NCBI RefSeq assembly: GCF_030369675.1
Contig: NZ_CP128477.1
Span: 3,018,001 to 3,082,000, forward strand
Source: Peteryoungia algae
GTDB lineage: Bacteria > Pseudomonadota > Alphaproteobacteria > Rhizobiales > Rhizobiaceae
Length of the DNA: 64,000 nucleotides
Direction: 5' to 3'
In this document: positions 1-64,000 of the stretch, piece by piece
How positions within the stretch are numbered: the stretch's first letter is position 1
Layout of the letters: every line of letters begins with the position of its first letter
Notes under the pieces: model-generated
Seen by the model: the letters and a program-made list of their open reading frames with translations, nothing else
Told to the model about the DNA's origin: nothing
Databases searched by the model: none
Position numbers and translations under genes: made by a program

Positions 1-23
1 AGGCATCGCCCCCCTCTGTGCGA

Positions 24-953
24 TTAGTCCTGGATCGGGGGCAGTTGCGCTTCGATCTGCGAGCGATACTGCTGGTAGCGGGTCGGCAGCTTCAACGCCT
101 CACCGAGATGAGCGGTGTCTTCGTCTCGGTTGAAACCGGGTTCATTCGTGGCGATCTCGAACAGCACGCCGCCCGGCGTGCGGAAGTAGATCGCCCAGAA
201 GTAGTCGCGGTCGATGACAGGTGTGACCTGGTAGCCCGTGTCGAGAAGCGCCTTGCGGACTTCGAGCTGTGCCGCACGGTCTTCGACCGCAAAGGCAACG
301 TGGTGGACCGAACCCGCACCCTGCATGGCACGCGATGCACCCGGCAGGACTTCGAGATCGATATAGTCGGCGCCATTGCCGCCTGGAACCGCGTAGCGAA
401 TGAAATCGCCCTGGTTGTCAACCGGCTGATAGCCCATGAACTTCAGGAGTTCGCCGGTGGCACCTTCATCGCGCAACCGCATGGTCACACCCCGGAAGCC
501 ATGGATCCCTTCGGAAATCCCGACCGGACCGGCAAACGGCACACGGCTGTCACCATCGACTTCCGCAAGCGCAAAACCGTCGCCATCGGGCCCGGCAAAA
601 CGCAGACGATTCTCACCGAAGAGGGAGTAGGCACCGAGGTCCTTCACGCCTTCCTTCGACAATCTTTCTTGCCAGAAGCCGAGCGTGCCCTTCGGTACGG
701 AGAACACCGTTTCCGAAACTTCACCGGCACCGCGACCACCCTTGCCCATATTGGCAAAGGGGAAATAGGTCATGACCGACCCGGCATTGCCGACTTCGTC
801 GCCATAATAGAGATGGTAGACATCGGGAGCATCGAAGTTGACGGTCTTCTTGACCCGGCGCAAACCGAGGGTCTTTGTGAAGAAGCTGTTGTTTTCCTGG
901 GCATCCGCAGCCATCGAGGTAACGTGATGCAGGCCTTTGATCTGGGTAAGCAT
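24..953 (-). CDS. Ring-cleaving dioxygenase of the VOC (glyoxalase/bleomycin-resistance) superfamily, MhqO-like
   Basis: The 309-residue product has two tandem VOC modules, roughly residues 1-130 and 145-280, as in extradiol ring-cleaving dioxygenases of the MhqO/LinE type. Candidate metal ligands are visible: the HH pair in GLHHVTS near residues 9-10, the HH in VHHVAFAV near 217-218, and the Glu in the FEIAT motif near 266. I chose the ATG at 953 because homologs begin with MLTQIKGLHH; the extra eight upstream residues look untranslated. The gene is divergent from a LysR regulator, the usual arrangement for quinone-responsive catabolic genes. The substrate is not visible from sequence; a hydroquinone or catechol is an inference. 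The protein should be cytosolic. Confidence 0.85.
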   Translation of the reverse strand: MLTQIKGLHHVTSMAADAQENNSFFTKTLGLRRVKKTVNFDAPDVYHLYYGDEVGNAGSVMTYFPFANMGKGGRGAGEVSETVFSVPKGTLGFWQERLSKEGVKDLGAYSLFGENRLRFAGPDGDGFALAEVDGDSRVPFAGPVGISEGIHGFRGVTMRLRDEGATGELLKFMGYQPVDNQGDFIRYAVPGGNGADYIDLEVLPGASRAMQGAGSVHHVAFAVEDRAAQLEVRKALLDTGYQVTPVIDRDYFWAIYFRTPGGVLFEIATNEPGFNRDEDTAHLGEALKLPTRYQQYRSQIEAQLPPIQD

Positions 954-1033
954 GGCTGATCCTTTCCCGGCACTCACGCCGGTCTTGTTCTGTTGGATCG
1001 AATATAGGTCATGGCTTTCTGCATGATAATGTC

Positions 1034-1057
1034 TGTAATATTGCGAATATTGTTACA
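1034..1057. promoter_or_regulatory. Candidate LysR operator in the divergent intergenic region
   Basis: The dyad AATATT-GCG-AATATT (1037-1051) lies inside outer arms TGTAA (1034-1038) and TTACA (1053-1057), just upstream of the LysR start and between the divergent genes. LysR regulators typically bind AT-rich T-N11-A dyads in this position, so the site is a reasonable operator. Binding itself is inferred. Confidence 0.45.
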
Positions 1058-1074
1058 TTTGGAGCAACAATCAC

Positions 1075-1986
1075 ATGGGCGAAGTCGAGGCGATCCGGAC
1101 GTTCCTGGCGGTCGCACAGCATAGCAGCTTCAGTGCGGCTGCGCGCCTTCTCGGCATGACAGCGGCTTCGGTTACCCGGACCATCTCCGCACTGGAGGAA
1201 CAGCTGGGCGTTCAGCTTCTGCTGCGAACCACGCGGAAAGTTTCGCTGACCTCGGCCGGCGCCGCCTATGCCGCCCGCGTCGCCCCACTGGTTGAGGGAC
1301 TTGCCCGGGCGGCGGAGGAAACGCGGGATCTGCAAAAGGTGACTGCCGGCTCGATCCGCGTATCGGCGCCGATGTCGCTTGGCCTGAAGGTATTGCCGAC
1401 CGTGTTGTCACAGTTCGCGATCATTCATCCGAAGACGAGTGTCGCAATTGAACTCTCGGACCGTTTCGTCGACATCCTCGATGAGAACTACGACCTGGCG
1501 ATCCGGATCTCGGGGCCCCCGACCGACAAGTCGACGATCTGGCGCAAGATCCGTCCCGTGCCCCGTCTTCTCGTGGCCTCACCATCCTATCTCGCGAAAC
1601 ACGGCACACCGAAGCTTCCCGAAGACCTCGCGACACTCGAATGCCTGAGCTACCACGACCATTCGAAAACCGAGACCTGGGAGCTGAGCAGGCCGGGCCA
1701 GACACGAACTGTGGATGCCAGGGGCCGCTTTTCGATCAACAACGGTGATTTTCTCTGCCGCCTGGCCGCCGCCGGGGAGGGAATTGCCTTGCTGCCACGT
1801 TTCATTGTCGAGGACGACCTGCGCGCGGGCACCCTGGTCGAGGTCCTGCCGGGGTGGACGACGCCGGAAATCTGGCTGACGCTATACTACCCGCCCTACG
1901 AACAGCTCCCCCTGCGGGTCGCGACGTTCTCGGACTTCTTCGAGGCCTTCGTCAAGGAGAGCTGGGACGGCGGCCAGTCCTCCTGA
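1075..1986 (+). CDS. LysR-family transcriptional regulator
   Basis: The 303-residue protein has an N-terminal winged helix-turn-helix at about residues 1-60 (FLAVAQHSSFSAAARLLGMT followed by a recognition helix with VTRTISALE) and a LysR substrate-binding domain from about 90 to 295. GGAG at 1061-1064 is a suitable ribosome binding site for the ATG at 1075. It is transcribed away from the VOC dioxygenase gene and very probably controls it, as is common for LysR pairs. Length and domain order are normal for the family. The inducer cannot be deduced. Confidence 0.9.
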   Translation: MGEVEAIRTFLAVAQHSSFSAAARLLGMTAASVTRTISALEEQLGVQLLLRTTRKVSLTSAGAAYAARVAPLVEGLARAAEETRDLQKVTAGSIRVSAPMSLGLKVLPTVLSQFAIIHPKTSVAIELSDRFVDILDENYDLAIRISGPPTDKSTIWRKIRPVPRLLVASPSYLAKHGTPKLPEDLATLECLSYHDHSKTETWELSRPGQTRTVDARGRFSINNGDFLCRLAAAGEGIALLPRFIVEDDLRAGTLVEVLPGWTTPEIWLTLYYPPYEQLPLRVATFSDFFEAFVKESWDGGQSS

Positions 1987-1991
1987 TCGGC

Positions 1992-2678
1992 TTAGCGGTC
2001 ACGCCGCAAAAACTCGCCGATTTCTTGCGCGATCTTGTCGGTCGCAATCGGGACCTCGACCTTTTTCACGTCTTCGAAAAGCGTCTCGGGAATGGCCGTC
2101 TTGCGGGCCTCGGCAAGTCCTTCAAAGAAGCGCGGTGAAAACTCTGGATGCGGCTGATAGGAGAGCCCCCAATCGCCATATCGGATGACCGCATTCTCGC
2201 AACTATCCGTCTTGCCGACGACCTCGGCGCCCTCCGGCACGCGGGTCACCTGATCCTGATGCCAGGCGAGCAAGACTTGTTCCTCACCCGTATCGGACCG
2301 CTTGTAACGGACCGGGCCGGCGGACCATCCACCCTTGAATTTTTCCACCTCGCCACCGAGCGCCTTCGCCATCACCTGATGACCGAAGCAGATGCCGACC
2401 ATCGGAACCTTGGCCGCATGCACCTGACGAATGAAATCTTCGAGCCGGCGAATCCACTCGTGGTCCTCGTAGACGCCGAATTTCGATCCCGTCAGCAGCC
2501 AGCCATCGACTTCGGTCGGGCTATCCGGAAATTCGCCATCGACCACGAAATAGCGCTTGAAGGTGAAGTCAAACTTGCCCAGCAGAGCAGCGAACATGTC
2601 GGCGTAATTGCCGTATTCGCTCGCGAGTTCGGCAGGCGAATGGCCGGTGACGAGGATGCCGATGGTCTTGGCGGTCAT
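1992..2678 (-). CDS. Class I glutamine amidotransferase (GuaA-like domain) protein
   Basis: A stand-alone type 1 glutamine amidotransferase domain of 228 residues. The nucleophile Cys is seen in GICFGHQ and the catalytic His in QPHPEF, with a downstream Glu-rich region, so the Cys-His-Glu triad appears intact. I chose the ATG at 2678 rather than the one at 2723 because an AGGAA motif sits about eight bases before it. Free-standing proteins of this type hydrolyse gamma-glutamyl compounds or provide ammonia to a partner. It is convergent with the LysR gene and divergent from a GntR/FCD regulator that may control it. The substrate is unknown. Confidence 0.85.
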   Translation of the reverse strand: MTAKTIGILVTGHSPAELASEYGNYADMFAALLGKFDFTFKRYFVVDGEFPDSPTEVDGWLLTGSKFGVYEDHEWIRRLEDFIRQVHAAKVPMVGICFGHQVMAKALGGEVEKFKGGWSAGPVRYKRSDTGEEQVLLAWHQDQVTRVPEGAEVVGKTDSCENAVIRYGDWGLSYQPHPEFSPRFFEGLAEARKTAIPETLFEDVKKVEVPIATDKIAQEIGEFLRRDR

Positions 2679-2748
2679 GAGATGTTCCTGCAGCATGGCA
2701 AAAGAGGGTTTCTCCTCTTGCACTCCGTCAGACTATACCAAATGTTAG

Positions 2749-2758
2749 TTTGATCAAA
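2749..2758. promoter_or_regulatory. Palindrome TTTGATCAAA, candidate GntR operator
   Basis: A perfect 10-bp palindrome lies between the divergent amidotransferase and GntR genes, in the only AT-rich stretch of that interval. Its position suits a regulatory site for the adjacent GntR/FCD protein. Such short palindromes also occur by chance, so this is only a candidate. Confidence 0.3.
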
Positions 2759-2834
2759 TTTCAAGAGGGTGAAGGCCCAAATCGAACAATTCCGAAGTTT
2801 GGCAACCGACAAGGGCAGGAGAATTTCGTCGAGC

Positions 2835-3515
2835 ATGGCGAGCGAAGAGCGCAAAGTGGAGGAATCGCTGAAGCAGCGGGTTTACCGGACGCTGCGCGCC
2901 CGTGTCATGTGCGGCGCCGTTGCCCCCGGTCTGCCGATCACCATCAACGGCGTCGCAGATGATCTGGGAGTCAGCGCCATGCCCGTTCGCGAGGCCCTGC
3001 ACCGCCTCGTCGCCGACGGCGCGCTGGAATATCTCGACAATCGCCGTGTCCGCGTTCCGGAAATGACGCTATCGAAGTTCGAGGAAATCATCGCCGCCCG
3101 CACGGCGCTCGAAACACTCGCGGCAATCCGCGCCTTGCCGCACATCGATTCCAACCGGCTGAAGCGCCTGCAGGAGATCGATGCGATGATCGACGAAGCC
3201 TATGGTGCAGATGATCTCCTGCGTTCGACAGAACTCAATTTCCTTTTCCACCGCACCTTGTACGAGCCAGGTGCAAGCGGCGTCCTGCTCGACCTCATGG
3301 AGTCGGTCTGGTTGCGTCTTGGCCCGTTCATGCGACTTGCAACGGCAAAGCTTGAGGAAAGCTACCGCATAGACCGCCACGCCGAAGCCTTGACTGCAAT
3401 CCGCAGGGACGATGCGGAGGCGCTCTCTGCGGCGATCGAGGCCGACATCCAGGATGGTGTCGGCCACCTTGGACGCCATTTCCTGGGCAAGGAAGCGCCA
3501 CCTTCGGCGTCCTGA
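2835..3515 (+). CDS. GntR-family transcriptional regulator with FCD effector domain
   Basis: An N-terminal GntR winged helix (VADDLGVSAMPVREALHRLVADGAL) is followed by an all-helical FCD domain with the typical LNFLFHRTLYE segment and a conserved late His, features of FadR-type regulators. The ATG at 2835 has AGGAGA about twelve bases upstream and gives 226 residues; an in-frame GTG at 2769 would give 248. The gene is divergent from the glutamine amidotransferase, which is its most likely target, and ends 15 bp from the converging P-type ATPase gene. The effector is probably a small carboxylate, but this is not visible. Confidence 0.87.
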   Translation: MASEERKVEESLKQRVYRTLRARVMCGAVAPGLPITINGVADDLGVSAMPVREALHRLVADGALEYLDNRRVRVPEMTLSKFEEIIAARTALETLAAIRALPHIDSNRLKRLQEIDAMIDEAYGADDLLRSTELNFLFHRTLYEPGASGVLLDLMESVWLRLGPFMRLATAKLEESYRIDRHAEALTAIRRDDAEALSAAIEADIQDGVGHLGRHFLGKEAPPSAS

Positions 3516-3530
3516 GTGAGCCCAGCCGGC

Positions 3531-6236
3531 TCAAGCACGCTTCCGCAACGTCAGGCGCATCTGCTTTTCGATCTCGACCAGGGCAAAGAAGACCCATCCG
3601 AGGGCGAAGATCAGCAACCCTTCGCGCAGGGGCACGCTCTCGGTCCCGAACAACGACTGCATGAAGGGCAGATAGGTGACGGCAAACTGGGCAATGGTCA
3701 CCGAGATCACGCAAATCCAAACCACCTTCGTGCCACGAACGGCGCGCCAGGTGAGCGAGGTTCCGTAAATATTGCGGATGAAAAAGACGTGGAAGATCTC
3801 CATGACGACGAGCGTGTTCATGGCCATCGTCCGGGCAAGCTCGATCGAGTGCCCCTTATCCACCGCATAAAAGAAAACACCGAAGACCGCGGCGGCGAAA
3901 AGCAGCGAGACGAGGGCGACGTGCCAGATGAGCTCGCCCGTCAGCAGCGGCTCGTCGCGCCGGCGCGGCGGCCGCCGCATCGTTCCTTCCTCAGATGGCT
4001 CGAAGGCGAGGGCGAGGCCGAGCGTGATCGCAGTGACGAGATTGATCCAGAGAATTTGCACAGCGGTCACCGGCAGGGCGAGGCCGACGAAAAGCGCAAT
4101 CATGATCGTGGTGGCTTCACCGGCATTGGTCGGCAAGGTCCAACTGATCACCTTCTTGATATTGTCGTAGACGGTTCTTCCCTCACGCACGGCAGCGGCA
4201 ATCGACGCGAAATTGTCATCTGCCAACACGAGTTCCGCGGCCTCCTTGGCCGCCTCACTCCCCTTGACCCCCATGGCGATCCCGGCATCGGCACGCTTGA
4301 GCGCCGGCGCATCGTTGACGCCGTCACCGGTCATCGCGACCGTCAACCCTTGTGATTGAAGCGCGGTGACGAGCCGCAACTTGTGCGCCGGCGAAGTGCG
4401 GGCAAAGATGTCGGTCTCCATCGCCGCAAGCGCCAGCGTCGCGTCGTCCATGCGGTCGATGTCTGCTCCGGTGAGCACCAGGTCGCTGTTCTTCAGCCCG
4501 ACCATGCCCGCAATGGCCCGGGCGGTTGCAGCATGGTCGCCGGTGATCATTTTCACCCGGATCCCGGCCAGGTGGCATTCGGTAACGGCAGCGATCGCCT
4601 CGGGACGCGGAGGATCGATGAGACCGACGAGACCGATCAGCGTCAACGTGCCGGAGAGTTCATCCTGCGTCAGCGGCTGCTCGTCGTCCGAGGGAGCGCC
4701 GGCCGCCACAGCGAGCACGCGCTGTCCCTTGGCTGCGAGGCTTTCCACCATGGTCTCCCAATAGGCCAGGTCGAGGGCCGCAGTCTGGCCGTCCGGCATG
4801 CACTGGGCGGCGCAGAGCGCAAAAACTGCCTCCGGCGCTCCCTTCACATGCACATGCCTTCGTCCCTCCTCGTCCTGATGAAGCACAGCCATATACCGGT
4901 GCGCCGCATCGAAAGGAATGGCGTCGACACGCGTCCAGCCCACCGCGAACGGATCGCCCCCGTTCCCGGTGATCTTGCCCGCAAGGGCCATCAGTGCCCC
5001 TTCCATCGGATCACCTTCGACCTGCCATGCCCCATCGGCCGAGCGCAGGACGGCATCATTGCAGAGGCCCGCCGCACGGGCGAACGCGAGAAGCACGGCA
5101 TGTTCACGCGGATCCGCATCCGCTTCATTCCAACGGACTGCGCCGCCGGGTGCATACCTGTCACCGTCGACGCGATAGATGTGACGCGCTGCGACCAGGT
5201 TCGCCACCATCATTTCATTTCGGGTCAGTGTGCCCGTCTTGTCCGTGCAGATTACCGACACCGAGCCGAGCGTTTCGATTGCCGGCAGACGGCGCACGAT
5301 CGCGTTTCGGCGGGCCATGGCCTGCACCCCGACGGCGAGCGTGATCGTCATCACGGCTGGCAGGCCCTCAGGAATGGCGGCAACCGAAAGACCGACGATG
5401 ATCATGAAGAGTTCGGCAAAGGGCAGATGACCGACCACGAGTCCGTAGGCGAGCAACAGTGCCGCAATGATGAGGATAAAGAGCGTCAGCCAGCGCGAGA
5501 AAATGTCCATCTGACGCACGAGCGGCGTCGACAGGGTTACGACCCTTTCCAGCATACCACTGATCTTGCCGATTTCTGTTGCCATGCCCGTTGCGACCAC
5601 AATGCCCCGCCCGGTGCCAGCCGCAACGAGTGTCCCGCTATAGAGCATGGAACTGCGATCACCGAGCGCAGCATCGATTGCAACCGGGTCGGTAGATTTG
5701 TCGACCGGAACGGATTCGCCGGTCAGGACGGCCTCTTCGAGCTTGAGGCTACGCGCCTCCAGCAATCTCATATCCGCCGTCACCCGATCGCCCGCCTCGA
5801 TCAGGACGATATCGCCCGGCACGAGGTCCGAAGCATCGACAGATGTCCGACGGCCGTCCCGCAGCACAGCGGCACGTGGCGCCAGCATACCGCGAATCGC
5901 ATTCATCGCCTCCTCGGCGCGCCCCTCCTGCAAGAAGCCGACAACCGAGTTGCCGAGCACGACTGCAATGATAACGCCGGTATCGATCCAGTGCTGAAGG
6001 AACGCCGTTACAATGGCCGAGGCGATGAGCACATAGATCAATACGTTGTGAAACTGAGAAAGAAAGCGCACCAGTGGGCCTCGGCTCGGTGCCGCGATCA
6101 GGCGGTTCGGACCATGAGCCGCAAGTCTGCGCTCCGCCTCTGGCGTTTCGAGTCCGGTGCTTTGCGAACCGATGATCCGAAGGGTTTCGTCCTTCGGCAA
6201 TGCGTGCACTGCCAGTTCCTCAAGATTGTCTGTCAT
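3531..6236 (-). CDS. Cation-transporting P-type ATPase (type II-like)
   Basis: A full-length 901-residue P-type ATPase of the inner membrane. Visible motifs in order: an N-terminal cation-ATPase domain, the actuator loop TGES at about 172-175, the transmembrane PEGL motif at 289-292 typical of type II pumps, the phosphorylation motif DKTGTLT with Asp332, a nucleotide-binding domain with KGAPE, the hinge TGDGVNDAP, and a C-terminal block of membrane helices. There is no N-terminal metal-binding Cys pair, so heavy-metal (type IB) transport is unlikely; calcium, magnesium or monovalent cations are possible. Relatives of this type often occur in low-oxygen stress regulons, and an FNR-like site lies upstream. 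The ion is not determined by sequence alone. Confidence 0.9.
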   Translation of the reverse strand: MTDNLEELAVHALPKDETLRIIGSQSTGLETPEAERRLAAHGPNRLIAAPSRGPLVRFLSQFHNVLIYVLIASAIVTAFLQHWIDTGVIIAVVLGNSVVGFLQEGRAEEAMNAIRGMLAPRAAVLRDGRRTSVDASDLVPGDIVLIEAGDRVTADMRLLEARSLKLEEAVLTGESVPVDKSTDPVAIDAALGDRSSMLYSGTLVAAGTGRGIVVATGMATEIGKISGMLERVVTLSTPLVRQMDIFSRWLTLFILIIAALLLAYGLVVGHLPFAELFMIIVGLSVAAIPEGLPAVMTITLAVGVQAMARRNAIVRRLPAIETLGSVSVICTDKTGTLTRNEMMVANLVAARHIYRVDGDRYAPGGAVRWNEADADPREHAVLLAFARAAGLCNDAVLRSADGAWQVEGDPMEGALMALAGKITGNGGDPFAVGWTRVDAIPFDAAHRYMAVLHQDEEGRRHVHVKGAPEAVFALCAAQCMPDGQTAALDLAYWETMVESLAAKGQRVLAVAAGAPSDDEQPLTQDELSGTLTLIGLVGLIDPPRPEAIAAVTECHLAGIRVKMITGDHAATARAIAGMVGLKNSDLVLTGADIDRMDDATLALAAMETDIFARTSPAHKLRLVTALQSQGLTVAMTGDGVNDAPALKRADAGIAMGVKGSEAAKEAAELVLADDNFASIAAAVREGRTVYDNIKKVISWTLPTNAGEATTIMIALFVGLALPVTAVQILWINLVTAITLGLALAFEPSEEGTMRRPPRRRDEPLLTGELIWHVALVSLLFAAAVFGVFFYAVDKGHSIELARTMAMNTLVVMEIFHVFFIRNIYGTSLTWRAVRGTKVVWICVISVTIAQFAVTYLPFMQSLFGTESVPLREGLLIFALGWVFFALVEIEKQMRLTLRKRA

Positions 6237-6633
6237 CTGGGACCCTCTGCGATCAAGCGTGATCTCTCATCCGGTAATGGGAAGAACAGGCCCGAAACAC
6301 CTGCAGCTGTCTGCACCATATGGCTGCAGACCAAAGCGAACATGTCGATCCAATAGGGACCTCGCCTTGATCTATGACAATTTTACAGTACGGCCGCGCC
6401 ATCAAAGCACCTCACGCTTTTTGTTGTTGAACCAACCGGGAGATGTGGAAGCACAGGCTCAGGCAAGTCTTGGCGGCTAGAACCGGGTCAAACCGGGTGA
6501 CTTCCACAAGCCTGCCGGGCGAGACCTTCTGCCGGAACGCTGAAAAGGTTGAGATGCGTCGCCTCGATCGGATGGAATGAAAACCGGTGAAATACTTTTG
6601 AGCACATTCGTTTGAAACAAGAGGCCGATAGAC
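6237..6633. other. 397-bp divergent intergenic region between the ATPase and octapeptide-repeat genes
   Basis: I see no gene here. The interval holds an FNR/FixK-like dyad at 6367-6380, a tandem 10-bp direct repeat at 6481-6500 (AACCGGGTCA then AACCGGGTGA), and an inverted CTGCAG pair about 30 bp apart near 6302-6336. Promoters for both divergent genes must lie here, but I cannot recognise convincing -35/-10 boxes. AGAGG about nine bases before 6634 is the likely ribosome binding site for the repeat gene. Confidence 0.6.
6367..6380. promoter_or_regulatory. FNR/FixK-like box TTGAT-N4-GACAA
   Basis: The 14-bp sequence has one perfect half-site (TTGAT) and one with a single mismatch (GACAA instead of GTCAA or ATCAA), with the correct 4-bp spacer. 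It lies about 130 bp upstream of the ATPase start, a distance compatible with class II activation and a long leader. Regulation by oxygen is inferred. Confidence 0.4.
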
Positions 6634-9600
6634 ATGACGTCGCCCATTTCCCTGCTCAGCCCTGCCCAGATCCGGGCGCTCCCCAATTCGACGGTGAACT
6701 CCTGGTCTGACGAGGAGGTGAGCCAGCTTTCGAGCTCGCAGGTCAACGCGCTGACGTCGTCCCAGATATCCGCGCTGCAAACCGAAGCGGTGGCCGGGTT
6801 GTCGACGTCACAGCTCAAGGCTATCGCCCCGCGTTCGATCACCGGCCTCACCCTGGACCAGATCACGGCGCTTTCGACAGAAGATGTCTCAAGTCTGGTC
6901 TCCACCCAGGTCGCGGCCATGTCGGCGACCCAGCTCGGCGGCTTGAGCACGGAGCAGTCGGAAGCACTGACACCAGCGCAGATCGCCAGACTGACCGCGA
7001 CCCAGCTCAGCGCCTTCAGCGCCGAAGACCTTGCAACCTTTTCCGCTGAAGACATGGCAGCCATCAATACGGCTGCTCTCCGCGGGCAGTCGCCGGAAAG
7101 GATCGCCGGGCTCTCGACAACCCAGATTGCGGCATTGAAATCGACCCAGATCGCCGCATTGAGCCCCGCCCAGATTGCAGCGTTGACGCCTGAGCAGGTC
7201 GCAGCCTTCTCGAACACGCAGATTGCGGCGCTCAGCGGAACGCAGGTTGCTGCTCTGACGACCGATCAGCTCGGAGCACTCTCCACGACGCAATTCACGG
7301 CGATCAGCGCGCGCGCTGTCGTCGGACTGAGCACAACCCAGATCGCCGCCCTCGGAAACGAGAAGATCGGGGCACTGACGACAGTCCAGATGGCCTCGCT
7401 GACATCCCGGCAACTTGCGGCCTTGAGTGTGGAGCAGGTCGCCAGCTTCTCGACCAGTCAGCTCTCGGCCATCAATTCGCGCGCCATTTCGGGACTTTCC
7501 ACAGATCAGGTTGCGGCCTTGTCACCGACGCAGGTCGCGAGCCTGACAGGCGCGCAGATTTCGGCGCTGACCCGGACGCAGATGTCTGCCTTCAGCGAGG
7601 ATCAGCTGTCGGCCCTGACCGCGACACAGGTCAGGGCTCTCAGCGCATCCCAGATCACAGCACTGCCGCCAGCGACAGTTGCGGGTTTCACGACGACCCA
7701 GATCGCGGCACTCACGCCGAAGACGGTAGCTGGCTTGAATGCCGAGCAACTTGCTGCGATGAGCGTTGATCAGGTGAAAAGCCTCAGCACATCCCAGATC
7801 TCCGCCATGACCGCGACACAGGTGGCAAGCCTCTCGACGGCCCAGATTTCTGGCCTTTCGCCCGCCCAGATCGGTGCCTTCAGTTCAGCGGCGGTCACCG
7901 GGCTGACGTCTTCGCAGATCTCGTCATTGAGCTTCAACCAGCTGGCGGCCATGTCGACCACCCAGATCTCGGCGCTCAAGGCAACACAGGTAGCAGTCTT
8001 CACGCCCGACCAGATCGCAGGATTTACTGCGACGCAGATACGCGGCCTGACCGGCACCCAGATTGCCGCCATGCCGGTCGAAGCGATCGCCAGCTTGTCG
8101 GGCGAGCAGATTGCTGCGCTCAGTGTCCGAGCCATGGCCGGCCTCACGGCTGACCAGATCGGCGCGATGTCGATGGATCAGCTGGATGGTCTGAGCACCT
8201 CACAGGTCGGAGCCCTGAGTGCCGCTCAGATCAAAGCCATGCCGGCAGAGTTGATCGACGCCATGAGCCCGGCGAAGATCGCTGCCATCAGCACCAAGGC
8301 GATCACTGGTCTGACAGCAGAACGCATGGCAGCACTTGGTCCGGACCAGATCGCAGCACTCACGACCAGCCAGATCAAGGCTCTGAAGGCCGAGCAAATC
8401 GCCGGATTGACCGCCTTCCAGACGGAAGCGATGTCGAATGGCCAGATTACGGCCCTCACCGCCGCCCAGATTTCCGCGCTTTCTGTGAGCGCAGTCAAGG
8501 CTTGGTCACCGTCCCAGATCGCAGCGCTTTCGCCAGCCTCGATCACGGGACTGACGACAGAGCAGATAACCGCGCTCGAAGACAGCCAGATCGACGGCCT
8601 CACCGCCGCACAGTTCGCGAGAATGAACGGCCCGCAGATCGGAGCACTGTCCAAAGCCCAGCTGGCAGCATTGCTTCCGGCAGAAATTGCGGCGATTTCG
8701 ACGAGCGCCATCTCGTCCATCTCCGCCGACAAGATCGACAGCCTGAGCCTCGAACAGATCGCGAGACTGACGACGGGCCAGATCGCCGCCATGAAAAATG
8801 AACAGGTCGTCGCCTTCACGCCGACCCAGCTTGCATCGTTGAGTGCAAGCCAGTTGCAAGCCGTCACGACCGCCCAGATCGCGTCGCTCTCTCCGAGCAA
8901 CATAGCATCGCTGTCGCGTGAGCAGATCGCAGGCCTTTCTGCGCGCACGATTTCCGCCCTGAGCACCGATCAGATCGCCGCCATGTCGGCGGATCAGATC
9001 GACGCCATGACGGCGACCCAGATCTCCGGTCTGACTGCCGCCCAGCTTGGCGCCATGCGCAAGTCCGACATCCTCGCGTTTCTGCCGGCAGAGATCGCGG
9101 CGATCAATACGAGCGCATTCGCCAGTCTCGACGCTGAAACCATTGCTGCGCTGAACCTCGACCAGGTTGCCGCCTTGACGCCCGCTCAGCTCGGAGCGAT
9201 GAGCGCGGAACAGGTCGCCGCCCTGACACCGACCCAGGTGGATGCCTTGAGCGCAAAGCAGGTGGCCGGATTTGGCGCAACGCAAGCGGCGGCACTGACG
9301 ACGGCTTCCCTCGGGGCGATGTCGCCGGAGCAGATCGCCGCATTGAGCGCGTCCGCGATATCAGCGCTTTCGACGAACCAGATCGCCGCGTTGTCAACCA
9401 ACCAGATCGAAGCGTTGACGACGGCGCAGATGGGCGCATTGACCGGTGCGCAGGTCGCCGCACTGACACCGACCCAGCTTTCCAGCCTGCCAACCGCGAA
9501 ACTGGCTGCCCTCAGCGCCACCGGGATCGGGGGCATGACTACCCAGCAGATTGCCGCACTGGGAGCCGACCAGATCAGCGCATTGACGGCCAGCCAGATC

Positions 9601-10881
9601 GCCTCGCTGACACCGGCACAGATCGGCGCCCTCACACCACAACAGGTCACCCTCCTGTCGACAACACAGGTTGGCGCCCTGGGTGCCAACCAGGTCGCCG
9701 CGCTGTCAAACGACAGCCTGGCCACCCTCACGAGTGAAAAGATCGCCGCATTGAACGCCAAGGCTATTCCGGGGCTGACCACCGCTCAGATTGCCTCCAT
9801 GTCGACAACCCAGATCGACAGTCTCAGCCAGACCCAGATTGCCGCACTGACGGCCACGCAGATCGGTGCACTCTCGTCCGCACAGCTGGCGACGCTCTCC
9901 AACGCCGAGCTTGCTGCAATCGCACCATCCGCGATCTCGGGCTTGTCGGCCGCCAACATTTCCGGCCTGAGCCAGGAGCAGATCGGGGTGCTGACGGCAG
10001 CACAGGTCGGCGCCTTGACCTTCGATCAGTTGAATGCACTGCGGCCGGACCAGCTCGGCGTGATGACCGCAACGCAGATTGGCGCCCTCACGGCAACCCA
10101 GATCGCCTCGCTTTCGTCAGGAACCATTTCGGCCCTGTCGGCCACGCAGATCGCAGCCATTTCCACGAAGGCCATTGCCGGCCTGAGCAGTGCGCAAATC
10201 GCCACACTGACGGCAAGCCAGATCGACGCGATGACCTCTGTCCAGCTCGGTGCGCTGAGCGCCACCCAGCTGGCCGCCTTTAGCCCGGCCGCCCTCGAAA
10301 CCTTGTCCTCTGCCGACATTGCGGCATTGTCCCCGAGCGCCATCGGCGGTCTGGCACCGGCGGTCTTCGCAACACTGCAACCCGAACAGATCGCAGCCCT
10401 GACCACGGGGCAAGTCGCCGGTCTTACCTATCATCAGCTTCGGGCGATGACCCAGGATCAGGTCGGGGCGCTGACGACGGCACAGATCGGCTCGATGAAC
10501 GCCATCCAGTTGGCGACGCTTGGAACCGACAAGCTGAACTGGATGTCGACCAGCCAGATTGCGTCCATGGATCCCAAGGCAATCGGTGGCTTGACCGTGT
10601 CACAGGTCGGAGCTTTCTCGGCGGACCAGGCGGAAGCCCTGACGGCCGCACAGGTGGCCGGCCTGAATTCGGCGCAGTTGACGGCGCTGGGCGCCACCAA
10701 CTTCAGAACCTTCTCGACCGATGACATCGCGGCAATCAGCCAGCAGGCGCTTCCCGGCCTGACGGTGAGCCAGATCTCGAACATGACTCCGGCCCAGTTG
10801 CGGGCGATCAGCGCGACCCAGTCCAACAATCTGAGCCCTGAACAGATCTCGGCGGTTCTCGCCGCCTATCAGGCCGTTTAA
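6634..10881 (+). CDS. Giant octapeptide-repeat protein, 1415 residues, function unknown
   Basis: After 11 leader residues the protein is 175 consecutive octads (nt 6667-10866) with no insertion or deletion, ending in YQAV. The octad consensus is Q-[IVL]-x-[AGS]-[LMF]-[ST]-x-x. By hand count Gln occupies position 1 in about 122 octads, and Ser or Thr fills position 6 in roughly three quarters. I see no cysteine, few charges, no signal peptide, no membrane helix and no recognisable catalytic domain. The S/T-x-x-Q pattern is a classical helix capping box, so a solenoid of very short helices is a reasonable structural guess. Base composition and codon use match the neighbours. The gene stands alone, divergent from the ATPase and convergent with phnF. 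I do not recognise a named family. Confidence 0.9.
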   Translation: MTSPISLLSPAQIRALPNSTVNSWSDEEVSQLSSSQVNALTSSQISALQTEAVAGLSTSQLKAIAPRSITGLTLDQITALSTEDVSSLVSTQVAAMSATQLGGLSTEQSEALTPAQIARLTATQLSAFSAEDLATFSAEDMAAINTAALRGQSPERIAGLSTTQIAALKSTQIAALSPAQIAALTPEQVAAFSNTQIAALSGTQVAALTTDQLGALSTTQFTAISARAVVGLSTTQIAALGNEKIGALTTVQMASLTSRQLAALSVEQVASFSTSQLSAINSRAISGLSTDQVAALSPTQVASLTGAQISALTRTQMSAFSEDQLSALTATQVRALSASQITALPPATVAGFTTTQIAALTPKTVAGLNAEQLAAMSVDQVKSLSTSQISAMTATQVASLSTAQISGLSPAQIGAFSSAAVTGLTSSQISSLSFNQLAAMSTTQISALKATQVAVFTPDQIAGFTATQIRGLTGTQIAAMPVEAIASLSGEQIAALSVRAMAGLTADQIGAMSMDQLDGLSTSQVGALSAAQIKAMPAELIDAMSPAKIAAISTKAITGLTAERMAALGPDQIAALTTSQIKALKAEQIAGLTAFQTEAMSNGQITALTAAQISALSVSAVKAWSPSQIAALSPASITGLTTEQITALEDSQIDGLTAAQFARMNGPQIGALSKAQLAALLPAEIAAISTSAISSISADKIDSLSLEQIARLTTGQIAAMKNEQVVAFTPTQLASLSASQLQAVTTAQIASLSPSNIASLSREQIAGLSARTISALSTDQIAAMSADQIDAMTATQISGLTAAQLGAMRKSDILAFLPAEIAAINTSAFASLDAETIAALNLDQVAALTPAQLGAMSAEQVAALTPTQVDALSAKQVAGFGATQAAALTTASLGAMSPEQIAALSASAISALSTNQIAALSTNQIEALTTAQMGALTGAQVAALTPTQLSSLPTAKLAALSATGIGGMTTQQIAALGADQISALTASQIASLTPAQIGALTPQQVTLLSTTQVGALGANQVAALSNDSLATLTSEKIAALNAKAIPGLTTAQIASMSTTQIDSLSQTQIAALTATQIGALSSAQLATLSNAELAAIAPSAISGLSAANISGLSQEQIGVLTAAQVGALTFDQLNALRPDQLGVMTATQIGALTATQIASLSSGTISALSATQIAAISTKAIAGLSSAQIATLTASQIDAMTSVQLGALSATQLAAFSPAALETLSSADIAALSPSAIGGLAPAVFATLQPEQIAALTTGQVAGLTYHQLRAMTQDQVGALTTAQIGSMNAIQLATLGTDKLNWMSTSQIASMDPKAIGGLTVSQVGAFSADQAEALTAAQVAGLNSAQLTALGATNFRTFSTDDIAAISQQALPGLTVSQISNMTPAQLRAISATQSNNLSPEQISAVLAAYQAV
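7075..10746 (+). repeat. Nine tandem 408-bp (136-residue, 17-octad) super-repeats inside the octapeptide gene
   Basis: Numbering octads from nt 6667, the octads that begin with A (or G) in the form A-I-x-x-L fall at 18, 35, 52, 69, 86, 103, 120, 137, 154 and 171, exactly 17 apart. A second non-Gln marker falls at 28, 45, 62, 79, 96, 113, 130, 147 and 164, and a third at 43, 60, 77, 94, 111, 128, 145 and 162. Copies start at 7075, 7483, 7891, 8299, 8707, 9115, 9523, 9931 and 10339, with a partial tenth from 10747 to 10866. The copies are diverged in DNA, so they are old. Confidence 0.88.
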
Positions 10882-10890
10882 TGTCTGCGG

Positions 10891-10919
10891 GATGAGGTCG
10901 GCAAAAGGCCGGCCTCATC
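10891..10919. terminator. 12-bp hairpin between the convergent repeat gene and phnF
   Basis: The stem GATGAGGTCGGC / GCCGGCCTCATC with an AAAAG loop (one G-T pair) abuts the phnF stop codon at 10920-10922. It is placed to end transcription from both sides, but neither side has a good T-run. Confidence 0.5.
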
Positions 10920-11639
10920 TCAGTTTCGAATGGTGAACTGGACCCGGTCTGCCGGGAAACGGGTGACCGCGAATTGGATGGGACGCCCCTCCGGATCGGT
11001 GTTCACCGCGTGCGTGACGAGCACGATTGCACCCGGCGTCAATTCCAGATGTGCGACGTCGTCCGGCTCGGCATGCACCGCTGAAATCTCCGTCACGTCG
11101 CGCAAGTAGTCATCCACGCCACATGCCGACAGGGCACGGGTGATCGAACCTGTCTCGGCAAAAGTCTTGTCGATGCCGGCGAACCGCTCGGCCGGAAACC
11201 ACATCGTGGAGCGCGAGACGGCCCGTCCATCCGCTGTTCGGACCCCGTCCAGTCTCAAGACCTCATCTCCCTGCGACAACTGCAAACGCTCGATCAGGTC
11301 CGGCGTGGCCACCTCACGCGAGGACGAGAGAAGAATACCCTTGAGATCGCGCGCCTGCTCCCCGATGCCTTGCGTGAAGCGCGTACGCCGGCTGATCGGG
11401 AAATCGAACTTGTCGCGCTGGATGATCATGGTGCCCCGGCCCTGTGCCGCACGCACGATCCCCTCCTGCTGCAGGGCGGCTAGCGCCGCCCGCACCGTGT
11501 GCCGGTTGACCCCGAATTCCTGTGCCAAGGCGGTTTCGGCCGGCACCATGCCTGTCCTGTCATAAAGACCTGCCAGGATGTTGGCGCGGATCCGATCGGA
11601 AATCTGGCGCCACAGGGCAACGCCCTTCTGTCTCTGCAT
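10920..11639 (-). CDS. phnF: Phosphonate-metabolism transcriptional repressor PhnF (GntR/UTRA)
   Basis: A GntR winged helix (VPAETALAQEFGVNRHTVRAAL split across two helices) is followed by a UTRA ligand-binding domain (FTQGIGEQ, then alternating strands to IQFAVTRFPADRV). This HutC/PhnF subfamily layout and its position divergent from phnG identify it as PhnF, the repressor of the C-P lyase operon. The start at 11639 (MQRQKGVALW) gives 239 residues; an upstream ATG at 11663 would add eight. It probably also represses itself through the shared intergenic region, where inverted repeats overlap the phnG transcription start. The effector is presumably a phosphonate or ribosyl intermediate. Confidence 0.92.
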   Translation of the reverse strand: MQRQKGVALWRQISDRIRANILAGLYDRTGMVPAETALAQEFGVNRHTVRAALAALQQEGIVRAAQGRGTMIIQRDKFDFPISRRTRFTQGIGEQARDLKGILLSSSREVATPDLIERLQLSQGDEVLRLDGVRTADGRAVSRSTMWFPAERFAGIDKTFAETGSITRALSACGVDDYLRDVTEISAVHAEPDDVAHLELTPGAIVLVTHAVNTDPEGRPIQFAVTRFPADRVQFTIRN

Positions 11640-11667
11640 CACTGGAATTGGGCTCCCTGTCACAAGC

Positions 11668-11696
11668 TTGTCACGACCAGCGACTACTTCTAAAGT
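11668..11696 (+). promoter_or_regulatory. Candidate promoter of the phn operon
   Basis: TTGTCA (11668-11673) and TAAAGT (11691-11696) are separated by 17 bp, and transcription would start near 11703, about 40 bases before the phnG ATG. The -10 box matches consensus at four of six positions. Confidence 0.5.
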
Positions 11697-11700
11697 AACT

Positions 11701-11725
11701 TGTATAGTTGTCTACATTACTAGAC
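11701..11725. promoter_or_regulatory. Overlapping inverted repeats, candidate PhnF operator
   Basis: Two overlapping dyads are visible: TGTATAG-TT-GTCTACA (11701-11716, one mismatch pair in each arm) and GTCTA-N6-TAGAC (11710-11725, perfect). Both cover the predicted start of phn transcription, the expected place for a GntR/UTRA repressor to bind. Confidence 0.5.
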
Positions 11726-11741
11726 ATTTCGAGGACTGACA

Positions 11742-12212
11742 ATGCACAGAGCCAACGAAATCGAACCCGGTGCACCGGCCAGGCGAAAGCGGATCGTCGA
11801 TCTGCTGGCCAGGGCCACGCTTGCCGAACTGCAGGATGCCATCGCGACGATCGAACCCGCGCCGGGCTTCACTACGCTGCGCGGTCCGGAAACCGGACTC
11901 GTGATGGTCAAGGGTCGCATCGGCGGCGGCGGCGCGCCCTTCAATCTTGGCGAAGCGACCGTGAGCCGGGCAAGCGTGCGGCTCGCCGACGGGCGCATCG
12001 GCCACGGCTATCGCCTCGGCACGAACCGGAAGGCAGCGAGCCTCTCGGCCGTGCTCGACGCCCTGGCGCAAGACGAAGCGGCCCTGGCCATGCTGGAGCC
12101 CGCACTCTTCGCGCCACTTGAGGCACGCCTCGCAGCGGAGGCCGAACGACTGGAAACCGAGACGGCTGCCACGAAGGTCGATTTCTTCACCATGGTTCGC
12201 GGAGAAGACTGA
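11742..12212 (+). CDS. phnG: C-P lyase core complex subunit PhnG
   Basis: The 156-residue product is collinear with PhnG, the subunit that with PhnH, PhnI and PhnJ forms the C-P lyase core complex and with PhnI, PhnH and PhnL helps attach methylphosphonate to the ribose of ATP. Recognisable segments include RKRIVDLLARAT, ETGLVMVKGR and RLADGRIGHGYRLGTNRKAA. It is the first gene of the operon and its TGA overlaps the phnH ATG (ATGA-type junction at 12209-12212), indicating translational coupling. It is expected to be induced by phosphate starvation or phosphonate, with PhnF as the local repressor. Confidence 0.95.
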   Translation: MHRANEIEPGAPARRKRIVDLLARATLAELQDAIATIEPAPGFTTLRGPETGLVMVKGRIGGGGAPFNLGEATVSRASVRLADGRIGHGYRLGTNRKAASLSAVLDALAQDEAALAMLEPALFAPLEARLAAEAERLETETAATKVDFFTMVRGED

Positions 12213-12820
12213 TGCTTGAACACACCGAAACCCTGGAGGGCGGCTTCCCCGATGCCGCAACACATGCACAGGAAATCTTTCGCGCCGTCATGGATGCCAT
12301 GGCCCGGCCCGGGACCCTCGGCCTCGTGCAGGTGCCGGTCGCGCCACCCGCACCGCTTGGCATTGCCGCCGGCGCTCTGCTGCTGACACTCTGCGACCAT
12401 GACACCCCCATCTGGGTATCATCGACCATTGCGAAATCGGCCCTGCCCGCCTGGATCAGTTTCCATACGGGGGCGAGCCTGACCAGCGACAAATCCGAAA
12501 CCGGGTTTGCCTTTGTCGAAGCCGGGGCTCCGATTCCTTCGCTCACGCAGTTTTCCCCTGGCACCCAGGAATATCCGGATCGGTCGACAACGCTGGTGAT
12601 CGAGGTTGCAGCACTCGACGATGGCCAACCGCTGCATCTGACGGGCCCTGGTATCCGCGATACAGCCATGATCGCACCGGAAGGCCTGCCGGAAACCTTC
12701 CTGCGGCAATGGAGTGACAATGGCGCAATCTTCCCGCGCGGGGTCGATGTCATCCTCAGCTGCGGCCACCGCTTTATAGCCCTTCCGCGCACCACCAAGA
12801 TCCGTGAGATGGAGGCCTGA
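12212..12820 (+). CDS. phnH: C-P lyase core complex subunit PhnH
   Basis: The 202-residue protein matches PhnH in size and position and contains the typical opening FRAVMDAMARPG and the GPGIRD segment. PhnH resembles a PLP-transferase fold without the catalytic lysine and is a structural member of the PhnGHIJ complex. It overlaps phnG at its start and ends four bases before the phnI ATG. No truncation or frameshift is seen. Confidence 0.95.
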   Translation: MLEHTETLEGGFPDAATHAQEIFRAVMDAMARPGTLGLVQVPVAPPAPLGIAAGALLLTLCDHDTPIWVSSTIAKSALPAWISFHTGASLTSDKSETGFAFVEAGAPIPSLTQFSPGTQEYPDRSTTLVIEVAALDDGQPLHLTGPGIRDTAMIAPEGLPETFLRQWSDNGAIFPRGVDVILSCGHRFIALPRTTKIREMEA

Positions 12821-12823
12821 GCC

Positions 12824-13930
12824 ATGTATGTTGCCGTCAAGGGTGGCGAAAAGGCCATCGCCAACGCCCACAAACTGCTCGCAGACCGCCGGCGTGGAGA
12901 TCGGGCGCTGCCATCCGTCACCATCGACCAGATCGTTGCCCAGCTGGGCCTTGCTGTTGATCGCGTGATGGCCGAAGCGTCGCTCTACGACTGTGCGCTC
13001 GCGGCACTGGCCCTCAAGCAGTCGCGCGGCGACATGATCGAGGCAATCTTCCTTCTGCGCGCCTATCGCACGACGCTGCCACGCTTCGGCACCTCGCGTC
13101 CGATCGAAACAGGCGGCATGCGCGTGGAGCGCCGTGTCTCCGCCACTTACAAGGATCTGCCCGGCGGACAACTGCTTGGGCCCACCTTCGACTACACCCA
13201 TCGCCTGCTGGATCCTTCACTGCTTGACGATGATGCCGTGGAGACGGGCGAACAGCGCGAGGGCGGCCTCGAGCATGTCATGCGGGTCTCGGACATTCTC
13301 GACGGCGAAGGCCTGATCGAGCCGGACGGCGAGATGCCGGAAGATCACATCGCAGGCGACATAACCCGTGAACCGATGGAATTTCCGATGCCACGCGACC
13401 TGCGTCTCCAGGCGCTCGCCCGCGGCGACGAGGGCTTCCTGCTGGCGCTCGGTTATTCGACACAACGCGGCTATGGCCGTTCTCATCCCTTTGTCGGCGA
13501 GATCCGCATGGGGCTCGTCGAGGTGGAGTTCGACGTCCCGGAGCTCGGCTTTGCCGTCTCGCTCGGCGAGATCCGGGTGACGGAATGCCAGATGGTCAAC
13601 CAGTTCAAGGGATCGGCCAAGGCGCCGCCCCAGTTCACCCGCGGATATGGTCTTGTCTTTGGCCAGAGTGAGCGAAAGGCCATGTCCATGTCGCTCGTCG
13701 ATCGGGCGCTCCGGACGGAGGAATTCGGCGAGGACGTCGTCGCGCCTGCCCAGGACGAAGAATTTGTCATCTCCCATTGCGACAACGTCCAGGCAACCGG
13801 CTTTGTCGAACATCTGAAGCTGCCCCACTACGTCGACTTCCAGGCAGAACTCGACCTTGTCCGCCGGATGCGGGCCAAGCACGAGGCCAGCCGCACCGAA
13901 CAGACTGACCTGAAGGAGGCGGCAGAATGA
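12824..13930 (+). CDS. phnI: C-P lyase subunit PhnI (nucleosidase component)
   Basis: A full-length PhnI of 368 residues starting MYVAVKGGEKAI. PhnI has purine nucleosidase activity and, with PhnG, PhnH and PhnL, displaces adenine from ATP to make alpha-ribosyl alkylphosphonate triphosphate. Family segments MRVERRVSATYKDLPGGQ and FTRGYGLVFGQSERKAMSMS are present. A GGAGG ribosome binding site lies inside the end of phnH. The 3' end overlaps the start of phnJ by four bases. Confidence 0.96.
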   Translation: MYVAVKGGEKAIANAHKLLADRRRGDRALPSVTIDQIVAQLGLAVDRVMAEASLYDCALAALALKQSRGDMIEAIFLLRAYRTTLPRFGTSRPIETGGMRVERRVSATYKDLPGGQLLGPTFDYTHRLLDPSLLDDDAVETGEQREGGLEHVMRVSDILDGEGLIEPDGEMPEDHIAGDITREPMEFPMPRDLRLQALARGDEGFLLALGYSTQRGYGRSHPFVGEIRMGLVEVEFDVPELGFAVSLGEIRVTECQMVNQFKGSAKAPPQFTRGYGLVFGQSERKAMSMSLVDRALRTEEFGEDVVAPAQDEEFVISHCDNVQATGFVEHLKLPHYVDFQAELDLVRRMRAKHEASRTEQTDLKEAAE

Positions 13931-14832
13931 CCGCGCTGGCTACCGAACTCGCCACTTACAATTTCGCCTATCTGGACGAACAGACCAAGCGCATGATCCG
14001 CCGCGCGATCCTGAAGGCAATTGCCATTCCCGGGTACCAGGTGCCGTTTGCCAGCCGTGAAATGCCGATGCCCTACGGCTGGGGCACCGGCGGTGTGCAG
14101 GTCACCGCTTCGATCATCGGACGCGACGATACGCTCAAGGTCATCGACCAGGGCGCCGACGACACGACGAACGCCGTCTCCATCCGCGCCTTCTTCCAGA
14201 AAGTCGCAAATGTCGCCGTGACCACAAAGACGAGTGAAGCGACGATCATCCAGACACGCCACCGCATTCCCGAGGAAAGATTGAAGGAGGGTCAGGTTCT
14301 GGTTTACCAGGTCCCGATCCCCGAACCGCTGCGTTTCCTCGAGCCGCGTGAGACCGAGACGCGCAAGATGCATGCGCTTGAAGAATACGGGCTCATGCAT
14401 GTGAAGCTCTACGAGGACATCGCCAAGCACGGCCGCATCGCCACGACCTACGCCTATCCGGTGAAGGTCGAGGGACGCTACGTCATGGACCCTTCGCCAA
14501 CACCGAAATTCGACAATCCCAAGATGCACATGTCGGAAGCCCTGCAACTCTTCGGCGCTGGCCGCGAGAAGCGCATCTACGCTGTCCCGCCCTTCACCGA
14601 CGTCGTCAGCCTCGACTTCGAGGACCATCCCTTCGAGATCCAGACCTTCGACAAGCCCTGTGCGCTCTGCGGCGCCCACAATGTCTATCTCGACGAAGTG
14701 GTGCTCGACGACAAGGGTGGCCGAATGTTCGTCTGCTCCGACACCGACCATTGCGAGACGCGCCAGGCCGAGGGCCATGTCGGCGAAATGCTCGCCCAGA
14801 ACCCAAAGCTCTCCAAGGAGGCCGCGGAATGA
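13927..14832 (+). CDS. phnJ: Alpha-D-ribose 1-methylphosphonate 5-phosphate C-P lyase PhnJ
   Basis: The 301-residue radical-SAM-type enzyme cleaves the C-P bond. Its Cys pattern C245-x2-C248-x21-C270-x5-C276 reproduces the spacing of the E. coli enzyme, where three cysteines bind the 4Fe-4S cluster and the last forms the thiyl radical; all four are intact here. Flanking segments include MPMPYGWGTGGVQ and KPCALCGAHNVY. The gene overlaps phnI at its start and phnK at its end by four bases each, so the core subunits are probably made in coupled amounts. Confidence 0.97.
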   Translation: MTALATELATYNFAYLDEQTKRMIRRAILKAIAIPGYQVPFASREMPMPYGWGTGGVQVTASIIGRDDTLKVIDQGADDTTNAVSIRAFFQKVANVAVTTKTSEATIIQTRHRIPEERLKEGQVLVYQVPIPEPLRFLEPRETETRKMHALEEYGLMHVKLYEDIAKHGRIATTYAYPVKVEGRYVMDPSPTPKFDNPKMHMSEALQLFGAGREKRIYAVPPFTDVVSLDFEDHPFEIQTFDKPCALCGAHNVYLDEVVLDDKGGRMFVCSDTDHCETRQAEGHVGEMLAQNPKLSKEAAE

Positions 14833-15605
14833 GCGACCAGCCGCTTCTGAAAGTTCGCAACCTCTCGAAGTTCTATGGCAAGCGCATAGGCTGCTCGAAC
14901 GTATCCTTCGACCTGTGGCCGGGCGAAGTGCTGGCCATCGTCGGCGAAAGCGGCTCGGGCAAGACGACCCTTCTGAACTGCCTGTCGACCCGGCTCATGC
15001 CAACGACCGGCAGCGTCGACTACCATATGCGCGACGGCCAGTATCGCGAGCTCTACCATATGGGTGAAGCCGAACGTCGCTTCCTGATGCGGACCGACTG
15101 GGGCTTCGTGCACCAGAACCCTGCCGACGGACTGCGCATGACGGTCTCCGCCGGCGCCAATGTCGGAGAGCGCCTGATGGCAATCGGTGACCGGCATTAT
15201 GGAAAGATTCGCCAGACAGCAAGCGAATGGCTGGAGCGGGTGGAGATTTCCATCGACCGCATCGACGACCAGCCGCGCGCCTTCTCCGGCGGCATGCGCC
15301 AGCGCCTGCAGATTGCCCGCAATCTCGTGACCGGGCCCCGCCTCGTCTTCATGGACGAGCCGACCGGTGGCCTCGATGTCTCGGTCCAGGCTCGCCTGCT
15401 CGATCTCGTCCGCGGCCTCGTCAACGATCTCGGCCTTTCGGCCATCGTGGTCACCCACGATCTCGCCGTGGCCCGACTTCTGTCTCATCGGATGATGGTC
15501 ATGAAGGATGGCAATGTGATTGAACACGGCCTGACCGACCGCGTCCTCGACGACCCCCGCGAACCCTATACGCAGTTGCTCGTATCCTCGATCCTGCAGG
15601 TCTGA
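14829..15605 (+). CDS. phnK: C-P lyase-associated ABC-type ATPase PhnK
   Basis: A 258-residue ABC ATPase with Walker A GESGSGKTT, signature FSGGMRQRLQ and Walker B RLVFMDEPTGGLD, plus the H-loop VTHDLAV. PhnK docks on the C-P lyase core complex rather than on a membrane permease and supports phosphonate breakdown. The ATG at 14829 overlaps the phnJ stop; longer upstream starts would run into phnJ and have no family support. Confidence 0.95.
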   Translation: MSDQPLLKVRNLSKFYGKRIGCSNVSFDLWPGEVLAIVGESGSGKTTLLNCLSTRLMPTTGSVDYHMRDGQYRELYHMGEAERRFLMRTDWGFVHQNPADGLRMTVSAGANVGERLMAIGDRHYGKIRQTASEWLERVEISIDRIDDQPRAFSGGMRQRLQIARNLVTGPRLVFMDEPTGGLDVSVQARLLDLVRGLVNDLGLSAIVVTHDLAVARLLSHRMMVMKDGNVIEHGLTDRVLDDPREPYTQLLVSSILQV

Positions 15606-15616
15606 CGGAGATATTC

Positions 15617-16324
15617 ATGGCCACGCCCCTCATTGTTTCGGAAGTCGCGAAAAGCTTCATCATGCATCTGCGCGGCGGGCTCGTCCTGCCGGTGATCTCC
15701 AACGTATCTTTCTCGGTGGCGGCCGGGGAATGCGTCGTGCTCGGCGGCCCCTCGGGCATCGGCAAGAGCTCGATCCTGAAGATGCTCTACGGCAATTATG
15801 CCGTCGATCAGGGACAGATCCTGATCAATCACGGCGGCCGCATCGTCGATATCGCGAGTGCCGATCCGCGCATGGTGCTCGAAGTCCGGCGCGGTACACT
15901 CGGCTATGTGAGCCAATTCCTGCGCACCGTACCACGCGTCTCGACGCTCGATGTCGTCGCCGAACCGCTTGTCGCACGCGGCACCGCAGTCGAAGAGGCC
16001 CGCGAACGCGCAAGCGAACTTCTGGACCGGCTGAATTTGCCGCAGGATCTCTGGCAGCTGCCCCCCTCTACCTTCTCTGGCGGAGAGCAGCAGCGCGTCA
16101 ACATCGCGCGCGGCTTCATCACCGATCATACCGTGCTGTTGCTGGACGAGCCCACCGCTTCGCTCGATGCCACGAACCGTGCCGTGGTGGTCTCGATGAT
16201 CCGCGCCAAGAAGGAAGCAGGCGTTGCCCTGCTCGGCATCTTCCACGACGAGGAAGTCCGCGAAGCGGTTGCTGACCGGATCCTCGACGTCATGCAGTTT
16301 TCGCCCCGCAAGGCTGCAGCATGA
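15617..16324 (+). CDS. phnL: C-P lyase ABC-type ATPase PhnL
   Basis: A 235-residue ABC ATPase similar in size to PhnL, with Walker [11 protein letters not shown], signature [14 protein letters not shown] and Walker [12 protein letters not shown]. PhnL works with PhnG, PhnH and PhnI in the ribosylation step and can form a heterodimeric ATPase assembly with PhnK on the core complex. GGAG lies about nine bases before the start. The last four bases overlap the next gene, an acetyltransferase. Confidence 0.95.
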
Positions 16325-16935
16325 CGAAAAAGCTCGGGATTGAACCCCTCGTCCACGAGACCGCTCGGGTCATCAATTCGACGCTCGGCCGCTACACTGA
16401 AGTCGCCGATCGCTGCCGCCTCGATGAGGTGGAGATGGGCGACTATTCCTACATCATGCAGGATGGCTCCATCTGGTGCGCGACGGTCGGGAAGTTCGCC
16501 AATATCGCGGCGGCCGTACGTATCAACGCCACCAACCACCCGACCTGGCGCCCGACGCTGCATCATTTCACCTATCGCGCTGCCGACTATTTTGATGGTG
16601 CGGAAAACGATCACGACTTCTTCGCCTGGCGTCGGGGAAACCGCGTGGTGATCGGACACGACGTCTGGATCGGCCATGGTGCGACAATTCTCCCCGGCGT
16701 CAACGTCGGTGACGGCGCGGTGGTCGGCGCAGGTGCCGTCGTCTCACGCGATGTGGCCCCCTACACCATCGTCGGCGGTGTTCCGGCAAAGCTGATCCGC
16801 GAACGGTTTCCCGGACCGGTTGCCGAACGCATGCGGGCACTCGCCTGGTGGGACTGGGATCATGACCGGCTGTTCGCTGCACTCGACGATTTTCGTCACA
16901 TGGACACAGAAACCTTTATCGAAAAACACCGATAA
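16321..16935 (+). CDS. Left-handed beta-helix (hexapeptide repeat) acetyltransferase of the phn operon
   Basis: The 204-residue protein shows hexapeptide repeats in the N-terminal half ([24 protein letters not shown]) and a second block [22 protein letters not shown], with [15 protein letters not shown] and a [12 protein letters not shown] ending typical of xenobiotic acetyltransferases. A related family sits in many C-P lyase operons. It may acetylate aminoalkylphosphonates, as PhnO does with an unrelated fold; that is inference from position. It overlaps phnL by four bases, and a 121-bp gap follows before phnC. Confidence 0.85.
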
Positions 16936-17056
16936 TACCATTATTTTCAAGCGGTTATACGGTTTAACAAATCCTACACAAATCTGACATTCCGGCTTCA
17001 CGGGCCACCGCTAATGCATTCCCAGCACCGCAATTAATGACGGCGAAGGAAAGACG

Positions 17057-17914
17057 ATGCTTTTCAGGCTGGACAACCTCACCCGCCAGTTCGGGACCAA
17101 CAAGGCCGTGGACTCGGTGACTCTGGAGATTCCGGCCGGCCAGATGGTTGGCGTGATCGGACGTTCGGGTGCCGGAAAGTCGACGCTGCTGCGCATGATC
17201 AACCGCCTCGTCGATCCGACCTCCGGCAGCATTATGTTTGGCGATCTCGAGATCTCCAATCTTCACGGCACGGCGCTTCGCAACTGGCAGCGCGACTGCG
17301 CCATGATCTTCCAGCAGTTCAACCTGGTGCCACGCCTCGACGTGCTGACCAATGTGCTGCTCGGTCGCCTGAACCATCGGTCGACCGCGCTTTCGATCCT
17401 CAGTGTTTTCACCCGCGAAGAGCGTCTGATGGCGATCGCCGCCCTGGAACGCCTTGGTATCGAGCAAACCGCCCTGCAGGCAGCCGGCACGCTGTCCGGT
17501 GGCCAGCAGCAACGCGTCGCAATTGCCCGCGCCCTTATGCAGTCGCCAAAGATGATCCTTGCCGACGAGCCGATCGCCTCGCTCGATCCCCTCAACGCAA
17601 AGATCGTGATGGACGCGCTGCGCGACATCAACGAGCGCGAAGGCATCACTGTCATCACCAACCTGCACACGCTCGATACCGCACGCAATTACTGCGAGCG
17701 CATCATCGGCATGGCCCGTGGCCGCGTCGTCTTCGACGGCTCCCCGAACGAACTCACGGCCGAAGCCGTGCATGAAATCTACGGCGCCGACAAACATGGC
17801 GCCGGCATCGACGAGACCATGACCTCGACGAGCATCAACATTGCGCATCAGGACAACGAGTTGCGCAAGACCCCATCCGCTGGCCTTCGCCCTCTCGCAG
17901 TTGCCGAGGCCTGA
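17057..17914 (+). CDS. phnC: Phosphonate ABC transporter ATP-binding protein PhnC
   Basis: A 285-residue ABC ATPase with Walker [10 protein letters not shown] (35-43), Q-loop FQQFNLV, signature [15 protein letters not shown] and Walker [10 protein letters not shown]. It should energise phosphonate import with PhnD and the two PhnE proteins. A strong AAGGAAAG site precedes the ATG at 17057. A short C-terminal extension of about 30 residues beyond the usual end is variable in the family. The 121-bp gap upstream could hold a second promoter. Confidence 0.95.
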
Positions 17915-17990
17915 GCCACGACGATCGCAGGCCCTGCGACAAGGGCAAGAAGTCAAGACATTCCCATCCTATAAAACAGGAGATGCACTC

Positions 17991-18896
17991 ATGTTGAAGA
18001 AGACCCTGCTCGCTACGGCCGCTCTCGTTGCTCTGGCTTCTGGCGTTCACGCCGAAGATCTCAAGGAATTCCGCATCGGTATCCTCGGCGGCGAAAACGA
18101 AGCCGACCGCCTGCGTAATTTCCAGTGCATGACCGAAAAGCTGCCGTCGGTCCTTGGCGTCGAAAAGGTTTCGCTCTTCCCGGCCGCCGACTACGACGGC
18201 GTCGTTCAGGGCCTGCTCGGTGGCACGCTCGACTATGCCGAACTCGGCGCCTCGGCCTTCGCCAAGGTCTATCTCGCCAAGGCCGACGCCGTCGAGCCGA
18301 TCCTGACCACCGTCCAGACCGACGGTTCCAGTGGCTACTACTCGATCATGGTTGCCCGCAAGGATTCTGGCATCACCAAGATCGAAGACATAAAGGGCAA
18401 GAAGCTGGGTTATGCCGACCCGGACTCCACCTCTGGCTACCTCGTCCCGCTCGTGACCCTGCCGGAAGCTCTCGGCGCTCCGGTTGATCAGGTCGTCGCT
18501 TCGACCGGTTTCGGCGGCGGCCATGAAAACCTGGTTCTCGAAGTCGTCAAGGGCACCTTCGACGCTGGCACGACCTGGGGCTCTGGCGTTGGCGAGTTCA
18601 AGGATGGCTACTCCTCCGGCAACCTGCGCAAGATGGTCGACAAGGGCATCCTGAACATGGATGACCTCGTCGAAGTCTGGAAATCCCCGCTGATCCCGAA
18701 CGGCCCGGTCGTTGTCCGCACCTCGATGAACGAGGACATGAAAACCAAGTTCAAGCAGTTCATGTTGGATCTGCCGAAGTCCGACCCGGCCTGCTTCTCG
18801 GCCATCCAGGGCGGAGATTTCGCTGGCTTCACCGAGGTCAACGTCGATTTCTACAAGCCGATCATCGACGCCCGTAAGGCGACCATCGGCGGCTGA
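17991..18896 (+). CDS. phnD: Phosphonate ABC transporter periplasmic substrate-binding protein PhnD
   Basis: A 301-residue periplasmic binding protein. The first 22 residues (MLKKTLLATAALVALASGVHA) form a Sec signal peptide with an AxA-type cleavage site. The mature part has family segments FRIGILGGENEADR, GTLDYAELGASAFAKVY and DPDSTSGYLVP. I chose the ATG at 17991 because AGGAGAT lies just upstream and it yields the signal peptide; a longer frame reading back into phnC has no support. It delivers 2-aminoethylphosphonate-like ligands to the permeases. A strong hairpin follows it. Confidence 0.95.
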   Translation: MLKKTLLATAALVALASGVHAEDLKEFRIGILGGENEADRLRNFQCMTEKLPSVLGVEKVSLFPAADYDGVVQGLLGGTLDYAELGASAFAKVYLAKADAVEPILTTVQTDGSSGYYSIMVARKDSGITKIEDIKGKKLGYADPDSTSGYLVPLVTLPEALGAPVDQVVASTGFGGGHENLVLEVVKGTFDAGTTWGSGVGEFKDGYSSGNLRKMVDKGILNMDDLVEVWKSPLIPNGPVVVRTSMNEDMKTKFKQFMLDLPKSDPACFSAIQGGDFAGFTEVNVDFYKPIIDARKATIGG

Positions 18897-18914
18897 TCGC
18901 TGACGAGACCAATG

Positions 18915-18946
18915 AGACCGCCGGTCGGATCCACCGCCGGCGGTCT
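18915..18946 (+). terminator. Intercistronic hairpin between phnD and phnE, probable partial terminator
   Basis: A perfect 10-bp stem (AGACCGCCGG / CCGGCGGTCT) with a 12-base loop is followed by TTCCTT. It lies between the binding-protein gene and the first permease gene. Such elements typically lower permease expression or stabilise the upstream message. Confidence 0.6.
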
Positions 18947-18980
18947 TTCCTTGAAGCCTTTCCCAGAGGAATTTGCGGCG

Positions 18981-19943
18981 ATGGCCATGACGGCGACACA
19001 GCCCCCCTTGAGCGAACGCGGCGCGGTCGTAGAACGCCATTGGCAGGAACTCGCGGCGAAGCGGCGTATCTACACAGGCCTCGGCGCCGTCATTCTGTTG
19101 CTAGCCGTGACAGGTTCGCTCTGGTTCGCAAACGATACGAATGCCGGCAAGTTTTTTGACAGGCTGCCTTATCTCTTCGATTTCATCGGCGACCTCGCCC
19201 CTCGTGACGGATGGGAGATCTGGCGCGCCCTGTTCGACCTGCCGTCTCCCTATGATGATGGCAGTCTCAAGTACAATTACCCGGAAGGGCGGTTCTACGT
19301 TACCGAGAGCCTCTACATCCCCGAATATTTTCACAAGATGCTCGAGACGGTGAACATCGCGCTTCTGTCCACCGTGATTGCGATGATCTTCGGCTATGCC
19401 TTTGCCTTCCTCGCGGCAAGGAACACCATGCCGAACACCTGGATCCGCTGGCCGGTGCGTCGTGTCATGGAAATCCTGCGCGCCTTTCCCGAAGTGGTCA
19501 TTGCCGGCTTCTTCCTGGCCATCCTGTCACTCGGCCCGATCCCGGCCATCATCGCAGTCACGGTTCACACCATCGGTGCGCTCGGCAAGATGTTCTTCGA
19601 AGTCATCGAGAACGCCGACATGCGGCCGGACGAAGGCCTGCGAGCGGTCGGCGCGAACTGGTTCGAGCGCGTCTGGTTCGCGATCACGCCCCAGGTCATG
19701 CCGAATTTCATGAGCTATTTCCTGCTGCGTCTGGAGATCAACGTACGCGCCTCGACAATCATCGGCGCTGTCGGCGGCGGCGGCATCGGCGAAGCACTCC
19801 GTCTTTCGATCGGCCAGGGCCACGAAGCAAAGACCCTCGCCATCATCCTTCTCCTTCTGTCGACAGTCATCGCCGTCGACCAATTCTCGGCCTGGCTGCG
19901 CCGCAAGCTCGTCGGCGAGCAGGCCTTCCAGTCGGTTACGTGA
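18981..19943 (+). CDS. phnE: Phosphonate ABC transporter permease PhnE (first)
   Basis: A 320-residue inner-membrane permease with about six membrane segments and the EAA-type loop near the C terminus (DEGLRAVGANWFERVWFAITPQ). The ATG at 18981 is chosen because GAGGAA lies upstream, and because earlier starts would fall in or next to the phnD-phnE hairpin. A hydrophilic loop at residues 55-105 follows the first helix. It pairs with the second permease immediately downstream, so the pore is a heterodimer of PhnE1 and PhnE2. Confidence 0.93.
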   Translation: MAMTATQPPLSERGAVVERHWQELAAKRRIYTGLGAVILLLAVTGSLWFANDTNAGKFFDRLPYLFDFIGDLAPRDGWEIWRALFDLPSPYDDGSLKYNYPEGRFYVTESLYIPEYFHKMLETVNIALLSTVIAMIFGYAFAFLAARNTMPNTWIRWPVRRVMEILRAFPEVVIAGFFLAILSLGPIPAIIAVTVHTIGALGKMFFEVIENADMRPDEGLRAVGANWFERVWFAITPQVMPNFMSYFLLRLEINVRASTIIGAVGGGGIGEALRLSIGQGHEAKTLAIILLLLSTVIAVDQFSAWLRRKLVGEQAFQSVT

Positions 19944-19950
19944 GGTTTCG

Positions 19951-21477
19951 ATGTCCATGATCAACACCGCCGAACTGAACCGTCTGGCCGAGCGCTACCC
20001 GCAGGTGCTGGAGCGCAGCCTCTGGCAACGCTATCGGATCCCCTTTTCGATAGGGGTCCTCAGCTTTTACTTCCTGTTCTGCTGGTGGTTCTTTGCCATC
20101 GGCAAGACGCTGACCGAAGCCAATTGGGGCATAGCCGGAAACTATCTCGCCGATTGGGTCTCCTACGAGGTCCGCCCCGAATTCGAGATCGATCGCGACC
20201 GTGCACTGACCATCACGTATCCCCGCTTCGATCCGATCGGTCCAAATCCGAAGCCCGACTGGATCGAAACGACGCGCGAGACGATCACGCGGACCGAACC
20301 TGCACCGCCGGCCGCAGCTGCCCCGGCTTCCGCAACTCCGAAGCCCAGCTCCTCCTTCAGCTTCATGGCTCCTCCGTCTCCACAGGGATCCATCGCCACG
20401 GGCGGAGCCGATGCAGCAGCCCCTACGCCTCAAGTGACCACCGAAGAGGTGATCACGGAAGCCCGGATAACGCTCTCCGGAAACGCCCGGATCGATATCA
20501 CAGGCGAGCGTGTCATGCTGGTCCGTGGCGACGAATATGTAACCCTGCTGCTGGATCCCGAGAGGGACACCGTGACGATCGACGAAGACCACCCCGACTG
20601 GGTGGAACAACGCCTTGAAGGCGGCCGCGTGATCGCCTTTTTCGGATCGGCCGGCTGGCTCGACATCTCGTCCGATCGGATCCGTGTTCGCAAGCGCTTC
20701 TTTGGCTGGGAAAACTTCATCTTCGATACCAACTCGCCCTTCTTCGGCCTCTCTTCCGCTGAAGTCTGGCAGTCGATCTCGTCCGGAGAACGTATCGACC
20801 CCAAGATGAGCAATCTGGCGCTTGCCTGGAACAACATCCTCTACAACGCCTCCTGGCAGCATCTCGACGTCTGGACGAAGCTGCTCCAGACCATCGTCAT
20901 GGCTTTCATGGGAACGCTGCTGGCTTCGCTGATCGCCTTCCCCCTTTCCTTTGTTGCCGCCCGCAACATCACTCGCAACCGCCCGGTCAATCAGATCACG
21001 AAGCGCTTCTTCGACTTCGTCCGCTCGGTAGACATGCTGATCTGGGCCCTGTTCTTCACCCGCGCCTTCGGCCCCGGGCCACTGGCCGGCATTTCCGCAA
21101 TTTTCGTCACGGACACCGGCACGCTCGGCAAACTCTATTCCGAGGCGCTGGAGAACATCGACGACAAGCAGCGCGAAGGCGTGAAATCGGTCGGGGCCCC
21201 GTCAGCGGCCGTACAGCGCTTCGGTGTATTGCCACAGGTCATGCCGGTTTTCGCCTCACAGGCCCTCTATTTCTGGGAATCGAACACGCGGTCGGCCACC
21301 ATCATCGGTGCTGTCGGCGCAGGCGGCATTGGCCTCAAGCTCTGGGAAGCCATGCGTACCAATTCCGACTGGGAGAACGTCGCCTATATGGTTCTGCTGA
21401 TCCTGATCGTGGTGTTTCTATTCGACGCCATCTCCAATAGCCTGCGCTCCCGCCTGATGGGCAAGAGCCGCCACTGA
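19951..21477 (+). CDS. phnE: Phosphonate ABC transporter permease PhnE (second, with a large inserted domain)
   Basis: At 508 residues this permease is far longer than a typical PhnE of about 260-300. After the first helix (residues 30-50) come about 240 residues with no membrane character: a conserved-looking stretch ITYPRFDPIGPNPKPDW, a Pro/Ala/Ser-rich linker near 105-150, and a beta-rich part (ITLSGNARIDITG, VMLVRGDEYVTLLLD). The ordinary permease domain with its EAA loop (REGVKSVGAPSAAVQRFGVLPQ) follows from about residue 300. The insert probably lies in the periplasm between helices 1 and 2. The gene is 7 bp from phnE1. Confidence 0.9.
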   Translation: MSMINTAELNRLAERYPQVLERSLWQRYRIPFSIGVLSFYFLFCWWFFAIGKTLTEANWGIAGNYLADWVSYEVRPEFEIDRDRALTITYPRFDPIGPNPKPDWIETTRETITRTEPAPPAAAAPASATPKPSSSFSFMAPPSPQGSIATGGADAAAPTPQVTTEEVITEARITLSGNARIDITGERVMLVRGDEYVTLLLDPERDTVTIDEDHPDWVEQRLEGGRVIAFFGSAGWLDISSDRIRVRKRFFGWENFIFDTNSPFFGLSSAEVWQSISSGERIDPKMSNLALAWNNILYNASWQHLDVWTKLLQTIVMAFMGTLLASLIAFPLSFVAARNITRNRPVNQITKRFFDFVRSVDMLIWALFFTRAFGPGPLAGISAIFVTDTGTLGKLYSEALENIDDKQREGVKSVGAPSAAVQRFGVLPQVMPVFASQALYFWESNTRSATIIGAVGAGGIGLKLWEAMRTNSDWENVAYMVLLILIVVFLFDAISNSLRSRLMGKSRH

Positions 21478-21483
21478 CTTGCA

Positions 21484-21508
21484 CGGTGCGGGAGCACGTC
21501 CCGCACCG
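21484..21508 (+). terminator. Intercistronic hairpin after the second phnE
   Basis: The stem CGGTGCGGGA / TCCCGCACCG (10 bp, perfect) with a 5-base loop sits between phnE2 and the next gene. It lacks a T-run, so it is more likely an RNA-stability or attenuating element that separates the transport genes from the enzyme genes. Confidence 0.45.
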
Positions 21509-21521
21509 CAGATAGAAAGAC

Positions 21522-22229
21522 ATGCCCTTGCGATACGCTCTTTATTTCGTCCCTTCTGCCGAATCGCCGCTCAGCCGAGCGGCAGCGGAATGGCTGGGGC
21601 GCGATGCATTCACCGGCGGGGCGCATCCGAGAAGCGTCGAGAGGGAATTTGCGGCGGAAGAACTTGATGCACTGACCGCCGATCCCCGGCGATACGGCTT
21701 TCACGCAACACTGAAAGCCCCCTTTCACCTGGCGGAAGGCATGAGCGAAGACGATCTTCTGGTCGCGTTTGCCGCCTTTGCGGAGAGAACGGCAGCGTTC
21801 GAGCTCCCCGCCGTGGTCGTCGGCCAACTCGGGCCATTCTTCGCCCTGGTCCCGGATCGGCCGCACCCGCCGCTGCAGAATTTCGCAGCCAGCGTCGTCG
21901 AAGTCTTCGAGCCCTTCCGCGCACCGCTGTCGGAGGCTGATATCGAGCGACGGAAACCCGACAGCCTGCCGTCACGCCAGCGCGAGAACCTCATGCGCTG
22001 GGGATATCCTTATGTTTTCGATGAGTTCCGTTTTCACATGACGCTGACCGGGCCCGTTCCGAAGGCCAAGGCATCCGACATGGCCAGCGTCCTCAATGAC
22101 CGCTTCGCCGACTTCATTGGTCGCCCTCTGCGGATCGACGGACTTGCACTCTTCGTCGAGGCCGAGCGCGGCGCACCTTTCCTGGTCCATTCACGGCTGC
22201 CGCTGACAGCCATCCAACCGAACGGCTGA
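21522..22229 (+). CDS. DUF1045-type protein of phn operons, 2H phosphoesterase-like
   Basis: The 235-residue protein belongs to the uncharacterised DUF1045 family linked to C-P lyase loci. Two HxTL motifs are visible, H61-A-T-L in YGFHATLKAPF and H172-M-T-L in FRFHMTLTGPVP, separated by about 110 residues. Paired HxT/S motifs are the hallmark of 2H phosphoesterases, which open cyclic phosphates or ligate RNA. No phnP gene is present in this locus, so a role in opening 5-phosphoribosyl 1,2-cyclic phosphate is an attractive inference. The ribosome binding site is weak (AGAAAG). It is followed closely by phnM. Confidence 0.85.
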   Translation: MPLRYALYFVPSAESPLSRAAAEWLGRDAFTGGAHPRSVEREFAAEELDALTADPRRYGFHATLKAPFHLAEGMSEDDLLVAFAAFAERTAAFELPAVVVGQLGPFFALVPDRPHPPLQNFAASVVEVFEPFRAPLSEADIERRKPDSLPSRQRENLMRWGYPYVFDEFRFHMTLTGPVPKAKASDMASVLNDRFADFIGRPLRIDGLALFVEAERGAPFLVHSRLPLTAIQPNG

Positions 22230-22234
22230 CCCTT

Positions 22235-23371
22235 ATGTCCGAACAGATTTTTTCCAACGCCCGTATCGTGCTTGAAGACCGCATCGTCGATGGCAGTGTC
22301 CTCGTTCGCGACGGCAAGATCGCCGCAATCGATGAAGGCACGAGCAGCAGCGGCGAGGACTTCGGCGGCGACTACCTGATCCCGGGCCTCGTCGAACTGC
22401 ACACCGACCATCTGGAATCGCACTACTCGCCCCGTCCGGGCGTGCGCTGGCACATGACATCGGCCATCCAGGCGCATGACGCCCAGATCGTCACGTCAGG
22501 CATCACCACCGTCTTCGATTGCCTGCGCATGGGCTCAGACGAAGACGGCGGTTTCGACAAGGGCGAGATGCGCGACATGGCAGACGCTATCCAGGCCGCC
22601 GAACGGGACGACCGCTTGAGGGCGGAGCATCTGATCCACCTGCGTTGCGAGGTCGCCTCCGACAATGTGATCGAGCACTTCGCCGACTTCGAAAAAGACC
22701 CGCATGTGCGTCTCGTCTCGCTCATGGATCATTCGCCGGGCCAGCGCCAGTTCCAGACGATGGAGCAGTACACGCTCTACTACAAGACCAAGCGCGGCCT
22801 GACAGACGAACAGTTCGCCCGCTTCGTCGAGAGCCGTCTTTCGCTTTCGGAGCGCTACTCGACAGTTCATCGCAACGCTCTGGCCAAGGCCTGTGCGGAG
22901 CGTGGCATTACGGTCGCGAGCCATGACGACGCCACACTCGCCCATGTCGAGGAAGCGAGGGGCCACGGAGTGAAGCTTGCGGAGTTCCCGACCAGTTTCG
23001 AGGCCGCCGAAGCCTCGCACAAGTCCGGCATGAGCGTGCTCATGGGTGCGCCCAACGTGGTGCGCGGCAAGTCCCATTCCGGCAACATCGCCGCGCGCGA
23101 TCTCGCCAAGCGCGGCCTGCTGGACGTTCTCTCATCCGACTACGTGCCACTCAGCCTGCTGCATGCCAGCTTCGTTCTGGCCGACGAGATCGATGGCATC
23201 TCCCTGCCGCAGGCGATTGCCATGGTCACGGCCACGCCGGCCCGGACCGTCAGCCTGTCTGATCGGGGTCGCATCGAATCCGGTCTGCGGGCCGACCTCG
23301 TCCGTGTCCGCCGCGACCACGGCGTTCCTGTCGTTCGTGCCGTCTGGCGGGAAGGGCGGCGGGTGGCCTGA
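22235..23371 (+). CDS. phnM: Alpha-D-ribose 1-methylphosphonate 5-triphosphate diphosphatase PhnM
   Basis: A 378-residue amidohydrolase-superfamily enzyme that removes pyrophosphate from ribosyl-methylphosphonate triphosphate, producing the PhnJ substrate. The metal-binding ELHTDHLESH segment, the VSLMDHSPGQRQF segment and the late DATLAHVEEA and SSDYVPLSLL segments fit the family. The ATG at 22235 follows the previous stop by five bases. The TGA overlaps the phnN ATG, so the two are coupled. Confidence 0.95.
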   Translation: MSEQIFSNARIVLEDRIVDGSVLVRDGKIAAIDEGTSSSGEDFGGDYLIPGLVELHTDHLESHYSPRPGVRWHMTSAIQAHDAQIVTSGITTVFDCLRMGSDEDGGFDKGEMRDMADAIQAAERDDRLRAEHLIHLRCEVASDNVIEHFADFEKDPHVRLVSLMDHSPGQRQFQTMEQYTLYYKTKRGLTDEQFARFVESRLSLSERYSTVHRNALAKACAERGITVASHDDATLAHVEEARGHGVKLAEFPTSFEAAEASHKSGMSVLMGAPNVVRGKSHSGNIAARDLAKRGLLDVLSSDYVPLSLLHASFVLADEIDGISLPQAIAMVTATPARTVSLSDRGRIESGLRADLVRVRRDHGVPVVRAVWREGRRVA

Positions 23372-23970
23372 TGACGCAAGTGGCAAACGATGTTGCGCCA
23401 GAGACGAAGGCGGCAAGCGGCACCCTGATCGCCGTCGTTGGCCCGAGTGGTGTCGGCAAGGACAGCCTGATGGATATCGCCCGGCACCGTTTCGCCGGAA
23501 GAGACGACCTGCGCTTCGTTCGCCGCGTGATCACCCGTGCCGAGGACGCCGTTGGCGAAGACCATCACGCCGTCACATCAGACGCTTTCCAGGATCTCTT
23601 GAAATCCGGAGCCTTCGCGGTGAGCTGGCAGGCCCACGGCCTCGGCTATGGTATCCCCGCCGACGTCTACGACGATCTCGCCGCTGGCCATGTCGTCATC
23701 GCCAATGGATCCCGCTCGGCGCTCGACGCCTTCCACGCGGCATTCGCCCACCTCGTGGTGGTCAATGTCACCGCACGCCCGGAGATCCTGGCCAAGCGCC
23801 TCGCCTCACGTGGACGCGAGACTGCCGCCGACATCGAGGCGCGCCTTGCACGACCATCCGAGCCTCTATCGCCGCATCTGCATATCGTCACCATCGACAA
23901 CAGCGGCGAGCTCGACCTTGCCGCCAAAGAGCTTGTGACGCTCATCGAGGGACTGCTCCACAAGCGATAG
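23371..23970 (+). CDS. phnN: Ribose 1,5-bisphosphate phosphokinase PhnN
   Basis: A 199-residue P-loop kinase related to guanylate kinase, with GPSGVGKDS at 24-32 and RRVITRAEDAVGEDH downstream. It phosphorylates ribose 1,5-bisphosphate to PRPP, the last step of the C-P lyase pathway. The start overlaps the phnM stop, and a slightly longer N terminus than in E. coli is normal in rhizobia. It is the last gene of the phn run; a 321-bp gap with no gene follows. I see no clear terminator directly after it. Confidence 0.93.
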   Translation: MTQVANDVAPETKAASGTLIAVVGPSGVGKDSLMDIARHRFAGRDDLRFVRRVITRAEDAVGEDHHAVTSDAFQDLLKSGAFAVSWQAHGLGYGIPADVYDDLAAGHVVIANGSRSALDAFHAAFAHLVVVNVTARPEILAKRLASRGRETAADIEARLARPSEPLSPHLHIVTIDNSGELDLAAKELVTLIEGLLHKR

Positions 23971-24113
23971 GGTTGGATTTACCCCCCGGAAAGCACCGTA
24001 ACGCACCATGTTCTGGGAGGTATCTCGGTCAGCATTTGATGCCGCGATGTGTCTCTCTGCGGCAACCCATCGCCCATGCTGCAATGAATGCGTCAGATTT
24101 TCCCGCTTTCATC

Positions 24114-24142
24114 TTGACTCAGTGGGGCGCCTCACGTATGCG
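24114..24142 (+). promoter_or_regulatory. Candidate sigma-70 promoter of rplU-rpmA
   Basis: TTGACT (24114-24119) and TATGCG (24137-24142) are separated by 17 bp. This fits alphaproteobacterial housekeeping promoters, where the -35 box is the better conserved part. It would give a leader of about 140 bases before rplU. Confidence 0.6.
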
Positions 24143-24182
24143 ACGCTCGACTAAAAGCGTGGGCGAACTGCGCCTTGTGTTC

Positions 24183-24225
24183 TTCGCGAAACGCGAAGCT
24201 GAACCGGCGGAACGAAGGTTCCGCT
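24183..24225 (+). ncRNA. Two perfect hairpins in the rplU leader, candidate ribosomal-protein autoregulatory element
   Basis: CTTCGCG-AAA-CGCGAAG (24183-24199) and GCGGAAC-GAAG-GTTCCGC (24208-24225) are both perfect 7-bp stems, eight bases apart, inside the predicted 5' untranslated region. Leaders of L21 operons are regulated structures in some bacteria. I cannot show that this one binds L21. Outside the promoter and these hairpins the 23971-24291 gap holds nothing I recognise. Confidence 0.45.
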
Positions 24226-24291
24226 CCTCCGACTGGCAAAAAGACGGCCCCTCGCAAGTGGAGAGCCGGAACGAACATGAAAGGATAAAAA

Positions 24292-24606
24292 ATGTTCGCA
24301 GTCATCAAGACCGGCGGTAAGCAGTACCGCGTTAATGCCAACGACGTGCTGACCATCGAAAAGCTGGAAGCCGAAGCTGGTGCAACCATCGAATTCACCG
24401 AGATTCTGATCGTCGGCGAAGGCGAGACAGCGACCATTGGCGCGCCCTTCGTGGCTGGCGCCAAGGTCACGGCCGAAGTTGTCGAGCAGATGCGCGGCAA
24501 GAAGGTCATCGCCTTCAAGAAGCGTCGTCGCCAGAACTCCAAGCGTTCGCGCGGCCATCGTCAGCACCACACCGTGGTGCGTATCACCGACATCGTCGCT
24601 GCCTGA
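24292..24606 (+). CDS. rplU: 50S ribosomal protein L21
   Basis: A 104-residue L21 beginning [14 protein letters not shown], the universal N terminus, with the basic [14 protein letters not shown] tail that contacts 23S rRNA. It is followed 36 bp later by rpmA, the standard pairing. An AAGGATAAAAA ribosome binding region precedes the start. Confidence 0.98.
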
Positions 24607-24642
24607 AGCGCGTCTAAGAACAAGGTTTAAAGGAGAACTCCC

Positions 24643-24912
24643 ATGGCACACAAAAAAGCTGGCGGTTCCTCGCGCAACGGTCGCGATTCCAATTCCAAGC
24701 GCCTCGGCGTGAAGAAGTTCGGTGGCGAAGTCGTCATTCCGGGCAACATCATCGTGCGTCAGCGCGGCACCCAGTGGCATCCGGGCGCGAACGTCGGCAT
24801 GGGCAAGGACCATACCATCTTTGCACTTACGGCCGGCAATGTGGACTACCGTACGAAGTCGAACGGTCGAGTCTTCGTGTCTGTAATGCCGAAAGCCGAA
24901 GCAGCGGAATAA
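24643..24912 (+). CDS. rpmA: 50S ribosomal protein L27
   Basis: An 89-residue L27 starting [20 protein letters not shown], whose N-terminal arm reaches the peptidyl-transferase centre. AAAGGAGAA precedes the ATG. The N terminus is the ready-to-use form, with no cleavable extension as seen in Firmicutes. A strong terminator follows about 70 bp later. Confidence 0.98.
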
Positions 24913-24983
24913 GCCGGTAGCGCTCTAAAACAGCCGGCGTCTCATCGACCCGGCTGACCGCATCAGGTTCAGTTCAGACAAAA

Positions 24984-25014
24984 GGGGAGATGGGGCGCCA
25001 TCTCCCCTTTTTTC
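24984..25014 (+). terminator. Rho-independent terminator of rplU-rpmA
   Basis: A perfect 10-bp stem GGGGAGATGG / CCATCTCCCC with a GGCG loop is flanked by AAA before and followed by a run of six T. This is the clearest intrinsic terminator in the window. Confidence 0.9.
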
Positions 25015-25038
25015 TTGTCCAACGAAGGAGACTGAACC

Positions 25039-25677
25039 ATGCAAAGTTTAATGTTGAGGGATGACCAATCACGGTCGCCCGAAGAACAGCCAAGGCCTGA
25101 TCGGCCAAGGAGCGATTGCCCCGTCTTGTTGTCGCAAAGGCTCGTCCTGCGCGCACCCCACATCGAAGACATCGACGCCCTTGCCCATCTCGCCAACAAC
25201 GCCGCGATTGCCACCATGGTGGCGCGCATGCCGCATCCCTACACGGCGAAAGACGCGGCCGACTTCGTGCGACGCACGAATATCGGCGAGATCGGCAAGT
25301 GCGTCTATGCCATCACGAAAGCGGACAATGGCGAGTTCCTCGGTTGCTGCGCGATGGAGCCCAATCCTGTTGACGATACAACACTGGAATTGGGGTATTG
25401 GCTGGGTGAACCCTACTGGAACAAGGGGTATGCCACCGAAGCGGCCCATGCGCTGATCGACATGGTATTCCGCACCCGCGAATGGGTGGGCCGGATCGAT
25501 GCGCGATGCCGGGTGACCAACATCGCCTCGCGTCGCGTCATCCAGAAGTCCGGCTTTCAGTTCCAGGGCACCGGCATGGTCGGCAACCTCGCCATGGGCG
25601 GCACCGTTCCCGTCGAGTGGTACCGGCTCGACCGCAAGACCTGGCTGTCGCTGAAGAGCTGGGGAGACATGCGATGA
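25039..25677 (+). CDS. GNAT-family N-acetyltransferase (RimJ/RimL type)
   Basis: A 212-residue GNAT protein. The RLVLRAPHIEDIDAL opening, GYWLGEPYWNKGYATEA (acetyl-CoA loop region) and NIASRRVIQKSGF motif B are typical of the RimJ/RimL group that acetylates protein N termini or small amines. A strong AAGGAG precedes the start. The gene lies just after the rpmA terminator and overlaps a second GNAT gene by four bases; the GNAT pair between rpmA and obgE is a usual rhizobial arrangement. Substrate unknown. Confidence 0.88.
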   Translation: MQSLMLRDDQSRSPEEQPRPDRPRSDCPVLLSQRLVLRAPHIEDIDALAHLANNAAIATMVARMPHPYTAKDAADFVRRTNIGEIGKCVYAITKADNGEFLGCCAMEPNPVDDTTLELGYWLGEPYWNKGYATEAAHALIDMVFRTREWVGRIDARCRVTNIASRRVIQKSGFQFQGTGMVGNLAMGGTVPVEWYRLDRKTWLSLKSWGDMR

Positions 25678-26261
25678 GCGCGATGCTGGCGGAAAGGCCG
25701 GCGTTCAAGCCGGCAATACCTGGCCCCTGCCCGGTCATCGAAACGGAGCGCCTCGTCCTGCGTCCCCATCGGATGCAGGATGCGGATGCGATCGCTGCAT
25801 CGCTCAGCGATTTCAGCGTCGTCCGCATGTTGACGCGCGTGCCGGCAACCTATGATCGGGAAGACGGCCGTGACTGGCTGAACATGGTGACGTCAGGGTT
25901 GAAGCCCGACTGGCATTTCGCCATCACGCTCGACGGCGTGCATGTTGGCGTCGCCTCCCTGGAGCTCCGGCACGGCCTCTGGCACATCGGTTACTGGCTG
26001 AACCGCTTCTACTGGGGCCGTGGCCTGATGACGGAAGCGGTCGAAGCAGCACTGGAGCGCTTCTTCCAGCGCATGCCGCAGGCCGACATCCTCGGTGGCG
26101 CCTTCGCCGACAATCCGGCATCGCTTCGCCTGCTGGAAGCGCGGGGCTTTCGGATATCAGGTGTCCGGGATGTCTTCTCCAGGGCACGCAATGCCATGTC
26201 ACCTCTGGTGGAGTCACGGCTCTCGCAGGCAGACTTTGCAGCGCGCCGGCGCAAAGCATAG
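25674..26261 (+). CDS. GNAT-family N-acetyltransferase (second of a pair)
   Basis: A 195-residue GNAT protein that starts in an ATGA overlap with the previous gene. It shares the ETERLVLRPHRMQDAD opening and the IGYWLNRFYWGRGLMTEA acetyl-CoA-binding segment with its neighbour, and NPASLRLLEARGFR is motif B. The two are probably ancient duplicates with divergent substrates. Upstream in-frame codons extend through the previous gene and are not the real start. Substrate unknown. Confidence 0.88.
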   Translation: MSAMLAERPAFKPAIPGPCPVIETERLVLRPHRMQDADAIAASLSDFSVVRMLTRVPATYDREDGRDWLNMVTSGLKPDWHFAITLDGVHVGVASLELRHGLWHIGYWLNRFYWGRGLMTEAVEAALERFFQRMPQADILGGAFADNPASLRLLEARGFRISGVRDVFSRARNAMSPLVESRLSQADFAARRRKA

Positions 26262-26294
26262 CCGACAATGCTCCGGGCGCTTGCCGCCCGGAGC

Positions 26295-28332
<2,038 letters not shown>

Positions 28333-28333
<1 letters not shown>

Positions 28334-29508
28334 TGGGAACCCGGCTCCGCTCGCTCTCCCGCGTCAAGCGTGTCGTCATCAAGATCGGCTCCGCTCTGTT
28401 GGTCGATCGGGGCTCCGGCATTCGCAAGGACTGGCTCGATGCGATCAGTGACGACATCGCAGCCCTGAAGGCGCGCGGCACGGATGTGCTCGTCGTTTCC
28501 TCCGGCGCCATCGCGCTGGGCCGCACCGTGCTCGACATGCCCTCGGGCGCCCTCAAGCTGGAAGCGAGCCAGGCCTGTGCTGCGGTTGGCCAGATCGCGC
28601 TGGCCCGGCATTGGTCAGAAAGCCTCTCGCGCCACCAGATCGTCGCCGGTCAGGTTCTGCTGACGCTGGGCGATACGGAAGAGCGCCGTCGCTATCTGAA
28701 CGCCCGTGCGACACTGAACCAGTTGCTCAAGATCGGCGCTGTGCCGATCATCAACGAGAACGATACGGTCGCGACCACCGAAATCCGCTACGGCGACAAC
28801 GACCGGCTTGCCGCACGCGTCGCCACCATGGCCGGCGCCGACCTGCTCGTGCTGCTGTCGGACATTGACGGTCTCTACACCGCCCCGCCGCATCTCGATC
28901 CGAATGCCTTGTTCCTCGAAACGATCGAGGAGATAACGCCCGCAATCGAGGCCATGGCCGGTGGCGCCGCATCGGAACTGTCCCGCGGTGGCATGCGCAC
29001 CAAGATCGACGCCGGCAAGATCGCGACAAGCGCCGGCTGCGCCATGATCATTGCATCGGGCAAGACGAAGAATCCGCTCTCCGCGATCGAGAACGGCGCG
29101 CGCCACTCCTGGTTTGCGGCGTCCAAGTCCCCCGTCACCGCGCGGAAAACCTGGATTGCGGGTCAGCTGCAGCCTGCAGGCACCCTGCAGGTCGATATCG
29201 GCGCCGAGGGGGCGTTGCGTTCCGGCAAGAGCCTTCTGCCGGCTGGCGTGCGATCCGTGTCTGGCGCTTTCCACCGCGGCGATACCGTCTCGATCGTGAC
29301 AACAGACGGACGCGAGATCGCCCGCGGCCTCGCGGGCTACGACGCCGAGGAGGCCCGGCGAATTTGCGGCCGCAAATCGAACGAAATCGGGCAGATTCTC
29401 GGCTATGCCGGTCGCGCTGCGATGATTCACCGGGACGACCTCGTCATGACCGAACTCGGGCAGCGCGAAGCCAGTACCGAAGACCGGAAGGATGCAGCCC
29501 ATGCTTGA
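28333..29508 (+). CDS. proB: Glutamate 5-kinase
   Basis: A 391-residue enzyme with an N-terminal amino-acid kinase domain ([41 protein letters not shown]) and a C-terminal PUA domain from about residue 285. It makes gamma-glutamyl phosphate, the first step of proline synthesis, and is normally inhibited by proline. Overlap with obgE (TGATG) and with proA shows a tight operon. Confidence 0.97.
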
Positions 29509-30784
29509 TACCGTGTCGAACCAAAATTCCGTCGAAGGACTGATGCTCGGCATCGGCCGTCGCGCCCGCGCAGCTGCCCGACCGCTGGCCATCGCTTCTG
29601 CCGAAGCCAAGAACACGGCACTATTGGCCATGGCCGACGCCCTTGTCGCAGCGGAAGCTGATATCCTCGCGGCGAATGCGCTCGACCTGAAGCATGCAGC
29701 AGAGGCCGGCCTTGCTGCCTCTTTCGTCGATCGCCTGACCCTCGATTCGACCCGCGTTGCGGCAATCGCGCAGTCGATGCGCGAAATCGCCGAGCTTGCG
29801 GACCCGGTCGGCACCATCATCACCGAATGGGATCGCCCGAACGGCTTGCATATAGAGCGTGTCCGCACCCCGCTTGGCGTCATCGGCGTCATCTATGAGA
29901 GCCGGCCAAACGTCACCGCCGATGCCGGCGCTCTTTGCCTCAAGGCCGGCAATGCCGTCATCTTGCGCGGAGGCTCGGATTCCGCCCATTCCTCGCGCGC
30001 CATCCATGCCTGCCTGGTCAAGGGCCTTGTCGCCGCCGACCTTCCGGCCGATGCGATCCAGCTCGTGCCCACCACCGATCGTGCAGCCGTCGGCGCACTG
30101 CTCTCAGGCCTCGAAGGCTCCATTGACGTGATCGTCCCACGCGGCGGCAAGAGCCTCGTTGCCCGCGTCCAGCAGGAAGCGCGTGTGCCGGTCTTCGCCC
30201 ATCTCGAAGGCCTCTGCCATGTCTATGTCGACAGCTCCGCCGACCTCGACATGGCGAGGAAGATCATCGTCAATGCCAAGATGCGCCGCACGGGCATTTG
30301 CGGATCCGCCGAAACCCTGCTCGTCGACAGCGCCGCAATCGCCACCCATTTGCAGCCGCTGATCGAAGCACTGACGGAAGCCGGTTGCGAGATCCGTGCC
30401 TCGGCCACGGTGCTCCGCATCATTCCGGGCCTGAAGCCTGCGACGGAAGAAGACTGGCGCACCGAATATCTCGACGCGGTCATCTCCGTTGCCGTGGTCG
30501 ATGGCATAGGTGGTGCGATCGATCATATCGCCCGCTATTCGTCGAACCACACGGAAGCGGTGGTCGCCGAAGATCCTGATGTCGTCGAGCGCTTCTTCAA
30601 CGAGATCGATTCGGCCATCTTGCTGCACAACGCCTCGACCCAGTTTGCCGATGGTGGCGAATTCGGCATGGGCGCCGAGATCGGCATCGCCACCGGCAAG
30701 ATGCATGCGCGCGGCCCCGTTGGCGTCGAACAGCTGACCTCCTTCAAGTATCGCGTCCGCGGCAATGGCCAGGTCCGTCCCTGA
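29501..30784 (+). CDS. proA: Gamma-glutamyl phosphate reductase
   Basis: A 427-residue NADPH-dependent reductase that converts gamma-glutamyl phosphate into glutamate semialdehyde. Segments [26 protein letters not shown] and the active-site Cys in [14 protein letters not shown] are present. I prefer the ATG at 29501 over 29492 because GGAAGGA is well spaced only from the former. It overlaps the end of proB by eight bases and continues the obgE-proB-proA unit. Confidence 0.96.
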
Positions 30785-30821
30785 CGTGGCGCAAGCGGAA
30801 CTCGCCCATCGCCATACAGTA

Positions 30822-31418
30822 ATGCCTCATGTCGAACGTGGCATGGTGGTCGGTCTCTTCGGTGGCTCCTTCAATCCGCCACATCCGGGACACCTGCTTG
30901 TGGCCGAGATCGCCCTGCGTCGCCTGGGTCTCGACCAGCTATGGTGGCTGGTGACCCCCGGCAACCCGCTGAAGAATCAGAAGGAGCTGGCGCCGCTTGC
31001 CGAACGCCTGGCCGCGTGCGAAGCGCTGGCTGGAGATCCACGGATCAAGGTGACGGCATTCGAGAAGACGCTCGGCACGAGCTATACGGCGAGAACTCTG
31101 GAATTCATTCGGTCCCGAAATCCGCATGTTCATTTCATCTGGATCATGGGCGCCGACAATCTGGCCGGTTTCCATCACTGGCAACGCTGGCAGAAGATCG
31201 CGACCACCCTGCCGATTGCCGTCATCGACCGTCCCGGCTCGACGCTCGCCTATCTCTCGTCGAAGATGGCGCGCACCTTCGATTTCGCGCGGATCGATGA
31301 GGAAGACGCCGGTGTGCTCTGGCAGAAGCGGGCGCCGGCCTGGACCTTCATCCACGGGCCCCGCTCGGCGCTGAGTTCGTCGGCAATTCGGGCAGCGGGC
31401 ACCCTGCCGCGTCCATGA
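30822..31418 (+). CDS. nadD: Nicotinate-nucleotide adenylyltransferase
   Basis: A 198-residue nucleotidyltransferase with the GGSFNPPHPGH motif that contains the catalytic HxGH, and SSSAIRAAG near the C terminus, equivalent to the ISSTxIR motif. It makes nicotinate adenine dinucleotide in NAD synthesis. The ATG at 30822 (MPHVERGMVVG) is the usual family start; an in-frame ATG at 30765 would overlap proA and add 19 residues, and neither has a clear Shine-Dalgarno sequence. The start is therefore uncertain. Confidence 0.93.
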   Translation: MPHVERGMVVGLFGGSFNPPHPGHLLVAEIALRRLGLDQLWWLVTPGNPLKNQKELAPLAERLAACEALAGDPRIKVTAFEKTLGTSYTARTLEFIRSRNPHVHFIWIMGADNLAGFHHWQRWQKIATTLPIAVIDRPGSTLAYLSSKMARTFDFARIDEEDAGVLWQKRAPAWTFIHGPRSALSSSAIRAAGTLPRP

Positions 31419-31544
31419 CGGGATGAGGGCCACATTTCCGACCATGCCTTGAAAATTTAAAGGATCGATGCCACCTTTTAGCTGCGATCCGAGTTATGAG
31501 AATCGCAGACGTGCTGTTCTGTTTTGCCAAGGAAAGGACGAACT

Positions 31545-31955
31545 CTGACAACAGTACACACCAAGGGACGTGCCTCCCGCGCTATCCCGAAGAGCATGGA
31601 ACGTGGCGCCGATGCTGCAGCCCGTGCACTTGAGCTGGTCCTCGCAAGCCTCGAGGACTCGAAGGCAGAAGACATCGTCTCCATCGACATTGCCGGAAAA
31701 TCGGCGCTGGGCGACTACATGGTAGTCGTATCCGGACGCTCGAACCGTCATGTCTCGGCGATCAGCGAACACCTCATTTCCGACTTGAAGGACGAAGGCC
31801 TGGGTTCTGCCCGCGTCGAAGGCCTGGAGACCGGCGATTGGGTCCTGATCGACACGGGAGACATCATCGTGCATGTGTTCCGACCTGAAATTCGCGAGGT
31901 CTACAATCTCGAAAGGATGTGGGCCACTCCGGACATCGAGGACCGCCTGCACTGA
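31545..31955 (+). CDS. rsfS: Ribosome silencing factor RsfS
   Basis: The product of about 136 residues is a RsfS (Iojap) protein that binds L14 and prevents subunit joining in slow growth; SLEDSKAEDIVSIDIAGKSA and GDYMVVVSGRS are diagnostic. The start is unusual. A GGAAAGGA ribosome binding site (31531-31538) is followed seven bases later by CTG at 31545, while the only other candidates are a TTG at 31524, upstream of that site, and ATG at 31596. Homologs carry the residues between CTG and ATG, so a CTG start is likely. It lies after nadD and before rlmH, the normal order. Confidence 0.9.
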   Translation: MTTVHTKGRASRAIPKSMERGADAAARALELVLASLEDSKAEDIVSIDIAGKSALGDYMVVVSGRSNRHVSAISEHLISDLKDEGLGSARVEGLETGDWVLIDTGDIIVHVFRPEIREVYNLERMWATPDIEDRLH

Positions 31956-32058
31956 AAACGGCCGGCCGTCCGTCGGACGGTCCCGAAGCCGGATTGACAC
32001 GGCGGGGCACTTCCTGCCGATAGAGATGGTTTTGTGACCTGAAATTGGGACCGCCCGC

Positions 32059-32541
32059 ATGAAGATTGGCATCTATGCCGTTGGCCGGCTGAAAGCCGGG
32101 CCGGAGAAGGAACTTGCGTCCCGCTATCTGGACCGTCTTGCCAAGGCCGGACCGCAATGCGGCCTCGAATTCACGCGCTCCGTGGAGCTGAATGAAAGCC
32201 GCGCCGGCAATACCGACACGAGAAAGCGCGAGGAAGCTGCAGAGCTTTCCCGCCAGATCCCCGACGGCGCGCTCATTGTGGTTCTCGACGAACGCGGCAA
32301 GGCCTTCGACAGCGCCGAATTTGCGAAGTTCGTCGGTGACGCTGCCGACAACGGCCAGCGCGACATGGCCTTCGTCATCGGCGGGGCCGACGGCATCGAC
32401 CCGGAGCTACGCGATCGTGCCCGCCTCGTCCTCAATCTTGGCAAGCTAACCTGGCCGCATCAGCTCGTTCGTATCCTGATCGCCGAGCAACTCTACCGCG
32501 CCGTGACCATCCTGACGGGCCACCCCTACCACCGCGTTTGA
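32059..32541 (+). CDS. rlmH: 23S rRNA (pseudouridine1915-N3)-methyltransferase RlmH
   Basis: A 160-residue SPOUT methyltransferase with the knotted C-terminal part FVIGGADGIDPELRDRA and LTWPHQLVRILIAEQLYRA. It methylates pseudouridine 1915 in helix 69 of 23S rRNA on the assembled 70S ribosome. MKIGIYAVGRLKAGPE is the family start. It follows rsfS with a 103-bp gap. Confidence 0.96.
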   Translation: MKIGIYAVGRLKAGPEKELASRYLDRLAKAGPQCGLEFTRSVELNESRAGNTDTRKREEAAELSRQIPDGALIVVLDERGKAFDSAEFAKFVGDAADNGQRDMAFVIGGADGIDPELRDRARLVLNLGKLTWPHQLVRILIAEQLYRAVTILTGHPYHRV

Positions 32542-32612
32542 ACGCCTGGGGCCGATCGTCGAGGCGGTGCTTTGCCTAGAGCGCAAATCAGCGTATTTTC
32601 CCGCCGAACCGG

Positions 32613-34118
32613 ATGAACCTCTTGCCCATCGCAGCAGCCGACACCACCCACGCCTCGAAAGCCCGCCAAAGGCGGGCCGTTCTGGCTGTGGCCTGTGTCA
32701 TGGCCAGTCTCCTGGTGTCCACTGCTCCATATTCGACGCAAGCCCAGCAGGCAGAGACATCCGCAACGGGGCCCGCACCTGGCGCAGGCGAGACGAGCGA
32801 GACGCTGTCCGCGCTTCCTTCAGCGACAGTCGACCGGATCGTGCCGCAGGAAACGGCTGATCCCGCGCTCGAATTGCGCGCCAAACGCGACCAGGTCAGC
32901 TCCGAATTGCGGGACATTGCCGCCAGCATGAAGCTGTCAGAGGAAAAAGCGACCGAGCTTCAGCAAAGCATCGAGGAGCTCGAGAAAACCTCGGAAAGCC
33001 TGAAGACGGCTTTGATCGAGTCCGCAAAGCGTCGCAAGGATATTGAAAAGCAGATCAGCGAAGGCGAAAGACGTCTCGCCGATATCGGCCTGCGCGAAGA
33101 TGACATTAGAGCCTCTTTCCGGGAACGTCGGACCATGCTTGCCGAGGTCCTCGCAGCTCTCCAGCGCATGGGGCGCAATCCACCCCCGGCGCTACTCGTC
33201 AGCCCCGAAGATGCACTTGGATCGGTTCGCACGGCGATCCTGCTGGGAGCGGTCGTGCCCGGCATCCGGCACGAGACCGACAAGCTGGCCGCCGATCTCG
33301 AAGAGTTGATCGCGCTCCGCGAAGCCGGAAAGAAGGAGATGGACGCCATGGTGGTCGCCATCGCCAACCGCCAGGAAGAAGAGCGACGAATGGATCTTCT
33401 GGTTGCGGAGAACGAACGCGTCGCTCGGACCAATTCGCTTCAGCTTCAGGCGGAACGCAAGCAATCAGAAGCACTTGCGGAGCGTGCCACGACGATGGAA
33501 GCACTGATCCGTTCGCTTGAAAACGAGATCACCTCTGTCCGTCAGGCCGCCGAACTTGCTCGGGCTGAAGAAGAAAGACGCAGCCAGATGAGCGAAGAAC
33601 AGAGAGCCCGCGCTCTGGAGCTCGCCCAGTCTGGACTGCCCGATAAAAACCGTATTGCGCCAGCATATCCTTTCAATGATCTGAAGCAGAAACTGGAATT
33701 GCCGATTGCCGGCGAAACCCTGCGTCAGTTCGGTGACCCGGACGGGACAGGCCACCAGGCTCAGGGCATCGTCATTGCCTCACAGCCCGGCGCGCTCGTT
33801 ACTGCGCCCGCGGATGCATGGGTGGTGTTTGCTGGAAATTTCCGGAGCTACGGCCAGATGATCATTCTGAACACGGGCGACGGCTATCACATGGTGCTGT
33901 CAGGCATGGACCGGATCAGCACCAGTCAAGGCAAGTTCGTGCTCTCCGGGGAGCCTCTGGCGACCATGGGTGAGAAAAGAGTGGCCAGCGCCACCGCTTT
34001 GGCGCTGGAAACCGATCGGCCAACACTTTACATTGAACTTCGGAAAGACGGTAAACCGGTTGATTCCCGCCCCTGGTGGGTCGGAGGCGATTCTGGAAAG
34101 GCACAGAATGATACGTAG
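32613..34118 (+). CDS. EnvC-type murein hydrolase activator with degenerate LytM (M23) domain
   Basis: A 501-residue exported protein. A hydrophobic signal segment lies near residues 28-47 (VLAVACVMASLLVSTAPYST), followed by long coiled coils (about 85-175 and 245-335) and a C-terminal M23 domain from about 365. The HxxxD and HxH zinc motifs of active M23 peptidases are not intact (GHQAQGIVI and GDGYHMVLSGM), so it should activate amidases rather than cut peptidoglycan, as EnvC does in cell division. It overlaps ctpA, a common rhizobial pairing. Confidence 0.9.
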   Translation: MNLLPIAAADTTHASKARQRRAVLAVACVMASLLVSTAPYSTQAQQAETSATGPAPGAGETSETLSALPSATVDRIVPQETADPALELRAKRDQVSSELRDIAASMKLSEEKATELQQSIEELEKTSESLKTALIESAKRRKDIEKQISEGERRLADIGLREDDIRASFRERRTMLAEVLAALQRMGRNPPPALLVSPEDALGSVRTAILLGAVVPGIRHETDKLAADLEELIALREAGKKEMDAMVVAIANRQEEERRMDLLVAENERVARTNSLQLQAERKQSEALAERATTMEALIRSLENEITSVRQAAELARAEEERRSQMSEEQRARALELAQSGLPDKNRIAPAYPFNDLKQKLELPIAGETLRQFGDPDGTGHQAQGIVIASQPGALVTAPADAWVVFAGNFRSYGQMIILNTGDGYHMVLSGMDRISTSQGKFVLSGEPLATMGEKRVASATALALETDRPTLYIELRKDGKPVDSRPWWVGGDSGKAQNDT

Positions 34119-35427
34119 GGTCTCTCTTCTCCTCGTCGGCGCACTGATGGGCGCAACTGCGATGAGCGTCATCTATTCCGCAGGCGTTCCGGCCCAAGCC
34201 GCTGGCAACTCCACCTATAGGGAACTCTCGATCTTCGGAGACGTCTTCGAGCGCATTCGTGCGCAATACGTCACGCCGCCGGACGAGAACAAGCTGGTCG
34301 AAAGTGCCATCAACGGCATGCTGACCTCGCTCGACCCGCACTCCGTCTACATGAATGCCAAGGATGCGGCGGACATGCAGACCCAGACGCGTGGCGAGTT
34401 CGGCGGCATCGGCATCGAAGTCACCATGGAAGAGGAACTCGTAAAGGTCATCACGCCGATCGACGATACGCCCGGCGCCAAGGCCGGCATCCTTGCCGGC
34501 GACTTCATCTCGGAAATCAACGGTGAATCCGTTCGCGGCCTCAAACTCGAGGAAGCCGTCGAGAAGATGCGTGGCGCAGTCAACACCCCGATCAAGCTGA
34601 CCATCCTGCGCGAAGGTGCCGACAAGCCGCTCGACATCACCGTCACCCGCGAAATCATTCCGATCCGCGCCGTCAAGTCGCGCGTCGAGGGCGATGTCGG
34701 CTATCTCCGCGTCATCTCGTTCACCGAGAAGACCTATGACGACCTGGAAGCCGCGATCGAAAAGATCAAGAAGGAATTGCCGGGCGACAAGCTGAAAGGC
34801 TATGTCCTCGACCTGCGCCTCAATCCGGGCGGCCTTCTCGACCAGGCAATCTACGTTTCAGACGCCTTCCTGGAGCGTGGCGAAGTGGTATCGACCCGCT
34901 CCCGCGATCCGCAGGACACCCGCCGCTTCAACGCGACGGCCGGTGACCTGACCGATGGCAAGCCTGTCATCGTGCTTGTCAACGGCGGCTCTGCATCGGC
35001 GTCGGAAATCGTTGCCGGCGCCCTGCAGGACCTGAAGCGGGCAACGGTGCTCGGCACGCGCTCCTTCGGCAAGGGATCGGTTCAGACGATCATCCCGATG
35101 GGCGAAAAGGGTGCGCTGCGGCTCACCACGGCGCTCTACTACACGCCGTCTGGAAAATCGATCCAGGGGACCGGCATCGAACCCGACATCAAGGTGGATC
35201 AGCCGCTTCCGGAAGAACTTCAGGGCAAGGTTCGCACGGAAGGCGAATCCTCGCTGCCGGGCCACATCAAGGGGCAGGACGAAGGCGAGGAAGGTTCGGG
35301 CTCCGTTGCTTACGTGCCGCCGGAAGCCAAGGACGATGTCCAGCTCAACTACGCACTCGATCTGCTGCGCGGCGTGAAGAACGATCCGGCCTTCCCGGCC
35401 GATCCGCAGAAGGCGTCGCTTCAGTAA
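34108..35427 (+). CDS. ctpA: C-terminal processing peptidase (S41 family, PDZ)
   Basis: A 439-residue periplasmic serine protease. It has a signal or anchor segment at residues 4-30, a PDZ domain at about 90-170 (GGIGIEVTMEEE, ISEINGESVRGL) and an S41 protease domain with the catalytic Ser in GGSASASEIVAGAL and Lys in GKGSVQTI. The ATG at 34108 overlaps the previous gene by 11 bases and gives the signal peptide; longer frames do not. CtpA processes lipoproteins and peptidoglycan enzymes. A 15-bp hairpin follows. Confidence 0.95.
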   Translation: MIRRVSLLLVGALMGATAMSVIYSAGVPAQAAGNSTYRELSIFGDVFERIRAQYVTPPDENKLVESAINGMLTSLDPHSVYMNAKDAADMQTQTRGEFGGIGIEVTMEEELVKVITPIDDTPGAKAGILAGDFISEINGESVRGLKLEEAVEKMRGAVNTPIKLTILREGADKPLDITVTREIIPIRAVKSRVEGDVGYLRVISFTEKTYDDLEAAIEKIKKELPGDKLKGYVLDLRLNPGGLLDQAIYVSDAFLERGEVVSTRSRDPQDTRRFNATAGDLTDGKPVIVLVNGGSASASEIVAGALQDLKRATVLGTRSFGKGSVQTIIPMGEKGALRLTTALYYTPSGKSIQGTGIEPDIKVDQPLPEELQGKVRTEGESSLPGHIKGQDEGEEGSGSVAYVPPEAKDDVQLNYALDLLRGVKNDPAFPADPQKASLQ

Positions 35428-35438
35428 AGACCTCAATC

Positions 35439-35471
35439 GGCCGCCCGCGTATCCAGGATACGCGGGCGGCC
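35439..35471 (+). terminator. 15-bp perfect hairpin after ctpA
   Basis: GGCCGCCCGCGTATC and its exact reverse complement flank a 3-base CAG loop, directly after the ctpA stop. The downstream TCTTCGT is only weakly T-rich, so termination may be partial. Confidence 0.65.
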
Positions 35472-35510
35472 TCTTCGTATCCGGGCCGCCGGCATCACTG
35501 GAAGTTTCGC

Positions 35511-36692
35511 ATGGACCTTCATGCACCGCTCGGTCAGGGGCGAAAGGACAAGAGCCGAGGCAAGGCGCGCCTCCGCGTGTCTACCGTGTCGTCCGCGTTT
35601 GCCGTTCTCGCCCTGTTCGGCCTGTCTGCCTGGACAGCCCTGTCGCCCGTAGCACTGCGCAACGAACCACCGATCGGCCTGACGCCCACACCCCCGCAAG
35701 CAAGTGAAATCGCCGAAAGCGAGACTGACCGCAATCCGAAGGATGGACCTGCCGGCATTGCGACCAGCGGCCCGAACGACGGTGCCGTCATCCGCCGCAC
35801 GACGACGGCCGATGGCAATGTGGTGACCACGTTCAGCCCCAATGCCCGCAAGGGCCCTGTTGTCATCGGCTCGAGCCCCACCCAGGATCCGCGTCTGGCC
35901 GGCCAGCCCAACGAGGAGCTGATCGAAATGACGGACGCGGGTGGACTTCCCACCGTCTCCGCTTCCGGTCTCCGCCCCGTCGACTTCTACGCCCGTCCAT
36001 GGTCAGGCGCACGCGGCACCCGCATTGCAATCGTCATCGGCGGCATCGGCCTCAGCCAGACAGGCAGCCAGAAAGCCATTCGCGACCTGCCGGAGGACAT
36101 CACGCTCGCTTTCGCCGCGACCGGCAACAGCTTGCAGCGCTGGATGCAGGAGGCCCGCCGCAAGGGACACGAAATCGTCCTGCAGGTGCCGATGGAACCT
36201 TTCGATTATCCCGCCATGGATCCGGGACGCGGCACGCTGCTCGCCGAAAAGGCGGCGACGAGCAATCTCGCCAACCTCCATCAGGCCATGGCGCAGATCA
36301 CCAATTACACCGGCATCATGAACTACATGGGCGCCCGGTTCCTGGCCGATGACAAGGCCATGGACCCTGTCATGCGCGATATTGGCGAACGTGGACTGAT
36401 GTTCCTCGATGACGGCTCCACGGCACGCTCCCTGTCCGGCGATTTCGCCAAGGCAATCGGCATCCCACATGCCTATGCCGACGTCATGATCGACGCGCAG
36501 GTCGATCGCCGGGCGATCCTGGCCAAGCTCGACGAGCTGGAACGCATTGCCCGGCGCAACGGCCAGGCCGTCGGGGTCGGCGCCGCCTTTGACGAGACGA
36601 TTTCAGCTGTCAGCGAATGGCGGGACGAAGCCGTTGCCCGCGGCATAGAATTTGTCGGCGTTTCAGCATTGGCCAATGAAAACAGACCCTGA
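35511..36692 (+). CDS. Divergent polysaccharide deacetylase family protein (YibQ-like)
   Basis: A 393-residue protein with an N-terminal basic stretch and a membrane anchor near residues 24-46 ([19 protein letters not shown]), a disordered Pro/Asp-rich region to about 160, and a C-terminal NodB-like fold ([48 protein letters not shown]). This divergent deacetylase family usually sits with envC and ctpA, as here. Enzymatic activity is not proven for the family. It is probably periplasmic and involved in envelope maintenance. Confidence 0.9.
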
Positions 36693-36699
36693 GGACCGC

Positions 36700-37233
36700 A
36701 TGACCGACCCCGTATCGACGAAGCCCATGGTTAAGGCCGAGGATCTGCCCTATCGCCCCTGTGTCGGGATCATGGTGCTGAACCGGGAGGGTCTGGTCTG
36801 GTCCGGCCGGCGCATTCCGCAAGGCAATTCCGAGTATGACGGATCACCGCAACTCTGGCAGATGCCCCAGGGCGGCATCGATCCCGGCGAAGATGCGCTG
36901 CCCGCCGCCATGCGCGAACTCTACGAGGAAACCGGCATGAAGACCGTTTCGCTTCTGGCCGAGGCGAGCCGCTGGATCAATTACGACCTGCCTGCAGAAC
37001 TGATCGGCATCGGCCTGAAAGGCAAGTTCCGCGGCCAGACCCAGCGCTGGTTCGCCTTCCGCTTTGAAGGCGACGAAAGCGAGATCGCCATCAACCCACC
37101 GCCTGGTGGTCACGAGGCGGAATTCGATGCCTGGGACTGGAAGCCGATTGAGGACTTGCCTGACCTCATCGTTCCGTTCAAGCGGCGCGTCTATGAAGAG
37201 GTCGTTGCAGAGTTCGCCCATTTGGCAGGGTAA
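36700..37233 (+). CDS. rppH: RNA pyrophosphohydrolase (Nudix)
   Basis: A 177-residue Nudix hydrolase. The Nudix box spans about residues 58-80, with GGIDPGED and RELYEETG carrying the metal-binding glutamates. WQMPQGG and the [10 protein letters not shown] opening are RppH signatures. It removes pyrophosphate from 5' triphosphate RNA and so triggers decay. GAGGA lies just before the ATG at 36700, which is preferred over the upstream ATG at 36652. It is the last gene of this run and is convergent with the rhodanese gene. Confidence 0.94.
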
Positions 37234-37251
37234 ACGAAGCTTCCGGTCCGC

Positions 37252-37650
37252 TCACGCCCCGCTCGCGAACTCGAAGCCTTCGTCGGCCCAGCCGGTCATA
37301 CCGCCGATCATCACCTTGACCCTGCGCCCCAACCGCGCAAGCCGAAGCGCCGCCCGATCGGTGCCGTTGCAATGCGGTCCGGCGCAATAGACGACGAACA
37401 GCGTATCCTCGGGCCACTCCGCCATTTTCCGCTCGGTCATCTTGCCATGCGGCAGGTTGATTGCGGCAGGCACATGGGACTTTTCGAATAGCTTCGGCCC
37501 TCGCACGTCGAGCAGCACGAAGTCGGGATCACCCCGGCTGAGGGATTCGTGCACATCCCAGCAATCGGTCTCGAAGGAAAGCCTTGCAGTATAGTGCGCA
37601 GCAACGAGGGCAGGTTCGGCAGCGGGGATTTCACTCACAAGGCTCGACAT
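37252..37650 (-). CDS. Rhodanese-like domain protein
   Basis: A single rhodanese domain of 132 residues. VLLDVRGPKLFEKSHVPAAINLPH is typical, and the active-site loop CAGPHCN starts at Cys89, with a second Cys at 94. Such proteins transfer sulfane sulfur, but the partner is unknown. It is divergent from the FtrA-type regulator, with a dyad between them, so it is very likely that regulator's target. Confidence 0.88.
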   Translation of the reverse strand: MSSLVSEIPAAEPALVAAHYTARLSFETDCWDVHESLSRGDPDFVLLDVRGPKLFEKSHVPAAINLPHGKMTERKMAEWPEDTLFVVYCAGPHCNGTDRAALRLARLGRRVKVMIGGMTGWADEGFEFASGA

Positions 37651-37694
37651 GGCAGCATCCTTTCATTCGAACGATGAAAGAACGTTGCATTTTT

Positions 37695-37715
37695 GCCAGC
37701 TTCGATGAAACTGGC
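37695..37715. promoter_or_regulatory. Inverted repeat GCCAG-N11-CTGGC between rhodanese and ftrA
   Basis: The perfect 5-bp arms lie in the 69-bp divergent intergenic region immediately before the regulator start. A site there would allow control of both genes. Binding is inferred. Confidence 0.4.
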
Positions 37716-37719
37716 TTGA

Positions 37720-38820
37720 ATGACAACATGCGTAAAGATCACGCCAATGGCGCAACATCATCGCGGTAACGACGCAGACGGGTATGGAACTGACGTGTCG
37801 ATCGATGCGCCTCTGTCCGAAGACCCGCGGCAGACTTCGCCTTTCGCCATCTCGCCGCTCATCGGCCCACGCGTCGTGACGCTGGCCTATGATGGCCTCT
37901 GCACCTTCGAATTCGGCGTCGCCGCGGAAGTCTTCGGCCTCGCGCGACCCGAAATGGGGGAGGGCTGGTATCGTCATGCCACGGCAGCCATCGAAGCCGG
38001 ACCTTTGCGCGCGGCCGGCGGACTGACCGTGATGGCAACCGGCGGGTTGGCGCTCCTCGAAGAAGCGGATCTGATCGTCGTGCCCGGCTGGCGTGGGATC
38101 GACGAGCCTGTCCCGAAGACGCTGCTTCAGGCCTTGCGCGCCGCGTATAGCCGAGGCGCCCGGCTGATGTCACTTTGCTCCGGTGTTGCAGTGCTTGCCG
38201 CCACCGGACTGCTCGACGGTCGCCGTGCCACCACGCATTGGCGCTATGCCGATGCGATTGCGGCACGCCATCCCGAAATCCGCCTCGATCCGGATGTGCT
38301 CTATGTCGATGAGGGTGAGATCCTGACCGCCGCCGGAAGCGCGGCCGGCATTGATCTCTGCCTGCATGTCGTCCGCCGCGATTTTGGCGCAGAGGCGGCC
38401 AACAGCGTCGCCCGGCGCCTCGTGGTCCCCCCCCATCGGGAGGGCGGCCAGGTACAATTCATCGTCAGGCCGGTGCCGCAGGAGCGCGAGGGTCAACGGC
38501 TCAGCCCCCTGATCGGCTGGATCGACGCCAATCTGCAGCGCGAGGTGACGCTCGCCGAAATGGCTGCACGGGCCGGCATGAGTACACGGACATTCCAGCG
38601 CCGGTTCCGTGACGCGACCGGTACGAGCCCGGGGGAGTTTCTGCTTGCCCGCAGGCTGCGCCACGCCTGCGACCTTCTGGAACGGCAGGCAAGACTGTCG
38701 CTCGATGACATTGCAGTCGCCTCGGGCTTCGGCACGCCGGCGACGCTGCGTCACCATTTTCGCACCCGCCTCTCCACAAGCCCTGCAGCTTATCGAGCCC
38801 GTTTTGCACAGGGATCCTGA
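37720..38820 (+). CDS. ftrA: GlxA/FtrA-type transcriptional regulator (DJ-1/PfpI plus AraC HTH)
   Basis: A 366-residue regulator with a DJ-1/PfpI-like amidotransferase domain at about residues 45-220 (nucleophile-elbow-like LMSLCSGVAVLA) and a double AraC-type HTH at about 265-365 (LAEMAARAGMSTRTFQRRF, LDDIAVASGFGTPATLRHHF). This is the FtrA arrangement. An alternative start at 37747 would shorten it by nine residues. The divergent rhodanese gene is its obvious target. The signal it senses is unknown. Confidence 0.88.
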   Translation: MTTCVKITPMAQHHRGNDADGYGTDVSIDAPLSEDPRQTSPFAISPLIGPRVVTLAYDGLCTFEFGVAAEVFGLARPEMGEGWYRHATAAIEAGPLRAAGGLTVMATGGLALLEEADLIVVPGWRGIDEPVPKTLLQALRAAYSRGARLMSLCSGVAVLAATGLLDGRRATTHWRYADAIAARHPEIRLDPDVLYVDEGEILTAAGSAAGIDLCLHVVRRDFGAEAANSVARRLVVPPHREGGQVQFIVRPVPQEREGQRLSPLIGWIDANLQREVTLAEMAARAGMSTRTFQRRFRDATGTSPGEFLLARRLRHACDLLERQARLSLDDIAVASGFGTPATLRHHFRTRLSTSPAAYRARFAQGS

Positions 38821-38915
38821 GATGGCTTCGCTGGCGCACAGGGAAATATCAGCCGCAAAGAAATAGAGCCTGTAGTGGCGGCGATTCACAAACATCCCTG
38901 AATCACGGCGCGATT

Positions 38916-39359
38916 TTACCGTTCGGCGGATGCAGCCTCTTCGGCGCTTTCCTCGATCCGCTCCATATCATCGTCGGACAGGCCGAAATGATGGCCGATT
39001 TCGTGGATCAGCACATGAGTGATGATGTCACCCAGCGTCTCCTCGTTCTCGGCCCAATAGTCGAGGATCGGCCGGCGATAGAGCGTGATCCGGTTCGGCA
39101 TCGTGCCCGTTTCCATGGAAAATCGCTCGGACAGACCCTGACCCTCGAAGAGGCCCAGAAGGTCGAAAGGCGTTTCGAGCGCCATGTCTTCGAACACTTC
39201 ATCCGTCGGAAAGTCGGTGATCTCGATGATGAGATCCTTGCTCAGGTCGCGGAATTCTTGCGGCAGGTGGCCATAGGCCTCAATCGCCAGCGACTCGAAC
39301 GTGCTGATCGTCGGGGCGTGCCGTTCATGCCAATCCTCGCTCTGGTCTATGCGGGCCAT
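38916..39359 (-). CDS. Small metallopeptidase-family protein (minimal zincin)
   Basis: A 147-residue protein with a single zinc-peptidase motif H119-E-I-G-H123 in LIHEIGHHFGLSDDDM. It has no signal peptide and belongs to the compact zincin family typical of alphaproteobacteria and actinobacteria. Whether it is proteolytic is unproven. It is divergent from the SOS-controlled imuA gene; the LexA box lies far from its start, so it is probably not part of that response. Confidence 0.85.
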   Translation of the reverse strand: MARIDQSEDWHERHAPTISTFESLAIEAYGHLPQEFRDLSKDLIIEITDFPTDEVFEDMALETPFDLLGLFEGQGLSERFSMETGTMPNRITLYRRPILDYWAENEETLGDIITHVLIHEIGHHFGLSDDDMERIEESAEEAASAER

Positions 39360-39450
39360 GAATACTCCTTACTGACCGCAGATATAGGATGTTTGCAGCG
39401 GCATTTCGAGAGTGAATTCAACAGAGGAATAAATTCTCATTTGAATCGGG

Positions 39451-39480
39451 TTGACTCTCGCGCGAAGCTCTGGAATCCAT
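39451..39480 (+). promoter_or_regulatory. Candidate imuA promoter
   Basis: A good -35 box TTGACT (39451-39456) is followed 17-18 bp later by the poor -10-like AATCCAT. The LexA box begins directly after it, so repressor binding would block RNA polymerase. Confidence 0.4.
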
Positions 39481-39482
39481 AG

Positions 39483-39497
39483 GAACAAATAGAGAAC
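39483..39497. promoter_or_regulatory. LexA (SOS) box GAAC-N7-GAAC
   Basis: The direct repeat GAAC-AAATAGA-GAAC matches the alphaproteobacterial LexA consensus exactly and lies 22 bp before the imuA start. It predicts DNA-damage induction of imuA-imuB-dnaE2. Confidence 0.85.
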
Positions 39498-39518
39498 AAT
39501 TCATCAGGAGAGATCGTC

Positions 39519-40445
39519 ATGGGCGAGGGCCCTCAGGCGCGGGAGACGCTTTTTGCCTTGCGAGAGGCAATTGCCCGGATCGAGGGAAAGCCGGACCATG
39601 CCGCACGCCTGACAGCCGGCCTACACCCGGAGGCAGGTGAAGCGACACCAGAGGAGAGGCTGGAGGGACAGGGGCTCTTTGATGGCATGATGGACGAAAT
39701 CCTTGCCCCGGGTACTTTGGTCGAACTCAGGGGTCTCCGGTTACAGCAGGCTGGCTCTGTGGCCGGCTTCGGCCTGGCCCTTGCCCTCATGGCTGCGGAA
39801 AAGAACGCGAAGGCAAGGCAGCGCCTGCTCTTGGTCGCCGACCCCCATGTCGTGCGCGAAGCCGGCCTTGCCTATGCACCCGGCCTCCACGACTTCGGCA
39901 TGTCAACTGCCGGACTGGTCCATGCCCTGCCGCGCCGCATCGAGGATGCGTTGTGGCTCGCCGAGGCAGCCCTCACCTCGCGCGCCTTTTCCACCGTGCT
40001 TCTCGAAGTGCACGGCAATCCAAAGAAATTCGGCCTCACCGAGAGCCGGCGCCTGAGTCTCAAGGCGCGTGCCACCGGTGGAAGGCTTCTGATCCTCCGC
40101 CAGGCCGGCGAGGAAGAGGCTTCCAGCGCTTTTCTTCGCCTGTCTGTCGAACCCGCGCCGGCGGCGGCGCGCCATCTCGCCGACGGATCCCTGCTAAGCG
40201 GCAGCATCGGGTCTCCCGTCTTTCGCATCACCCCTGAGAAATCCCGCATCCCGGGCTCACCCGAACTCATTCTGGAGTGGAATTCCGATGACCGCCGCCT
40301 TCACCTTTTCGAACAGTTCCAACCATCCGGCCTCGGATCGCCGCATTCTGTCGCTCTTTTTCCCAAAGCTTCCGACCGACCGCATCGCCAGGCGGCGCTG
40401 GGGTCTCTCCTGGCGTTTGCTCCACGCCTCGACCGCGCATCCTGA
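39519..40445 (+). CDS. imuA: ImuA, accessory protein of the error-prone translesion cassette
   Basis: A 308-residue protein of the ImuA group, remotely RecA-like (LAPGTLVELRGLRLQQAGSV, LALALMAAEKNAKARQRLLLV) without a clean Walker A motif. With ImuB and DnaE2 it forms the bacterial mutasome for damage tolerance. GGAGAG precedes the ATG. Its 3' end overlaps the imuB start codon by 158 bases in another frame, which is long for bacterial neighbours. Confidence 0.9.
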   Translation: MGEGPQARETLFALREAIARIEGKPDHAARLTAGLHPEAGEATPEERLEGQGLFDGMMDEILAPGTLVELRGLRLQQAGSVAGFGLALALMAAEKNAKARQRLLLVADPHVVREAGLAYAPGLHDFGMSTAGLVHALPRRIEDALWLAEAALTSRAFSTVLLEVHGNPKKFGLTESRRLSLKARATGGRLLILRQAGEEEASSAFLRLSVEPAPAAARHLADGSLLSGSIGSPVFRITPEKSRIPGSPELILEWNSDDRRLHLFEQFQPSGLGSPHSVALFPKASDRPHRQAALGSLLAFAPRLDRAS

Positions 40446-41913
40446 ACTTCCCCCGCTGGCCTGTGCCGGCCGGATCGCCAATGCCATGCGCATCACGGCA
40501 CTGGATGAAACGGCGGAAAGCTTTGGCCTTCGGACCGGCCAGGGACTGGCGGAAGCCCGTGCCATTTGTCCGAGCCTCGATGTGGTGGAGGCGGATCCTG
40601 CCGCAGACCGCGCACTGCTCGGCGCCGTCGCCGACTGGTGCGACCGTTATACACCGCTGGTGGCGCTGGACGGCGACGACGGCCTGATGCTTGATATCAC
40701 CGGCTGCGCGCATCTCTTCGGCGGCGAAGAAAGGCTGGTCGAGGATGTCGATCGCCGCCTGACCGCCTTCGGCCTTGCCGTCCGCATCTCGGTTGGTCCG
40801 ACGCCGGGTCTGGCCCGTGCCTGCAGCCGCTTTGGCGGCCCGAGGCATATTGCAGCCTCAGAGTCCTCGGCAGCGCTCGCCCCCCTGCCGACCGTCGCTC
40901 TGCGGCTCCAATCCCAAACAGTGATGGATCTCGCCCGTGTCGGCCTGAAGACGGTTGGTGACCTTCTCGCGGCTCCGCGACCGCCGATCACCCGCCGTTT
41001 CGGGCGGGAACCGATGCTCCGCCTCGACCAGGCCCTTGGACGCGAGGGTGAGCCGATCTCACCCAGGCGCCATCTGCCGCTGCTGTCGGCCGAACGACGG
41101 CTCGCGGAACCGATCATGACAGAGGATCAGGTAATCGATCTCGCCGGTCGCCTCGCTGCGGGCCTGAAGACCTCGCTGGAGGCCCGTGGCGAAGGGGGCC
41201 GGCTGTTTGAGCTTCTCGTCTTCCGGGTCGACGGCCGGGTCTTCCGCATCGAGGTCGGCGCCTCGGCTCCCTTGCGCGACATCGCGCGCATCAAGGCACT
41301 CTTCGAGGAGCGACTTTCTGTCCTGCACGACGATCTCGAGGCTGGTTTCGGCTTCGAACTCGTCCGCCTCAATGTTCTCCTGAGCGAGACTTACGACACA
41401 AGCCAGGCCGAACTTGCCGGCGAGGAGGACAATCGCGAAGACCTCACGCGGTTCCTCGATCAGGTTTCGGCCCGTTTGGGTGAACGCGCACTCCGTCTGC
41501 CCGTGCCGCTTGCCAGCCATTGGCCGGAGAGAGCGTCGATCCATGCACCGACCACCGATGCGCTGAAGGAACTCGACCATCCGCCAGCGCGGACAGAAGT
41601 GGTCGCGAGACCGGTTCGAGGCCTGCGCCCCTTGCGCCTGCTCGATCGCCCCGAACAGGTCGAGGTGATGTCCGCCGTTCCGGACGGCCCGCCGGCAAGC
41701 TTTCGCTGGCGCCGTGTCCAGCGGCGCATCCTGCGGGCGGAGGGGCCGGAACGCCTTGCCCCGGAATGGTGGGTCGATGGCGAGGACGCCCCGCCCCGGG
41801 ATTATTTCCGCATCGAGGATACCGACGGCCAGCGCTTCTGGCTTTATCGCCAGGGCCTTTACGAGCGGCGGACCGTGACCCCGTCCTGGTTCCTCCAGGG
41901 CTTCTTTGCGTGA
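40288..41913 (+). CDS. imuB: ImuB, Y-family-like polymerase homolog (DinP2 type)
   Basis: A 541-residue Y-family relative with [12 protein letters not shown] at residues 22-33 and [18 protein letters not shown] near 130. Canonical Y-family polymerases carry acidic triads that ImuB lacks; here the first site is occupied by FFPKLP, so it should be a scaffold that binds the beta clamp and DnaE2 rather than a polymerase. The ATG at 40288 with GGAGTGG upstream implies the 158-base overlap with imuA. Family homology begins about 20 residues in. Confidence 0.9.
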
Positions 41914-41923
41914 GGCACGCGCC

Positions 41924-44900
41924 ATGACCACGACCCCCTTTTACGAGATCGGACTGCGCAGCAACTTCTCCTTTCTGGACGGCGCCTCCCATGCCGAGGA
42001 ACTGGTGCAGCAGGCGCTTCTCATCGGCCTCTCGGGTCTCGGCCTCGCCGACCGAAACACGGTTGCCGGTGTCGTGCGTCTGCATGCCTCGGCCAAGCTG
42101 AACGGTCTCGAGTTCCGACCCGGTGCCCGCCTGGTCTTTGACGACGAAACGCCCGAGCTTCTCGCCTATCCGATGAACCGCAAGGGATGGGGCAATCTCT
42201 GCCGCATGCTGAGCGAGGGAAATCTGCGGTCGAAAAAGGGCATCTGCACGCTTTGGGAGAAGGATCTTCTTGACTGGTCGGAACATCTTCTTTTCATCGC
42301 CATGCCTCCCTCACTGCCCAAGGCTGCCGATGTCGAGAGATTCGAGATCCGTCTTGCCCATATTCGACCCTGGCTTGGGGATCGGCTCCACCTCGCCCTT
42401 GTTCCTCGCTATGACGGCTTCGACCAGAAGACCTTCGGCGAACTCGATGGGATAGCGAGAAGACTCGATCTTCCCCTGATCGCGACAAATGATGCCCTTT
42501 ATCATGCGCCGGAACGCAAACCCGTGGCCGATGTTGTCGTCGCGATCAAAGAGCATGTGACCATCGCCGAAGCCGGCTTGCGCCTGCATGCCCATGCCGA
42601 ACGGCACCTGAAGAGCCCCGCCGAAATGGCCCGTCTTCTGAGCGCCTGGCCCGTGGCACTCGACAACAACATCCGTTTCTTTAGTCGGCTTAAGTTCTCT
42701 CTCGATGAACTGTCGCATCAGTATCCCGACGAAATCTTCGATGGCGAATCCCCGGCTCTGGCCCTGCGCCGGCTGACCTATGAAGGCGCGCGAAAACGTT
42801 ATCCGGACGAAATTCCGAGGAAAGTCCTTGGCCTGCTCGACTACGAACTCAAGCTGATCGCGGAGAAGCGTTACGAGCCCTATTTTCTCACCGTCTACCG
42901 GATCGTCTGCCATGCGCGCGAGGAGGGTATCCTGTGCCAGGGCCGCGGATCGGCCGCCAATTCCGCCGTCTGTTTCTGCCTCGGCATCACAGAGGTGGAC
43001 CCGCAAAAGACGACCCTGCTCTTCGATCGCTTCATTTCCACCGAACGCGACGAACCGCCCGATATCGACGTCGATTTCGAGCATGCGAAGCGCGAAGAGG
43101 TGATCCGGTTCATCTACGAGACTTACGGCCGGGAGCATGCGGCACTGACCGCTGCCGTCATCAGCTACCGCGCCCGTTCCGCCGGTCGCGAGGTCGCCAA
43201 GGCCTTCGGCCTGTCGGATGATGTACAGTCCGCACTCGCCGGTTCGATCTGGGGCTGGTGGACCAGCCATTTCACCGAAGACCAGGCCAAGGCCGCCGGG
43301 CTCGACCTCAAGGATCCGACCACACGGAACGTCCTCGCCTATGCGCAGGCCTTGCAGAATTTTCCCCGGCATCTCTCCCAGCATGTCGGCGGCTTCGTCA
43401 TCACCCGGGACCGCCTGGACGAAGTGGTTCCGATCATGAACACGGCGGACGGCCGCTATATGGTCGAATGGGACAAGGACGACCTCGATACGCTGAAGAT
43501 CCTCAAGATCGACGTGCTGGCACTCGGCATGCTCACCTGCCTCGCCAAGGCTTTCAAGCTGCTGTCCATCCATCACGACCGCCACGAGACCCTCGCCTCG
43601 GTCAACGAAGATCAGCGCACAGAAGTCTACGACATGATTTGCCGCGCCGACACCCTCGGTGTCTTCCAGATAGAAAGCCGGGCGCAAATGAGCATGCTGC
43701 CGCGGCTGAAACCACGCGTTTTCTACGATCTTGTCATTGAGGTCGCCATCGTCCGCCCCGGCCCGATTCAGGGCAACATGGTCCATCCCTATCTCAAACG
43801 CCGCGCAGACAAGCTCGCGGGCCGCCCGATCGACTATCCAAGCCCCGAACTCCGGCAAGTGCTCGAGCGCACGCTGGGCGTGCCCCTCTTCCAGGAGCAG
43901 GCCATGCAGATCGCCATCACTGCCGCCGGTTTTACACCCGCCGAAGCCGACAGGCTGCGCCGCGCCATGGCCACCTTCCGCCGCACCGGCCAGGTCTCCA
44001 GCTTCCAGAAGCGTATGGTCGAAGGCATGGTCGAGCGCGGTTACGACCCTGAATTCGCGGCTCGCTGCTTCAGCCAGATCGAGGGTTTCGGCGAATACGG
44101 CTTCCCCGAAAGCCATGCGGCCTCTTTCGCCCTGCTCGTCTATGTCTCCTGTTGGTTCAAGGCCTTCTATCCGGACATCTTCTGCGCCGCGATCCTGAAT
44201 TCCCAGCCGATGGGCTTCTATGCGCCGGGCCAGTTGGTGCGCGATGCCCGCGAACACGGCGTTGAGATGAGGCCCGTCGACGTCAATCATTCCGTCTGGG
44301 ATTGTACGCTGGAAGGCGATGAGCAAGGGCAGTCGGCCTTTGACCCCGCCCGCATCGCATCCCGTCACCGTTCCATGACCGGCGTGATCAAGAGCCGCCA
44401 CGCCGTTCGTCTCGGCTTTCGGCAGATCAAGGGAATTTCCGAAAGCGAGATGGCACGGCTCGTCGAGAGGCGCGGTGCGGGTTATGATTCCATCCGTGAT
44501 CTCTGGCTGCGCACGCGCCTGCCCCGCACGGTGATCGAGAAACTCGCCGATGCCGACTGTTTTTCCTCTCTCGGTCTCAACCGTCGCGATGCCCTCTGGG
44601 CCGCCCAGGCGCTTGATGCGGGAGCGGCCGTCGAAAATCTGCCGCTCTTCCTGGCGCTTCCGGGCCAGGATCTGCAGCAGGAAGTCGAGGTCGACCTGCC
44701 CCGCATGCTGCCGGGCGAAGAAGTGCTCAGTGATTATCGTACACTATCCTTTTCGCTCAAGGCTCACCCCTTGTCCTTCCTGCGCGAAGCCATGCATCGG
44801 GCCGGCCTCAAATCGGCGGCCGATCTCGAAACCCTGGCCCATGGCGCCAAGGTCGAGATCGCCGGACTTGTCCTGGTGCGTCAGCGCCCGGGATCGGCCA

Positions 44901-45310
44901 AGGGTGTGATCTTCATGACCCTGGAGGACGAAACAGGCACGATGAACGCCATCGTCTGGCCCAAAACCTTCGAGCTTTATCGACCGGTGGTCATGGGCGC
45001 GAGGCTGGTTGCCCTGCGCGGCCGACTGCAAAAGGCACATGGGGTCATCCATGTCGTGGCCGACCATCTCGTCGATGCCAGCGCTCGTCTTGGCCTGCTG
45101 CTCGAAGACCTCAAGACCTTCGATACGCTTGCCCATGCTGACGAGGTCCGCCGGCCGGGCATCGACCCGCGTCAGGCAAGACACGAGAAACAGGCCCGGA
45201 ACCAACCGATAAAGCCACCTCCTGCACTGCCAGCTGCCGCACCGCCCCCAGGACATCCAAGACGCAGCGCCATGGCCGAGTTGATGCCCAAGGGCCGTAA
45301 CTTCCACTGA
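41924..45310 (+). CDS. dnaE2: Error-prone DNA polymerase DnaE2
   Basis: A 1128-residue C-family polymerase. It has a PHP domain ([21 protein letters not shown]), palm motifs [18 protein letters not shown] and [17 protein letters not shown] with the catalytic aspartates, helix-hairpin-helix segments and a C-terminal OB domain ([19 protein letters not shown]). The signature and length fit DnaE2, not the replicative DnaE1. The ATG at 41924 follows GAGG and lies 10 bases after imuB. It performs mutagenic bypass in SOS, under the LexA box before imuA. Confidence 0.96.
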
Positions 45311-45361
45311 AGCCCACTCTGGGGCCCGACGGATCGACCAGCCCTTTGCCTGCGAATTTTC

Positions 45362-45367
45362 TTGACA
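45362..45367 (+). promoter_or_regulatory. -35-like TTGACA before bfd
   Basis: A consensus -35 hexamer lies 62 bp before the bfd start. No convincing -10 box stands at 16-18 bp, although the AT-rich TTTAAGAG is nearby at shorter spacing. Confidence 0.3.
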
Positions 45368-45428
45368 AAGCCCATCTTGTTTAAGAGAAAGGCGAGAGTA
45401 AGTGTCATGTTTGACGAGTGACCCGACC

Positions 45429-45752
45429 ATGCTGGTCTGCAGCTGCAATTACATCACCGACAAGGACATACAGGCCGTCATCACCGAGATGCTCGATGAT
45501 GATTGTTGGCAGCTGATCGTTCCTGGCAAGGTCTACCACGCCATGAGCAAGCGTGGCCGTTGTTGTGGATGTTTCCCAAATGTCGTCGATATCATCATTC
45601 GCACGACTGCGGAGTATCACGCCGCCCGCAAGACCGAAGAAACCAAGGTCGTCAATTTCATGGAGCGGCTCAAGCAATTCCACGAAGAGCAGAAGGCGGC
45701 ATTGGCAGAGCGCCGCCAGGCCATGGCAGCTGCGCGCCGGGCTGCCGGCTGA
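45429..45752 (+). CDS. bfd: Bacterioferritin-associated ferredoxin (BFD-like [2Fe-2S] protein)
   Basis: A 107-residue protein with the BFD ligand pattern: CSC near the start (MLVCSCNYIT) and RCCGCFP at about residues 53-59. The [2Fe-2S] ferredoxin reduces stored ferric iron in bacterioferritin and lets it leave. A C-terminal helical, charged extension (from about residue 70) is longer than in E. coli Bfd. It is followed by its own terminator, then bfr. Confidence 0.9.
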   Translation: MLVCSCNYITDKDIQAVITEMLDDDCWQLIVPGKVYHAMSKRGRCCGCFPNVVDIIIRTTAEYHAARKTEETKVVNFMERLKQFHEEQKAALAERRQAMAAARRAAG

Positions 45753-45774
45753 TCTCCAGATCTTTCATCGCACA

Positions 45775-45798
45775 GGGCAGGATTTACCTGCCCTTTTT
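45775..45798 (+). terminator. Rho-independent terminator after bfd
   Basis: GGGCAGG-ATTTA-CCTGCCC followed by five T. It separates bfd from bfr and implies that bfr has its own promoter. Confidence 0.8.
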
Positions 45799-45865
45799 CA
45801 TGGAAACCGAAGACCGGGGTCCTGTGCCACGGTTCCATTCAGCACCGTCGGACCCTCACCCGAAA

Positions 45866-45882
45866 ATTAGAATGCTTCTAAA
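45866..45882. promoter_or_regulatory. Iron control element (ICE) before bfr, candidate Irr site
   Basis: ATTAGAA-TGC-TTCTAAA differs from the Irr consensus TTTAGAA-N3-TTCTAAA at one position and contains a perfect 6-bp dyad. It lies about 70 bp upstream of bfr. Irr is known to repress bfr under iron limitation in rhizobia. Confidence 0.75.
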
Positions 45883-45950
45883 GCGGCTCGACACGGGAAG
45901 ACAGCGGCGCTAGAGTTGCCGCTTCCGAATTCACAAAAAGGATGAACATC

Positions 45951-46436
45951 ATGAAGGGTGATCCGAAGGTCATCGAACGGCTCAACGAAGCTCTGTTTCT
46001 CGAGCTTGGCGCCGTCAATCAGTACTGGCTGCACTACCGCCTGCTCAACGACTGGGGCTATACGAAGCTCGCCAAGAAAGAGCGTGCCGAATCGATCGAG
46101 GAAATGCAGCACGCCGACAAGATCATCGACCGGATCATCTTCCTGGAAGGCCACCCGAACCTGCAGCAGGTTGCTCCCCTCCGTATCGGCCAGAACGTCA
46201 AGGAAGTGCTGGAAGCCGATCTCGCCGGAGAATATGATGCCCGGACCTCCTACAAGGCCTCGCGCGACATCTGTCACCAGGCTGGCGATTACGTCTCGAT
46301 GAAGATCTTCGAACAGCTCCTCATCGATGAAGAAGGTCACATTGATTTCCTGGAGACGCAGCTCGAGCTTCTTTCCAAGATCGGCGAAGAGAAATACGGC
46401 CAGCTCAACGCAGATTCGGCCGACTCCGCCGAATAA
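45951..46436 (+). CDS. bfr: Bacterioferritin
   Basis: A 161-residue bacterioferritin, [20 protein letters not shown], with ferroxidase ligands visible (Glu18 in LFLELG, E-x-x-H in [11 protein letters not shown], and EEGHIDF) and the haem-binding Met in MQHADKI. It stores iron as a 24-mer. AAGGA eight bases before 45951 favours this start over the ATG at 45942. Iron-dependent repression by Irr is expected from the ICE upstream. Confidence 0.96.
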
Positions 46437-46460
46437 TCTGCAGTTGCAGCCAATGACAGA

Positions 46461-46535
46461 GGCCCCGTCCTGAACGGACACCCGAAAACTGGACCTCCAA
46501 TTTCGGGAAGCCGTTCACGCGGGGCTTCATTTTTG
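46461..46535. terminator. Long imperfect hairpin between convergent bfr and MoxR genes
   Basis: AGGCCCCG near 46460 can pair with CGGGGCTT near 46520, followed by ATTTTTG. The loop of about 50 bases contains a small GTCC-TGAAC-GGAC hairpin. It could terminate bfr transcription, but the geometry is unusual. Confidence 0.35.
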
Positions 46536-46583
46536 TTTCCAGGTCCTGATGACCTGGCCGCGCCCGCGATCCTCGCCGAGGGA

Positions 46584-47423
<840 letters not shown>

Positions 47424-47787
47424 CTTGCATGAGCCTCTTTCATTCATGGGCGCAACCTAATGACGAGCCTCAAGGGGTGCAAGCGCGGTCACGGCTTTCA
47501 CCCTATTCACCAGATAAAGCTTGTGTTTTGGCGCCAATCTGACAGGCTGTTTTCCACGAACGCTGATGCGTGTCCGTCTGCAAGCGCCCCATCCCCCAAG
47601 GACGGAATTTCAGGCACCGGACATCACCGACCTTCTCCACGACCCCATTATCACCGTCCGGACAAACGTGTTCGGCGGCCAAGACCCGCACAATGGCGGG
47701 CCCCGTGAACGGAAGGACCCAAAGTCCGACCCGCCGGTCATCTGGGCGCCTGCCACGACCGCAGCCTCCCCGCTGCAGGAGATACCC
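47424..47787. other. Gene-poor interval between MoxR and the small conserved genes
   Basis: The 364 bp hold the divergent upstream regions of MoxR and the 96-residue gene. An open frame runs through the last 267 bp into that gene, but it has no ribosome binding site or family support. I see no riboswitch, operator or clear promoter here. Confidence 0.5.
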
Positions 47788-48078
47788 ATGAGCAGACACA
47801 TCTATTCCATCGGCGACACAGTGGTTCTGAAGGACGGCCCCGTCCGTCTTGCCCGCAGCAATGGCGCCTGCAAGGTACTGGCGACCCTGCCCGAGACAGG
47901 CGGAAGCCGCCAGTACAGGGTCCGCTTTGAAAGCGAGAGCTTCGATCGTTGCATCGCCGAAACCGACATTGATCCCAGCCGCAGCAAGGCCTCCGCCCGG
48001 GCAATGGCTCCTGCAAACACCCCGAAGAAGGAAAACACATCATGGCTAAAGGCCAACAGCGTTCGAACCGCGAAGTAA
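47788..48078 (+). CDS. Small conserved hypothetical protein (SH3-like, alphaproteobacterial)
   Basis: A 96-residue protein beginning MSRHIYSIGDTVVLKDG after a good CAGGAGAT ribosome binding site. The middle part (ACKVLATLPETGGSRQYRVRFESESF) looks like a small beta-barrel, and homologs with the same 'GDxVxLK ... QYRVRxExE' pattern are, as far as I recall, common in alphaproteobacteria. The C-terminal 30 residues are low complexity and are overlapped by the next gene in another frame. Function unknown. Confidence 0.7.
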   Translation: MSRHIYSIGDTVVLKDGPVRLARSNGACKVLATLPETGGSRQYRVRFESESFDRCIAETDIDPSRSKASARAMAPANTPKKENTSWLKANSVRTAK

Positions 48079-48179
48079 GGAAGCCGAAGCAGGACAAGTC
48101 CAAGCCGTCCGCGGCCCCGGTTTCGACCTTCACGACCCAGATCAAGAATGCAGAGTCAGCCGCCCCCAAGAAGCGCTGA
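48042..48179 (+). CDS. Very small basic protein, 45 residues, overlapping the previous gene
   Basis: An ATG at 48042, preceded by AAGGA, opens a 45-codon frame starting MAKGQQRSNREVRKPKQDK and ending AAPKKR. The composition is strongly basic with Ser/Ala/Pro. Small proteins with a MAKGQxRSNREx(K)KPK N terminus are, as I recall, widespread in alphaproteobacteria, which supports it being real despite its size. The first 37 bases overlap the end of the preceding gene in another frame, so translation may be coupled. Function unknown; RNA binding is possible. Confidence 0.75.
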   Translation: MAKGQQRSNREVRKPKQDKSKPSAAPVSTFTTQIKNAESAAPKKR

Positions 48180-48189
48180 GAAGACAAGA

Positions 48190-48218
48190 CCCGGACCCCT
48201 CGCAGAGGTCTGTCCGGG
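48190..48218 (+). terminator. Hairpin after the small gene pair
   Basis: CCCGGAC (48190-48196) pairs with GTCCGGG (48212-48218), with further pairing inside. It follows the stop codon by ten bases but lacks a T-run. Confidence 0.45.
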
Positions 48219-48299
48219 CGACTCTCTCCCGCCAGTGCGGGCGCCTTCCCCTCAGCATTGACCTTTCCCTTTTGGGCAGAGATGCGCTATGGGCTGGCC

Positions 48300-48953
48300 A
48301 TGACTTTGACCTCTTTCACCCTATTGCTCGGCGGCAGCCTGGCCGTCACGGATCGCCTGCGGGCGCTGACCACGGGAAGCCGCGTGATCGCGGCCGATGG
48401 CGGCATGCGCCATGCGACGAAACTCGGTGTGACACCCGAGCTATGGGTCGGCGATTTTGACAGCAGCGACACCACTCTGATCGAGCGCTTTCCTGACGTC
48501 GAACGGCGAACCTACCCCGCCGCCAAGGCCGTCACAGACGGTGAAATCGCAGTCGCCGAAGCAATCGCACGCGGCGCCACCCGGCTGATTTTCGCCGGCG
48601 CTCTCGGAGGCGAGCGGTCCGACCATGCACTGCAGCACTACCTGAACGCGCTCGGCCTGGTCGAAGACGGCTACGAGGTCGTGCTCACCTCAGGCGAGGA
48701 AGAGGCCTATCCCTTTGTCGAACAGAGCGAACTCGCGCTCGAATTGCCCAAGGGTGCGCTTTTCTCCGTGCTCGGCTTCACCATGCTCGAAGGCCTGACA
48801 ATCCGAAACGCACGCTATCCGCTCCAGGATTTCCGGCTGCCCTTCGGCTCGTCGCGCACGATTTCCAACATCGCTGAGGGCCCGATCTCGGTCTCCCTTT
48901 CCCGTGGCCGGGCCATGCTGCTCGCCCGCCCTTACGATCTTTCCGGAGCCTGA
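48300..48953 (+). CDS. thiN: Thiamine pyrophosphokinase
   Basis: A 217-residue TPK. The catalytic domain has LLGGSLAVTDRLR, VIAADGGMRHATKLG, WVGDFDS and the EGGRSDH-like GALGGERSDHALQH motif, followed by a C-terminal B1-binding domain. It phosphorylates thiamine to TPP, so with the nearby thiBPQ importer it provides salvage. The ATG at 48300 is chosen since upstream codons (from 48258) lack family support. The next gene begins at a TTG five bases after the stop. Confidence 0.88.
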   Translation: MTLTSFTLLLGGSLAVTDRLRALTTGSRVIAADGGMRHATKLGVTPELWVGDFDSSDTTLIERFPDVERRTYPAAKAVTDGEIAVAEAIARGATRLIFAGALGGERSDHALQHYLNALGLVEDGYEVVLTSGEEEAYPFVEQSELALELPKGALFSVLGFTMLEGLTIRNARYPLQDFRLPFGSSRTISNIAEGPISVSLSRGRAMLLARPYDLSGA

Positions 48954-48957
48954 AACC

Positions 48958-50790
48958 TTGGCGCCTCCCATTCTCAAACTCGATGACATCCAGCTTTCTT
49001 TCGGTGGTACGCCGCTGCTCGCCGGCGCGGGCCTTCAGGTCGAACCGGGAGACCGGATCTGCCTCGTCGGCCGCAACGGCTCCGGCAAATCGACACTCAT
49101 GAAGATCGCCGCCGGAATTGTCGAAGCGCAGTCCGGCGAGGTTTTCCGCCATCCGTCCTCGACGATCCGCTATCTGGAGCAGGCACCGGATTTCGACGGC
49201 TATTCCAGCGTTCAGGCCTATGCCGAGGCGGGGCTCGGACCAGGCGATGATCCCTATCGTGTCACCTATCTGCTCGAACACCTCGGCCTCACCGGCCAGG
49301 AAGACCCACAGCAACTCTCAGGCGGCGAGGCACGCCGCGCAGCACTCGCCCGGGTCCTGGCGCCGGAGCCGGACATCCTGATGCTCGACGAGCCGACCAA
49401 CCATCTCGATCTGCCGACGATCGAATGGCTGGAAGGGGAACTGTCGAAGAGCCGCAGCGCACTTGTTCTCATCTCCCACGACCGACGCTTCCTGGAAAAG
49501 ATCTCGACCGCCACCGTCTGGCTTGATCGTGGCCTGTCACGCCGGCTGAACCGCGGCTTTGCTCATTTCGAGGAGTGGCGCGACCAGGTCCTCGAAGAGG
49601 AAGAGATCGAGCAGCACAAGCTCGGCCGCCAGATCGAGCGGGAGGAGCACTGGCTGCGTTATGGCGTTACCGCGCGTCGCAAGCGCAACATGCGCCGCCT
49701 CGGCAACCTGCAGACGTTGAGGGCCAATTACCGCGGCCACAAGGGACCGCAGGGAACGATTCAGGCGTCCGCCACAGAAGGCAAGGAAAGCGGCAAGCTC
49801 GTCATCGAGGCCGACAAGATCACCAAGACCTATGGTGACCGTGCCATCGTCGCACCGTTTTCGATCCGCGTGCATCGCGGCGACTGCATCGGTCTGATCG
49901 GACCCAATGGTGCAGGCAAGACGACACTGCTCAAGATGCTGACGGGCCAGCTGGCACCAGATGAAGGTGTCGTGAAACTCGGCACCAATCTCGAGATCGC
50001 CGTGCTCGACCAGAAGCGTGAGGACCTCAATCCGGAAGACACACTCTCCCACTATCTGACCGACGGCCGCGGGGAGAATCTGCTGGTCAATGGCGAACAG
50101 AAGCACGTCACCGGCTACATGAAGGACTTCCTCTTCCAGCCGGAACAGGCTCGCACCCCGATCCGCAACCTGTCAGGCGGCGAACGTGCGCGCCTGATGC
50201 TGGCGCGCATCATGGCCAAGCCTTCGAACCTGCTCATTCTCGATGAACCCACCAACGATCTCGACATCGAGACACTCGATCTGCTGCAGGAAATCGTCGC
50301 TGGCTATTCCGGCACCGTCATCCTTGTCAGCCATGACCGCGACTTCCTCGATCGCACGGTCACCTCGACGATTGCGCCAGCAAATCCGGATGCGCCCGAT
50401 GGCCGCTGGATCGAATATGCCGGTGGCTATTCCGATATGCTCGCCCAGCGCAAGGGCGTCGAGGACGAGCGCAAGCGGGTGGAAAAGGCCGAGAAAGCAA
50501 AGGCGCAGGAAGCATCGGGCGGCAAGCCCGCAGACTCAGGCTCGAAGGGTAAGGGCAAGCTCTCCTTCAAACAGAAATTTGCGCTCGAAAACCTACCCAG
50601 GGAAATGGAAAAGGCGGAGAAAGAAATCGCCGCACGCGAAGGCAAGATGGCTGATCCCAACCTCTTCACTAAGGATCCGGCAAGCTTCAACAAGCTCGCC
50701 GCCGAAATGGAAAAGCTGCGCGCCGACATCACCCGCATGGAAGAGGAATGGCTGGAACTCGAAATGCTGCGTGAGGAACTGGAGGGCTGA
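48958..50790 (+). CDS. ABC-F family ATPase (Uup-like)
   Basis: A 610-residue soluble protein with two ABC domains: Walker A GRNGSGKST with signature LSGGEARRAALARVL, and GPNGAGKTT with LSGGERARLMLARIM, an interdomain linker and a C-terminal coiled coil (about 520-610) as in Uup. ABC-F proteins act on the ribosome or, for Uup, on genome stability. No membrane segments. The start is probably TTG at 48958, with GGAG nine bases upstream; homologs begin MAPPILKLDD at this codon. Confidence 0.9.
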   Translation: MAPPILKLDDIQLSFGGTPLLAGAGLQVEPGDRICLVGRNGSGKSTLMKIAAGIVEAQSGEVFRHPSSTIRYLEQAPDFDGYSSVQAYAEAGLGPGDDPYRVTYLLEHLGLTGQEDPQQLSGGEARRAALARVLAPEPDILMLDEPTNHLDLPTIEWLEGELSKSRSALVLISHDRRFLEKISTATVWLDRGLSRRLNRGFAHFEEWRDQVLEEEEIEQHKLGRQIEREEHWLRYGVTARRKRNMRRLGNLQTLRANYRGHKGPQGTIQASATEGKESGKLVIEADKITKTYGDRAIVAPFSIRVHRGDCIGLIGPNGAGKTTLLKMLTGQLAPDEGVVKLGTNLEIAVLDQKREDLNPEDTLSHYLTDGRGENLLVNGEQKHVTGYMKDFLFQPEQARTPIRNLSGGERARLMLARIMAKPSNLLILDEPTNDLDIETLDLLQEIVAGYSGTVILVSHDRDFLDRTVTSTIAPANPDAPDGRWIEYAGGYSDMLAQRKGVEDERKRVEKAEKAKAQEASGGKPADSGSKGKGKLSFKQKFALENLPREMEKAEKEIAAREGKMADPNLFTKDPASFNKLAAEMEKLRADITRMEEEWLELEMLREELEG

Positions 50791-50902
50791 AGGCCTTAGT
50801 TCCTCGCCATCATCCGAAGCTTGGCGTCTTCCAACATCAAGGCCGCTGCGACTGAATGTTCGCACCTTGCGCTCAAAGTCCCAGCGCGCTATCTCAAGTC
50901 TG

Positions 50903-51000
50903 CTCTAACGGGGTGCCTTCCGGTTTTCGTAGCCGGAATGCTGAGAGGCTTCATGCCAACCCGCGGAACCTGATCCGGTTAAGACCGGCGGAGGGATTAG
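50903..51000 (+). ncRNA. TPP riboswitch (THI element)
   Basis: The conserved THI landmarks are present in order: ACGGGGTGCC, a P3 hairpin CCGG-TTTTCGTAG-CCGG, GCTGAGAGG at 50940, ACCCGCGGAACCTGATCCGG and AGACCGGCGGAGGGA. It sits about 60 bp before thiB. In Proteobacteria it normally turns off translation or transcription of thiamine genes when TPP is abundant. Confidence 0.95.
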
Positions 51001-51058
51001 ACGCGACGATTTCAGGCGCCCTATCCCGACAGCAATGATGATTGAGGAGGAGGGCGCT

Positions 51059-52078
51059 ATGCGACCCAGGACTGTTTCCATGCTTATCGGCGGCCTTTCG
51101 ACCGCCATTCTCGGCTTCGTTTTGCCGGCCGCAGCTGCCGAGAAGACGCTCACCGTCTACACCTATGAGAGCTTCGTCTCCGAATGGGGCCCCGGCCCCA
51201 AGGTTAAGGAAGCCTTCGAGAAGACCTGTGACTGCACGGTCACTTTTGTCGGCGTTGCCGATGGCGTTGCGCTCCTCACCCGGCTCAAGCTGGAAGGTGA
51301 GACATCCAAGGCCGATGTCGTGCTCGGGCTCGATACCAACCTCGTCGAGGAAGCCAAGCAGACCGGCCTGTTTGAACAACACAGCGTCGATGCCGCCGCA
51401 GTGAAGGTGCCTGGCGGCTTCAGCGACGATGTCTTCCTGCCGTATGACTACGGCCATTTCGCCGTGATCTACGACACGGAGGCGATCAAGACGCCGCCAA
51501 AGAGCCTGAAGGAACTGGTTGAGGGCGATCCGTCGCAGAAGATCGTCATTCAGGATCCGCGCACCTCGACGCCGGGCCTCGGCCTGCTGCTCTGGGTGAA
51601 GTCGGTCTATGGCGACAAGGCGCCGGAAGCCTGGGCAAAGCTCAAGGACCGCGTGCTCACCGTCACGCCCGGCTGGTCGGAAGCCTATGGCTTGTTCACC
51701 AAGGGTGAAGCGCCGATGGTGCTCTCCTACACCACCTCGCCGGCTTATCACATGGTCGCCGAAGAAACCGACCGCTACCAGGCGGCGGAATTCTCCGAGG
51801 GCCATTACATCCAGATCGAAGTCGCCGGCCTCCTAAAAAATGCGCCGGAGAAGGAACTGGCCCGCCAGTTTCTCGCCTTCATGCTTGAGCCCGGATTTCA
51901 GGACACGATCCCGACCAACAACTGGATGATGCCGGTCGCGTCCACGTCGGAACCTCTGCCGGAAGCCTTTGGCAAGCTGGTCCAGCCGAAGACGACCTTC
52001 CTGATGGCTCCCCCCGAAGTCGCGGCCAACAGACAGGCCTGGATCGACGAATGGCTCAAAGCGATGACGCTGAAATAG
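51059..52078 (+). CDS. thiB: Thiamine ABC transporter substrate-binding protein
   Basis: A 339-residue periplasmic binding protein. Residues 1-27 form a signal peptide ending at PAAAA. Family segments [21 protein letters not shown] and NWMMPV are present. It binds thiamine, thiamine phosphate and TPP. The ATG at 51059 has GGAGGAGG upstream and is placed just after the TPP riboswitch. The operon continues with thiP and thiQ. Confidence 0.94.
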
Positions 52079-52084
52079 TATCGT

Positions 52085-53743
52085 ATGATCCGCCCGATCC
52101 ACCAGTCACGACGACAGAGGCTGCCCGCGCTTGCGGGTGGCCTTTTCGTTCTGCTGGTCGTGACGGCTTTCGTCGGCATCGCGCTGACGGCCCTCCTCGC
52201 GGGACGATTGTCGGGCGGTCTTCTCTCCGCCTTCGCTGATCCCGTCATCCGCTCGGTTCTTTCTTTTACGCTCTGGCAGGCCTTTCTCTCCACGCTTCTT
52301 TCCGTGGGCTTGGCCCTGCCGGTCGCCAGTGCACTCGCCAGACAGCCGGCTTTTCCGGGTCGCATCTGGCTGATCCGGCTGATGGCCGTGCCGATGGGAT
52401 TGCCAGTCCTGATCGGCGCGCTCGGGCTGATTGGCATCTTCGGCAGAAGCGGCATCGTCAACAATACGCTGACAGGACTTGGCCTCGACCAGCCAATCTC
52501 GATCTACGGGCTGACCGGCATCCTCGTCGCCCATGTCTTCTTCAACCTGCCGCTGGCAACCCGCCTGATGCTGTCAGCCCTTGAGCGGGTGCCGGCGGAA
52601 TACTGGCGCATGTCGGCAAGCCTCGGATTTTCGCCGTTTTCCACCTTCCGCTTCATCGAGTGGCCGGTTCTGGCCCGTGTGATCCCCGGAGCAGCAGGTC
52701 TGATCTTCATGCTCTGTGTAACGAGTTTCACGTTGGTGCTGATCTTCGGTGGTGGCCCTGCGGCAACGACCATTGAAGTTGCCATCTACCAGGCGCTGCG
52801 CTTCGACTTCAACCCGGAGCGCGCCGTGTCGCTGGCGCTCCTGCAGATCACGGTGACAGGCCTGATCCTCGCTGGCCTGAGCTTCCTGCCGGCAGCACCT
52901 GATACCGGTGTTACCAGCGGTCGACACTTCCCACGATTCGACGGACGGCGTCCGCTTGTCCGCCTCGCCGACGGGCTGCTCCTGTTGTTTGCCACGCTTT
53001 TCCTCATCCTGCCGCTCGGCCAGGTGGTCGTCTCCGGCCTGCAGGCTGATCTCGGTCGACTTCTCTCCCAGGCGGCCTTTCAACAGGCATCCTTCACCAG
53101 TCTGGGTGTGGCTTTCTCTGCGGGGCTGCTTGCCACTCTGCTTGCCTATGGTGTGATCGCAGCTCGCGCCGACATCGCGACGGCTCGCGCACAAAATGCC
53201 GGCAACCGCATCTTCTCGCTTGCGCTCGCCGCGGTCTCCTCGCTGGTCTTGCTCGTCCCCACCAGCGTCCTCGCCACAGGCTGGTTCCTGGCTTTGAGAC
53301 CTCGGGGCGAGGTCGCGACCTTCGCACCCTTCATCGTCACAGGCATAAACGCCCTGATGGCACTGCCCTTTGCGGTGCGCGTGCTGGAACCCACCTATCG
53401 AGAGCACCGGGCTCGCACCGGACACTTGGCCGAAAGCCTCGGCCTCTCCGTCACCCAGCGCCTGCGCCGCGTCGATTGGCCGGTCCTGAAACGGCCGTTC
53501 TTGACGGCACTCGCCTTCGCCATGACGCTGTCGCTCGGTGACCTCGGGGCAGTCGCTCTCTTCGGCTCTGAAAACATCTTGACCCTACCCGCCCTTATCT
53601 ATGCCCGGATGGGCAGCTATCGCAGCACCGATGCCGATGGGCTCGCCCTTATTCTTGGTGCAATTTGTCTGGTGCTGGCGCTGATCGGAGCGCCGGGAAC
53701 GCGTATCGCCCCCAACAACCCTCGGGAGAGAACCGATGCGTGA
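52085..53743 (+). CDS. thiP: Thiamine ABC transporter permease ThiP
   Basis: A 552-residue permease with about twelve membrane helices in two permease repeats, each with an EAA loop (ALERVPAEYWRMSASLGFSP; AESLGLSVTQRLRRVDWPVL). A two-domain fusion is the normal ThiP architecture. It begins six bases after thiB and overlaps thiQ by eight. It forms the inner-membrane channel for thiamine import. Confidence 0.94.
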   Translation: MIRPIHQSRRQRLPALAGGLFVLLVVTAFVGIALTALLAGRLSGGLLSAFADPVIRSVLSFTLWQAFLSTLLSVGLALPVASALARQPAFPGRIWLIRLMAVPMGLPVLIGALGLIGIFGRSGIVNNTLTGLGLDQPISIYGLTGILVAHVFFNLPLATRLMLSALERVPAEYWRMSASLGFSPFSTFRFIEWPVLARVIPGAAGLIFMLCVTSFTLVLIFGGGPAATTIEVAIYQALRFDFNPERAVSLALLQITVTGLILAGLSFLPAAPDTGVTSGRHFPRFDGRRPLVRLADGLLLLFATLFLILPLGQVVVSGLQADLGRLLSQAAFQQASFTSLGVAFSAGLLATLLAYGVIAARADIATARAQNAGNRIFSLALAAVSSLVLLVPTSVLATGWFLALRPRGEVATFAPFIVTGINALMALPFAVRVLEPTYREHRARTGHLAESLGLSVTQRLRRVDWPVLKRPFLTALAFAMTLSLGDLGAVALFGSENILTLPALIYARMGSYRSTDADGLALILGAICLVLALIGAPGTRIAPNNPRERTDA

Positions 53744-54479
53744 TGAAGCCTCGACCGGCATCCGCCTCGACGACGTCCACCTGACGCTTGGGAACCGCGC
53801 CTTCCATTTCGACTGCGGTTTCGAGCGCGGACGGATCACAGCCGTCGTCGGTCCCTCGGGCTCAGGCAAGTCGACTTTGCTGAACCTCGTCTCGGGCTTT
53901 GAGCGGCCGGCCAGCGGCCGTATCGAGATCGCCGGACGTGATGTGACAGATCTGGCACCAGCGGAGCGCCCTGTTTCTCTGGTCTTCCAGGACAACAACC
54001 TGTTTTCCCATCTCGACCTCTTCACAAACATCGGGCTCGGCATCCATCCGGCAATGCGCCTGACACCTGCCGATCGCAGGGCGATCTCCGATGCTCTGAC
54101 GCGCGTCGGACTCCCGGGATATGAACGTCGTCTGCCGGGCTCGCTCTCGGGTGGCGAGCGGCAACGCGTGGCCTTTGCCCGCGCGCTGGTGCGCCACCGC
54201 CCGGTTCTGCTGCTCGATGAGCCATTTGCAGCCCTTGATCCAGGCCTGCGTGCCGCTATGGTCGAACTGCTCGTAGACCTCCATGCCGAAACCCGCGCCA
54301 CGGTCCTGATCGTCACCCACGACCCACGCGATGTGGAGCGGCTGGCAGACGATGTCATCTTCATCGATGATGGACATGTGCTCGTGAAGACCGACAAGAC
54401 GACCTTCTTCCAGAGCCACGACATTGCTGCCGTGCAGAACTTCCTCGGCGAGCATGCCTTTACACGCCAATCGCCTTAA
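53736..54479 (+). CDS. thiQ: Thiamine ABC transporter ATP-binding protein
   Basis: A 247-residue ABC ATPase with Walker A GPSGSGKST (39-47), Q-loop VFQDNNLFSHL, signature LSGGERQRVAFARAL, Walker B LLLDEPFAALD and H-loop VTHDPRD. It energises ThiBP. It overlaps thiP and ends the riboswitch-controlled unit. I see no convincing terminator after it in the 221-bp gap before the next gene. Confidence 0.94.
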   Translation: MRDEASTGIRLDDVHLTLGNRAFHFDCGFERGRITAVVGPSGSGKSTLLNLVSGFERPASGRIEIAGRDVTDLAPAERPVSLVFQDNNLFSHLDLFTNIGLGIHPAMRLTPADRRAISDALTRVGLPGYERRLPGSLSGGERQRVAFARALVRHRPVLLLDEPFAALDPGLRAAMVELLVDLHAETRATVLIVTHDPRDVERLADDVIFIDDGHVLVKTDKTTFFQSHDIAAVQNFLGEHAFTRQSP

Positions 54480-54700
54480 TTTGGTCGTCCACGCCTGCCA
54501 TGCGCGTCAGGAATAGTTGTTCCTTCGGCAAGACCATTGGTCATTTCCTCTGGCGTGACTATCTTCTGGAGCATGCGGTGTTTTCGCACTATGTGAAGGA
54601 CTGCCGGATCGGTGCGAGGCGATGGCGGCAGAGGGCAATTGATGCTGCACCCGGCGGTCGGCCAATTCGGCAATCGTCCGGGCTCAGGTGAAGGGGCAGG

Positions 54701-56227
54701 ATGCAGTTTTTGAGCCGGAACAGCGCGATGGCTGCCGAAGTGAATCGGCAGAGACGGCCATTCAGGCTCGCGTCGAGCGTAGCCGTGCTGGTTTCTGTGG
54801 GGCTGGTCCTGTCGTCCTGCCAGTCTCTGTTCGAGCAGGCCTATGAGCCGTCTGTCGCACCATCCAGCAATCCGCAGATCGTCGACGAAGTCCAGAAGGG
54901 CGACCCGCGCGCCCAGATGGGAGCCCGCGAGCATCCCCGCATCGTCGCTTCCTATGGCGGCGAATATTCCGACTCCAAGACCGAACGTCTCGTCGCCCGC
55001 ATCGCGGGCGCGCTGACAGCCGTCTCGGAAAACCCGAATCAGTCCTATCGCATCACCATCCTCAACTCGCCCGCGATCAACGCCTTCGCGCTGCCGGGCG
55101 GTTATCTCTATGTCACGCGCGGTCTTCTGGCGCTCGCCAATGACGCGTCTGAAGTCGCAGCCGTGCTCAGCCACGAGATGGCGCATGTGACCGCAAACCA
55201 CGGTATCGAACGCCAGCGCCGCGAAGAGGCAGAGGTCATTGCGAGCCGCGTCGTGGCCGAAGTGCTCTCCAGCGATCTTGCCGGCAAGCAGGCATTGGCC
55301 CGCGGCAAGCTGCGGCTTGCCGCCTTCTCGCGCCAGCAGGAACTGCAGGCAGACGTCATCGGCGTTCGCACGCTTGGCGAAGCCGGATATGATCCTTATG
55401 CCGCCGCCCGCTTCCTCGATTCCATGGCGCGCTACAGCCAGTTCACCTCGGTCGATCCGGATGCTGACCAGAGCCTGGACTTCCTGTCGAGCCATCCGAA
55501 CGCTCCACAGCGTGTCGAGCTCGCCAAGCGTCACGCCCGCGTCTTCGGCCCTGAAGGCACGCATGGCGAGACAGGCCGCGACTATTACCTCAACGGCATC
55601 GACGGCCTGCTCTACGGCGACAGCCCGCAGGAGGGTTTCGTGCGTGGCCAGACCTTCCTGCACGGCCAGCTCGGCATCCGCTTCGATGTTCCGGTCGGTT
55701 TTCAGATCGACAACAAGGTCGAAGCCGTCCTTGCCACCGGTCCCGGCGATGTCGCGATCCGGTTCGACGGCGTGGCGGACAGTCAGAAGATCAGTCTGCC
55801 GAACTACATCTCGAGCGGCTGGGTCACCGGTTTGCTGCCGGACACCATACAGACGATCACCGTCAACGGGCTTGAAGCCGCAACGGCCCGCGCGTCCGCC
55901 GATCGCTGGGACTTCGACATAACCGTCATCCGCATCGGTCCCCAGATTTTCCGCTTCCTGACTGCCGTGCCGAAGGGCAGTCCGGCGCTGGAAACGACAG
56001 CTGCCCAGCTGCGAGCATCCTTCCGGCGCATCACGTCTCAGGAGGCGGCTTCGCTGAAGCCGCTGCGCGTCCGTGTTGTAACAGTCGGTGCCAATGACAA
56101 TATCGGCACCTTGTCCGCCCGGATGATGGGCACCGACCGCAAGCTAGAGCTCTTCCGGATGATCAACGCTCTGGGTGCAACCTCGACAGTCAAGCCAGGC
56201 GCGCGCGTGAAGATCATTTCCGAGTAG
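54701..56227 (+). CDS. M48-family metalloprotease, probable lipoprotein
   Basis: A 508-residue protease. Residues 20-40 form a lipoprotein signal ending LSSC with Cys40 as the lipidation site. The zinc motif HEMAH is at 158-162, and a third ligand is expected in the QELQADVIGV segment. The C-terminal region (about 450-508, TVGANDNIGTLSARMMG ... VKPGARVKIISE) resembles a LysM module. Length and layout fit BepA/YfgC-type periplasmic proteases that check outer-membrane proteins. AAGGGG seven bases upstream supports the ATG at 54701. Confidence 0.88.
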   Translation: MQFLSRNSAMAAEVNRQRRPFRLASSVAVLVSVGLVLSSCQSLFEQAYEPSVAPSSNPQIVDEVQKGDPRAQMGAREHPRIVASYGGEYSDSKTERLVARIAGALTAVSENPNQSYRITILNSPAINAFALPGGYLYVTRGLLALANDASEVAAVLSHEMAHVTANHGIERQRREEAEVIASRVVAEVLSSDLAGKQALARGKLRLAAFSRQQELQADVIGVRTLGEAGYDPYAAARFLDSMARYSQFTSVDPDADQSLDFLSSHPNAPQRVELAKRHARVFGPEGTHGETGRDYYLNGIDGLLYGDSPQEGFVRGQTFLHGQLGIRFDVPVGFQIDNKVEAVLATGPGDVAIRFDGVADSQKISLPNYISSGWVTGLLPDTIQTITVNGLEAATARASADRWDFDITVIRIGPQIFRFLTAVPKGSPALETTAAQLRASFRRITSQEAASLKPLRVRVVTVGANDNIGTLSARMMGTDRKLELFRMINALGATSTVKPGARVKIISE

Positions 56228-56270
56228 TGCGCCGAGCCGGCACGCTGGATTGATCTATCCATCTCGACAT

Positions 56271-56308
56271 TGACATGATGCATGTCATTATGACATGAAC
56301 AATGTCAT
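56271..56308. promoter_or_regulatory. Two tandem TGACAT inverted repeats over the marR start, candidate auto-operator
   Basis: TGACATG-ATG-CATGTCA (56271-56287) and ATGACAT-GAACA-ATGTCAT (56290-56308) are both perfect dyads made of the same half-site, three bases apart. The second contains the marR start codon. This is the classical layout for MarR autorepression. Confidence 0.7.
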
Positions 56309-56759
56309 GAACAAGCAGGAACAGCTTTACCGTCTGATTTGGTTGTCGCGGCCGCTCATGCAGGCAGCAGAGGCGCGTGTCGAACAGGCGCTTGATGGCA
56401 CCGGCTTGACAGTCCGGATGCGGGCGGTCCTTGAGATACTTCACGTCCATGGCGATGCCACTGTTCCTGAGATTGCGCTCAAGCTCGAAATCCAGCGACA
56501 GTACGTCCAGGTTATGGTCAATGAGACGCTGGCGGAAGGCCTTACCGTTGGCGAACCTAATCCGCGGCACAGAAGGTCCACGAAAATCGCCTTGACCCCC
56601 AAGGGTAAAAGGCTGATCGAAGAGGTGATCACACGTGAAAACCACATCGTGCAGCGCATGGCGACAGGAATCCGCGCAGAGGACATCGCCACCGCGCTCA
56701 ACGTCGTCACCAAGATGATTGCGGAGTTGAAAGCTGACGCAGAGGATCAATCGGCATGA
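56295..56759 (+). CDS. MarR-family transcriptional regulator
   Basis: A 154-residue regulator with the MarR winged helix (ATVPEIALKLEIQRQYVQVMV, then a wing with NPRHRRSTKIALTPKG). Start codons at 56295 and 56307 both lie in the operator, and neither has a Shine-Dalgarno sequence, so translation may be weak or leaderless. It overlaps the next gene by four bases (ATGATG), so the isochorismatase-like protein is co-expressed and probably the physiological target. Confidence 0.87.
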   Translation: MNNVMNKQEQLYRLIWLSRPLMQAAEARVEQALDGTGLTVRMRAVLEILHVHGDATVPEIALKLEIQRQYVQVMVNETLAEGLTVGEPNPRHRRSTKIALTPKGKRLIEEVITRENHIVQRMATGIRAEDIATALNVVTKMIAELKADAEDQSA

Positions 56760-57382
56760 TGCCAGGCTATCTCTTGCTCCTGCCCGCCCTCGCACTGCTC
56801 GTTTGGCTCGCTGATGGGATTAGAAGGATCGGCGCGGTCAGTCATGGCACGCCTATTGGCAAACGTCCTGGAACGGCCTTGCTGCTGATCGATCTCCAGG
56901 CCGTGTTCTGGGATGAGGGCCACTACGACGAAGCGGCAAAAGCAGCCGCTCAATCGGCCATCCTGAACGCCGTGAGCGCCGCCAAGGCTGCAGATTCACC
57001 GGTGATTGCCGTGAGGCAAGAGTGGTCCATTCCCTCGACGAAGGTCATCGCCAAGCTGACAATGCAGGGCAAGGCGGTCGAGGGTACGCCCGGAACACAG
57101 ATTGCAGCGCCGTTCGAAGGACTTGCAGACCACGTTTTGATCAAGAGAGTCCAGGATGCGTTCGAAACGGGCGAGCTCGATCGACTTCTCGAACGGCTTG
57201 ATGTGGGAACGCTTCGAATTGCAGGGCTGGATTTGAGCTATTGCGTAGCCAGGACTGCGCTCGCGGCACTTCGGCGCGGATATCATGTCGAGTTGATCAC
57301 CCGCGCAAGCCTGTGCGAAAACCAGACCGCGGCTGATCGCACCCGCGACATGCTTTCCTCAAAGGGCGTACATCTGCGATAA
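56756..57382 (+). CDS. Cysteine hydrolase of the isochorismatase superfamily with N-terminal membrane segment
   Basis: A 208-residue protein with the isochorismatase-fold triad: Asp in LLLIDLQ, Lys in HVLIKRVQDAF and Cys in DLSYCVARTAL. Unlike most family members it starts with a hydrophobic stretch at residues 4-20 (GYLLLLPALALLVWLAD), which may anchor it in the inner membrane. It is translationally coupled to the MarR gene. The substrate is unknown; an amide or N-carbamoyl compound is likely. Confidence 0.85.
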   Translation: MMPGYLLLLPALALLVWLADGIRRIGAVSHGTPIGKRPGTALLLIDLQAVFWDEGHYDEAAKAAAQSAILNAVSAAKAADSPVIAVRQEWSIPSTKVIAKLTMQGKAVEGTPGTQIAAPFEGLADHVLIKRVQDAFETGELDRLLERLDVGTLRIAGLDLSYCVARTALAALRRGYHVELITRASLCENQTAADRTRDMLSSKGVHLR

Positions 57383-57426
57383 TCCGGCCACGGGCAATTC
57401 CGGAACATCCTTACACAACACGGAAA

Positions 57427-57446
57427 GGCCGGTGTCTCCACCGGCC
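57427..57446. terminator. Bidirectional hairpin between the isochorismatase gene and rpoH2
   Basis: GGCCGGTG-TCTC-CACCGGCC, an 8-bp perfect stem between convergent genes, with CCTCTTTC on one side and TTTCCG on the other. Confidence 0.65.
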
Positions 57447-57474
57447 CCTCTTTCGTGGAGTTTCTTGATTTAGC

Positions 57475-58347
57475 TCACATCGCCAGTTCAAGACGCGCCG
57501 AGCTTGGCGCCTTGTCGGTGAGCGCCACTTTCAGCTTCTCCAGCGCCCGCGTCTCGATCTGGCGGACCCGCTCCTTGGAAATGCCGAGTTCGGCGCCAAG
57601 TTCTTCGAGCGTTGCACCATCCTCCGTCAAACGTCGGGCCTTGATGATGCGGCTTTCCCTCTCGTTGAGGCGATTCATGGCCTCCCTCAACCAGCCATTC
57701 CAGCGTTCACCATCGATGATCGACGTAACCTGCTCGTCCGGTAGCGCTTCCTTGCTTTCCAGCATCTCGAGCTGCTCCGTACCTTCGCCGTTCTTGCCGG
57801 CGACGGGAGTCTGAAGCGAGGCATCATTGCCGGATAGGCGCGCATCCATGGACTGGACATCGGAGAGGCTGACACCGAGTGCGGATGCGATTTCCTGATG
57901 AATTGCCTGATCGGAAAGGCGATTGTCGCCCTGGGCGAGCTTGGCACGCAAGCGGCGCAGATTGAAGAACAGCGCCTTCTGGCTGGAGCTTGTCCCGCCG
58001 CGGACGATGGACCAGTTGCGCAGGATGTAATCCTGCATCGAAGCCCGGATCCACCATCCGGCATAGGTAGAGAACCGCACCTCTCGACCCGGGTCGAAAC
58101 GCGCAGCAGCCTCGAGAAGCCCGATATACCCTTCCTGGATCAGATCGTTCAGAGGCAATCCAAATCCGCGGAACTTGGACGCCATGGCGATGACGAGGCG
58201 CATGTGGGCTTGCGCGATGCGATTGCGCGCACCTTGATCGTCATGCTCCTTCCAGCGGATTGCAAGGTCGAGTTCTTCCTCACGCTCCAGGTAGGGCTGC
58301 GACATGGCATACTTGATGATGTGTCTGTCAGCGGATATGGCTTTCAT
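57475..58347 (-). CDS. rpoH2: RNA polymerase sigma-32 factor, RpoH2 type
   Basis: A 290-residue heat-shock sigma factor. Region 2 has LIQEGYIGLLEAAARFDPGREVRFSTYAGWWIRA, the RpoH box QKALFFNLR is at 123-131 and region 4 has the HTH TLEELGAELGISKERVRQIE. The sequence and the upstream EcfG promoter fit the second rhizobial paralog RpoH2, which is part of the general stress cascade. GGAGA lies before the ATG. It is a single-gene unit. Confidence 0.93.
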   Translation of the reverse strand: MKAISADRHIIKYAMSQPYLEREEELDLAIRWKEHDDQGARNRIAQAHMRLVIAMASKFRGFGLPLNDLIQEGYIGLLEAAARFDPGREVRFSTYAGWWIRASMQDYILRNWSIVRGGTSSSQKALFFNLRRLRAKLAQGDNRLSDQAIHQEIASALGVSLSDVQSMDARLSGNDASLQTPVAGKNGEGTEQLEMLESKEALPDEQVTSIIDGERWNGWLREAMNRLNERESRIIKARRLTEDGATLEELGAELGISKERVRQIETRALEKLKVALTDKAPSSARLELAM

Positions 58348-58413
58348 CGGACATCTCCATGGTCTCTAGGACCGCAGGCCTGTTGCAGGCCCTGTTGCCG
58401 GCATTGTTTCCTG

Positions 58414-58438
58414 AACGGCTGAACGTCGGACAGGTTCC
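58414..58438 (-). promoter_or_regulatory. EcfG (general stress sigma) promoter of rpoH2
   Basis: On the minus strand GGAAC (58438-58434) is followed after exactly 16 bases by CGTT (58417-58414), the consensus of the alphaproteobacterial EcfG/RpoE2 sigma factor. Transcription would start about 60 bases before the rpoH2 ATG. In S. meliloti rpoH2 is controlled in this way. Confidence 0.8.
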
Positions 58439-58439
58439 A

Positions 58440-58616
58440 ACAGAATGCCAGGTGCGGTGGTTGCGTCGCTCTCTTCTGCTTCTCTGACCTCAACTACGCA
58501 CCCCCTGCGACATCGGATTGGCGCGCAGGGTTGCGACCACAGGCCGAAGAGGCCTGATCACGGAAAAGTGAGAGATTGGCGGGAGACACGCCGCAGGGAA
58601 TGTTGCCGAAACGCAA
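58440..58616. other. Short gap between the rpoH2 promoter and the leuB terminator
   Basis: I find no gene, operator or structured RNA in these 177 bp. Together with the rpoH2 leader and the leuB terminator it makes up the 58348-58665 intergenic region. Confidence 0.5.
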
Positions 58617-58642
58617 AGCGGCGCGGGTCACCCCGCGCCGCT
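58617..58642 (-). terminator. Terminator of leuB
   Basis: AGCGGCGCGGG and CCCGCGCCGCT form an 11-bp perfect stem with a 4-base loop, just after the leuB stop codon (minus strand), followed by TTTGCGTTTC. Confidence 0.75.
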
Positions 58643-58665
58643 GAAGTCGAGCCAGAAATGTGTTT

Positions 58666-59778
58666 TCAGGCCGAGAGTGCCTGAAACTCGGCGAGGATGG
58701 CATCGCCCATCTCGACCGTACCAACCTGACGGCAACCCTCGGCCATGATGTCGCCGGTACGGATGCCCTTGTCGAGGACGTTAGCGATAGCCTTCTCCAG
58801 ACGATCGGCCTCCGCAACCATGTTGAAGGAATAGCGCAGGCACATGGCGAACGAGGCAATCATGGCGATCGGGTTGGCGACACCCGTGCCGGCGATGTCA
58901 GGGGCCGAACCGTGCACCGGCTCATAGAGTGCCTTGCGCTTGCCCGTCTTCGCATCCGGAGCACCAAGCGAGGCGGAAGGCAGCATACCTAGTGAGCCCG
59001 TCAGCATGGCCGCGACGTCGGAGAGCATGTCGCCGAACAGATTGTCAGTCACGATGACGTCGAACTGCTTCGGCGCACGGACGAGCTGCATGCCGCCGGC
59101 GTCGGCCAGCATGTGGTCGAGCTTGACGTCGGAGAACTTCTCCTTGTGCGTCGCGGTCACGACCTGGTTCCACAGGACGCCGGACTTCATGACGTTGCGC
59201 TTTTCCATCGAGCAGACGCGGTTGCCACGGGTCCGGGCCAGTTCGAAGGCGACGGCCGAGATGCGTTCGATTTCGTAGGTGTCGTAGACCTGGGTATCGA
59301 TGGCGCGCTTCTGGCCATTGCCGAGATCGGTGATGGTCTTCGGCTCACCGAAATAGACGCCACCGGTCAGCTCGCGAACGATGAGGATATCGAGACCCTC
59401 GACCAGCTCAGGCTTCAGCGAGGAAGCATTGGCAAGCGCCGGGTAGCAGATGGCCGGGCGCAGATTGGCGAAAAGCTCGAGATCCTTGCGCAGGCGCAGC
59501 AGTCCGGCTTCCGGGCGTACCTCGTAGGGCACGTCATCCCACTTCGGACCACCCACGGCACCGAACAGCACGGCGTCGGCAGAAAGCGCCTTTGCCATGT
59601 CTTCTTCTGAAATCGCCGCCCCATGGGCGTCATAGGCGGAGCCCCCGACGAGACCTTCGTCCGTCACGAACCCGGCACCCTGCGCCTCATTCATATAGGC
59701 AATGATCTTGCGAACTTCGGTCATGGCCTCTGGGCCGATGCCGTCACCGGGCAGCAGAAGAAGATTGCGAGCCGTCAT
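58666..59778 (-). CDS. leuB: 3-isopropylmalate dehydrogenase
   Basis: A 370-residue NAD-dependent enzyme of leucine synthesis. The N terminus [31 protein letters not shown], the catalytic Tyr/Lys area and [15 protein letters not shown] are typical. GGAGGG six bases before the ATG at 59778 fixes the start; longer frames have no support. It oxidises 3-isopropylmalate made by LeuCD; leuD is encoded about 1.2 kb away on the same strand. Divergent from a PLP-enzyme gene. Confidence 0.96.
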
Positions 59779-59953
59779 GGAAACCCTCCACTCGAATAGA
59801 AGTCGCGGCTTCTTACGCCCGGGGCACGGCCATTTCAAGCGAGATAGGCCGGAAACGGTACGCATCGAGGTCTGCCATGACAGGGATAACGCCGTTGACC
59901 GCAGACCGGCTGCGGGTCCAAAAAGGCGCCTCTGCCAATTGGACCCATCCCAC

Positions 59954-60886
59954 ATGCCGCTCTCGCCGCTCCATATCGAAACTCCCCTGCTCAGAACCGC
60001 CGCCGACTACAGTGCCAGCGGCCTGCCGCTCTGGCTGAAGATCGATGCATTGCAGCCTTCCGGCAGCTTCAAGCTGAGAGGCGTTGGCCTTCTCTGCCAG
60101 CACGAGGTTGCGAAGGGTGCGAAGGAGATCTTCTGCGCGTCCGGCGGCAACGCCGGGATCGCAGCCGCGGTGGCGGGCCGCGCATTGCAGGTCCCGGTAA
60201 CCATCGTCGTCCCCGAAACGACATCCGAAGCGGTTCGTGCCCGCATCGCGGCAACCGGCGCCAATGTACTCGTCCACGGGCAGGTTTTCGATGAGGCCAA
60301 TGCCCATGCCGTTGCGCTCGCCGCCGAACGCAGGGCCGCCTATGTCCATCCCTATGACCACCCGCTGCTCTGGGAAGGTCATGCCACCTTGATCGATGAG
60401 GTGGTGAAATCAGGCGCAGCCTTCGACTGCGTGATCACCAGCGTCGGCGGCGGTGGGCTTCTGGCCGGCATTGTCGAGGGCCTGCGCCGCAATGGCTTGC
60501 CGGACATCCCCGTTGTCGCGGTCGAAACAGAAGGTGCGGCCTCCCTGAATGCCGCGGTCGCTGCGAAAGAGCGCGTGACCCTGCCGGCGATCACCTCGAT
60601 CGCCAATTCGCTTGGCGCACGGCAGGTCGCACAGCATGTCTTCGACTTGCTGGACACCCATCCGATCGAGAGCGTCACGGTAACCGATGCACAGGCTGTC
60701 GCGGCCTGCCTGAAATTCGCCGATGCGCAGCGGATTCTGGTCGAACCGGCCTGTGGTGCAGCACTCGCCGTTGCAGATGTGCATGCCGATCTGCTGTCGC
60801 GCTTCAAGGCGCCGCTCGTCGAGGTGTGCGGCGGGATCGGCGTGTCGCTCGCGTCACTCGAGACATGGCGCACGCGCTTCCTCTGA
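59954..60886 (+). CDS. PLP-dependent serine/threonine dehydratase-like protein
   Basis: A 310-residue fold-type II PLP enzyme. Lys40 in SGSFKLRG is the Schiff-base lysine and [10 protein letters not shown] is the phosphate-binding loop. There is no C-terminal ACT domain, so it resembles catabolic serine/threonine dehydratases. The ATG at 59954 ([13 protein letters not shown]) is the family start; the frame upstream extends into the leuB leader without support. It ends in a terminator shared with leuD. Specificity between serine and threonine is not visible. Confidence 0.87.
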
Positions 60887-60896
60887 ACCAATAAAA

Positions 60897-60918
60897 AAGC
60901 CGGGCTCACGCCCGGCTT
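60897..60918. terminator. Bidirectional terminator, mainly for leuD
   Basis: AAGCCGGGC-TCAC-GCCCGGCTT lies between convergent genes. On the minus strand it is followed by six T, which makes it a strong leuD terminator; the plus side has only TTGATTG. Confidence 0.85.
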
Positions 60919-60941
60919 GATTGTCTCACATCCGCCTGGTC

Positions 60942-61547
60942 TCAGGCCCAGGGGCGCTGCGCAGCGTTGGACTGTTCGAAACTCGTGATATTCGATGCCT
61001 TTTCGAGCGTCAGGCCGATGTCATCGAGGCCGTTTAGCAGGCAATGGCGCTTGAAGGCATCGATTTCGAACGAGATCCGGCCGCCATCGGGACCGGTGAT
61101 TTCCGAGGCTTCCAGATCGACGGTCAGCACGGCATTCGAACCGCGGCTAGCGTCATCCATCAGCTTGTCCAGATCGCTGTGGCTGACGATGATCGGCAGG
61201 ATGCCGTTCTTGAAGCAGTTGTTGTAGAAAATATCGGCGAAGGACGTCGAGATCACGCAGCGGATACCGAAGTCCAGCAAGGCCCAGGGAGCATGTTCGC
61301 GCGAGGAACCGCAGCCGAAATTGTCGCCGGCAACGAGGATCTGCGCATTGCGGTAGGCCGGCTTGTTCAGGACGAAATCCGGGTTCTCCGAACCGTCTTC
61401 CTTGTAGCGAGCCTCCGCGAAGAGGCCAGTGCCGAGACCGGTGCGCTTGATGGTCTTCAGATAGTCCTTCGGAATGATCATGTCCGTGTCGACGTTGACG
61501 ACCGGAAGCGGTGCTGCGACACCGGTGAGCTTTACGAACTTGTCCAT
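60942..61547 (-). CDS. leuD: 3-isopropylmalate dehydratase small subunit
   Basis: A 201-residue Leu[23 protein letters not shown], with [16 protein letters not shown], the conserved active-site segment. With LeuC (not in this window) it isomerises 2-isopropylmalate. The start at 61547 is the family start; a frame beginning at 61631 is unsupported. The separated leuC and leuD layout is usual in rhizobia. Confidence 0.95.
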
Positions 61548-61677
61548 CAATCTGCCTTCGATCTGGCTAATGCGGGTTTGGTGTCCCGCCCATAGAGCAA
61601 AACCGCGAGAAATTGAAGGAGATTCTTGCAAATGACGGATGCGGGCCCGCAGGATTTGCCCACGTGTCTATCCTCTC

Positions 61678-61691
61678 ACCCGCGCGCGGGT
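61678..61691. repeat. 14-bp palindrome downstream of the small membrane-protein gene
   Basis: ACCCGCGCGCGGGT is a perfect palindrome 27 bp past the stop of the minus-strand membrane-protein gene. It could be part of a termination structure, but has no T-run. Confidence 0.3.
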
Positions 61692-61717
61692 CGGAGACGG
61701 ATCGCAGTCCTGAACGA

Positions 61718-61948
61718 TCAGAGATCGATGATGGTGCCCTTGCCGTCGTTCCAGACGCGCACGCCCTCGCTCGGTTTTGCCTTCGCATAGACCGGAGCGC
61801 GCTTCGTCTTGCCCATCAGCATGCGAGCACCGAGCGTCACGGTGAGGAGCGCCCCGATGACAAGCGTCAGCGAGACCGCGAAAGCGGCTGCGATACCGAC
61901 AAATGCGAGGCCGGCAATGGCATAGGCGGCAGAGCGGATATTTTGCAT
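61718..61948 (-). CDS. Small membrane protein, conserved hypothetical
   Basis: A 76-residue protein, MQNIRSAAYAIAG, with one or two hydrophobic segments between residues 8 and 45 and a basic C-terminal tail ending VWNDGKGTIIDL. AAGGA lies near the start. It is divergent from the CoA ester lyase gene. Longer in-frame starts (to 62074) would reach into that gene's leader and lack a family match. Function unknown; an inner-membrane location is likely. Confidence 0.7.
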   Translation of the reverse strand: MQNIRSAAYAIAGLAFVGIAAAFAVSLTLVIGALLTVTLGARMLMGKTKRAPVYAKAKPSEGVRVWNDGKGTIIDL

Positions 61949-62058
61949 GATCGTGTCCTTTCTCGCCAGCCAAGGTGGCCCTTCTTCTCCAGCATTGCAA
62001 GGGGCTTTCACCCAATTGTCATCTTGCGTGGTCGGCCAAAGCTTGCCAGAACTCGCCC

Positions 62059-62982
62059 ATGACTTCAGAGCCATTCTCCTTTCGCTTTCACCACCCCTCT
62101 CGGTTGCGTCGGTCCGTGCTGACGGTGCCGGCGGTCAACGAACGGGCCCTGCAAAAGGTGCCTAGCCTCGACTGCGACGCGGTGATTTTCGACCTCGAGG
62201 ACTCGGTTGCCGAAGACCGGAAGGCGGAAGCGCGAGACAAGCTTCTGACATTCCTGACGAATTCTGACCTCGGACATCGCGAGCGCATCATTCGCATCAA
62301 CGCGACGGATACACCCCATTTTCTCGAGGACATGAACCTCATCCTTGCTGCAGCGCCCGACGCCGTCCTTCTCCCGAAGGTCGAAGAGCCGGTGACGGTT
62401 CAGGACGTTGCGGATCGTCTCGGCGAGCACGCTGCGGCGGAAGGTCTCAGGATCTGGGCAATGATCGAAACCCCGCGCGGCATCCTCAACGGTGCAGCGA
62501 TCGCCTCCGCCGGCCGGACAAGCGACAGCCGGCTCGATGCCTTGGTCGTCGGCTTGAACGACCTGCGCAAGGCGACCGGCATCCCGGAGGCGCCGGGGCG
62601 CACCTATCTCGTGCCTTATCTGATGCAGGTCGTGCTCGCGGCCCGTGCCTATGGACTTGATGTCATCGACAGTGTCTCGAACGATTTCCGCGATCTCGAA
62701 GCTCTGTCAGCCGAGTGCGCGCAAGGGCGCGGCATGGGGTTCGACGGAAAGATGCTGATCCATCCGGCCCAGATCAGTCCCGCCAACCAACATTTCGGAC
62801 CCGACGAGGCGGCAATCATCGACGCCCGCATAGTGGCCAATGCTTTCGCCGACCCGGCCCATGCGGGCCTCAACGTCATCAACATCGATGGGCGCATGAT
62901 CGAGAAGCTGCATGCCGAGGAGGCGACGCGCCTTCTCGCCAAGGTCGCCCTGATCGACGCCAGAAAGGACAAGTCACCATGA
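62059..62982 (+). CDS. CoA ester lyase (HpcH/HpaI aldolase, CitE-like)
   Basis: A 307-residue TIM-barrel lyase of the citrate-lyase beta/malyl-CoA lyase group. RRSVLTVPAVNERAL, CDAVIFDLEDSVAED (metal-binding Asp/Glu), LLPKVEEP, WAMIETPRGI and GFDGKMLIHPAQI are the family motifs in order. It cleaves or makes a hydroxyacyl-CoA such as malyl- or citramalyl-CoA; which one is not visible. The ATG at 62059 is preferred over 61975. It overlaps the next small gene by four bases. Confidence 0.9.
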   Translation: MTSEPFSFRFHHPSRLRRSVLTVPAVNERALQKVPSLDCDAVIFDLEDSVAEDRKAEARDKLLTFLTNSDLGHRERIIRINATDTPHFLEDMNLILAAAPDAVLLPKVEEPVTVQDVADRLGEHAAAEGLRIWAMIETPRGILNGAAIASAGRTSDSRLDALVVGLNDLRKATGIPEAPGRTYLVPYLMQVVLAARAYGLDVIDSVSNDFRDLEALSAECAQGRGMGFDGKMLIHPAQISPANQHFGPDEAAIIDARIVANAFADPAHAGLNVINIDGRMIEKLHAEEATRLLAKVALIDARKDKSP

Positions 62983-63185
62983 AAGTCTATCGTTTCCTCA
63001 CCGGCCCTGACGATTCCAGCTTCTGCCACCGCGTCACCGATGCCCTCAACAAGGGTTGGGAACTGCATGGCTCCCCGAGCCACTCCTTCAATGCGGCCGA
63101 GAACAAGATGTATTGCGGCCAGGCCGTGGTGAAGACCGTGCATGGCAAGGACTATGATCCGTCGATGAAACTCGGCGAGCAATAG
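62979..63185 (+). CDS. DUF1737 domain-containing small protein
   Basis: A 68-residue protein, MKVYRFLTGPDDSSFCHRV, typical of the DUF1737 family: one compact domain with two Cys (near 16 and 46), function unknown. It starts inside the stop codon of the CoA ester lyase gene (ATGA), so the two are translated together, a pairing usual in rhizobia. A hairpin follows at 63184-63222. Confidence 0.85.
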   Translation: MKVYRFLTGPDDSSFCHRVTDALNKGWELHGSPSHSFNAAENKMYCGQAVVKTVHGKDYDPSMKLGEQ

Positions 63186-63225
63186 CCAGCTCGCCACACA
63201 GCCGGCGAGGGCGAAACTGGCTTTC
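63184..63225 (+). terminator. Nested hairpin after the DUF1737 gene
   Basis: Outer arms AGCCAG / CTGGCT and inner arms CTCGCC / GGCGAG form a nested stem, followed by TTTCC. It lies at the stop codon and would end the CoA lyase unit before the metA leader. Confidence 0.5.
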
Positions 63226-63304
63226 CGGCGCGCTGCCCGGCTGTGCCTCCATGCCTGGCCGAACCCCATTGATTCGCAGTCCGGACAGGGGTAAAACGCC
63301 TTGT

Positions 63305-63358
63305 TCCGTGGTGATTTGGCCGGCCGGCTTGCAGCCACGTAAAATAAGTCGCTAAAGG
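63305..63358 (+). ncRNA. SAM-II riboswitch before metA
   Basis: CCGTGGTGATTTGG, GCCGGCTTGCAGCCACG and the downstream AATAAGTCGCTAAAG reproduce the SAM-II consensus, including the H-type pseudoknot partners. SAM-II riboswitches control methionine genes, most often metA, in alphaproteobacteria. Binding of SAM should lower metA expression. Confidence 0.93.
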
Positions 63359-63387
63359 GCCGAGGCGAGTTATCAGACTTTCCGAGG

Positions 63388-63420
63388 ACCGGTGGCGATA
63401 TTGAAGCCGCCGGTATTTTT
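63388..63420 (+). terminator. Attenuator terminator between the SAM-II aptamer and metA
   Basis: A 9-bp stem ACCGGTGGC / GCCGCCGGT (one G-T pair) followed by ATTTTTGTTT sits between the riboswitch and the gene. A second hairpin GCGGTC-CGAA-GACCGC (63427-63442) follows before the ribosome binding site. Confidence 0.75.
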
Positions 63421-63467
63421 GTTTCCGCGGTCCGAAGACCGCCGTAACAAGGAAAGTCGAGAGTAAG

Positions 63468-64000
63468 ATGCCGATCAGGATTCCCGATACGCTGCCCGCC
63501 TTTGAGACCCTCGTGCATGAGGGCGTGCGGGTCATGACCGAAACCATGGCTATCCGCCAGGACATTCGCCCACTGCAGATCGGCCTGCTCAACCTCATGC
63601 CGAACAAGATCAAGACCGAAGTCCAGTTCGCCCGGCTGATCGGCGCCTCGCCGCTGCAGGTGGAGCTGACACTCGTCCGTGTCGGCGGCCACAAGGCCAA
63701 GAACACGCCGGAAGACCATCTTCTGTCCTTCTACCAGACCTGGGACGAGGTGAAGCACCGCAAGTTCGACGGCTTCATCATCACCGGCGCCCCGATCGAG
63801 ACCCTGCCCTTCGAGGAGGTTACCTATTGGCCGGAACTCGAGCAGATCCTTGATTGGACCGAGACCAACGTGCATTCGACCATGAATGTTTGCTGGGGCG
63901 GCATGGCTGCCATCTACCACTTCCACAAGGTTCCGAAACATCCGCTGAAGGAAAAGGCGTTTGGCGTCTATCGCCATCGAAACCTCGCGCCCTCATCGGT
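63468..64000 (+). CDS. metA: Homoserine O-acetyltransferase/O-succinyltransferase (partial, 3' end outside window)
   Basis: The first 177 residues of a MetA-family acyltransferase. [27 protein letters not shown] and the catalytic Cys142 in NVCWGGMAA are present. Residue 111 is Glu (GAPIE); in this family Glu111 goes with acetyl-CoA use and Gly111 with succinyl-CoA, so the protein is probably an acetyltransferase. AAGGAAAG precedes the ATG. Expression is controlled by the SAM-II riboswitch and terminator upstream. The window ends inside the gene. Confidence 0.93.

What the first reader, a model, noticed from the sequence alone, without database searches (positions are those of the whole stretch)
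7075..10746. Hidden 17-octad (136-residue, 408-bp) super-repeat with two fixed marker windows
Octads that do not begin with Gln are not scattered. After octad 15, all but one fall in two windows of a 17-octad unit: positions 16-17-1-2 and 9-10-11. The first octad of each unit starts with Ala nine times in ten (octads 18, 35, 52, 69, 86, 103, 137, 154, 171; Gly at 120). The unit's eleventh octad is A/T/S-[IVM]-x-x-L (28, 45, 62, 79, 96, 113, 130, 147, 164). The thirteenth octad carries Asp or Glu at its third position in seven of nine copies. This looks like a superhelical turn with two corners, conserved although the DNA has diverged.
Basis: seen in the sequence. Interest (0 to 1): 0.92.

Follow-up and report, generated by a model that had tools for sequence, protein, structure and literature searches.

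The report
Screw-shaped repeat protein, five-turn unit
A bacterial protein built from 176 eight-residue steps hides a second rhythm of 17 steps, best explained by a chain that coils about 3.4 steps per turn so that its pattern closes after five turns; the short repeat is a known type, the higher-order rule looks new.

Summary
The ORF at 6634-10881 is an array of Pfam PF20080 (ALTTAQ) octads and every marker count holds. The 17-octad lag has z 8.5 against 2000 octad-order shuffles (best shuffle 4.1); 408 bp is the top DNA lag. The signal is in the protein: synonymous codons are no more alike at this lag than at others.

The interpretation changes. Seventeen octads are probably not one turn with two corners but five turns of a solenoid with about 3.4 octads per turn. 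Couplings between different octad positions peak at lags 3-4 beyond near neighbours. The acidic residue of the octad has its main spectral line at 0.291-0.297 cycles per octad in 63 of 64 arrays with a significant line. On a 5-turn wheel acidic octads fill one sector; the other 72 octads have none.

Many related arrays sit beside TPR/GT41 glycosyltransferases, three beside type I secretion genes. The window's copy does not; its function (exported acidic rod?) is a guess.

The parts
6634..10881 (+). Whole coding sequence, 1415 aa, array of 176 octads in one register
   Evidence: ORF; PF20080 E 3.6e-203, 657 bits against a cut-off of 26.4
6634..7074 (+). N-terminal part before the regular units, octads less regular
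   Evidence: translation, mask
7075..7482 (+). Unit 1 (17 octads)
7483..7890 (+). Unit 2
7891..8298 (+). Unit 3
8299..8706 (+). Unit 4
8707..9114 (+). Unit 5
9115..9522 (+). Unit 6
9523..9930 (+). Unit 7 (first octad starts with Gly)
9931..10338 (+). Unit 8
10339..10746 (+). Unit 9
10747..10881 (+). Partial tenth unit and C-terminal tail, with stop
3531..6236 (-). Flanking gene, P-type cation ATPase (not part of the system)
10920..11663 (-). Flanking gene, GntR/UTRA regulator, followed by phnGHIJ (not part of the system)

Best explanation
The ORF encodes an all-helical solenoid in which each octad is one short helix: the Ser/Thr of position 6 caps it and the Gln of the next octad sits at the third helical position (a capping box; name recalled). 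The chain turns by about 105-106 degrees per octad, so about 3.4 octads (27 residues) make one turn, and octads return to the same face after 7, 10, 17, 24 or 31 steps (2, 3, 5, 7, 9 turns). The 17-octad super-repeat is the five-turn closure used by most Rhizobiaceae-type arrays (written as a 10- plus a 7-octad module). Non-Gln marker octads form lengthwise stripes; acidic residues at octad position 8 make one acidic side and leave the other bare. Shown here: the repeat, lags, couplings, spectra, one-sidedness, length steps, and one helix per octad in the model. Inferred: the turn geometry itself, and that the protein is an exported acidic rod of the surface or matrix; for the window's copy that role is a guess (about 0.3). 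The confidence below is for the geometry.
For: Couplings between different octad positions (position 1 left out) total 0.58 and 0.64 at lags 3 and 4, 0.39 at lag 5 and 0.29-0.44 beyond; position 7 with position 4 is 0.131 at lag 4 and 0.003-0.030 at the other lags to 25, while same-position couplings peak at 7, 10, 17, 24 (19607 octads). In the window protein alone that pair passes z 3 only at lag 4 of lags 1-12. Acidic position 8: 63 of 64 arrays with a significant line have it at 0.291-0.297 cycles per octad; window 0.294, power 21.2 against 8.6 for the shuffles' 95%. On the 5-turn wheel the ten acidic unit positions form one block; on the other seven wheels two to seven blocks. AlphaFold2: helix at octad positions 7, 8, 1, 2, 3 in 92-100%, none at 5 and 6; 272-residue model pLDDT 94.6, pTM 0.83. 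Anchored lengths differ from the window's by whole 17-octad units, zero included, in 15 of 34 Rhizobiaceae-type arrays and 11 of 14 window-type ones.
Against: No coordinates could be read, so the turn is not measured. Alignment to a designed armadillo protein (223 model residues on 323; 42 residues per armadillo repeat recalled) suggests about 3.6 octads per turn rather than 3.4. Torsion building allows 2.7-4.5 or 2.0-6.8, mostly under 4.5. A three-harmonic fit to the non-Gln mask picks 0.286-0.300 in 63 of 88 arrays only; for the window another value (0.059) wins narrowly. Variability among homologues shows no period. A spectrum cannot tell the hand of the turn. Many arrays are relatives of each other, so counts are not independent. 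pTM of the 827-residue model is only 0.58.
Confidence: 0.7

Rival explanations
1. The period is only the scar of tandem duplication of a 408-bp block and has no structural meaning of its own.
For: Units align in register at 41% mean identity against 30-37% out of register; several homologues are longer by exactly 1, 2 or 4 units, so whole units have been gained or lost.
Against: No synonymous excess at lag 17. Arrays of other orders have other closures (24, 31, 48) with the same underlying frequency. Couplings at lags 3-4 and a one-sided acidic sector are not expected from duplication alone. Duplication and selection can both be true.
Confidence: 0.15
2. One reading: 17 octads are one wide superhelical turn with two corners at the marker windows.
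For: Two windows of non-Gln octads per unit; in the 827-residue model 11 of 101 octads have helices of four residues or fewer, 5 of these at unit positions 1 or 11, so marker octads may be local kinks.
Against: Couplings at lags 3-4; main line of acidic position 8 near 0.294, not 1/17 or 2/17. The non-Gln mask itself peaks at 0.118 = 2/17, which this model would expect; I read it as the third harmonic of 5/17.
Confidence: 0.08
3. The window protein is, like related arrays, a substrate of a TPR/GT41 glycosyltransferase, glycosylated on Ser/Thr and exported by type I secretion.
For: 49 of 98 loci hold a GT41 match; of 52 array-GT41 pairs 41 are same-strand with GT41 downstream and 40 lie within 308 bp. 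Of 12 genomes of the family with strong arrays 9 have GT41, against 15 of the other 89 (Fisher p 8.5e-5). GT41-linked Rhizobiaceae-type arrays have Ser/Thr at octad position 7 in 80% (14 arrays) against 47% (25 arrays without GT41 in the held DNA), p 7e-5. HlyB- and HlyD-type genes lie beside the array in L114, L122, L119. The own genome has one GT41 gene and two PrtD-type exporters over the cut-off.
Against: No GT41 or exporter next to the window gene; its position 7 is Ser/Thr in 31% only. Three genomes with strong arrays (G020, G031, G062) show no GT41; the arrays read there have 25-52%. HlyD in 2 of 58 neighbour proteins scanned as a set. The HlyB-like genes score under the curated cut-off of their model.
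Confidence: 0.2

Closest known systems
Pfam PF20080, ALTTAQ repeat
   Same: The octads are this repeat: E 3.6e-203, 57 stretches.
   Different: The model has 38 positions; nothing seen here describes a 17-octad unit, a turn or a function. NCBIfam has no match.
PDB 9zem, HeliScrew4
   Same: Sequence match over 109 residues, E 7.5e-20, with the same 8-residue pattern.
   Different: 120 residues; name and sequence suggest a design (inference). Its structure did not appear in the fold lists and was not seen. Super-repeat not tested there.
Mesothelin (human) solenoid
   Same: The seven best Foldseek matches of the 272-residue model, probability 0.99-1.00.
   Different: TM-scores 0.26-0.34, rmsd 10-13; sequence matches at E 1-3; no Pfam match to such a family.
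Armadillo/importin solenoids
   Different: Armadillo repeats are about 42 residues with three helices (recalled); here eight residues with one.
FlmG and flagellins of Caulobacter (PMC7591256, passages read)
   Same: A TPR-glycosyltransferase whose TPR part binds its export-destined substrate: a model for the GT41-linked arrays.
   Different: Other substrate; the window gene has no such neighbour.

Membership tests
PF20080 ALTTAQ repeat | Score over the curated cut-off | tested here: met
   657.4 bits against 26.4. Four other families also pass their cut-offs (CAAP1, SAM_3, LRR_EndoS, Sigma70_r4_2) but with no stretch that passes alone; taken as repeat-driven chance.
HeliScrew fold (9zem) | Sequence similarity | tested here: met
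   E 7.5e-20
HeliScrew fold (9zem) | Same three-dimensional structure | not testable with these tools
   not listed; coordinates not available
Armadillo/HEAT | Multi-helix repeat of about 40 residues with the family's profile | tested here: not met
   8-residue one-helix repeat, no such Pfam match; it may still work like one
Leucine-rich repeat | Beta strand in each repeat | tested here: not met
   no strand in either model, in spite of weak sequence matches to LRR chains
Mesothelin family | Common fold | tested here: inconclusive
GT41-linked arrays | GT41 gene beside the array and Ser/Thr-rich octad position 7 | tested here: not met
   neighbours; 31% against 80%
RTX-type type I secreted proteins | Glycine-rich calcium-binding repeats | tested here: not met
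   no such Pfam match

The most novel reading that the evidence does not exclude
A second-order helical code: the solenoid behaves like an alpha helix one level up. With about 3.4 octads per turn, 7-octad (two-turn) and 10-octad (three-turn) modules play the part that heptads and longer repeats play in coiled coils; their mixture (10+7, 10+7+7, 10+7+7+7) keeps stripes of special octads in register along the rod, so that rods pack side by side into fibres through those stripes.
Probability: 0.3. Interest if true: 0.85.

Novelty: new variant of a known kind. Interest (0 to 1): 0.62.

Why it matters
It gives a family known here only by its short repeat a readable geometry: sequence alone suggests the number of repeats per turn, which octads share a face and which length changes are tolerated. 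One structure can test it, and it would help the design of one-helix repeat rods. It also separates two kinds of array: one tied to an OGT-like glycosyltransferase (a possible class of bacterial O-glycoproteins) and one, the window's, that is not.

Tried and rejected
Recent duplication as the source of the 408-bp signal: no synonymous excess; Tandem Repeats Finder reports only a 24-bp unit of about two copies inside the array.

Rate differences as evidence of faces: no line in the spectrum of variability among homologues; dN/dS by unit position runs 0.07-0.15 without a clear face. By octad position Gln is slowest, 0.036 against 0.08-0.18.

Backbone building with fixed torsions and a scan for compact solutions: permissive, not decisive.

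Synteny as a clue for window-type arrays: neighbours vary (MarR in 3, GntR/UTRA in 2 of 47 proteins; 25 of 49 families shown). Neighbours of GT41-linked arrays: sugar-nucleotide enzymes in a few, flagellar families in a few, HlyD in 2 of 58 (25 of 54 families shown).

Plasmid records: 59 with a match; the 25 listed are hypothetical, unnamed or unannotated. Phages: one record, 10% covered. Promoter and terminator scans: none found.

Papers: ten searches. Searches listed no paper; two searches listed papers on other subjects (listings seen only); one search listed OGT/SPINDLY papers and FlmG, of which only passages of PMC7591256 were read.

Length tests with poorer anchors were replaced, where 3 of 37 arrays (L074, L078, L117) fell under the anchor scores. 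Anchors can slip by octads: L073 comes out at -2.0 units and -2.5. Searches used 88 of 104 arrays: left out were 13 loci close to the window gene (L087-L098, L100), L081 (no real array) and two with under 60 octads; some near-identical pairs stayed in. One search left out six more loci (L086, L110, L132, L138, L150, L153). In one search, 19 of 88 arrays had too few acidic octads to test, and 5 of 69 gave no significant line.
Full report
WHAT IS THERE. The window lies in a 4.4-Mb single-contig genome. Named records with the closest copies of the gene are Rhizobium rhizophilum (95%), R. rosettiformans (90%), Agrobacterium albertimagni and Peteryoungia aggregata among others. The ORF at 6634-10881 (+) encodes 1415 residues, one register of 176 octads of Pfam PF20080. 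Its neighbours are a P-type cation ATPase (3531-6236, -) and a GntR/UTRA regulator (10920-11663, -) followed by phnGHIJ.

THE OBSERVATION. Protein identity peaks at lags 136, 272 and 408, DNA identity at 408, 816, 1224 and 1632 bp; against 2000 shuffles of octad order lag 17 has z 8.5, the best shuffle over 59 lags 4.1. Units are 34-49% alike (mean 41%), out of register 30-37%. Codon identity given the same residue is at background at this lag, so the DNA peak is carried by the protein.

CONSTRAINT. Of 60 genomes of the genus, own included, 50 had a match; 16 others have a collinear full-length homologue and one more (G152) is split over two contigs (at most ten candidates per genome were scored, so misses are possible). 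The 16 have no internal gap and largely keep the Gln/non-Gln pattern down to 51% identity. dN/dS against the window's gene is 0.063-0.114 for 14 and 0.24-0.27, near saturation, for the two most distant. Each unit is closest to its own counterpart in 9 of 9 cases for two homologues tested, in 7 and 6 of 9 for the two most distant, so units are not being homogenised.

FAMILY-WIDE PATTERN. Arrays from the family and from named genomes were compared. Most Rhizobiaceae-type arrays show lag 17, often with 7, 10 and 27; many arrays of Rhodospirillales, Caulobacterales and others show 24, 31 or 48. These are near whole turns if one turn is about 3.4 octads (7/2, 10/3, 17/5, 24/7, 31/9). Written as marks at the Gln position, Rhizobiaceae-type arrays read like DDAN......N.A...., a 10- plus a 7-octad module. 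The non-Gln mask gives a mixed picture: a three-harmonic fit prefers 0.286-0.300 cycles per octad in 63 of 88 arrays, the window's not among them, though 0.294 is its close second. The cleaner indicator is the acidic residue at octad position 8: 69 of 88 arrays had at least eight, 64 had a line above their own shuffles, and 63 of these 64 have it at 0.291-0.297, or 3.37-3.44 octads per turn; the exception is L154 at 0.415.

CONTACTS. Mutual information over 19607 octads separates two signals. Same-position couplings peak at 7, 10, 17 and 24. Couplings between different positions are high at lags 1 to 4 and drop at 5; position 7 with position 4 of the fourth octad on is 0.131, and 0.003-0.030 at the other lags up to 25. 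Contacts between successive turns of 3 to 4 octads would give this. In the window protein alone the same pair passes z 3 only at lag 4; its strongest couplings of any kind lie at lags 1, 3 and 4, but also at 7 to 9.

MODEL. AlphaFold2 predicts one short helix per octad with high local confidence (residues 1-827: pLDDT 93.1, pTM 0.58; residues 148-419: 94.6, 0.83; 14 sequences each). Helix positions and the coupling of position 6 with the next position 1 fit a Ser/Thr cap and Gln at the third helical place. Foldseek and VIA-align put the models near mesothelin and armadillo-type solenoids at modest scores. Coordinates could not be read. A rough reading of one alignment to a designed armadillo protein gives 29 residues, 3.6 octads, per turn.

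THE WHEEL. On a wheel of five turns per 17 octads the ten unit positions with acidic position-8 residues form one block, 318 through 0 to 148 degrees; the other seven (72 octads) have none. The seven other wheels break them into two to seven blocks; by chance one of eight wheels would show a single block in about 0.7% of random placements. The marker octads fall at 339-0 (11, 1), 106-148 (2, 9, 16) and 254 degrees (17). If the wheel is right, the two windows of the sequence are three stripes in space.

LENGTH STEPS. Anchored at both ends, 15 of 34 Rhizobiaceae-type arrays differ from the window's by whole 136-residue units; in the window-type group (low Ser/Thr at position 7) 11 of 14 do: seven by zero, three by one unit, one by two. 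Two more are shorter by seven octads, two turns on this reading, and one is a residue short of a unit. In the other 20, only 4 do. Relatedness makes these not independent.

FUNCTION. Relatives give the only leads. Of ten neighbour proteins of about 600-700 aa scanned, nine are TPR/GT41. GT41 matches lie in 49 of 98 loci, mostly directly downstream of the array, and linked arrays have Ser/Thr at octad position 7 more often. L114, L122 and L119 have HlyB-like and HlyD genes beside the array. A Rhizobium plasmid shows an array divergent from a TPR protein (GT41 not tested there), with glf, curlin and further glycosyltransferases nearby. The own genome's single GT41 gene lies beside the paralogue at 1.71 Mb, 1.3 Mb from the window's gene. 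The window protein has 31% Ser/Thr at position 7 and no such neighbour, so I take it for an unglycosylated or lightly glycosylated sister. That it is an exported acidic rod is inference from composition (pI 4.4, no Cys), from the absence of an evident signal peptide by eye, and from relatives.

VERDICT. The pattern is real and conserved; the two-corner turn is probably a five-turn closure; the rule behind it holds across the arrays tested. The repeat family is known to Pfam; in the ten searches of the held library I saw no paper on it or on its super-repeat (subscription journals and preprints are not held).

Noticed in passing
G000:C1 1706000-1714000 (locus L067): Second array of the own genome (open frame 1829 aa) with a divergent TPR/GT41 gene; 93% Ser/Thr at octad position 7.
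   Followed up: partly
L114:2537-14937, L122:3673-13838, L119:2128-12644: Arrays beside HlyB-like and HlyD type I secretion genes; in L114 and L122 a GT41 gene follows downstream.
   Followed up: partly
window 63298-63375 and 50899-51013, + strand: SAM_alpha and TPP riboswitch aptamers.
   Followed up: no
window 11742-14829: Start of a phosphonate (phnGHIJ) operon.
   Followed up: no
L131:1494-2720: Flagellin-like gene near an array; flagellar families (FlbT, FlaF, FliF) turn up among neighbours of GT41-linked arrays.
   Followed up: no
L113, L125, L140, L157: Arrays in records named Noviherbaspirillum, Solidesulfovibrio and a Marinimicrobia MAG, outside Alphaproteobacteria; binning errors in MAGs not excluded.
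   Followed up: no
window 7770-10829, - strand: Many long antisense ORFs opposite the array (up to 259 aa), expected from the repeat and high G+C; not taken as genes.
   Followed up: no
window 56271-56308: Two copies of a 20-bp repeat.
   Followed up: no
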